Assembly (NCBI GenBank): GCA_015655445.1
Contig: JAATFA010000148.1
Location: forward strand, 1-40,627
Source: Actinomycetales bacterium
GTDB taxonomy: Bacteria; Actinomycetota; Actinomycetes; Actinomycetales; Microbacteriaceae
Direction: 5' to 3'
DNA: 40,627 nucleotides
This document shows, piece after piece, positions 1 to 40,627 of this stretch. Both the position numbers and the translations under genes were made by a program. Numbering within the stretch: the first letter of the stretch is position 1; every line of letters starts with the position of its first letter. Under the pieces are notes generated by a model. The model ran no database searches and was not told where the DNA came from. It was given only the letters and a program-made list of their open reading frames with translations.

Positions 1-20
1 CTCTTGCCTACTGCAACTGG

Positions 21-94
<74 letters not shown>

Positions 95-136
95 GAGGCC
101 CCGCCAGGAGCCTGCTGGCTTCCCGACGCGCCCTCC

Positions 137-799
137 CTACGATAGCCGATCGGCGGCGCGTCTGCGGACGCTGAGCGTCGCGATGAGCGCCGACCCGGCG
201 CCGAACGCGGCGCCCAGGAGCATCGCGACCCCGTGCGCGTCGTCGAGCAGGACGAGGACGATCGCGACGACGACGGCGACGCTCGCACACACGCGGGACA
301 GGCGATCCCGTGCGGCGACGAGGGCGAGGCCGCACACGCTCATGAGCAGGCCGTCGCTCGCGAACGAGCTGCCGCCTCCGGACGCTCCCCAGCCGATCGC
401 GAGGACGTTGAGCACGATCGAGGGGACGAGGAAGAACGTGAGCGCGAGCACGCGCCCCCAGATCCACTCGCCCGCGAGCACGACGCCCGCGACGACGACG
501 AGGTTGAAGACGGCGGCGACGAGACCGCCGTCCTGTGCGAGGAGCGCCGTGAGCACGCGCCACCACTGCCCGTGCGCGGTCGTCGCCTCCGGGTCGCGCT
601 CGAGCGCACGGCCGACGGCGGGCACGGCGAACTGCAGCAGCGACGGCACGCCCACCACGACGACGAGCACGGGCGCGAGCACGGGCCGGCGGCGCGGTCC
701 GGGCTGTGCGCGGATCACCCGCACCGCGAGCGGCACGAACAGCGCCAGCACGACGATGTAGAGGAGCACTCTCACGATGCCGTTGCCCGACGTGTCCAC
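137..799 (-). CDS. Rhomboid-like multi-pass membrane protein (catalytic motif appears degenerate)
   Basis: 220 aa, about six hydrophobic segments, rhomboid-like 'WWRVLTALLAQDG' and late 'DDAHGVAMLLGAAFGAG'; no canonical GxSG. Confidence 0.7.
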   Translation of the reverse strand: MDTSGNGIVRVLLYIVVLALFVPLAVRVIRAQPGPRRRPVLAPVLVVVVGVPSLLQFAVPAVGRALERDPEATTAHGQWWRVLTALLAQDGGLVAAVFNLVVVAGVVLAGEWIWGRVLALTFFLVPSIVLNVLAIGWGASGGGSSFASDGLLMSVCGLALVAARDRLSRVCASVAVVVAIVLVLLDDAHGVAMLLGAAFGAGSALIATLSVRRRAADRLS

Positions 800-955
800 C
801 GTGCCGCCGATCCCCTCCTGCGGCCGCTCGCAGGCCGCCCCGCAGCGACCCTAGCGGATCGACGCCCGGGGACGGGAGGTCGATGCGGAGGCCTGCACGC
901 CGGCGCCAGCCGAACGGCGGGGCTCCCTTCCTGCCGAGCGCACGGCTCGGAGCCC

Positions 956-1924
956 TCAGCGGCCGATGTCGACGGGCATGAGGGTGAGGACGACGGCCTC
1001 GGGCGGGCAGCCGAACCGCACGGGAGCGTAGATGGAGGTGCCGATCCCGGCGGAGACCTCGAGGTAGGCGTGGTGCTGACCGCGCCGCCACATGCTCAGG
1101 CCCTGCGCCTGGGAGCGGGGGAGGTCGCAGTTGGCGACGAGCGCGGGACCGCCGGGGATGCGCACCTGGCCGCCGTGCGTGTGTCCCGCGAAGATGAGGT
1201 CCGCGCCGAGCGTCACGAGGGAGTTGAGGATGCGCCGGTACGGCGCGTGGGTCACGCCGATGCTGAGCGTGCGCGGGCCCGTGTCGTCCTCGTCGTTCCA
1301 GCTCACCGTCTCACGCAGCGTGTCGAGGGACGAGGTCACCTCGTCGAGCCGGTCGAAGTCGTTGTGCGCGTCGTTCGTGCCGAAGAGCTCGAGGCGCGAG
1401 CCGCGCAGCTCGAGCGCGTGCGCCGTGTTGTTGAGGCTCAGCCAGCCGAGGTCGTCCTCGAAGAAGCGCTCGAGAGCGGCGGTGTCGAGCTCGGCTTGAC
1501 GGCTCGTGTGCGATGAGGGCGCGGTGAAGTAGGTGAACGGGTTCTTGAAGACGGGGCCGAAGTAGTCGTTCGAGCCGTGCACGTAGACGCCGGGGACGCC
1601 CTCGAACACGGACAGCGCAGCGCGGACGCCGGCGATACCGTCGACGTGTCCGAGGTTGTCGCCCGTGTCGATGATGAGGTCGGGCTCGTAGATCGTGAGC
1701 GACCGCAGCCACTCCTGCTTCTGGCGCTGCCAGGGCGCCATGTGCAGGTCGCTCAGGTGCAGCACGGTGAGCGGACGGGCCCCGCGGGGGAGGATCGGCA
1801 GGATCTCCCGCCGCACGCGGAACGCCGTCCGCTCGACGAGCATGCCATAGGCGAGCGCGCCCGCGCCTAGGGCGACGGTCGCGCCGAGCGCGGCCGCCGT
1901 CGTGCGCGAGACCTGGAGCCTCAA
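956..1924 (-). CDS. Metallophosphoesterase (calcineurin-like)
   Basis: Motifs LHLSDLHM, DTGDNLGHVDG, GSNDYFG, FAGHTHGGQVRIPG. Confidence 0.9.
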   Translation of the reverse strand: MRLQVSRTTAAALGATVALGAGALAYGMLVERTAFRVRREILPILPRGARPLTVLHLSDLHMAPWQRQKQEWLRSLTIYEPDLIIDTGDNLGHVDGIAGVRAALSVFEGVPGVYVHGSNDYFGPVFKNPFTYFTAPSSHTSRQAELDTAALERFFEDDLGWLSLNNTAHALELRGSRLELFGTNDAHNDFDRLDEVTSSLDTLRETVSWNDEDDTGPRTLSIGVTHAPYRRILNSLVTLGADLIFAGHTHGGQVRIPGGPALVANCDLPRSQAQGLSMWRRGQHHAYLEVSAGIGTSIYAPVRFGCPPEAVVLTLMPVDIGR

Positions 1925-4464
1925 CTACACGCGCCGCTCATCTGGACCTGCACTTGCGTCGATCTGGACGTGCTCGAGCCGACGGCAGGGTTCGTCGAGA
2001 CGACCGTCGACGGCTGGCCCCTCTGATCGGCGTTGCCGGGCACGCACGCGACGTTCGAGAAGCCAGCGCCCTGGAGCTGTTGGACGGCGGCGCCGAGCGG
2101 CTGCCCGACGACGTTCGGGACCGTCGCCCCCGACCCGTTGCTCGTGTACACCGTGATCTGCGTGCCCTTCGCGACCCGGGTTCCGGGCCCGGGGTTCGTG
2201 CTCGCGACCGTGCCGGCGGGCAGATCGGAGTCGACGGGGCCGCCGTCCACGTAGCGCAGGTCGAGGCCCTGCAGCAGCGATCGCGCGCCGTCCGGGGACA
2301 ACCCGACGATGTCGCTCGGGATGGTGGGGGCAGCCGAGCCCGTGAGGAAGCGGGGATCGGGCGCGGGGAACGGGTCGCCGCCGTACTTCGCCGCGATCGC
2401 GTTGATGATGGGGCGGATGGCCTGATGCCGTGCCTGGCTCATCGCCTGACCGCGGATGCTGTATCGCGTGAGGGGGACCTGCCCGCTGATGTTGCCATAC
2501 CAGAGGGCGGTCGCGACCTTCGAGGTGACTCCCATGACCCACGTCTGCACGTAGCTGTCCGTGCTTCCCGTCTTGCCGAAGCCCTCCACGCCGTTCGACG
2601 GCTGGTCCCCATAGTGGATGAGGTTCATCTTGAGGTTGTAGATCGCCGCTTGAGCGGTGGCGGGATCGACGAGCGTCGGCGAGCAGCTCGGCGTCTCGCC
2701 CCCGAGATCCTTCCCGTTGACGTCGACGACCTTCGTGACGGCGATGGGCTTGCAGAAGACGCCGTTGTTCGCGATGCCCGCGTACGCCGCGGCCATCGTG
2801 AGGGGCGCGATCGTGTCCGCGCTGGATCCGAGGATGAACGCGGGGTTCTGCCGCTGGATCTTCGCGCCGTTCGCGGAATGGAGTCCGAAGCTCTCCATGA
2901 TGTTCGAGATGTCGCACAGGTTGAGCTGCAGCGCCATCTGGATGTACGCGTTGTTGACCGAGTTGACGGTGGCTCTCATGACGGTGTACGGGCCGCGCTC
3001 GCCGGAGTCGTTCTTCGAGAGCCACGTGTTCGAGCCGAGGTTGCCGTCGCACGTCGTGAACTCGCTCAGCTTGTGCGGCTGGGGCGTCGCGTCGACGACC
3101 TCGTTGAGGCCGTGGCCCGTCTTGAGCCAGTCGAGAAGCGTGAAGGGCTTCATCGTCGAGCCCGGCTGGAAGCCGGACGAGCCGCCGTACGCGTAATCGG
3201 TGTTGAAGTTGACGGCCGTGTAGGTGTTGTCCGGCGGCTGGCCGGTGTTGTCGAAGTTCTTGTTCTCGGCCATCGTGATGATCCAGCCCGTGCCGACCTC
3301 GACCGAGGTCGTGGCGGAGCCGAGGTTCAAGCGTGTCTCGTTCGCGGGCGCCCACTTCTGCACGCTGTCCTGCGCGACCTGCTGCATGTCGAGGTCGAGC
3401 GAGGTGTAGATGTCGTACCCGCCGCGCTGCCAGTTGTCCTTGCGCTCCTGCGGGGTCGAGCCGAGCATCGTGAGGTCCGGGACCTTGCTCACGACGTAGT
3501 CGCACCAGAACTTGGCGTAGCCGTTCGCGTAGAGGCAGCCGCTCGTGGGCTTCGTGTAGTGCACCGTCGTCTGGTCGACCGGGGTCGCGATCGCCTCGTC
3601 GTACTGCTGCTTCGTGATCTTCTGGTCCTCGAGCATGCGCTTGAGGATCTGGTCGCGGCGCTCCTTGTTGGCGGCATAGTGCGACGGGTCGGCGAGGTTG
3701 CGCGCGGTGGGCTCCTGCACGATCGCGATGAGGCTCGCGGCCTGCGCGATCGTCAGGTTCTTCGCGGTCGTGCCGTAGTACTCCTCCGCGGCCGCCTCGA
3801 TGCCGTAGGTGTTGCCGCCGAATCCGGCGATGTTGAGGTAGCCGAGGAGGATCTGGTCCTTCGTGTACTTCTTCTCGAGCTGGATCGCCAGACGCATCTC
3901 CCGGAGCTTGCGGTCGAGGGTCTGCGCCTGCGCCTCCTGGATCGCCTTTGTCTGCTTCTCCGCCTGCTTCTTGGGGTCGGGGTCGCGGATGTTGAGCGCC
4001 TGCTGGATGTAGATGTTCTTGACGAGCTGCATCGTGAGCGTCGACGCGCCGCTCTGGATGCCGCCGGAGGAGACGTTGCTGATCGCCGCGCGCACGAGCG
4101 AGGCGATGTCGACGCCGCCGTGCTCGTAGAAGCGGCGGTCCTCACCGCTCACGAGGGCGTCCTTCGCGTACTGGGACACGTCGTCCCAGCCGACCTCCTG
4201 CCGGTTCTCGGAGTAGACGGTCGCGATCGGCACGGGCTGGCCGCCCTGGTTCGCGAAGATGGTGTTGCGGGAGTTCTGCTGCCCGATCTCGATGAAGTTC
4301 GGCAGGTCCTGGAAGACGTTGATCGACGCCGTGGCGGTCACGCCCGTCACCGCGACGGCAGGGGTGACCATGACCGTCACGAGCACGCCGGCGAGTACGC
4401 TGAAGCCGACCATGCCGAGGGCCGCTCCGAGCACGCCGGAGCGCCGGGGTTTCTGGGCAGACAT
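1921..4464 (-). CDS. Class A penicillin-binding protein (transglycosylase/transpeptidase) with C-terminal PASTA domains
   Basis: GT51 motifs (EDRRFYEHGGVD, GASTLTMQLVKN), transpeptidase GSTMKPFTLLDWL / GKTGSTD, and two C-terminal PASTA-like repeats (DIVGLSPDGARSLLQ, VPNVVGQPLGAAVQQLQGAGF). Start chosen at MSAQKPRR. Confidence 0.93.
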   Translation of the reverse strand: MSAQKPRRSGVLGAALGMVGFSVLAGVLVTVMVTPAVAVTGVTATASINVFQDLPNFIEIGQQNSRNTIFANQGGQPVPIATVYSENRQEVGWDDVSQYAKDALVSGEDRRFYEHGGVDIASLVRAAISNVSSGGIQSGASTLTMQLVKNIYIQQALNIRDPDPKKQAEKQTKAIQEAQAQTLDRKLREMRLAIQLEKKYTKDQILLGYLNIAGFGGNTYGIEAAAEEYYGTTAKNLTIAQAASLIAIVQEPTARNLADPSHYAANKERRDQILKRMLEDQKITKQQYDEAIATPVDQTTVHYTKPTSGCLYANGYAKFWCDYVVSKVPDLTMLGSTPQERKDNWQRGGYDIYTSLDLDMQQVAQDSVQKWAPANETRLNLGSATTSVEVGTGWIITMAENKNFDNTGQPPDNTYTAVNFNTDYAYGGSSGFQPGSTMKPFTLLDWLKTGHGLNEVVDATPQPHKLSEFTTCDGNLGSNTWLSKNDSGERGPYTVMRATVNSVNNAYIQMALQLNLCDISNIMESFGLHSANGAKIQRQNPAFILGSSADTIAPLTMAAAYAGIANNGVFCKPIAVTKVVDVNGKDLGGETPSCSPTLVDPATAQAAIYNLKMNLIHYGDQPSNGVEGFGKTGSTDSYVQTWVMGVTSKVATALWYGNISGQVPLTRYSIRGQAMSQARHQAIRPIINAIAAKYGGDPFPAPDPRFLTGSAAPTIPSDIVGLSPDGARSLLQGLDLRYVDGGPVDSDLPAGTVASTNPGPGTRVAKGTQITVYTSNGSGATVPNVVGQPLGAAVQQLQGAGFSNVACVPGNADQRGQPSTVVSTNPAVGSSTSRSTQVQVQMSGACS

Positions 4465-4507
4465 AGACTCAAGGGTACGTGATGGTTTCGCTCGCCTTCC
4501 TGAACGG

Positions 4508-4675
4508 ATGCCCGAAATGACGACCTGGGAATACCTGACGACGCCGCTCATCGTCCACAACACGACCGCGATCCTGAACAACTGGGGCTCGCAGGGATGG
4601 GAGCTCGTGCAGGTCGTGCAGGGGCCGGAGGGCGGCCTCGTCGCCTACCTCAAGCGGGCGAAGGAGGACGCGTGA
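4508..4675 (+). CDS. Small DUF4177-like protein
   Basis: MPEMTTWEYLTTPL...LNNWGSQGWELVQVVQGPEGGLVAYLKR matches the DUF4177 pattern (WEY..., GWELV); located before ridA as in other Actinobacteria. Confidence 0.75.
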   Translation: MPEMTTWEYLTTPLIVHNTTAILNNWGSQGWELVQVVQGPEGGLVAYLKRAKEDA

Positions 4676-5130
4676 GCGTCGCCGCGCGACTCGCCGAGCT
4701 CGGCCTGAGCCTGCCCTCCGTCGCCGCTCCCGCGGGTGCCTACGTCCCCGTCGTCGTGAGCGGCAACCTCGCCTACTCGGCGGGCCAACTGCCGTTCGTC
4801 GACGGGCTCCTGCACGAGACGGGAAAGGTGGGCGCGGAGGTCTCGCCGGAGGACGCGCGCGGGTACGCGCGCATCGCGGCGCTCAACGGGCTCGCGGCCA
4901 TCGAGTCGGCGATCGGCAGCCTCGATCGGATCACGCGCATCGTCAAGGTCACGGGCTTCGTCGCCTCCGATCCCGGCTTCACGGGCCAGCCGGGAGTGCT
5001 CAACGGCGCCTCGGAGCTGCTCGGCGAGCTCTTCGGGGCGGCGGGAGCCCACGCGCGCAGTGCCGTCGGCGTCGCCGTGCTGCCGCTCGACTCGCCCGTC
5101 GAGGTCGAGCTCGTCGTCGAGTTCGCCTGA
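4672..5130 (+). CDS. RidA family protein
   Basis: YVPVVVSGNLAYSAGQLPFVDG ... VGVAVLPLDSPVEVELVVEFA; GTG start overlapping the preceding stop (GTGA). Confidence 0.9.
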   Translation: MSVAARLAELGLSLPSVAAPAGAYVPVVVSGNLAYSAGQLPFVDGLLHETGKVGAEVSPEDARGYARIAALNGLAAIESAIGSLDRITRIVKVTGFVASDPGFTGQPGVLNGASELLGELFGAAGAHARSAVGVAVLPLDSPVEVELVVEFA

Positions 5131-5160
5131 ATCCGTGGGCGCCTGCCGGCGGCCCCGCGC

Positions 5161-7113
<1,953 letters not shown>

Positions 7114-7356
7114 CGTCATCCTTGCGTCGTACCGGGTCGGTCCGGCGGGCGCCGGCACCCCCTCCGGGACGGCTCGTCACCGCCGCAACCGATCCTACTG
7201 ACGGGCGTGCGCGTCCCTCGACGGATGTGGAGGAATGCGTCGATCCGCGGCCGGGGGAGGGGGACTCTGAGCGGCGCATGCGCGTCCGGTGGGCAGGTGC
7301 TCCCGATCCGCGGGCGGTGGCGGTGGGCGTGCCCGCCCCACGGTATATTCGGTGGG

Positions 7357-7452
7357 TCGAGGCTCAGCCTCGAACGCGGCGCGATCCGACTCCCCCCAAG
7401 TCCCGCGCCGCTGTGGCGGCGTCTGTTATCCCCCGACGGACGCCGCCCCTCT
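7357..7452 (+). ncRNA. 6C-like small RNA
   Basis: Two consecutive perfect-stem hairpins with C-rich loops: GCGGCGCG(7376-7383)/CGCGCCGC(7404-7411) with CCCCCC in the loop; GGCGGCGTC(7415-7423)/GACGCCGCC(7439-7447) with CCCCC in the loop. Preceded by TCGAGGCTCAGCCTCGA and a TATATT -10-like box (7344-7349). This matches the described 6C RNA architecture of Actinobacteria. Confidence 0.75.
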
Positions 7453-7490
7453 AACTCCCCCATCCGTCCGATCTCCGCTCCGTCCGGCGC

Positions 7491-7520
7491 GTGCGGCACC
7501 GCCGTATGGCGGCGCCGCAC
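7491..7520 (+). terminator. Strong hairpin between 6C-like RNA and tadA (possible terminator)
   Basis: GTGCGGC-A-CCGCC-GTAT-GGCGG-C-GCCGCAC: 12 pairs with one A.C mismatch and a GTAT loop. Confidence 0.4.
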
Positions 7521-7645
7521 CCCTCCCTCCCTGCCCACGGGACGCGCGACGGCATCTCCTCCCCAGTCGGCGGCCGATCCGGTGTCGTCCACAGCGTCCG
7601 ACCCTGGAGCGCCCACGCTCTTCGGGGTCGCCTAGCGTGGCCGGC

Positions 7646-8644
7646 ATGACCGCTCCTTTCGTCGCCCGGCCCGTCTCCGCCGTGCAGCCGCCGCGCGTGC
7701 GTGTCGTCCCGAGCGACGTGCCGTTCGACGCGTTCGGCGCTCTCGCGCCCCTCATCGCCGACGCGGAGGTCACCGACGTGTTCTGCAACGGCGCCGGAGC
7801 GGTATGGGCCGATCGCGGCGCCGGCCTCGAGCCCGCATCCGTGCCCGCGTGGACGGAGGGCGAGGTCCGCGGGCTCGCCGTGCGGCTCATGGCGCTCGGC
7901 GGCCGCCACATCGACGAGGCCAATCCGTGCGTCGACGTGCGGCTCGGGGACGGCATCCGCGTGCACGCCGTGCTGCCGCCCGTCTCGCCGCAGGGCACGC
8001 TCCTGTCGATCCGACTCCCGCGGCTGGAGCGCTGGGGCCTCGACGACCTCGAGTCGGCCGGCTTCTTCGCGGGCTACGACGTCGCGCGCGTCCGCGAGCT
8101 CGTCGCGCGGCGCGCGAACGTGCTCGTGACGGGCGCCGGCGGAAGCGGCAAGACCACGTTCCTGTCGGCGCTGCTCGCCGCCGCACCCGTCGCCGAGCGC
8201 ATCGTCGCGATCGAGGACGTCGCGGAGCTGCGCATCGCCCATCCGCACGTCGTCTCCCTCGAGGCGCGGCAGCCGAACATCGAGGGGGCCGGCGGGATCG
8301 GGCTCGAGCGCCTCGTGCGCGAGGCGCTGCGCATGCGGCCCGACCGCCTCGTCCTCGGCGAGTGCCGCGGCGCGGAGATCCGCGAGCTGCTCGGGGCGCT
8401 CAACACGGGCCACGACGGGGGCGCCGGGACCCTCCACGCCAACTCGGTCGACGATGTGCCGGCGCGCATGGAGGCGCTCGGCGCGCTCGCGGGGCTCTCC
8501 GCCGAGGCGGTGGCGCGGCAGACGGTGAGCGCGATCGACGTCGTGCTCCACCTCGAGCGCGCGGACGGACGCCGACGGCTCACGCAGGCCGGGCGCTTCG
8601 TGCTCGACGCGCGCGACCGCCTCGCCGTGGAGGCCCTCGCATGA
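7646..8644 (+). CDS. TadA/CpaF family secretion ATPase
   Basis: VLVTGAGGSGKTTFLSALL Walker A, IVAIEDVAELRI, MRPDRLVLGECRGAEIRELLGALNTGHDGGAGTLHANS. Confidence 0.93.
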   Translation: MTAPFVARPVSAVQPPRVRVVPSDVPFDAFGALAPLIADAEVTDVFCNGAGAVWADRGAGLEPASVPAWTEGEVRGLAVRLMALGGRHIDEANPCVDVRLGDGIRVHAVLPPVSPQGTLLSIRLPRLERWGLDDLESAGFFAGYDVARVRELVARRANVLVTGAGGSGKTTFLSALLAAAPVAERIVAIEDVAELRIAHPHVVSLEARQPNIEGAGGIGLERLVREALRMRPDRLVLGECRGAEIRELLGALNTGHDGGAGTLHANSVDDVPARMEALGALAGLSAEAVARQTVSAIDVVLHLERADGRRRLTQAGRFVLDARDRLAVEALA

Positions 8645-9606
8645 GCCCGGACGATCGCGTCGGGCCGGCCGCGGCTAAGCGTGCGCGGCCGCTCGCGCGC
8701 CGGCTCGGGGGCGGCGACCGGCGCGACCCCGTGGAGAGGATCGCGCGCCTCACACACCGTCTCGCGGCGCTGCTCGCGGGAGGGGTGCCGCCCTCGTCCG
8801 CGTGGTCGTACCTCGAGGAGCCGATCGCCGATCGCATCGCCGAGGGGGCGCGGCGCGGTGCTCCCGTCGCGGGCGCGATCGAGACCGCCGCGGCGACGCT
8901 GCCCGGCGAGGAGGCGCGCGCGTGGCGCATCCTCGCCGCGGCATGGGCGGTCGCCGCGGAGTCCGGCGCGCCGCTCGCGCCGACGCTCGAGCGCTTCGCC
9001 GCGACGCTGCGCTCGCTCGCCCAAGCGCGGCGGGACGCGGACGTCGCGCTCGCCGGCCCGAGCGCGACGGCGCGTCTCGTGCTCGCCCTGCCGTGCGTGA
9101 GCGTGCTCTTCGGGCTCGCCCTCGGCTTCGACACCATGGGCGTGCTGCTGCGCTCCTCGCTCGGGTGGGCCTGCCTCGCGATCGGCCTCGCCCTCCTCGT
9201 CTTGGGCGCGACGTGGAGCCGTCGCCTCGTCCGGTCGGCGACACCCGCGGCGATCTCGCCGGGCCTCGCGAGCGACCTGCTCGCGGTCGCCGTGAGCGGC
9301 GGTGCCCCGCTCGACCGAGCGCGGGCGCTCGTCGCCCGGCGCCTCGAGCCGCTCGGCGAGCCGATGGGCGAGGGGGACGAGGTGCTCGAGCTCGCTCGCC
9401 GTGCCGGCGTGCCGGCCGCCGACCTCCTGCGAGCGGAGGCCGGCGAGGCGCGGCGCCGTGCGGCGAGCGAGCTCGAGCGCCGCGTCGCGCGCCTGTCCGT
9501 CACGCTCATGATCCCGCTCGGGGTGTGTGTCCTGCCCGCGTTCGTCGTGCTCGGCGTCGTGCCGATGCTCGTGAGCGTCGTGACGACGACGGTGCTCGCG
9601 CCGTGA
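8641..9606 (+). CDS. Type II secretion system F family protein; TadB/TadC-like, apparently fused
   Basis: Two T2SSF-like halves: LTHRLAALLAGGVPPSSAW... and SDLLAVAVSGGAPLDRARAL...LSVTLMIPLGVCVLPAFVVLGVVPMLVS. ATGA overlap with tadA. Confidence 0.8.
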   Translation: MSPDDRVGPAAAKRARPLARRLGGGDRRDPVERIARLTHRLAALLAGGVPPSSAWSYLEEPIADRIAEGARRGAPVAGAIETAAATLPGEEARAWRILAAAWAVAAESGAPLAPTLERFAATLRSLAQARRDADVALAGPSATARLVLALPCVSVLFGLALGFDTMGVLLRSSLGWACLAIGLALLVLGATWSRRLVRSATPAAISPGLASDLLAVAVSGGAPLDRARALVARRLEPLGEPMGEGDEVLELARRAGVPAADLLRAEAGEARRRAASELERRVARLSVTLMIPLGVCVLPAFVVLGVVPMLVSVVTTTVLAP

Positions 9607-9773
9607 GCGACGCCCTCCGTGTGCTCGGCGTCGTGTGTCGTCGGCGCCGACTCTTCGAGGACTCTCAGGGGCGAGAACGCATGGTGAACGGATCTTCAGC
9701 CGACCGGGCCCTCCGTGTCCAGACTGCCCTGATCCAGTGGGGTCATGTCCTGCTTCCCGACACCGCGACGGGC

Positions 9774-11333
9774 ATGACCTCCACGGTCTCTGCGCCCGCG
9801 CGACCACGGCGGCTCGAGCTCGGCTCCTCTCGCGTCGCGCTCTCCGCCGTGCGCTGGCAGGCCGTGACGGGAGGACTGTTCGCCGCGGCCGTCTCCGCCG
9901 CCGGCTCGTGGATCCCGTCCTTCTGGGGCGACGAGGGTGCCTCCGTCATGTCCGCCGAGAGGAGCTGGCCCCAGCTGTTCGTCCTGCTCGGGCACGTGGA
10001 CGCCGTGCACGGCAGCTACTACGCACTTCTGCACGTGTGGATCCGGCTCTTCGGGGCGAGCGAGCTCTCGGCACGGACGCCGAGCGCGCTCGCGGTCGGC
10101 GCGGCCGCGGCGGGAGTCGTCGTGCTCGTGCGGCGTTTCGTATCCCCGCGCGTTGCGGGGATCTCGGTGCTGCTCTTCGCGGTCCTGCCGCGCGTGACCT
10201 ACATGGGCGAGGAGGCGCGATCGCAAGCGCTCTCGGCGGCCGCGGCCGTGTGGGCGACGGTCGCCTTCGTGCACGCGCTCGAGCGCGGGGGGCGGCGGGC
10301 CTGGCTCGGGTACGCCGTCGTCCTCGCCGCGGCCGACTACGTCTTCCTCTACACCGGTCTCGTCGCGGTCGCCCACGCGTGCGCACTGCTGCTGAGCGGC
10401 TCGCCCCGTCGCACACTCGCCCGATGGGCCGCCGCGACCGGCCTCGCCCTCGCGCTCTCTGCACCCCTCGTGTACTGGTCCTTCCGCGAGCGGAGCCAGG
10501 TCGCGTTCCTCGAGACGCTCGACGTCGCGGACCCGCAGACGATGCTCGTGAGCCCGTGGTTCGGGAGCATCCCGCTCGCGGTCCTCGGCTGGCCCGCCGT
10601 GGGGGTCGCCGGCTGGCGCATCCTGCGTGCCGTGCGATCGCGGAGCGAGCGGGGGCGTCGCGACGGCGGAGCCCGGGCCAGGCGAGCGGGGATCCCACCC
10701 GACCTCGGCACGCTCGCGCTCGCGGGCACGATCGTGCCGCCCGCGATCGTGCTGCTCGTCAACGTCGTGCACGCCGACTTCACCTCGCGCTACCTCTCCT
10801 TCTGCACGCCGTTCGTCGCGATCCTGCTCGCGCTCGCCGTCGCGGCGGTTCCCTCGCGCGCGCTTGCGGCCGCCCTCACGGCTGCGCTCGTGGGCACGTC
10901 CCTCGTGACGTACGCCGAGCAGCGCACTCCGTACGCCAAGGACGGCGGCTCGGACTGGTCGGCGGTCGCGAGCGAGGTCGGCGCGCACGGCAGGCCGGGC
11001 GACGCGGTCGTGTTCGACGAGCGCGTCAAGGCCGATCGACGTCCGCGCGTGGCCGAGCACCTCTATCCCGACGATTTCGCCGGCCTCCTCGACGTCACCC
11101 TGCGTACGCCGTACGAGCGGACGACGGGGCTGTGGGACCGCGTGCGGCCGCTGTCCGCCGCGCGCGCGGAGCTTGCCTCGGTGCCTCGCGTGTGGGTGCT
11201 CCGTGCGAAGCAGCACCCGCTCACGGCGAGCGACCCGCAGGAGCGGGAGCTGCGGCGGGACGGCTTCACGCCGGCGGCCGTCTTCCCCGTGCACCGCACC
11301 GTCATCTACGAGCTCACGAGAGGAACGCCATGA
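9774..11333 (+). CDS. GT39/GT-C-type membrane glycosyltransferase
   Basis: SFWGDEGASVMSAERSWPQLFVLLGHVDAVHGSYYALLHVWIRLFGASELSARTPSALA: typical GT-C (ArnT/PMT-like) first-loop acidic motif and multi-TM profile. Confidence 0.85.
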   Translation: MTSTVSAPARPRRLELGSSRVALSAVRWQAVTGGLFAAAVSAAGSWIPSFWGDEGASVMSAERSWPQLFVLLGHVDAVHGSYYALLHVWIRLFGASELSARTPSALAVGAAAAGVVVLVRRFVSPRVAGISVLLFAVLPRVTYMGEEARSQALSAAAAVWATVAFVHALERGGRRAWLGYAVVLAAADYVFLYTGLVAVAHACALLLSGSPRRTLARWAAATGLALALSAPLVYWSFRERSQVAFLETLDVADPQTMLVSPWFGSIPLAVLGWPAVGVAGWRILRAVRSRSERGRRDGGARARRAGIPPDLGTLALAGTIVPPAIVLLVNVVHADFTSRYLSFCTPFVAILLALAVAAVPSRALAAALTAALVGTSLVTYAEQRTPYAKDGGSDWSAVASEVGAHGRPGDAVVFDERVKADRRPRVAEHLYPDDFAGLLDVTLRTPYERTTGLWDRVRPLSAARAELASVPRVWVLRAKQHPLTASDPQERELRRDGFTPAAVFPVHRTVIYELTRGTP

Positions 11334-12085
11334 CCGCGCTCGTCATCCTGCCCACCTACGACGAGCGGGACACGCTCGAGCAGACCGTCGGCGCGGTGCT
11401 CGCCGCGTGTCCGCGCGCGCACGTCCTCGTCGTCGACGACGCGTCGCCGGTCGGGACCGGCGCGGTCGCCGACGACCTCGCCGGCCGCGACGAGCGGATC
11501 TCCGTGCTGCACCGTCCGGGCAAGCAGGGCCTCGGCGCCGCCTACCTCGCGGGCTTCGCGTGGGCGCTCGACCGCTCCTTCGACGTCGTCGTCGAGATGG
11601 ACGCCGACGGATCCCACCCCGCCGTAGCGCTCCCAGCGCTGCTCGCCTCGCTCGCGCACGCCGACCTCGCGCTCGGCTCCCGCTGGACGCCGGGCGGCGG
11701 CACGGTGGGCTGGCCTCTGCGCCGTCGGGTCCTCTCGCGCGCCGGCTCGGGCTACGCGCGCCTCGCCCTCGGCCTGCCGGTGCGCGATGTCACCGGCGGG
11801 TTCCGTGCCTACCGCGCACGCCTGCTTCGCTCCCTCCTGGCGCATCCGGTCGCGAGCCAGGGCTACAGCTTCCAGATCGAGATGGTCATGCGCGCCGTCG
11901 ACCTCGGCGCGCGCGTCGTCGAGCTGCCGATCGTCTTCACGGACCGTCGTATCGGGCGCTCGAAGATGTCGGGCGGGATCATCCTCGAGGCGATGCTCCT
12001 TGTCACGCGCTGGGCGATCGCACGGCGCCTCCGCTCGGGTCCGCGCGCTCGCGCTCGCGCGCCGCGTCCGTTCCGGACGGTGTGA
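11330..12085 (+). CDS. Family 2 glycosyltransferase, polyprenol monophosphomannose synthase-like
   Basis: VILPTYDERDTLEQTVGAVLA, VLVVDDASPVGTG, VVEMDADGSHPA, DVTGGFRAYR, YSFQIEMVMRAVDLGARVVELPIVFTDRRIGRSKMSGGI, which are Dpm1/Ppm1 hallmarks. ATGA overlap with the GT-C gene. Confidence 0.9.
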   Translation: MTALVILPTYDERDTLEQTVGAVLAACPRAHVLVVDDASPVGTGAVADDLAGRDERISVLHRPGKQGLGAAYLAGFAWALDRSFDVVVEMDADGSHPAVALPALLASLAHADLALGSRWTPGGGTVGWPLRRRVLSRAGSGYARLALGLPVRDVTGGFRAYRARLLRSLLAHPVASQGYSFQIEMVMRAVDLGARVVELPIVFTDRRIGRSKMSGGIILEAMLLVTRWAIARRLRSGPRARARAPRPFRTV

Positions 12086-12191
12086 GACCGCGCGGCGGAG
12101 GGGAGTATCCGGCGGTGCGCACCGTGGTGCAGAGTGGTGGCGTGCGGAGCAGACGGTCCAGTGCTGGCCGGGGGCCGGGAAGCGGAAGGCG

Positions 12192-12875
12192 ATGACGATC
12201 CTCGTCGCGGAGGACGACCCGGTCATGGGGCGGTTGCTCGTGCGGGGCTTCCGCGCCGAGGGCCATGACGTGGAGTGGGTGTCGACGGGCGTCGACGCGC
12301 TCACCGCCCTCTCGCGAGCGGACGTGCGCCTCGCCGTCGTGGACGTCATGCTCCCGCTCATGACGGGCTTCGAGCTGTGCAGCCGCGCGCGGGCGACGGG
12401 TGTGAGCGTGCCGATCATCCTCCTCACCGCGCGCGACGCAGTGGAGGACCGCGTGTTCGGCCTCGACGCGGGTGCCGACGACTACCTCACGAAGCCGTTC
12501 GCGTTCGTCGAGCTCGCCGCGCGCGTCCGCGCCCTTCTGCGCCGAGACGTCTCCGCGGTCGGGCAGCTCGCCCTGGGGAGCGTGCAGCTCGACAGCCTCT
12601 CCCGCATCGTGAGGATCGGCGAGCACGAGCTCTCCCTGAGTCCCAAGGAGTTCGCCCTCCTGCGCGTGCTCATGCAGCGCGCGGGACGTCCGACCTCGCG
12701 CACGGAGATCCTCGAGCAGGTGTGGGGGAGCACCGAGCACATCGATCCCAACATCGTCGACCAGTACATCAGCTACGTGCGGCGGAAGCTCGAGCCCGCG
12801 CGCGACGTCGTCATCCGCACGCGGCGCGGCGTCGGCTACTCGATCGAGCTCGCCTCGGACGACGCGTCGGCGTGA
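12192..12875 (+). CDS. OmpR/PhoB-type response regulator
   Basis: ILVAEDDPVMGRLL, VVDVMLPLMTGFELC, LLTARDAVEDRVFGLDAGADDYLTKPF, winged-helix C-terminus YISYVRRKLE...RTRRGVGYSIE. Confidence 0.95.
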   Translation: MTILVAEDDPVMGRLLVRGFRAEGHDVEWVSTGVDALTALSRADVRLAVVDVMLPLMTGFELCSRARATGVSVPIILLTARDAVEDRVFGLDAGADDYLTKPFAFVELAARVRALLRRDVSAVGQLALGSVQLDSLSRIVRIGEHELSLSPKEFALLRVLMQRAGRPTSRTEILEQVWGSTEHIDPNIVDQYISYVRRKLEPARDVVIRTRRGVGYSIELASDDASA

Positions 12876-14236
12876 AGCTCCTCGCCAACCTGCCGATCCG
12901 GTGGCGGATCACGCTCGGCTCCGTCGGGATCGCGATCGTCCTGCTCGCGCCGCTCGCCCTTCTCATCGACGCGCGCGTGCACGGCGTGCTGCGCTCGGCC
13001 AACGAGACCGTGCTCGAGGAGGTGACCGACCCGATCGTCGCCTCGATCGGCACGGGCGCGACGGCCTCGCTGCCGCAGGCGCGCGGCGAGCCCGGCGTCG
13101 TCGTCATCGACCCGTCGGGCCGCGTCGTGCTCCGCTCGATCCCGCGTGAGCTCGCAGGCCAGGTGCTGCGCGCCGGCACCCCCGCGCGCGACGAGACCCG
13201 GGACCTCACGGCTCGCGGCGACGAGTACATCGTGCTCGTGCGACCGGTCTCGACGGCGGACGGTACGTGGGTCGTCGCGGCAGCGCGCAGCGAGCGCTCG
13301 AGCGAGATCGTCTCCGAGCAGCTCGACGCGACGATCGCGATGGCGAGCGGGGTCCTCCTCGTGCTCGAGGCGGCCGCCGCGTGGCTGCTCTCCTCCGCCG
13401 CCCTGCGGCCCGTGCGCCGCATGCAGCGCCGTGCGGTCGCCCTCCGCGCCGAGGGCTCGGACGGACTGCTGCCCCTCGGGCCCGCGCGGGACGAGCTCAC
13501 GGACCTCGCGACGACCCTCAACGAGCTCATCGCCGAGCTGCGCGCCTCCGCCGAGCGCGAGCGCCAGATGGTCTCCGACGCGAGCCACGAGCTGCGCACC
13601 CCGCTCGCCGTGCTGCGGACGCAGCTCGAGCTGGCCCGCTTGAGCGCGGGGGATGCGACCGCGCTCCTCGCCGAGATCACCGCTGCCGAGGGGCACGTCG
13701 ACCGCCTCATCCGCCTCACCGACGACCTGCTCGCGCTCTCGCGCATCGCGACGGAGCCGCCGAGCCGCTCCCGGTGGGGCGAGCTCGTCGACGAGCTGCG
13801 CGACGCCGTGGATCGGTGGCGGCTCGTAGCCGCCTCCCGCGGCGTGCGGATCGAGTACGGCGACGGCGAGGAGGGATCGCCGGCGGGTTCGGTCGAGATC
13901 GGCCCGTGGGACTTCGCGCGGATCCTCGACAACCTCATCGGAAACGCGACGGCGGCCGTGCCGGACGGCGGCACGGTGCTCGTGCGGCTCGAGGACGCCC
14001 GCGACCGGTGGCGACTCCTCGTCGAGGACGACGGGCCGGGCATGCCGCCCGCCTTCGTGCCCGTCGCCTTCGACCGCTTCACCCGGCCCGACGTCGCGCG
14101 GAGCGCCGATCGCGGCGGGAGCGGGCTCGGGCTCTCGATCGTCGCCGCGCTCGCGCGCTCGGCGGGAGGATCGGCGCGCATCGACAACCGGCCGGGCGAG
14201 GGCGTCACGGTCGTCGTCGAGCTCCCCGTGCGCTGA
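12872..14236 (+). CDS. HAMP-domain sensor histidine kinase
   Basis: MVSDASHELRTPLAVLRTQ H-box, ILDNLIGNATAAVPDGG N-box, EDDGPGMP, GGSGLGLSIVAALA; GTG start overlapping the RR stop. Confidence 0.95.
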   Translation: MKLLANLPIRWRITLGSVGIAIVLLAPLALLIDARVHGVLRSANETVLEEVTDPIVASIGTGATASLPQARGEPGVVVIDPSGRVVLRSIPRELAGQVLRAGTPARDETRDLTARGDEYIVLVRPVSTADGTWVVAAARSERSSEIVSEQLDATIAMASGVLLVLEAAAAWLLSSAALRPVRRMQRRAVALRAEGSDGLLPLGPARDELTDLATTLNELIAELRASAERERQMVSDASHELRTPLAVLRTQLELARLSAGDATALLAEITAAEGHVDRLIRLTDDLLALSRIATEPPSRSRWGELVDELRDAVDRWRLVAASRGVRIEYGDGEEGSPAGSVEIGPWDFARILDNLIGNATAAVPDGGTVLVRLEDARDRWRLLVEDDGPGMPPAFVPVAFDRFTRPDVARSADRGGSGLGLSIVAALARSAGGSARIDNRPGEGVTVVVELPVR

Positions 14237-14361
14237 GCGCTCCTCCCCAGGCGCCGTTCGATGCGAGCGCTCCCCGGATGCGCAGGCGCGGCGGGGCGAG
14301 CGGCACCGGGTCGGGCAACCTGGTTCCAGCTCGTGCCGGCCCCTCTGTCGAAAGGACGACC

Positions 14362-14688
14362 GTGCGATCGCCGCGTACCTCTTTAACACCGCTCTCCTCC
14401 CCCACGCCGTCCGGTCGTTCGCTCGTGCCGCCCGCGGAATCCTCGACGGCGGCCTGCCCGCCCTCGTGGCGCGCGCGAAGCGCGGGACCGTCCGTCGTCC
14501 GCATGCGCGGCCCGCGATCGTCGGTCGTGCGGATGGCGGATGACGCGGGCGCCGCGACCGCGGAGTACGCGATCGTCATCATGGCCGCCGTAGCCTTCGC
14601 GGGCCTGCTCGTCGCGATCATGCGCAGCGACCAGGTGCGGCAGATCCTCACCGACCTCGTCCAGCGCGCTCTCACTTTCGCGGGATGA
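14362..14688 (+). CDS. DUF4244 protein (Flp-pilin-like small protein of actinobacterial Tad loci)
   Basis: DDAGAATAEYAIVIMAAVAFAGLLVAIMRSDQVRQILTDLVQRALTF; GTG 14362 has an upstream AAAGGACGAC ribosome-binding site; alternative ATG 14503. Confidence 0.8.
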   Translation: MRSPRTSLTPLSSPTPSGRSLVPPAESSTAACPPSWRARSAGPSVVRMRGPRSSVVRMADDAGAATAEYAIVIMAAVAFAGLLVAIMRSDQVRQILTDLVQRALTFAG

Positions 14689-15020
14689 GGCGCACGACGC
14701 ACGGCGAGCGTGGCAGCGTCGCCGCAGAGTTCGCGGTCGCCCTCCCCGCGGTCGGGCTCGTGCTCGCGCTCGGCCTCGGCGCCGTCGAGCTCGGCGCGCT
14801 CGACGTGCGCCTGCAGGACGCGGCCTCGCTCGCCGCGCGTGCGCTCGCACGCGGCGACGACCCGCCCGGGGCGGCGCTCCCCTCCGGAGCCGCGCTCACC
14901 CGCGCGGACGCCGACGGCCTCGTGTGCGCGACGGTCGTGGCGAGCGGCGGGGGCGCGTTCGCGGCGGTGCGCCTGTCGGCGCGCAGCTGCGCATGGGACG
15001 AGCGGGCGGCATCGACGTGA
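14685..15020 (+). CDS. TadE-like pilus assembly protein
   Basis: ERGSVAAEFAVALPAVGLVLALGLGAVELGALDVRLQDAASLAARALARGD; ATGA overlap with the upstream gene. Confidence 0.85.
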   Translation: MRRTTHGERGSVAAEFAVALPAVGLVLALGLGAVELGALDVRLQDAASLAARALARGDDPPGAALPSGAALTRADADGLVCATVVASGGGAFAAVRLSARSCAWDERAAST

Positions 15021-15685
15021 CCCGCTCGCTCCGGCGCCGTCCGCGACTGCCTCGCGCGTTCCTGGCTCGCGCGTTCCCGGCTCGTCCTGGTGGGACTCGT
15101 TCGGGCGGGACGCGTTCGGGCGGGATGCGTGCGCACGGAGCGGGCGCGCACTCGATCGGCGCCCGAGTGCGCGCGAGTCGTGCGCACTCGGGCGGCGCTC
15201 ACGGGAGGGGCGACGAGCTCGGCGCGGGGTCCGTGCTTGCCCTCGCGGTGTGCGGCGCCGTCGTCGCGCTCGCGATGGCGCTCGCGGCCGTCGGAGCGGT
15301 GCTCGTCGCCCAGCGCCGCGCGGCGGGCGCCGCCGATGCGGCCGCGCTCGCGGCGGCCGACGCCCTCGCGGGCTTCCTCTCCGACGAGCCGTGCGACGCC
15401 GCGTCGCGCGTCGCGCAAGGGAACGGGACGGTCCTCGACGCGTGCGTCGTCGACGGCCTCGTCGCGACCGTCCGCGTACGTGCCTCGTCCGGACCCGTGT
15501 CGCTCCGGGCGTCGGCGACCGCGGGGCCGCCGCCGGCTGGGTCGTCGATCGCGCGTGCGGCGAGCCCGGGGCGCGCGGCGTTCGCGCCCGGCTCCGCCCC
15601 GGGCGAAACATCGGGTCCCGGGGTCGGGAACTGTGTATGGTGTGGTCCGACGACAACGCCGTCCGCCATCCTTTTCCTCATCTAG
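15017..15685 (+). CDS. Rv3654c-type TadE-like protein with low-complexity N-terminal extension
   Basis: ELGAGSVLALAVCGAVVALAMALAAVGAVLVAQRRAAGAADAAALAAADAL; position between tadE and topA; GTGA overlap. Confidence 0.75.
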   Translation: MTRSLRRRPRLPRAFLARAFPARPGGTRSGGTRSGGMRAHGAGAHSIGARVRASRAHSGGAHGRGDELGAGSVLALAVCGAVVALAMALAAVGAVLVAQRRAAGAADAAALAAADALAGFLSDEPCDAASRVAQGNGTVLDACVVDGLVATVRVRASSGPVSLRASATAGPPPAGSSIARAASPGRAAFAPGSAPGETSGPGVGNCVWCGPTTTPSAILFLI

Positions 15686-15700
15686 TTCGGCAGGAGCACT

Positions 15701-18409
15701 GTGCCAGCCTCGAAGAAGCTCGTGATCGTCGAGTCGCCCGCCAAGGCGAAGACGATCGCGCAGTATCTGGGCAGCGACTATGAGGTACAGGCGTCGGTGG
15801 GCCACATCCGCGACCTCATCGACCCGAAGAACCTGCCTCCCGAGCTCAAGAAGGGCGCTCTCGGCAAGTTCTCCGTCGACGTCGACAACGGGTTCGAGCC
15901 CTACTACGTCGTCTCCGAGGCGAAGAAGCGCACGGTGAGCGAGCTCAAGAGCGCGCTCAAGGGAGCCGATGAGCTCTACCTCGCGACGGATGAGGACCGC
16001 GAGGGCGAGGCGATCGCGTGGCACCTGCTCGAGGTGCTCCAGCCCAAGGTCCCCGTGAAGCGCATGGTCTTCCATGAGATCACCAAGGAGGCGATCGAGC
16101 GGGCGCGGGAGAACACGCGGGACATCGACACCGCCCTCGTCGACGCGCAGGAGACGCGCCGCATCCTCGATCGCCTCTACGGCTACGAGGTCTCGCCCGT
16201 GCTGTGGCGCAAGGTCGGGCCGGGGCTCTCGGCCGGTCGCGTGCAGTCCGCGGCGACGCGCCTCGTCGTGGACCGCGAGCGGGAGCGGCTCGCGTTCGTC
16301 CCCGCGAGCTACTGGGACCTCGGCACGCAGCTGAGCCCGGTGGACGGCGAGCCCCAGCCCTTCGAGGCGCGGCTCGTGCGCCTGGACGGCACGCGCGTCG
16401 CCACGGGACGCGACTTCGACGACCGCGGCCGCCTCACCTCCGACGCCGTGACGCTCGACGAGCCGGCGGCCTCCGCCCTCGCCGCGGCGCTGCGCGATCC
16501 GGCGGCGCAGCTCGTCGTGCGGAGCGTCGAGTCGAAGCCGTACTCGCGCAAGCCCGCCGCGCCGTTCACGACCTCGACCCTGCAGCAGGAGGCGGCGCGC
16601 AAGCTGCGCTTCTCGGCCCGTCAGACGATGAGCCTCGCCCAGTCGCTGTACGAGAACGGCTACATCACGTACATGCGCACCGACTCGACGACGCTCTCCC
16701 AGCAGGCGCTCGACGCCGCGCGAAGCCAGGCGCGTGCCCTCTACGGCGCGGACAGCGTGCCGGAGAAGCCGCGGCAGTACGCGGGGCGCAGCAAGAACGC
16801 GCAGGAGGCGCACGAGGCGATCCGCCCGTCCGGCGAGGCCTTTCGCGCGCCCGCCGATCTGCGCGGTGCGCTCTCCGCCAACGAGTGGCGGCTCTACGAC
16901 CTCATCTGGAAGCGCACCGTCGCCTCCCAGATGGCGGACGCGAAGGGCTCGACCGCGACCGTGACGGTCGTCGCGACCGTTCCCGCGGCCATCGCCGGAT
17001 CGGCCGCCTCGGGCGGGACGACGCGCGAGCTCGAGTTCACCGCCTCGGGCACGGTCATCACCTTCCGCGGCTTCCTCGCCGCGTACGAGGAGAGCCGCGA
17101 CGAGGAGCGCAATGCCGGCGCGGAGCCGACCGAGGCGAAGCTCCCGCAGCTCGCCGAGGGCCAGGCGGTCGAGGTCATCGACGTCGAGCCGCGCGGCCAC
17201 GAGACGAGCCCGCCGCCGCGCTACACGGAGGCGAGCCTCGTCAAGACGCTCGAGGAGCTCGGCATCGGCCGACCCTCCACCTACGCGGGCATCATCTCGA
17301 CGATCATCGACCGCGGCTACGTGACGCAGCGCGGAACGGCCCTCGTGCCGAGCTGGATCGCGTTCAGCGTCGTCCGCCTGCTCGAGGACTTCTTCGGCGA
17401 CCTCGTGCAGTACGACTTCACGGCCGAGATGGAGAACGACCTCGACCGCATCGCGGAGGGCGATGCGGATCGCGTCGACTGGCTCACCGAGTTCTACTTC
17501 GGCAGCGACAAGCACCGCGGACTCCGCGACGTCATCGAGAACCTCGGCGACATCGACGCGCGCGAGATCAACTCCATCCACATCACCGACGACATCACCC
17601 TGCGCATCGGGCGCTACGGGCCCTACCTCGAGGCACCCAACCCGGAGGATGCGAGCACGCCGCGTCGCGTGAACATCCCGAGCGACCTCGCGCCGGACGA
17701 GCTCACGCCGCAGAAGGCGCGCGAGCTCGTGGACGCTCCCGTCGTCGGCGATCGCGTGCTCGGCGCGGACCCGGCCACCGGCAAGCGCATCGTCGTGAAG
17801 GACGGACGCTTCGGCCCGTACGTGACGGAGGTCGACCCGGAGACGGACGGCGCCGATCCGGAGCCCGCGAAGGGCAAGAGGGCCGAGAAGCCGCGGACTG
17901 CCTCGCTCTTCGCGTCGATGGACCCCGCGACGATCGACCTCGCGACCGCGCTCAAGCTCCTCTCCCTCCCGCGTGTGGTCGGCGTCGACCCGGACAGCGG
18001 CGAGGAGATCACGGCCCAGAACGGCCGGTACGGGCCCTACCTCAAGAAGGGATCCGACACGCGGTCCCTCGACAGCGAGGACCAGATCTTCGAGATCGAC
18101 CTCGCGGGGGCGCTCGAGCGCTTCGCGCAGCCGAAGTACGGCGCACGTCGTGCCTCGAGCGCGCTCAAGGAGTTCGACGCCGACCCCGTGAGCGGCAAGC
18201 CGATCCGGATCCGCGATGGCCGCTTCGGCCCGTACGTCACCGATGGCGAGACGAACGTGACGATCCCGCGAGGTGAGGATCCGCTCGCGATCGAGTTCGA
18301 TCGTGCGGTGCAGATGCTCGCCGAGAAGCGTGCGAAGGGCCCGTCCGCGCCCCGCACTCGCCGCACGGCGACGCGCCGGCCCGCCGCGAGCGCGAGCAAG
18401 AAGAAGTAG
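15701..18409 (+). CDS. topA: DNA topoisomerase I
   Basis: KKLVIVESPAKAKTIAQYLG, LYLATDEDREGEAIAWHL, ITYMRTDSTTLS, C-terminal repeats, Lys-rich tail. Confidence 0.98.
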   Translation: MPASKKLVIVESPAKAKTIAQYLGSDYEVQASVGHIRDLIDPKNLPPELKKGALGKFSVDVDNGFEPYYVVSEAKKRTVSELKSALKGADELYLATDEDREGEAIAWHLLEVLQPKVPVKRMVFHEITKEAIERARENTRDIDTALVDAQETRRILDRLYGYEVSPVLWRKVGPGLSAGRVQSAATRLVVDRERERLAFVPASYWDLGTQLSPVDGEPQPFEARLVRLDGTRVATGRDFDDRGRLTSDAVTLDEPAASALAAALRDPAAQLVVRSVESKPYSRKPAAPFTTSTLQQEAARKLRFSARQTMSLAQSLYENGYITYMRTDSTTLSQQALDAARSQARALYGADSVPEKPRQYAGRSKNAQEAHEAIRPSGEAFRAPADLRGALSANEWRLYDLIWKRTVASQMADAKGSTATVTVVATVPAAIAGSAASGGTTRELEFTASGTVITFRGFLAAYEESRDEERNAGAEPTEAKLPQLAEGQAVEVIDVEPRGHETSPPPRYTEASLVKTLEELGIGRPSTYAGIISTIIDRGYVTQRGTALVPSWIAFSVVRLLEDFFGDLVQYDFTAEMENDLDRIAEGDADRVDWLTEFYFGSDKHRGLRDVIENLGDIDAREINSIHITDDITLRIGRYGPYLEAPNPEDASTPRRVNIPSDLAPDELTPQKARELVDAPVVGDRVLGADPATGKRIVVKDGRFGPYVTEVDPETDGADPEPAKGKRAEKPRTASLFASMDPATIDLATALKLLSLPRVVGVDPDSGEEITAQNGRYGPYLKKGSDTRSLDSEDQIFEIDLAGALERFAQPKYGARRASSALKEFDADPVSGKPIRIRDGRFGPYVTDGETNVTIPRGEDPLAIEFDRAVQMLAEKRAKGPSAPRTRRTATRRPAASASKKK

Positions 18410-19026
18410 TGTCGGGCCTCTTCCTCACGCTCGAGGGCGGCGACGGATCCGGCAAGTCGACGCAGTCCGCTCTCCTCGCCGCGTGGCTGCGGGAGCGCGG
18501 ACGGGAGGTCGTGCTCTCCCGCGAGCCGGGCGGCACCGAGCTGGGCGCGGAGATCCGTGAGCTGCTCCTGCACCGCCGCGCCTACATGGCGCCGCGCGCC
18601 GAGGCGCTCCTCTACGCTGCCGATCGGGCGCAGAACGTCGCGACGGTCGTGCGTCCGGCGCTCGAGGCGGGCGCGGTCGTGCTCCAGGACCGCTACCTCG
18701 ACTCCTCGGTCGCGTATCAGGGGGCCGGACGCGTGCTCTCGCCCGACGAGGTGCGCCGCCTCTCGCTCTGGGCGTCCGAGGAGCTCCTGCCCGACCTGAC
18801 GATCCTCCTCGACCTCGATCCGGCGGTCGGCCGGGCGCGTCTCGACGGCGCGCGCACGCGCTACGACCGGCTCGAGGCCGAGCGGCAGGACTTCCACGAG
18901 CGCGTGCGCGAGGGGTATCTCGCGCTCGCGGCGGCCGAGCCGGCGCGCTTCCTCGTCCTCGACGCGAGCCAGCCCGTGCACGACATCGCTGACGCCATCC
19001 GCGGGCGCGTCGCCACCCTGCTGTGA
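18409..19026 (+). CDS. tmk: Thymidylate kinase
   Basis: LFLTLEGGDGSGKSTQSALL, LSREPGGTELG, VLQDRYLDSSVAYQGAGR. Confidence 0.96.
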   Translation: MSGLFLTLEGGDGSGKSTQSALLAAWLRERGREVVLSREPGGTELGAEIRELLLHRRAYMAPRAEALLYAADRAQNVATVVRPALEAGAVVLQDRYLDSSVAYQGAGRVLSPDEVRRLSLWASEELLPDLTILLDLDPAVGRARLDGARTRYDRLEAERQDFHERVREGYLALAAAEPARFLVLDASQPVHDIADAIRGRVATLL

Positions 19027-19116
19027 CTGCTCCTCCCCAGGCGCATCGCCCCACGGGGCATCCCGAGCCTCTGCGTCGCCCGGGGAACCGTCGGGGCCAT
19101 CTCCTAGGCTGAACAC

Positions 19117-20268
19117 ATGGGCATCTGGGACGACCTCACGGGCCAGTCGGAGGCGATCGAGGTCTTCCGGGCAGCGGCCGCCTCGGTCCCGGGGTCGGAC
19201 GCGACGATGACGCACTCGTGGCTCATCACGGGGCCGCCCGGATCGGGACGCTCGAACCTCGCGTTCGCGTTCGCCGCGGCGCTCCTCGGTGCGGGGGAGG
19301 ACGACGAGCACACCGCGCGGCAGGTCGCCGCGCGCACGCATCCGGACCTCGGCGTGCTCAGCACGGAGCGTGTCATCATCTCGATCGAGGAGGTGCGGCG
19401 CCTCGTCGCGAGCTCGCAGTACTCCCCGTCGGCGGGGCGATATCGCGTGATGGTCATCGAGGACGCCGACCGCATGAGCGAGCGCACCTCCAACGTGCTC
19501 CTGAAGGCGCTCGAGGAGCCGCCGCCGCGCACGGTCTGGATCCTGTGCGCCCCGAGCGAGGCCGACCTCATCCCCACGATCCGGTCGCGCGTGCGCACCG
19601 TGCGGCTCCGCATGCCGAGCGTCGAGGAGGTCGCCCGGCTCATCGCGCGGCGGGACGGGGTCGATCTCGAGCTCGCGCGGGAGGCGGCGCGCGAGGCGCA
19701 GTCGCACATCGGCATGGCGCACAGGCTCGCGACGAACGCCGAGGCGCGCGACCGCCGGCGGCGCACGCTCGAGCTCGCCCTCGGGATCCGCTCGGTATCC
19801 GAGGCGGTCGCGACCGCCGCGTCGCTGCACGATCTCGCGAGCGAGGATGCGCGGGCGATCACGGAGGAGCGCGACGCCGAGGAGAGGGAGAGCGCCCTGC
19901 GCTCGCTCGGGGTCGAGCCCGGTGGCACCGTCCCGGCGGCTCTGCGCGCCCAGCTGAAGGCGCTCGAGGATGACCAGAAGCGGCGGGCCACCCGCAGCCT
20001 GCGCGACGGTCTCGATCGCATCCTCGTCGACCTGCTCTCGCTCTACCGCGACGTGCTCCTCGTGCAGCTCGGTGTCGACGGCGACCTCGTGAACGCGAGC
20101 ATCCGCGGACGCCTCGACGAGGCCGCCCGCATCTCCTCTCCCGCCCAGACGCTGCGCACCCTCGACGCCATCCAGCAGACGCGCGAGCGCATCGACGCGA
20201 ACGTCGCGCCCGTGCTCGCGCTCGAGGCGATGCTCGTGGCCGCCGTGCGCAAGGAGGTCGCGCCGTGA
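19117..20268 (+). CDS. holB: DNA polymerase III subunit delta'
   Basis: HSWLITGPPGSGRSNLAFAFAAALL, VMVIEDADRMSERTSNVLLKALEEPPPRTVWILCAPS; downstream of tmk. Confidence 0.93.
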   Translation: MGIWDDLTGQSEAIEVFRAAAASVPGSDATMTHSWLITGPPGSGRSNLAFAFAAALLGAGEDDEHTARQVAARTHPDLGVLSTERVIISIEEVRRLVASSQYSPSAGRYRVMVIEDADRMSERTSNVLLKALEEPPPRTVWILCAPSEADLIPTIRSRVRTVRLRMPSVEEVARLIARRDGVDLELAREAAREAQSHIGMAHRLATNAEARDRRRRTLELALGIRSVSEAVATAASLHDLASEDARAITEERDAEERESALRSLGVEPGGTVPAALRAQLKALEDDQKRRATRSLRDGLDRILVDLLSLYRDVLLVQLGVDGDLVNASIRGRLDEAARISSPAQTLRTLDAIQQTRERIDANVAPVLALEAMLVAAVRKEVAP

Positions 20269-21785
20269 GGGCCGCACGCGTACGCGTGCTCGCCGTGCTC
20301 GCGGTGCTCGCGGTCCTGCTCTCCGGGTGCACGCTCGGCGGTGCCGCGCCGAGCCGCACGTCCACGCCCGCCCCGAGCGACGTCGGAGCGGACCTGCAGC
20401 CGTACTACAGCCAGGTGCTCGTCTGGAAGGACTGCGGCGACGGCCTCCTGTGCGCGTCCGCGAAGGCGCCCCTCACATGGTCCGATCCGGCGGGACGTTC
20501 GATCCGGCTCGCGCTCGTCCGGCACCCGGCGACGGGCACGCGGCTCGGCTCGCTGCTCGTGAACCCGGGCGGGCCCGGCGCCTCCGGGGTCGACTTCGTG
20601 CGTGACAGCCTCGACTTCGCCGTCGACTCGACCCTGCAGCGCTCGTACGACATCGTCGGGTTCGACCCCCGCGGGGTCGGAGCGTCGACGCCCGTGCGCT
20701 GCTACTCGGACCCCTCGACCCTCGATCACTATCTCTACGACATCCTCCCCGGTCAGCCGGGCTCCGACGAGTGGTACGCGGAGTCGACGAAGGCCTCCAC
20801 GGACTTCGGCCAGGAGTGCCTCGAGCACACCGGTCCGCTGCTCCAGTACGTGGACACCGCGAGTGCCGCCCGCGACCTCGACCTGCTGCGCGCCGTGCTC
20901 GGGGATCGCAAGCTCAACTACCTCGGGTACTCCTACGGCACCTTCCTCGGCGCGACCTACGCGCAGCTGTACCCGCACAACACCGGCCGGCTCGTGCTCG
21001 ATGGCGCGCTCGACCCGAGCGCGAGCGAGTTCGACGTGACGGAGGCCCAGGCGAAGGGGTTCGAGGGCGCGATGCGCGCGTTCCTCGCCGACTGCCTCAC
21101 GGCCTCCGACTGCCCGTTCCAGGGCAGCGTCGACCAGGCGATGCAGACGATCCACATGCTCTTCGACCGACTCGACGCGAGCCCCCTCCTCGGCAGCGAC
21201 GGGCGTGAGCTCGGCAGCTCGACGATGTTCCTCGCGACCATCTACCCGCTGTACAACCCGGACAACTGGCCCGCGCTCAAGACGCTCTATCGCGAGGTCT
21301 TCCGCGGCCAGACGAAGACGGCCTTCCTGCTCGCGGACGAGTACAACGGCCGGAACGCGGACGGCACCTACCAGGACAACAGCACCGAGGCGTTCACGGC
21401 CATCAACTGCCTCGACTATCCGGACGATCCGGACCTCGCCACGATCCGCGAGCAGGCGGCGCAGATCTCCGCGGTCGCACCCGTGTTCGGCCCCGTCATG
21501 GCGTACGGCACGGGGTGCACGGGCTGGCCGTTCCCGCCGACGGGGGAGCGCGGCCCGATCAGCGCGGACGGCTCGTCCGACATCCTCGTGCTGGGCACGA
21601 CGAACGATCCCGCGACCCCGTACATGTGGGCGCAGTCGCTCGCGAGCCATCTGCAGCACGGGCACCTCGTGACCTACCACGGGGAGGGGCACACGGCCTA
21701 CAACAAGGGCAACGCGTGCGTCGACGACACGGTCGACACGTACTTCGTGTCCGGCACGGTGCCCGCGCGCGACCCCGACTGCTGA
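20265..21785 (+). CDS. Alpha/beta hydrolase (TAP-like, tripeptidyl aminopeptidase family), putative lipoprotein
   Basis: LLSGCTLGG lipobox, GSLLVNPGGPGASGVDF, YLGYSYGTFLGATYAQLYP, C-terminal LGTTNDPATPYMWAQSLASHL...GEGHTAYN. Confidence 0.92.
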   Translation: MRAARVRVLAVLAVLAVLLSGCTLGGAAPSRTSTPAPSDVGADLQPYYSQVLVWKDCGDGLLCASAKAPLTWSDPAGRSIRLALVRHPATGTRLGSLLVNPGGPGASGVDFVRDSLDFAVDSTLQRSYDIVGFDPRGVGASTPVRCYSDPSTLDHYLYDILPGQPGSDEWYAESTKASTDFGQECLEHTGPLLQYVDTASAARDLDLLRAVLGDRKLNYLGYSYGTFLGATYAQLYPHNTGRLVLDGALDPSASEFDVTEAQAKGFEGAMRAFLADCLTASDCPFQGSVDQAMQTIHMLFDRLDASPLLGSDGRELGSSTMFLATIYPLYNPDNWPALKTLYREVFRGQTKTAFLLADEYNGRNADGTYQDNSTEAFTAINCLDYPDDPDLATIREQAAQISAVAPVFGPVMAYGTGCTGWPFPPTGERGPISADGSSDILVLGTTNDPATPYMWAQSLASHLQHGHLVTYHGEGHTAYNKGNACVDDTVDTYFVSGTVPARDPDC

Positions 21786-21825
21786 GGCGTCGATCGTCCT
21801 GCAATATTGCGGGGCGTGCAAGAAT

Positions 21826-22437
21826 ATGAGCATGACGAGTTCGGGCCTGCGGGAGCGAAAGCGCCTGGCCACGCGCGCGGCGCTTCAGCGCGCCGTGCTC
21901 TCGCTCGTCGTCGAGGTGGGGCCGGATCGTGTGACGGTCGAGGAGATCGCGCGCCGTGCCGACGTGTCGCCGCGCACGTTCTTCAACTACTTCGCGTCCA
22001 AGGACGAGGCGCTCGTCGGCGACGCGCCCGAGCTCGACCCCGCCGCGGCCGAGCGGTTCGTGCACGCGGACGGGCCGTTCTGGCCGGCCTTCGCGCAGCT
22101 CATCGTCGACAGCCTGCCCGCGTTCTTCGAGTCCCGCGAGTCGATGCAGCTGCGCAAGCGCCTGCTCGCCGAGCACCCGCAGCTGCTCGGCCTGAGGCTC
22201 GCGACCATGCGCCGGTTCGAGGCGGACCTCGTCGAGGCGGTCGCCGAGCGGATGCGGCGCACGGGGCGCACGCCGCACCACCGACCGGTCGAGGAGTGCG
22301 CTCGCCTCGTCGCCCTCATCGCCCTCGCGGCGATGCGCCACGCGTGGTCGCGCTGGACGGATGGGGAGTCCGACCGCGAGCTCGACGAGCTCATCCGCGA
22401 GTCGTTCGAGGACGTCCAGGACGCGCTCGCGCTCTGA
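21826..22437 (+). CDS. TetR family transcriptional regulator
   Basis: LRERKRLATRAALQRAVLSLVVEVGPDRVTVEEIARRADVSPRTFFNYFASKDEAL. Confidence 0.95.
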   Translation: MSMTSSGLRERKRLATRAALQRAVLSLVVEVGPDRVTVEEIARRADVSPRTFFNYFASKDEALVGDAPELDPAAAERFVHADGPFWPAFAQLIVDSLPAFFESRESMQLRKRLLAEHPQLLGLRLATMRRFEADLVEAVAERMRRTGRTPHHRPVEECARLVALIALAAMRHAWSRWTDGESDRELDELIRESFEDVQDALAL

Positions 22438-22529
22438 CCGCACCCGCCTGCGGACCAGCCCGTGCGCCCTCCGCGTCGCCGTCGGATCGGCTAAGCTGTC
22501 TAACCGTGCCGTGGCCTCGTGCCCGTCAC

Positions 22530-22602
22530 GCCGCCTTAGCTCAGTCGGCAGAGCGATTCACTCGTAATGAATAGGTCGTGGGTTCGATTCCCACAGGCGG
22601 CT
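22530..22602 (+). tRNA. tRNA-Thr (anticodon CGT)
   Basis: GCCGCCTTAGCTCAGTCGGCAGAGCGATTCACTCGTAATGAATAGGTCGTGGGTTCGATTCCCACAGGCGGCT; anticodon loop CTCGTAA. Confidence 0.95.
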
Positions 22603-22880
22603 CCGCTCGTGCGCCGATCCGGTGCCCTCTCGTGCCCGGGACGGGCGCGACCGCGCGAGGCGCGACGCCTTCCCGCCGCCGGGCCGAGTGCCGTCGCGCT
22701 CATCATCGTCGCGGTGCGTCGGGGATCCCGGCGAGCGCATCCGGCGAGGCCGTGTCCGACGCGCCTTTCGCGACGCCTCCGCACATCCGTGCAGCCATCT
22801 CGCTCACACTCCGTCTCTCGCGCTAACGTCGGATTGGGCGCCCCGCGCCCTCCATCCCCGCTTTCCCGAGAGGTTCCCTC

Positions 22881-23933
22881 ATGCCTGCCGTCGTCCCCGC
22901 TCTCATCGCCGAGGCCCCCGGCGCCGCGCTCACCCGTGGCACCATCGAGCGCCGCGACCTCGGCCCGCACGACGTGCTCGTCGACATCGCCTTCTCGGGC
23001 ATCTGCCACTCCGACATCCACCAGGTTCGCGTGGAGTGGGGCTCCGGCATCTTCCCCATGGTGCCCGGCCACGAGATCGCCGGCGTCGTCGCGGCGGTGG
23101 GGGCGGAGGTCACGCGCTTCGCGGTGGGCGATCGGGCGGGCGTGGGCGTGTACGTCGACTCGTGCCGTGAGTGCGAGAACTGTCGTGCCGGGAACAGCCA
23201 GTACTGCCTGAAAGGGAACGTCTCGACCTACAACGCCCTCGACTATTCGGGCGAGCCCACCTACGGCGGCTATAGCACGCAGATCGTCGTCGACGAGAAC
23301 TACGTGCTGCGCATCCCCCAGGCGCTCCCGCTCGACGTAGCGGCGCCGCTGCTGTGCGCGGGCATCACGACCTATTCGCCGCTCAAGCACTGGAACGTCG
23401 GGCCTGGCACGAGGGTCGCGATCGTCGGGATGGGCGGCCTCGGTCACCTCGCGGTCAAGCTTGCGCACGCGCTCGGCGCCGAGGTCACGGTCCTCAGCCA
23501 CTCGCTGGCGAAGAAGGACGACGGACTGCGGTTCGGAGCCGACCACTACTATGCGACGAGCGACCCCGACACCTTCCGCACGCTCGCGAACAGCTTCGAC
23601 CTCATCCTCAACACCGTGTCGGCGGACGTCGACCTCCAGGCGCTCCTCGGACTGCTCACGCTCGACGGCGCGCTCGTGTTCGTCGGGCTGCCCGAGAACG
23701 AGCAGCGGTTCAACGTGTTCTGGCTTACCGCGGGGCGCCGCAGCATCGCGGGCTCCAACATCGGGAGCATCGGCGAGACGCAGGAGATGCTTGACTTCTG
23801 CGCGGAGCACGGCATCGGGGCGGAGGTCGAGACGATCGGCGCCGACGAGGTCGACGCCGCCTACGACCGCGTCGTCGCAAGCGCCGTGCGGTATCGCTTC
23901 GTCATCGACGCGTCGACGATCCCGGCGCGCTGA
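22881..23933 (+). CDS. NAD(P)-dependent zinc alcohol dehydrogenase
   Basis: [42 protein letters not shown] structural Zn motif, [24 protein letters not shown]. Confidence 0.93.
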
Positions 23934-24078
23934 CCCGCGACACCGACGGTGCCGGACCGGTTCGCGGCGCCGCGCCCGTGCCGTCCACGGCCCGGTGGTC
24001 GACATACGGCATTTACCGCGCGAGGTTCGCGGCGCGACGTCTCACGCCGCGCCGCCCTCTCTCCCGCGACGGGCGCGC

Positions 24079-24399
24079 TCAGAGCTCCGGATAGGCCCCG
24101 TCGTCATCGCGGCTCGGCTCGTCGACGAGGACGAGCCCGCGCCCCGAGTTCGCGGTCGCCATGAGGGCGGTGATCCAGCGGCGGTTGATGCGGGGACGCT
24201 CGGCGTGCCGGAAGTCGAACTCGATGGGGATGTGCGTCGACATCCAGATGCTCGAATGGCCGTTGTCGGGCTCGCGGAAAGTGAAGAAGAAGCCCTCGTC
24301 GCGACGCAGCTTGGCGCCGATGACGAGCTGGAGGTGCGCGAGCACCCGATCCTCGAAGTCGATCTGCACGCGCTGGTAGCCGTAGTAGAGCGATCCCAT
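24079..24399 (-). CDS. DUF7882-type small protein (family often mislabelled ATP-dependent DNA ligase)
   Basis: MGSLYYGYQRVQIDFEDRVLAHLQLVIGAKLRRDEGFFFTF...IWMSTHIPIEFDF...RPRINRRWITALMATANSGRGLVLVDEP fits the Microbacteriaceae pattern. Confidence 0.75.
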   Translation of the reverse strand: MGSLYYGYQRVQIDFEDRVLAHLQLVIGAKLRRDEGFFFTFREPDNGHSSIWMSTHIPIEFDFRHAERPRINRRWITALMATANSGRGLVLVDEPSRDDDGAYPEL

Positions 24400-24592
24400 G
24401 TCACGATCCGGCCTTCCCCGCCATAGCGCCGATTCTATGTCCGCCCCTCGAACCGCAGGCGGCGAATATGCGCTCCTCTCATAGTGGCGAGGATGCGCGC
24501 CCCATACGCTGGGAGAGGCCTCCGTGGGCGCGTTCCCAGCGACCTTGCGCAAAGGTAGCGCAAGAACGGCCGACCCCCTACACTGAACCCGC

Positions 24593-25174
24593 TTGTCCCC
24601 GCTCTGGGCTTGCGAACACCTGTCGAACCTGCACGGCGCGGACCCCGGGCGCCGTCGCATCAACGTGGAGGCACGACCAGAGGTGGAGCTCTTCGAACTG
24701 GCGAAGGCGATCGAGGCGCAGCTGTTCGGCTCGCGAGAGGACCTCGACCACCATCCGTTCTTCGGCGCGCACCCCGACCTGCTCGGTCGACTCGTCTCCA
24801 AGATGGCGTATTGCGTGCGTGAGGCACCCGTGCAATACATCGCCGTCGACATGTCGCAGACGGCGGAGTTCGGATCGTTCACGATCGCCGTGTACACCGA
24901 CGACCACCTCTTCCATCTCTCCTACGATCCCGCCGTCGATCACATCACGACGACCATCACGGGCCGCCGCGCGCTTCAGCTCGTCGAGGTGCTCTCCGCC
25001 CCCAACTTCATGCGCGGAGAACGGCCGGGAACGTACCGGGGCGGCGTCCAGGTCGTCGCCTCGTACCCCACCGTCAAGGTCAACCTGCCGGGTGACAATC
25101 GCGCGAGCGAGCAGAACCGTGAGCGGCTCGACGCGTTCCTGCCCGAGCTCCTGCAGGATCTCACCGTCTCCTGA
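24593..25174 (+). CDS. Hypothetical protein (start uncertain: TTG 24593, GTG 24665 or GTG 24683)
   Basis: Open frame with plausible composition: ELFELAKAIEAQLFGS...VQYIAVDMSQTAEFGSFTIAVYTDDHLFHLSYDPAVDHITTTITGRRALQLVEVL. No family recognised. Confidence 0.65.
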   Translation: MSPLWACEHLSNLHGADPGRRRINVEARPEVELFELAKAIEAQLFGSREDLDHHPFFGAHPDLLGRLVSKMAYCVREAPVQYIAVDMSQTAEFGSFTIAVYTDDHLFHLSYDPAVDHITTTITGRRALQLVEVLSAPNFMRGERPGTYRGGVQVVASYPTVKVNLPGDNRASEQNRERLDAFLPELLQDLTVS

Positions 25175-25213
25175 TCCGGGACGTCCCCAGCGACGCTCCT
25201 CTACAATCGTGCG

Positions 25214-26713
25214 GTGACCGATCCCGCCGTGTCCGGCCGCGCGCCGTCGCCGCGTCCCAGCGGCCGCCGCTCCCGCGGCATCGCCGCGCTCGTGCGGGAC
25301 CATCGCACGGGATGGCTCGTCGGATCGTGCGCGCTCGTGTTCGTCCTGCTCGGCGCGGCGTCCGTCTACGCGGGCGCCGCCGTCGGCGCGCCGCGCGCGG
25401 CGCCCGCCCCGTCCGCGTCCGCCTCGCCGTCGGCGACCCCGTCCGCGGCGCCGTCGCGGCCCGTGCCGGCGGCCATCCCGACGCCCAGCCGGCTGCGCAC
25501 GTGCAGCATCGCGGACCTCGCGGCCGACCCGCGCCTCGCGCAGTTCTCCGGCGTCGTGCTCAAGGCCGACACGGGCGAGACGCTGTTCGACCGCAGCGCA
25601 GCGACGCCCGCGCGCACGGGCAGCGTGCTCAAGCTGCTCACGGCCGCGGCCGCGGTGAACGTGCTCGGCCCGGACTACCGGTTGAGCACGCGCGTGTACG
25701 CGGGGGCCCAGCCGGGCACGATCGCGCTCGTCGGCGGCGGCGACGCGACCGTGAGCCGTCTCGGCGCCGGCCAGGAGAGCTTCTACCAGGGCGCCCCCAA
25801 GCTCTCCGACCTCGCCGCGCAGACGCTGCGCGCGTGGCGGCAGCAGCATCCGGGCGAGAAGATCAGCCACCTCGTGCTCGACTCCACCTACTGGGACCCG
25901 GACGACAACTGGGACCCGACGTGGCCGCGCACCGAGCAGACGATCGGCTACCAGCCGGAGGTCACGGCGCTGCAGGTGGACGGCGACCGCGCGGACCCGA
26001 CCAAGAGCACGAGCCCGCGCAGCACCGACCCGATCGGCCGAGCCGGCCAGTTCTTCCTCGAGGCGCTGCACGCCGCCGACACGACGGGGGTCCTCGCCTC
26101 GGACGTCGCCGTCACGCAGGGCGCCGCCGACTCCACCGCGGTGCAGCTCGGCGAGGTCGACTCCCAGCCCGTCGCGACGCTCATCGACCAGATGCTCATC
26201 GTGAGCGACAACACGATCGCGGAGATGCTCGCGCGCGTCGTGTCGAAGCAGGAGGGGATGGACGGCTCCTCCGCGTCACTGCAGGGGGCGATCACGCAGG
26301 GGCTGCAGGCCTACGGCATCCCCACCGCCGGCATCACGATCATCGACGGGAGCGGCGAGAGCGCGAACAACGCCGTCGCGCCCGCCTACGTCGCCCAGCT
26401 GCTCGTCAAGATCCTCCATCGCGACCAGAACCTCGGTGTGCTCTACGACGGTCTGCCCGTCGCGGGCCGGACGGGCAGCCTCGCGAGCCGCTTCACCGGC
26501 CCGAACGCCGTGGCACGGGGGCACGTCGTCGCGAAGACGGGATGGATCGACACGGCCTACACCCTCGCGGGCGTCGTCGACGCGGAGGACGGCACGCAGC
26601 TCACGTTCGCCTTCTACGCGATCGGGGACGACGTGCAGGACAACGCGAAGATCGCGCTCGACACCCTCGCGACGGGCGTCTACACGTGCGGCGACAATCT
26701 CGCCAACACGTGA
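25214..26713 (+). CDS. dacB: D-alanyl-D-alanine carboxypeptidase/endopeptidase (PBP4/DacB family)
   Basis: ARTGSVLKLLTAAAAVNVLGPDYRLSTRVY (SxxK), SDNTIAEMLARVV (SxN), AKTGWIDTAYTLAG (KTG). Confidence 0.92.
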   Translation: MTDPAVSGRAPSPRPSGRRSRGIAALVRDHRTGWLVGSCALVFVLLGAASVYAGAAVGAPRAAPAPSASASPSATPSAAPSRPVPAAIPTPSRLRTCSIADLAADPRLAQFSGVVLKADTGETLFDRSAATPARTGSVLKLLTAAAAVNVLGPDYRLSTRVYAGAQPGTIALVGGGDATVSRLGAGQESFYQGAPKLSDLAAQTLRAWRQQHPGEKISHLVLDSTYWDPDDNWDPTWPRTEQTIGYQPEVTALQVDGDRADPTKSTSPRSTDPIGRAGQFFLEALHAADTTGVLASDVAVTQGAADSTAVQLGEVDSQPVATLIDQMLIVSDNTIAEMLARVVSKQEGMDGSSASLQGAITQGLQAYGIPTAGITIIDGSGESANNAVAPAYVAQLLVKILHRDQNLGVLYDGLPVAGRTGSLASRFTGPNAVARGHVVAKTGWIDTAYTLAGVVDAEDGTQLTFAFYAIGDDVQDNAKIALDTLATGVYTCGDNLANT

Positions 26714-26774
26714 TCCGACGCGTCCCGCGCGCGAGCGGCGTGCCGGGCGGCGCGAGACGGAGCAGAATGGACTC

Positions 26775-27362
26775 GTGGCCCGGGCCCTCCTCATCGTCGA
26801 CGTGCAGAACGACTTCACGGAGGGCGGCGCGCTCGGGGTCGCGGGCGGGGCGGAGGTCGCGCGCCGCATCACAGCGTACGTGCGCGAGCACCGCGACGAC
26901 TACGCGCACGTGATCGCCTCCCGCGACTGGCACCACGGGGACGACGACAACGGCGGCCACTTCGCGCTCGACGGCGTGCCCGACTTCACCGAGACGTGGC
27001 CGCCGCACTGCGTGGCGGGGACGCCGGGCGCGGAGTACCACCCCGCGCTCGACACGACGCTCGTCGACGTGCACGTGCGCAAGGGACAGGGCGTGCCCGC
27101 CTACTCGGCGTTCGAGGGCACGACGGACGACGGACGACCGCTGCCGGTCGCGCTCGAGGACCTCGGGATCGACGACGTCGACGTCGTCGGGATCGCGACC
27201 GACTACTGCGTGCGCGCCTCCGCGCTCGACGCGGCCGGCGTGGGGCATCGCGTGCGCGTGCTCACCGACCTCGTGGCGGGCGTCGCGCCGACCACGAGCC
27301 GGGCGGCGCTCGAGGAGCTCGAGGCCGCGGGCGTCGAGCTCGTCCCGAGCGGCGGCGTCTGA
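26775..27362 (+). CDS. pncA: Isochorismatase-family nicotinamidase
   Basis: ALLIVDVQNDFTEGGALGV, WPPHCVAGTPGAEYHP, VDVVGIATDYCVRASALDA; GTG start. Confidence 0.87.
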   Translation: MARALLIVDVQNDFTEGGALGVAGGAEVARRITAYVREHRDDYAHVIASRDWHHGDDDNGGHFALDGVPDFTETWPPHCVAGTPGAEYHPALDTTLVDVHVRKGQGVPAYSAFEGTTDDGRPLPVALEDLGIDDVDVVGIATDYCVRASALDAAGVGHRVRVLTDLVAGVAPTTSRAALEELEAAGVELVPSGGV

Positions 27363-27415
27363 GGATCCGAGGACGAGGCGCCGCCGTGGGGCGGCCCGAG
27401 GAGGGAGTTGACCGG

Positions 27416-28882
27416 ATGGACGAGTCCGCACTGCTGCAGAGCGTGCCCGACCGCCTGCTCATCGGGGGCGAGTGGGTCGAGGCGTCCTCGGGCGCGAGGT
27501 TCGAGGTGCACGATCCGGCGACGGGCGCGGTGCTGCGCTCCGTCGCGGACGCGACGCCCGAGGACGGCGTGCGCGCGCTCGACGCCGCCGTCGCGGCGCA
27601 GCCCGCGTGGGCGTCGACCGCGCCGCGCGCGCGTGCGGACATCCTGCGCCGCACGTGGCAGCTCGTGCAGGACCATGCGGACGACCTCGCGCTCCTCATG
27701 ACCCTCGAGATGGGCAAGCCGCTCGCCGAGGCGCGCGGCGAGGTCGCCTACGGCAGCGAGTTCCTGCGCTGGTTCGGCGAGGAGGCCGTGCGCATCGCCG
27801 GGCGGTACGCCGTCGCCCCGGAGGGCACGGGACGCATGATCGTGAGCAAGCATCCGGTCGGCCCGTGCTACTTCATCACGCCGTGGAACTTCCCGCTCGC
27901 GATGGCCACGCGCAAGATCGGGCCCGCGCTCGCCGCGGGCTGCACGGTCGTGCTCAAGCCCGCCGAGCTCACGCCGCTCACGACGCTCTACCTCGCGACG
28001 CTCTTCGAGCAGGCGGGGCTGCCGGCGGGTGTCGTCAACATCGTGACCACGACCGCGAGCGGACCCGTCTCGGAGCCGATCATCGCCGACCCGCGCTTGC
28101 GCAAGCTGAGCTTCACGGGGTCGACGGGCGTCGGCAAGCGGCTCATCGCCCAGAGCGCGCAGAACGTGCTGCGCACCTCGATGGAGCTCGGCGGCAACGC
28201 GCCGTTCCTCGTCTTCGAGGACGCCGACCTGGACACGGCCGTGGACGCGGCGATGCTCGCGAAGTTCCGCAACATCGGGGAGGCGTGCACGGCCGCCAAC
28301 CGCTTCCTCGTGCACGCGAGCGTCGCCGACGAGTTCACGCGCCGGATCACCGAGCGCGTGCGTGGCCTGCGCATCGGGCGCGGGACCGAGGAGGGGGTCT
28401 CGATCGGTCCGCTCATCAACGACGCCGCCGTCGCGAAGGCCGAGCGGCTCGTGAGCGACGCCGTCGAGCGCGGGGCGCAGCTCGTCCTCGGCGGCGAGCG
28501 CGTCGACCGCCCAGGGACCTTCTTCGCCCCGACCGTCGTCGCGGGGGTGCGCGCAGGCAGCGAGATCCTGCGCGAGGAGATCTTCGGCCCCGTCGTCTCG
28601 ATCGTGCCGTTCGAGGACGAGGACGAGGCCGTGCGTCTCGCGAACGCGACCGAGTACGGCCTCGTGAGCTACGTCTTCACGCGCGACCTCGCGCGCGGGC
28701 AGCGGATGATCGAGCGGCTCGAGACGGGCATGATGGGGCTCAACGTGGGCGTCGTGTCGAACGCGGCCGCGCCCTTCGGCGGCGTCAAGCAGAGCGGGAT
28801 CGGGCGCGAGGGCGGGATCGAGGGCATCGAGGAGTACCTCGAGACCAAGTACACGCTCACGCGCGACCCCTTCGCGCGCTGA
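27416..28882 (+). CDS. gabD: NAD(P)-dependent succinate-semialdehyde dehydrogenase-like aldehyde dehydrogenase
   Basis: [107 protein letters not shown]. Confidence 0.9.
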
Positions 28883-28902
28883 CGCCGCCGCCCCCTTCGG
28901 CG

Positions 28903-28945
28903 TTTGTGACACGCGCGCGGGGATTCCCGCCGCGCGTGTCACAAA
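28903..28945. repeat. Long perfect inverted repeat/hairpin between convergent genes (possible bidirectional terminator or dispersed palindrome)
   Basis: TTTGTGACACGCGCG (28903-28917) and CGCGCGTGTCACAAA (28931-28945) are perfect 15-bp arms; CGGG-GATT-CCCG extends the stem after one bulged C. Confidence 0.85.
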
Positions 28946-28994
28946 TGCGCTGGGAGGGGAGGGGAGGAGACGGGGGAGCGAGCGCGCGGGGCGA

Positions 28995-30839
28995 TCACAC
29001 GAGCAACTGGTGCCTGGCGAGCTCGCGGTAGAGGGGCGTCGAGCGCACGAGCTCGGAGTGCGTGCCGACCCCGACGACACGGCCCTGGTCGAGCACCACG
29101 ATCGTGTCCGAGTCGACGACCGTGGAGAGACGGTGGGCGACGACGATGAGCGTGCGGTCCTCGGCGACGGCGTCGATCGCCTCCCGCAGCAGCTGCTCGT
29201 TGAGGCCGTCGAGCGAGGACGTCGACTCGTCGAGCAGGAGGACGGGCGGCGCGGCGAGCAGCGTGCGCGCGATCGCGAGCCGCTGGCGCTCGCCGCCGGA
29301 GAGCATGATCCCGTTCTCGCCGACGGGCGCGGAGAGCCCGAGCTCGCTCCGATCGAGGACGTCCCCCAGGTTGACGGCGCGCAGCACCTCCACGCACTCC
29401 TCGTCGGTCGCGTCGGCCTTCACGAGGCGGAGGTTGTCGGCGAGCGTTCCCGCGAGCACCGGCGCGTCCTGCTCGACGTAGCCGATCTGGGCGCGCAGCG
29501 CCGTGCGGTCGAGCGCGCGGATGTCGACGCCGCCGAGCCGGATGACGCCCTCGGTCGGGTCGTAGAACCGCTCGATGAGCGCGAGGACGGTGCTCTTGCC
29601 GGCCCCGGACGGGCCGACGAGCGCCGTGCGCGTGCCGCGTGCCGCCGCGAAGCTCACGTCGTGGAGCACGGTGCGCTCGGACTCTGCGTCGACGCCGAGC
29701 TCGGCGGCGAGGAGCTTCTCGCTCTCGGTCGCGAACGCGCGGGCTGGATAGCGGAAGGTCACGTGCTCGAAGGAGATCGCCGCGTCCGTCGCGACGGGCC
29801 GCTCCGTGCGCACGGTCGCGTCGGCGTCGGTCTCGCCGGGCAGGGCCGTGATCTCCTCGATGCGCCCGAGCGCGCCGAGGGCCTGGCTCACCGAGGTGAC
29901 CGCGCCGAATGCCTGGCCGAGCGGCATGATCATGAGGAACAGGAAGAGGATGAAGGCGACGAGGTCCGCGATCGTGATCGCGCCGCTCGCGACGCGGAAG
30001 CCGCCGACGCCGAGCACGACGAGGAACGAGGCCTGCATCGCGATGCCCGCGACGGGCACGACGAGCGCGGAGGCGCGCGCGACGCGCACGCCGGCGTTCC
30101 AGGCGCCGCGCGCGTGGCCCTCGATCGAGGCGATCTCCCGGTCGCCCGCGTTCGACGCACGCACGGTGCGGATGGCCCCGATCGCGCGCTCGACGCTCGC
30201 GGCGAGGTCGCCGACCTTCTGCTGCTGATCGCGGCTCGCGCGCCGGATGCGCGTGGAGAGCGCGCCGACGACGAGCACGGACGCGGCGATCACGAGCACC
30301 GTGAACGCGAGGAGCACGGGGTCGATGACGAGCATCCCGATGAGCGCCCCGAGGAACACGAAGGCGCCGCCGATCGCGTCGACGAGCCCTTGCGTGAGCA
30401 CGGCGTAGAGCATCGTCGTGTCCGATCCGACGCGCGAGACGAGGTCGCCCGTGCGACGCGTGTCGAACTCCGCGATGGGCAGGCGCAGGATGCGGCGCAC
30501 GAGCCGCTGGCGCGCGGAGAGCACGACCGAGGTGCCCGTGCGCTGCAGGAGGTAGTGCTGCACGCCGTTGAGCGCGCCGTACACGACGACGAGCGCGACG
30601 ATCGCCCACACGATGCCCCCCAGCGGTCGGCCGTGCTGCACGAGGCCGATCACCTGGCTCACGAGCGCGGGCTGGGCGAGGGACGCGGCCGCCCCGGCGA
30701 GGCTCAGCACGACGACGAGGATGAGGGTGCGCCTGTGCTCGAGGAGGTAGGGCAGGAGGTCGGAGAACCGCGCGCGCGGTCCGTCGTCCTTCGCGGGACG
30801 CCGGAACGGGCTGCGGCGGGCGGGCGTGGAGGTGCTCAT
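28995..30839 (-). CDS. ABC transporter, fused permease and ATP-binding domain (multidrug exporter type)
   Basis: TALVGPSGAGKSTVLALIERFYDPTEG Walker A, MLSGGERQRLAIARTLLAAPPVLLLDESTSSLD; N-terminal TM domain. Confidence 0.95.
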   Translation of the reverse strand: MSTSTPARRSPFRRPAKDDGPRARFSDLLPYLLEHRRTLILVVVLSLAGAAASLAQPALVSQVIGLVQHGRPLGGIVWAIVALVVVYGALNGVQHYLLQRTGTSVVLSARQRLVRRILRLPIAEFDTRRTGDLVSRVGSDTTMLYAVLTQGLVDAIGGAFVFLGALIGMLVIDPVLLAFTVLVIAASVLVVGALSTRIRRASRDQQQKVGDLAASVERAIGAIRTVRASNAGDREIASIEGHARGAWNAGVRVARASALVVPVAGIAMQASFLVVLGVGGFRVASGAITIADLVAFILFLFLMIMPLGQAFGAVTSVSQALGALGRIEEITALPGETDADATVRTERPVATDAAISFEHVTFRYPARAFATESEKLLAAELGVDAESERTVLHDVSFAAARGTRTALVGPSGAGKSTVLALIERFYDPTEGVIRLGGVDIRALDRTALRAQIGYVEQDAPVLAGTLADNLRLVKADATDEECVEVLRAVNLGDVLDRSELGLSAPVGENGIMLSGGERQRLAIARTLLAAPPVLLLDESTSSLDGLNEQLLREAIDAVAEDRTLIVVAHRLSTVVDSDTIVVLDQGRVVGVGTHSELVRSTPLYRELARHQLLV

Positions 30840-30861
30840 GGGTCCTTTCCGGGCTTCGTCT

Positions 30862-31077
30862 CTAGCGTCGGCCGTACTTCTTGTGAACCGCCTGACGGCT
30901 CACGCCGAGGCACAGCGCGATGAGCTGCCAGGAGCACCCCGCGTTGCGCGCGCGGCGCACCGTGACGGCCTCGTACCGGTCGAGCTCGCGGCGGAGCTCG
31001 GCGATGGCCCTGAGCGCGGAGACGGGGTCCTCGGAGCCGGCGCCGGAGGCGAGGGTGGAGATGGCGTCGATCGACAT
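30862..31077 (-). CDS. Small helix-turn-helix regulator
   Basis: MSIDAISTLASGAGSEDPVSALRAIAELRRELDRYEAVTVRRARNAGCSWQLIALCLGVSRQAVHKKYGRR with C-terminal HTH; start inferred from the promoter geometry. Confidence 0.8.
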   Translation of the reverse strand: MSIDAISTLASGAGSEDPVSALRAIAELRRELDRYEAVTVRRARNAGCSWQLIALCLGVSRQAVHKKYGRR

Positions 31078-31080
31078 GGT

Positions 31081-31124
31081 GTCAACCATAGTTGACGTCT
31101 CGCGGAACGTCAACTTGGGTTGAC
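31081..31124 (-). promoter_or_regulatory. Sigma70-like promoter overlapped by two GTCAAC-N4-GTTGAC operators
   Basis: GTCAACCATAGTTGAC (31081-31096) and GTCAACTTGGGTTGAC (31109-31124). On the minus strand: TTGACG, 17 nt, TATGGT, then 7 nt to ATG 31077. Confidence 0.8.
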
Positions 31125-31186
31125 GGGGGTGAGGGGAAGCACTCATGGCGGCGGACGGCGCCCGTCGGGGCGGGCCGCCCCTCGCG

Positions 31187-31612
31187 TCAGACGACGCCCT
31201 TCGTGAGCGCGAAGCAGCAGTAGGGCATGGTCTCTCGGGTCTGCACGACCGCGTATGCGCGCGCCGCGCGCTCGTAGAACGAGAAGCGGGGGAGCGCCTC
31301 GAACTCGAGCTCGCGCCCGTCGTGCCGGCGCGCCGTCGCGAGCACCTGCTCCTGCCGCTCGTTGAGGGCCGAGGGGTCGTCCTGTGGGCCCATGCGCGCA
31401 AGCGGCCGATCGACGAACGTGTCGAGCGGGAACACCCCGAGGATCGCGTCGACGACGCGAGCGGTGTCCTCGACGTCGACGCGCACGATCGGGAGTCCCG
31501 TCGAGAACGCGGGGAAGTTGCGATCGGCGACGACGAGCTCGTCGCCGTGTCCCATCTCGTCGAGGATCTTGAGCAGCGCGCCGCTCAGCAGCGGGTCGAT
31601 TCCCTTGAGCAC
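31187..31612 (-). CDS. RbsD/FucU family sugar mutarotase
   Basis: MLKGIDPLLSGALLKILDEMGHGDELVVADRNFPAFS ... FYERAARAYAVVQTRETMPYCCFALTKGVV. Confidence 0.92.
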   Translation of the reverse strand: MLKGIDPLLSGALLKILDEMGHGDELVVADRNFPAFSTGLPIVRVDVEDTARVVDAILGVFPLDTFVDRPLARMGPQDDPSALNERQEQVLATARRHDGRELEFEALPRFSFYERAARAYAVVQTRETMPYCCFALTKGVV

Positions 31613-31725
31613 CCCTCCAGCCTAGGCGAGCGACCGAGCGGCGACCCGTCCCCGGGGAGCTGCGCGGTCGCGCGCCGCCCCTGCTCACGGCCGTCGCGTC
31701 CGGCCCTCCGGTGTCGCGCCGCTCG

Positions 31726-33084
31726 TCACGGTGCGAGCGAGCCCGCGCTGCCCGCCTGCTCGAGGTCGACGTCCTTCGTCTCGCGCGTGAGCAGGAGGGC
31801 GACGAGCGTGACGACCGCCGCGCCCGAGAGATAGAGGCCGACGAGCAGGATGTCGCCGTCCGCCGCCCACAGCGCGAGGGCGACCGTCGGCGCGAGGGAC
31901 GCGCCGAGGATGCTCGCGACGTTGTACGCGATCCCCGATCCCGTGTAGCGCACAGCGGTCGGGAAGAGCTCGGGCAGGAGGGCGCCCATGGGCCCGAACG
32001 TGAGGCCCATGAGCGCGAGCCCGACGACGAGGAAGGAGACCGTGCCGAGCACCGATCCGCGCGATCCCGCGAACCACACCTGGAAGGTGAGGCCGAAGAG
32101 CAGGATCGCGATCGTCGTGACGACGAGGACGCGCTTGCGGCCGAACCGGTCCGCGAGCCAGCCGGCGACGGGCGTGAGCGCGCCGAAGAAGACGACGCCG
32201 ATGAGCAGGAGGCCGAGGAACTCGTTGCGCGAGTAGCCGAGGCCGACCTTGACGCCCGTGGCCGGCGTCGTCGGCGCCGTGCCGTAGGTGAGCGTGAACG
32301 TCGTCATGAAGTAGAAGAGCACGTAGGTCGCGACCATGATGAGGGTGCCGCCGACGAGCTGCCGCCAGTTCGAGCGCAGCACCGCGCCGAGCGGCACCCG
32401 TGCGAGACGGCCCCGCTCCGCGGCCCGGCGGAAGACCGGCGCCTCGACGAGACGCATGCGCACGTACACGCCGACGAGCACGAGCACGGCGCTCAGGAGG
32501 AACGGCACGCGCCACGCCCACGCCACGAACGCGTCGGCGGGGAGGGTGAGGGAGAGCACGAGGAACAGGCCGTTGGCGAGGATGAAGCCGATCGGCGCGC
32601 CCAGCTGCGGCGTGCTCCCGAAGATGCCGCGTCGCGCCTCGGGCGCGTTCTCGGTCGCGAGGAGGGCGGCGCCGCTCCACTCGCCGCCGAGCCCGACGCC
32701 CTGGCCGAAGCGCAGCACGCTCAGGAGCGCGGGCGCCCACACGCCGATCGCGTCGAAGCCCGGCAGGCATCCGATGAGGAACGTGGAGACGCCCATCGTG
32801 AGCAGGGAGGCCACGAGCGTGGTCTTGCGCCCGATCCGGTCGCCGAAGTGCCCGAACAGCACGGACCCGACGGGGCGCGCGAAGAACGCGAGGGCGAACG
32901 TGACGAACGAGGACAGCTGCGCCGCGACGGTGCTCTCGCTCGGGAAGAAGAGCGACGGGAAGACGAGCACGGCGGCGGTCGAGTAGACGTAGAAGTCGTA
33001 GAACTCGATCGATGTGCCGACGAGGCTCGCGATGACGACGCGCGAGCGGGGGTTCACGAGGACGGGCGCGGTGGACGTGGACAT
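31726..33084 (-). CDS. MFS transporter, metabolite:H+ symporter (MHS) family
   Basis: VVIASLVGTSIEFYDFYVYSTAAVLVFPSLFFP, PVGSVLFGHFGDRIGRKTTL, GQGVGLGGEWSGAALLATENAPEARRG. Confidence 0.93.
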   Translation of the reverse strand: MSTSTAPVLVNPRSRVVIASLVGTSIEFYDFYVYSTAAVLVFPSLFFPSESTVAAQLSSFVTFALAFFARPVGSVLFGHFGDRIGRKTTLVASLLTMGVSTFLIGCLPGFDAIGVWAPALLSVLRFGQGVGLGGEWSGAALLATENAPEARRGIFGSTPQLGAPIGFILANGLFLVLSLTLPADAFVAWAWRVPFLLSAVLVLVGVYVRMRLVEAPVFRRAAERGRLARVPLGAVLRSNWRQLVGGTLIMVATYVLFYFMTTFTLTYGTAPTTPATGVKVGLGYSRNEFLGLLLIGVVFFGALTPVAGWLADRFGRKRVLVVTTIAILLFGLTFQVWFAGSRGSVLGTVSFLVVGLALMGLTFGPMGALLPELFPTAVRYTGSGIAYNVASILGASLAPTVALALWAADGDILLVGLYLSGAAVVTLVALLLTRETKDVDLEQAGSAGSLAP

Positions 33085-33153
33085 GGTGCTCCGGAGACGG
33101 GGAGGAACGCGCACGGGAGCGGCGGATGCGCGCTCGACCGCGCGGCACTGCGA

Positions 33154-33182
33154 GAGAGGGTTCGCTTGTGGCGAACCCTCTC
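33154..33182 (-). terminator. 12-bp perfect inverted repeat between ribH and the MFS gene (terminator or operator)
   Basis: GAGAGGGTTCGC (33154-33165), TTGTG, GCGAACCCTCTC (33171-33182). Confidence 0.55.
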
Positions 33183-33195
33183 AGCCTACGCCTCG

Positions 33196-33675
33196 TCAGC
33201 GCTCGCCGTCGCGCAGGGCGCGCAGGGCGAGCGCGGTCGCGAGCGCGGCCTCCGCGGCCTCCGCGCCCTTGTCCTCGCGCGAGCCGGGCAGGCCCGCGCG
33301 GTCGATCGCCTGCTCCTCGGTGTCGACGGTGAGCACGCCGAAGCCCACGGGCTTGCCGGTGTCGAGCGCGACGCGCGTGAGCCCGTCGGTAGCCGCGGAG
33401 GACACGTACTCGAAGTGCGGCGTGCCCCCGCGGATGACGACCCCGAGCGCGACGACGGCGTCCGCTCCGCCCTCGAGCGCGGCCTTGCACACGACGGGCA
33501 GCTCGAAGCTCCCCGGCACGCGCACCTCGCGCACGCTCGCGCCCGCGCGGTCGAGCCGCCGTCGGGCCCCCTCGAGCAGGCCCGTCATGATGCGCTCGTG
33601 CCACTGCGCGGCGACGACGACGACGGTGAGGCCGCGGCCGTCCACCTCGAGCTCGGGCGACCCCTCGCCGCTCAC
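33196..33675 (-). CDS. ribH: 6,7-dimethyl-8-ribityllumazine synthase
   Basis: [79 protein letters not shown]. Confidence 0.96.
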
Positions 33676-34967
33676 TGGGCGCTCTCCTCGAGGCGGGCGA
33701 GCAGCCGCTCGCTCGAGATGTCGGAGGGGAGCCGGTGGCCCATCCGGTCGCGCTTCGTCGCGAGGTACTGCTCGTTCTCCGCGCCGACGCCCACGACGAG
33801 CGGCACGAGCTCCTCGACCTCGATGCCGTGCGTCGCGAGCTGCCGCGCCTTCTCGGGGTTGTTGCTGAGGAGCCGGATGCGCGAGATGCCGAGGTCCTCG
33901 AGGATGCCCGCCGCGGCGCCGTAGTCACGGGCGTCGGCGGGCAGCCCGAGCGCGAGGTTCGCGTCGAGCGTGTCGAGTCCCTGCTCCTGCAGGCGGTACG
34001 CGCGCAGCTTGTTGATGAGGCCGATGCCGCGGCCCTCGTGACCGCGCAGATAGACGACCACGCCGCCCTCCTTCTGGATCCGGTCGAGCGAGGCCTGCAG
34101 CTGCCGGCCGCACTCGCACTTGAGCGAGCCGAACACCTCGCCCGTGAGGCACTCCGAGTGCACGCGCACGAGCGCGCCGTCCGCGGGCTGCCCGCTCACG
34201 ACGGCGAGGTGGTCGGCGCCCGTCGTGCGATCGCGGTAGGCCCGCATGCGCAGCGTGCCGTGCGTCGTGGGCACGTTCGTCTCGACCTCGAAGCGCACGC
34301 TCGAGCGCGGGGCGGACGTGCGGACCGCCTCGTCACCGTTCGCGTCCTCCCGCGCCGTCGCGCCCGCCTCGAGGTGCTCGACGAGCTCCTCGATCGTGAT
34401 GACGGGCACGTTCTCGCGCTCGCCGAAGGCGAGCAGGGCGGGCAGGCGCATCATCTCGCCGTCGTCGCCGACGATCTCGCAGATCGCCGCGACGGGCGTG
34501 AGGCCGGCGAGCAGGAGCAGGTCCACGGCGGCCTCGGTGTGCCCGTTGCGCTCGCGCACGCCGCCGTCCACGGCGCGCAGGGGCAGGATGTGGCCGGGCC
34601 GGTTGAGGCTCGCGGGGGTCGAGGCCGGGTCGGCGAGCACGCGCAGCGTGTGAGCGCGGTCGGCGGCGCTGATGCCCGTGCTGAGGCGGTCGGCGGCGTC
34701 GACCGAGACCGTGTAGTTGGTTCCGCGCGGGTCGGCGTTCGCGGCGACCATGACGGGGAGCTCGAGCCGGTCCGCGATCGCGTTCGTCATGGGTGCGCAG
34801 ATGAACCCGGAGGAGTTGCGGACCGTCCACGCGATCCACTCCTGCGTCGCGGACTGGGCGGCGAGGACGACGTCGCCCTCGTTCTCGCGGCTCTCGTCGT
34901 CCACGACGATGATGGGCCGTCCGGCGCGCAGCGCGTCGAGGGCGGTGGGGATGTCGGCGAGAGTCAT
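33672..34967 (-). CDS. ribBA: Bifunctional 3,4-dihydroxy-2-butanone-4-phosphate synthase / GTP cyclohydrolase II
   Basis: [30 protein letters not shown] (RibB); [39 protein letters not shown] (RibA). Confidence 0.96.
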
Positions 34968-35620
34968 GCCGGCCTCCTCTCGGCCGCGGCGGCAGGGGCA
35001 TCCTCGGCGACCGAGTGCGCGCCCGCGAGCGCGCCGAGGCGCAGCAGGCGCTCGACGTGCCGGGCGAGCACGTCGGTCTCGACGTTCACGCGATCGCCCG
35101 GCGCCCGGAGGCCGAGCGTCGTCACGGCGAGCGTCTCGGGGATGAGCGACACCTCGAGCCAGTCGTCCCCGACGTCCGAGACGGTGAGGGAGACGCCGTC
35201 GAGGGCGATCGATCCCTTGCGGGCGACGAGCGGCGCGAGCCCGGGATCGAGGGAGAGCCGCACGACGCGCCACGCGCTGCCCTCCGCGAGCGAGAGCACG
35301 GTCGCGGTGCCGTCGACGTGTCCCTGCACGATGTGGCCGCCGAGGCGCGCGCCGAGGGCGGCCGCGCGCTCGAGGTTGACGCGCCTGCCGGGCGTCGCGG
35401 AGTCGAGCGTGCTGAGCGCGAGCGTCTCGGCCATGACGTCCGCGGTGAACCAGTCGTGCCCCTGGTCGACGACCGTGAGGCACACGCCGTCGACCGCGAT
35501 CGAGGCTCCGTGCACGGCGTCGGAGACCGCGAGCGGCCCGCGCACGGTGAGCCGGCCGGCGCCCGCCGACTCCTCCCAGGCGAGGATCTCGCCGAGCTCT
35601 TCGATGATTCCGGTGAACAC
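34964..35620 (-). CDS. ribE: Riboflavin synthase alpha chain
   Basis: MFTGIIEELGEI, GASIAVDGVCLTVV, LGGHIVQGHVDGT, ALDGVSLTVSDV. Confidence 0.95.
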   Translation of the reverse strand: MFTGIIEELGEILAWEESAGAGRLTVRGPLAVSDAVHGASIAVDGVCLTVVDQGHDWFTADVMAETLALSTLDSATPGRRVNLERAAALGARLGGHIVQGHVDGTATVLSLAEGSAWRVVRLSLDPGLAPLVARKGSIALDGVSLTVSDVGDDWLEVSLIPETLAVTTLGLRAPGDRVNVETDVLARHVERLLRLGALAGAHSVAEDAPAAAAERRPA

Positions 35621-36642
35621 TAGGGTGTCCTCCCTTCCGCTCGCGCCGATCGCGCGAGAAGCAGCACGTCATCCCCGAGGCGCTCGACCGCGTCGAGGCG
35701 CAGTCGGCGCGCGTCGGCGAGGGTGGGGATCCCGATGTCGCCGATCGCGAGCCGGTCGCCGCCGACGAGGGTCGGGGCGAGGTAGACCGCATAGTCGTCG
35801 ACGAGGTCCGCCGCGACGAGCGCGGTCGCGAGCGTCGGGCCGCCCTCGACGTACACGCGGCGCACGCCGCGGTCGTAGAGGTCGCGCAGGATCGCGGCGA
35901 GGTCGCGGCTGCGCGTCTCGACGAGGCCCGCGGGGTGGCGTCGCACGCGCGCGTCAGCGGGCACGGGGCGCTCGCCGACGACGACGGGCATGGGCTGCAC
36001 GGGCATGAGCTCGCCCGCGTCGCCGCGGGCGGTGAGCTCGGGGTCGTCGGCGAGCACGGTCCCCGTGCCGACGAGGATCGCGTCGGCGCGTGCACGCTGC
36101 TCATGCACGCGCTGCCGCGCGGCGGTGCCCGTGATCCACCGGCTCGTGCCGTCGGCGGCGGCGACGCGGCCGTCGAGCGTCGCGGCCCACTTGAGCAGGA
36201 CGAACGGACGGCCGAGACGCTCCGCGGTGAGCCATGGCCGCAGGAACTCGCCGACCTCCTCCGCGAGCACGCCGCCGGTGACCTCGACGCCCGCAGCGCG
36301 CAGGCGCGCGGCGCCGCCCCCCGAGAGCCGTCCGGGATCCTCGACGGCGTACACGACGCGGCGCACGCCCGCGGCGATGAGCGCCTCGGTGCACGGGCCG
36401 GTGCGGCCGTAGTGGTTGCACGGCTCGAGCGTCACGACGGCGGTGAGGCCGCGGGCGTCGGGGACGCGGGAGAGGGCATCGACCTCGGCGTGCGGCGTTC
36501 CGGCGCCGCGGTGCCAGCCCTCCGCGACGATCGTGCCCGTCGCGTCGAGGAGCACGCATCCGACCTGGGGGTTGACGCCCGTGGCGGGGCCGCGCTCGGC
36601 GAGCGCGAGCGCATGGCGCATCGCCGTCCGCTCGTCCGTCAT
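35620..36642 (-). CDS. ribD: Bifunctional diaminohydroxyphosphoribosylaminopyrimidine deaminase / 5-amino-6-(5-phosphoribosylamino)uracil reductase
   Basis: HALALAERGPATGVNPQVGCVLLD, GTPHAEVDAL, VTLEPCNHYGRTGPCTEALI, FVLLKWAATLDGRVAAADGTSRWITG. Confidence 0.96.
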   Translation of the reverse strand: MTDERTAMRHALALAERGPATGVNPQVGCVLLDATGTIVAEGWHRGAGTPHAEVDALSRVPDARGLTAVVTLEPCNHYGRTGPCTEALIAAGVRRVVYAVEDPGRLSGGGAARLRAAGVEVTGGVLAEEVGEFLRPWLTAERLGRPFVLLKWAATLDGRVAAADGTSRWITGTAARQRVHEQRARADAILVGTGTVLADDPELTARGDAGELMPVQPMPVVVGERPVPADARVRRHPAGLVETRSRDLAAILRDLYDRGVRRVYVEGGPTLATALVAADLVDDYAVYLAPTLVGGDRLAIGDIGIPTLADARRLRLDAVERLGDDVLLLARSARAEGRTP

Positions 36643-36721
36643 GCCTGCCCCGTCCTGCTCGCTCGACGCGGGCTCCGGGGTGGTCGACGACCGGCGGCGC
36701 GGCATCGCCGCACCACGCGCG

Positions 36722-36838
36722 CTGCCTCCCATCCGGACTTTCACCGTCGGTCCCGGAATTCCACCGGATCAACCCCGAAGGGCTCGCGGACTGTCACCGC
36801 CGGTTCGGACTTGCACCGACCCCGGAGCACGCTGTGCT
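36722..36838 (-). promoter_or_regulatory. FMN riboswitch (RFN element)
   Basis: Reverse complement contains GTGCTCCGGGGTCGGTGCAAGTCCGAACCGGCGGTGACAGTCCGCGAGCCC...GGTTGATCCGGTGGAATTCCGGGACCGACGGTGAAAGTCCGGATGGGAGGCAG, the RFN consensus. Confidence 0.97.
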
Positions 36839-36891
36839 TACCAGACTACCCAACGCTCGCGCGGTGCGAGTATTCCCGCGGGGGAGGGGGC

Positions 36892-37908
36892 TCAGGCGAC
36901 GCCGGAGTCGAGGAGCGCGCGCGCCGTGCCGCTGTCGATGAAGAGGTCGGTCACGAACGAGGCCGCGAGCGCCCCGCGCAGCGCCTCGACCTTCGAGACG
37001 CCCGAGACGACGCACATGCGCCGCGGCGTGCGGCGCAGCGTCGCCGGGTCGGGGCCCGTCGACCGCTCGTTGAGCGGGATGCCCTCGTAGGATCCGTCGG
37101 CGCGGTAGAAGACGGTCGCCATGTCGCCGACGACGCCGTGCTCGGCGAGGGAGCGCAGATCGTTCTCGTCGAGGTATCCGGCCGTGTAGACGTGGCTGGG
37201 CACCTCCGCGCGCGGCGAGCCGAGCCCGAACAGCGCGACGTCCATGCGGCGCTGCACCTCGAGCACGCGGCGGATGCTGCGCTCGCGCCACAGCGCGGCC
37301 TTCGTCGCGGGGTCGTCGAAGAACGCGGGCACGGGGAACTGCTGCACGAGCGCGCCGAACGCGTCGCCGAAGCGCTGCAGGATCTGGCTCGCGTAGATGA
37401 TGCCCGTCGTCTGCGGGTTCGCGGCGCCGTTGAGCTGCACGATCTGCGAGTTGTGGGTCGTCTTCGGTACGAGGTGGCGTCCGACGGCGCTCATCGTCGA
37501 GCCCCACGCGATGCCCATCGTCATGTTGGAGTCGAAGTACCGCACGAGGGTGCGCGCGGTGTGCATGGCGACGCGCTCGAGCCGGTCGGCCTCGCTCATG
37601 ACATCGGGCAGCTGCACGACGTGCGCGAGCACGCCGTAGCGCCGCTGGAACTCCCGCTCGATCTGGTCGGGCATCTCCTGGGGCGAGCGCACGCGGATCT
37701 CGACGAGGCCCGTCGAGCGCGCGTGCGACAGCAGCCGTGAGACAGACGAGCGCGACGTGCCGAGCTCGGCGGCGATCGCCTCCATGGTCTGGTCCTGCAG
37801 ATAGTACATGCGCGCGGCGGCGAGCGCGGCACGGGACCTGCGGGAGTCGACGTCGTCCGCGGGGGTGCTCGTCGCCGCGCGCGGCATGCCGCGCTGATTC
37901 GTCGTCAT
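36892..37908 (-). CDS. SorC/DeoR-type sugar-binding transcriptional regulator
   Basis: AARMYYLQDQTMEAIAAELGTSRSSVSRLLSHARSTGLVEIRV, GIAWGSTMSAVGRHLV, sugar-isomerase-like effector domain. Confidence 0.93.
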   Translation of the reverse strand: MTTNQRGMPRAATSTPADDVDSRRSRAALAAARMYYLQDQTMEAIAAELGTSRSSVSRLLSHARSTGLVEIRVRSPQEMPDQIEREFQRRYGVLAHVVQLPDVMSEADRLERVAMHTARTLVRYFDSNMTMGIAWGSTMSAVGRHLVPKTTHNSQIVQLNGAANPQTTGIIYASQILQRFGDAFGALVQQFPVPAFFDDPATKAALWRERSIRRVLEVQRRMDVALFGLGSPRAEVPSHVYTAGYLDENDLRSLAEHGVVGDMATVFYRADGSYEGIPLNERSTGPDPATLRRTPRRMCVVSGVSKVEALRGALAASFVTDLFIDSGTARALLDSGVA

Positions 37909-37923
37909 GGTGCCGCCCTCCGC

Positions 37924-37939
37924 CTGCACATATGTGCAG
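37924..37939. promoter_or_regulatory. 16-bp perfect palindrome, candidate SorC operator
   Basis: CTGCACATATGTGCAG in the divergent regulator/glpD intergenic region. Confidence 0.75.
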
Positions 37940-38087
37940 CTCACTTGACCATCGTTGTGGGGAAGACCACGCTGTAGTTGTCGCACACCGAGGGGCCCAT
38001 CCGCAAGCGACGCATCCGCGATCCCCTCTCCCCGCCCTCCGGCGACGGCGCCGGACCGTCCACGAGCACGAGTCCGGGAGGACATCC

Positions 38088-39848
38088 ATGGCACCGACGA
38101 CAGCCGCCGACGCGACGGGAGCGCGCCGCGACGTGCGCCCCGACGTCGCGCGCCTCATCGAGCGCCCGAGCGCGCGCGTGCTTGTCGTGGGGGGCGGCAT
38201 CAACGGGATCGCGACCTTCCGCGACCTCGCCCTCCAGGGCGTCGACGTCGTGCTCGTCGAGCGCAGCGACTACGTCTCGGGCGCGTCCGCCGCCTCGTCG
38301 CACATGATCCACGGCGGCATCCGCTACCTCGAGAACGGCGAGTTCCGGCTCGTCGCCGAGGCCGTGCGCGAGCGCAACCGGCTCGTGCGGCTCGCCCCGC
38401 ACTACGTCAAGCCGCTGCAGACGACCGTGCCGATCTTCTCCGTGTTCTCCGGCCTGCTCGCCGCGCCGCTGCGCTTCCTCACCCACGAGCAGCGCCGGCC
38501 GAAGGAGCGCGGCGCGCTCCTGATCAAGATCGGCCTCTCGATCTACGACTCCTTCTCGCGCGACGGGGGAGCCGTGCCCCGTCACCGCTTCCTCGGCCGG
38601 GCGCGGTCCCTCGCGGAGCTGCCCGCGCTCAACCCGCGGATCGAGTACACCGCGAACTACTACGACGCGTCCATGCACGACCCCGAGCGCCTCGCCCTCG
38701 ACGTGCTCGCCGACGGCCGCGCCGCGGGGGGCCGCAGCGCCAACTACGTCGAGGCGATCGGAGCGGACGCGCGGGGCGTGCGCGTGCGCGATCGCGTGAG
38801 CGGCGCCGAGCTCACGATCGCCGCCGACCTCGTCGTCAACGCCTCCGGTCCGTGGACGGATCTCACGAACGACGCCTTCGGCGTCCCGACGCGCTTCATG
38901 GGCGGCACGAAGGGCTCCCACATCGTGCTCGACCACCCCGAGCTGCTCGAGGCCACCAAGGGGCGGGAGATCTTCTTTGAGAACGACGACGGGCGCATCG
39001 TGCTCATCTACCCGATCAAGGGGCGCGTCATGATCGGCACGACCGACATCGACGCCGACCCGCGCGAGCCCGCCGTGTGCACGGAGGACGAGGTCGACTA
39101 CTTCTTCGACCTCGTCGGACACGTCTTCCCCGGCATCCGTCTCGACCGCTCCCAGATCGTCTACCGCTTCTCCGGCATCCGGCCGCTGCCCCGCCACGAC
39201 GACACGCAGCCGGGGTTCGTCTCTCGTGACTACCGCATCGTGCCGGGCACCATGCCGGACGGACGGCCGCTGCTGAGTCTCGTGGGCGGCAAGTGGACGA
39301 CCTTCCGCGCGCTCGGCGAGCACCTCGCGAACGAGGCGCTCGAGCGCATCGGCGCGCCGCGGCGCACGAGCACCGAGGACCGGCCGATCGGCGGAGGCGC
39401 CGGGTTCCCGCGGGACGACGCGGCGCGGGAGGCGTGGATCGTCGCCCACGCGCGATCCGTCGACCGCGCGCGCGTCTCGATGCTCCTCGACCGCTATGGC
39501 ACGACCGCGGCCGACGTGATCGCCGCGCTCTGCGCGCAGGACGCGCCGCTCGCGTCCGCGCCCGACTACAGCACCGACGAGATCCGTCGGCTCGCGGCGG
39601 AGGAGGGCGTCGTCCACCTCGCGGACGTCGTGTTCCGCCGCACGAGCCTCGCCTTCACGGGCTCGCTCAGCCTGCCGCTGCTCGAGGAGCTCGCCGAGCT
39701 CGTGGGCGACGTGCTCGGATGGGAGGCGGACGAGCGCGAGGCGGAGGTCGCCTCCCTCGTCGCCGAGCTCGCGACGCGCCACGGCGTGCTCCTGCGCGAG
39801 AGACGCGCCGCGGGCGCGTCCGCCGCGACCGGGCACGCGGAGGACTGA
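38088..39848 (+). CDS. glpD: Glycerol-3-phosphate dehydrogenase/oxidase
   Basis: [96 protein letters not shown] ribosome-binding site. Confidence 0.95.
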
Positions 39849-39852
39849 GCAC

Positions 39853-40627
39853 GTGGCGGAGCACGTCCTCGCGATCGACCAGGGGACGACGAGCACGCGG
39901 GCGCTCATCGTCGACCATGCCGGGTCCGTCGTCGCGCTCGCCCAGCGCGAGCACCGGCAGCTCCTGCCGCGGCCGGGCTGGGTCGAGCACGATCCGCGCG
40001 AGATCTGGGACAACACGCGCGAGGTCGTCGGCGAGGCCCTCGCGCGTGCCGACATCACGCGGCACGACGTCGTCGCGGTGGGGATCACGAACCAGCGCGA
40101 GACGACGGTCGTGTGGGACCGCCGCACGGGCGAGCCCGTGCACCCCGCGATCGTGTGGCAGGACACGCGCACGCAGGACATCGTCGACCGCCTCGCCGCC
40201 GACGGGGGCGTCGACCGCTTCGCCGACCGGGTGGGGCTCCCCCTCGCGACGTACTTCGCGGGCACCAAGCTCGCGTGGATCCTCGAGAACGTCGACGGGG
40301 CCCGCGAGCGCGCCGAGGCAGGGGACCTCGCGTTCGGCACGACCGACAGCTGGGTGCTGTGGAACCTCACGGGCGGCCCCGACGGCGGCGTGCACGCGAC
40401 GGACGTCACGAACGCTTCGCGCACCCTCTTCATGGACTTGCGCACGCTCGCGTGGGACGAGGAGATCCTCGACGTCTTCCGCGTGCCGCGCGCGATGCTC
40501 CCGCGGATCCGCTCGTCGGCCGAGGTGTACGGCCACGCCGAGTCCTCGAGCCTCCTGCGTGAGGTGCCCATCGCGGGCATCCTCGGCGACCAGCAGGCCG
40601 CGACGTTCGGTCAGGCGGCGTTCGCCC
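39853..40627 (+). CDS. glpK: Glycerol kinase, 3'-truncated by window end
   Basis: GTG start: [54 protein letters not shown]...[32 protein letters not shown]. Open to the window edge, hence absent from the ORF track. Confidence 0.94.

Follow-up and report, generated by a model that had tools for sequence, protein, structure and literature searches.

Two perfect inverted repeats stand in front of a small gene for a helix-turn-helix (HTH) protein with an ABC exporter gene behind it, and the question raised by this locus is which protein reads the repeats and what its binding does to the promoter lying among them. The window, that is, the whole stretch of DNA analysed here, comprises 40,627 nucleotides from an Actinomycetales bacterium of the Microbacteriaceae. 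Our analysis favours, with a probability of about 0.8, the reading that a dimeric 71-aa HTH repressor of the ClpC2 N-terminal domain (NTD) family would occupy both sites and silence a predicted leaderless promoter, together with its own gene and the exporter. The features concerned are the following.

31109..31124, minus strand: distal operator, GTCAACCCAAGTTGAC in the minus-strand reading (exact match; its right half gives the -35).
31108..31113, minus strand: -35 hexamer TTGACG (promoter scan).
31081..31096, minus strand: proximal operator, GTCAACTATGGTTGAC in the minus-strand reading (exact match; the -10 lies inside).
31085..31090, minus strand: -10 hexamer TATGGT (promoter scan; the -35 is 17 nt away and the ATG 7 nt).
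30862..31077, minus strand: HTH protein of 71 aa, a predicted autorepressor and stand-alone form within the ClpC2-NTD/RelI HTH family (profile homology, AlphaFold2 model).
30843..30850, minus strand: GGAAAGGA, likely the ribosome-binding sequence for the exporter gene (inferred from sequence).
28995..30839, minus strand: MsbA-like ABC exporter half-transporter of 614 aa, ABC_membrane plus ABC_tran (domain matches).

The first-pass annotation had described two perfect GTCAAC-N4-GTTGAC sites interlocked with a promoter, and its coordinates are reproduced exactly: the pair lies at 31081-31096 (GTCAACCATAGTTGAC on the plus strand) and 31109-31124 (GTCAACTTGGGTTGAC), 28 bp from start to start. On the minus strand, TTGACG (31113-31108), taken from the right half of the distal site, is followed after 17 nt by TATGGT (31090-31085) within the proximal site, and after another 7 nt by the ATG at 31077, a distance compatible with the predicted leaderless transcript. 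A blind sigma-70 promoter scan of 28800-31700 agrees with these positions and has the operator-interlocked promoter as its sole result, with a shuffle mean of 0.0. No exact operator site occurs in 300 dinucleotide shuffles of the window, and the pair is far above chance expectation. The genome search proposed for the operator returns two exact copies in the organism's own assembly (85.9% complete), both of them in the window. A wider regulon was considered as well and dropped, with just these two exact sites in the own assembly and with the stray sites of the family being single.

The gene behind these sites (31077-30862) encodes 71 aa plus a TAG stop. Its AlphaFold2 model, with a mean pLDDT of 92, has helices at residues 3-13, 18-45, 50-57 and 61-68, that is, a four-helix domain of about 70 residues with the HTH at its end, as in the family described below; the protein carries no Clp_N domain and is not a ClpC2 proper, and by the model a sensor domain is absent, with just the four helices present. 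Searches of Pfam, NCBIfam and PADLOC give no family for it, and Foldseek gives no significant match to the model, the weak matches being DNA-binding HTH proteins (DeoR, Fis, DosR and TraR). In the PDB, the profile of the window HTH family finds RelI (9SDC, E=4.6e-6), and hhalign of this family against ClpC2 N-terminal domains gives a probability of 97.4% (E=1.1e-11). For the ClpC2 set, the n5 operator pattern was searched in 198 class-level genomes, which yielded genes for fused HTH-Clp_N proteins starting 1-2 nt behind n5 sites, most often twin sites, and the profile of these N-terminal domains matches PDB 8ADA (Rv2667) with E=1.6e-36; phmmer of a single Clp_N-linked HTH against the PDB missed ClpC2, which was found by the ClpC2 NTD profile alone. 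The salt bridge D46-R57 of the ClpC2 dimer would correspond, on sequence only, to D33 (D/E in 25/26) and the invariant R44. These profile matches place the window HTH protein, as a stand-alone form, in one family with RelI and the ClpC2 N-terminal domain of mycobacteria.

The family assignment itself is already known, since the RelI paper already describes, from HHpred, a resemblance of RelI to ClpC2 in an HTH region as well as relatives fused to DUF3887 (PMC13284704); the link to the operator is new by the literature searched. RelI (Rv2664, PDB 9SDC), a family member and likewise a short HTH protein, acts as antitoxin to the toxin RelS in a recently described system (RelS-RelI), whereas no toxin gene adjoins the window HTH gene; the authors report no inverted repeats upstream of RelI (PMC13284704), unlike the twin operators found here. 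As separate observations on paralogues, an HTH-DUF3887 gene in the own genome (locus L006, 1129-1746, on contig C32) has GTCAAG-N5-GTTGAC 2 nt ahead of its ATG, and HTH-PASTA paralogues (L120-L123, L127) have, a few nt ahead of the start, a single GTCAGG-N4-CCTGAC palindrome centred on TA, and a recognition helix of the form [ST]RQSAWERWRDL, with half-site and helix both changed. The HTH-PASTA paralogue is apparently another predicted leaderless autoregulated gene.

The closest known system is ClpC2 of mycobacteria. Taylor et al. (2023) found CGTCAAC-n5-GTTGACG 1-2 nt ahead of the clpC2 ORF and, in many species, again upstream of this, with the operators overlapping -35 and -10 and suggesting leaderless transcripts; ClpC2 binds both sites and represses itself until cyclomarin A binds, and the autorepression was proven by EMSA, reporter and knockout (PMC10030653). 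The window shares with ClpC2 (Rv2667) the homologous HTH domain, GTCAAC/GTTGAC twin operators over -35 and -10, a 27-29 bp period, a start few nt after the near site with predicted leaderless spacing and, as predicted here, autoregulation. It differs in that the HTH of ClpC2 is fused to a Clp_N-like domain that binds cyclomarin A, while the window has the HTH alone with an ABC exporter next to it, and in an operator spacer of 4 bp instead of 5 bp. From this comparison the window circuit appears to be a ClpC2-type autorepressor in a variant form whose payload is an exporter. An HTH dimer would bind each GTCAAC-N4-GTTGAC site, the bound sites would cover -35 and -10 and occlude RNA polymerase, and occlusion would repress the HTH gene and the exporter behind it, presumably on the same transcript. 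Against this repressor model stand the spacer difference, the lack of a significant Foldseek match, and the fact that DNA binding by ClpC2 is published mainly for the C-terminal domain (CTD), which the window HTH protein lacks.

The gene order described beforehand, with the 71-aa HTH gene first and the exporter directly behind, is borne out by the coordinates: the exporter ATG (30839) lies 22 bp beyond the end of the HTH CDS with GGAAAGGA immediately ahead. The exporter matches the general ABC exporter domains PF00664 and PF00005 and has the same ABC_membrane plus ABC_tran half-transporter architecture as the MsbA-related exporters (TIGR02204, TIGR02203), from which it differs in scoring under the curated cut-offs (391.7 bits against 780.4 for TIGR02204, MsbA_rel). 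Besides the exporter, the HTH gene is neighboured by an RbsD/FucU-family gene; farther away, 33196-36744 on the minus strand holds a probable riboflavin synthesis cluster (ribD, ribE, ribBA and ribH-like ORFs, by eye). Literature searches found no paper on this HTH-exporter operon. The first-pass annotation had called it a candidate autorepressed efflux circuit. Of this description, autorepression is supported by conservation of the layout in 103 of 108 loci, by the operator adjoining HTH-family genes and by the homology of the protein to ClpC2; "efflux" is the least supported word, the next gene being an MsbA-like exporter whose orthologues often occur in the family where the regulator is missing. 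In fact, exporter orthologues are present in 133 of the 147 genomes of the family (E<=1e-125) and HTH homologues in 65.

This distribution also bears on a serious alternative, to which we give a sizeable though minority weight: a purely homeostatic circuit, in which the HTH protein would keep its own level and that of a housekeeping exporter constant with no inducer, neither ligand nor stress, to relieve it. It agrees with the wide occurrence of the exporter and with a four-helix protein that has no sensor domain. However, cyclomarin A and heat both induce the related ClpC2 system (PMC10030653), the partners found elsewhere, Clp_N and beta-lactamase-family proteins, hint at drug-related roles, and a releasing signal could possibly come in trans from a partner protein.

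Whether or not relieved by a signal, autorepression by the HTH protein requires that this protein, and not another regulator, reads the sites. The 147 family genomes contain 64 exact sites, of which 53, spread over 35 genomes, immediately precede a gene of the HTH family; the other 11 have no listed HTH gene behind them and occur singly. The exporter orthologue is immediately downstream of the HTH gene in 37 of 46 checked loci of the family, and 20 exporter orthologues from genomes with no detected HTH match have no site at up to one mismatch, and just two isolated matches at two mismatches. The operators therefore go with the regulator: they belong to the HTH gene and not to the partner gene. 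At one of these exporter loci (L184) the orthologue stands behind an apparent 3' part of the HTH gene with operators absent, possibly a decay of the module.

The partners vary across Actinomycetes. An ABC exporter is the partner in 45 of 80 scan loci. In all 19 Streptomyces scan loci the stand-alone HTH gene with the same operators is followed by a gene for a short Clp_N protein, and the same order is seen in four more class-level loci; two Microbacteriaceae loci (L192, L196) have a Clp_N-like partner by resemblance. Such split ClpC2-like operons with twin n4 operators were noted at L093, L129, L132, L138 and L139 and at 18 other Streptomyces loci. They share with the window the stand-alone HTH, the n4 twin operators and the leaderless spacing, and differ in the partner, a Clp_N protein instead of an exporter; the HTH and short Clp_N pair is possibly a drug sponge. 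In L131, L193 and L197 the HTH gene with its operator or operators precedes a PF00144 beta-lactamase-family serine hydrolase, in Prauserella the partner is an alpha/beta hydrolase, and in Arthrobacter the HTH gene has no evident partner and adjoins glutamine synthetase. The tree of HTH proteins (72 columns) groups the Clp_N-linked ones with a support of 92, and is too poorly resolved to tell a single from a multiple origin of the exporter-linked forms. Because the HTH, and not Clp_N, is common to all these loci, the HTH is likely the reader of the operator. That another regulator reads the sites, with the HTH protein a bystander, is improbable: binding by the HTH is a prediction and the published DNA contacts of ClpC2 lie in its Clp_N-like domain, but the sites accompany the HTH gene in lineages with differing partners and are missing from exporter genes that lack it, and the search of the own genome (assembly 85.9% complete) detected no fused ClpC2, its Clp_N matches being confined to two reading frames, one of 874 aa and one of 153 aa at a contig end.

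The promoter layout is conserved together with the operators. Our scan of the collection finds HTH homologues across Actinomycetes, including Streptomyces, Arthrobacter, Prauserella and Microbacterium, and twin sites are present in 103 of 108 distinct homologous loci, with a spacing of 28 bp in 55, 29 bp in 23 and 27 bp in 17 (95 in total). The half-sites are nearly invariant. In the distal site of the relatives the four central bases are free, while in the proximal site T and A are favoured at central positions 1 and 2 (71/103 and 72/103), as expected if this site also holds a -10 of the form TANNGT, and in the conserved layout the -10 is located within this near site. The first in-frame start follows the -10 by 6-9 nt, a leaderless spacing, in 85 of the 103 loci. 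In Microbacterium, Labedella, one Herbiconiux, Klugiella and others the operators sit farther upstream, mostly ahead of a purine-rich ribosome-binding sequence, which suggests that leaderless translation is common and not obligatory among these loci. Some Microbacterium loci (L067-L071, L076, L080) have, in the leader between operators and start, a GC-rich inverted repeat around GGATGCCGCG...CGCGGCATCC.

The same layout speaks to the direction of control. Two sites so close to a promoter could in principle serve an activator, yet we consider activation by the HTH protein quite improbable, with both sites overlapping a core promoter that has good hexamers and the optimal 17-nt spacer, and with ClpC2, of the same layout, being a repressor (PMC10030653). 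Translation from the upstream ATG at 31146, named in the first-pass annotation as the case against its prediction, would put the palindromes within coding sequence and make the promoter coincidental, and is highly improbable: this ATG is in frame and stop-free up to 31077, but many relatives have in-frame stops at most 48 nt upstream of the start equivalent to 31077, so that 31077 is the conserved start, the protein similarity begins at its equivalent, and the operators and promoter geometry are conserved while the codons are not.

If the HTH reads the operator, the DNA reader of ClpC2 itself comes into question. Taylor et al. assigned DNA binding mainly to the C-terminal, Clp_N-like domain, a CTD double mutant of which binds DNA more weakly (PMC10030653). 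The structures are PDB 8ADA for the NTD and 8AD9 for the CTD with cyclomarin A. The NTD chain in the PDB has 72 residues and ends at ...GV72, just ahead of the putative recognition helix [TS]KQAAQKRF (residues 73-81), and the CTD construct starts at residue 94 (PMC10030653), so this helix is outside both; this may explain the search for DNA contacts in the CTD. The in vivo derepression, 4.6-fold for R57A in the NTD and 2.0-fold for the CTD double mutant (PMC10030653), is compatible with the NTD HTH as reader and is not a proof of it. We tentatively suggest, as an idea more doubtful than the repressor model, that the module is a swappable self-repressing cassette whose payload may be a Clp_N sponge, a beta-lactamase-family hydrolase or an exporter, that ClpC2 may read DNA by its N-terminal HTH (about residues 73-81) and not by its CTD, and that the exporter version may be a resistance operon against Clp-directed or similar natural products.

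On the whole, an exporter operon conserved in many Microbacteriaceae is now tied to an experimentally proven type of drug-sensing repressor. Mycobacteria use the ClpC2 circuit to sense a Clp-targeting antibiotic, and in the window an exporter takes the place of the drug-binding domain. The operator together with the HTH provides a search rule for more such operons. In addition, the recurrence of the operator with HTH proteins lacking Clp_N bears on which part of ClpC2 reads DNA, and this in turn bears on how bacteria sense Clp-targeting antibiotics.
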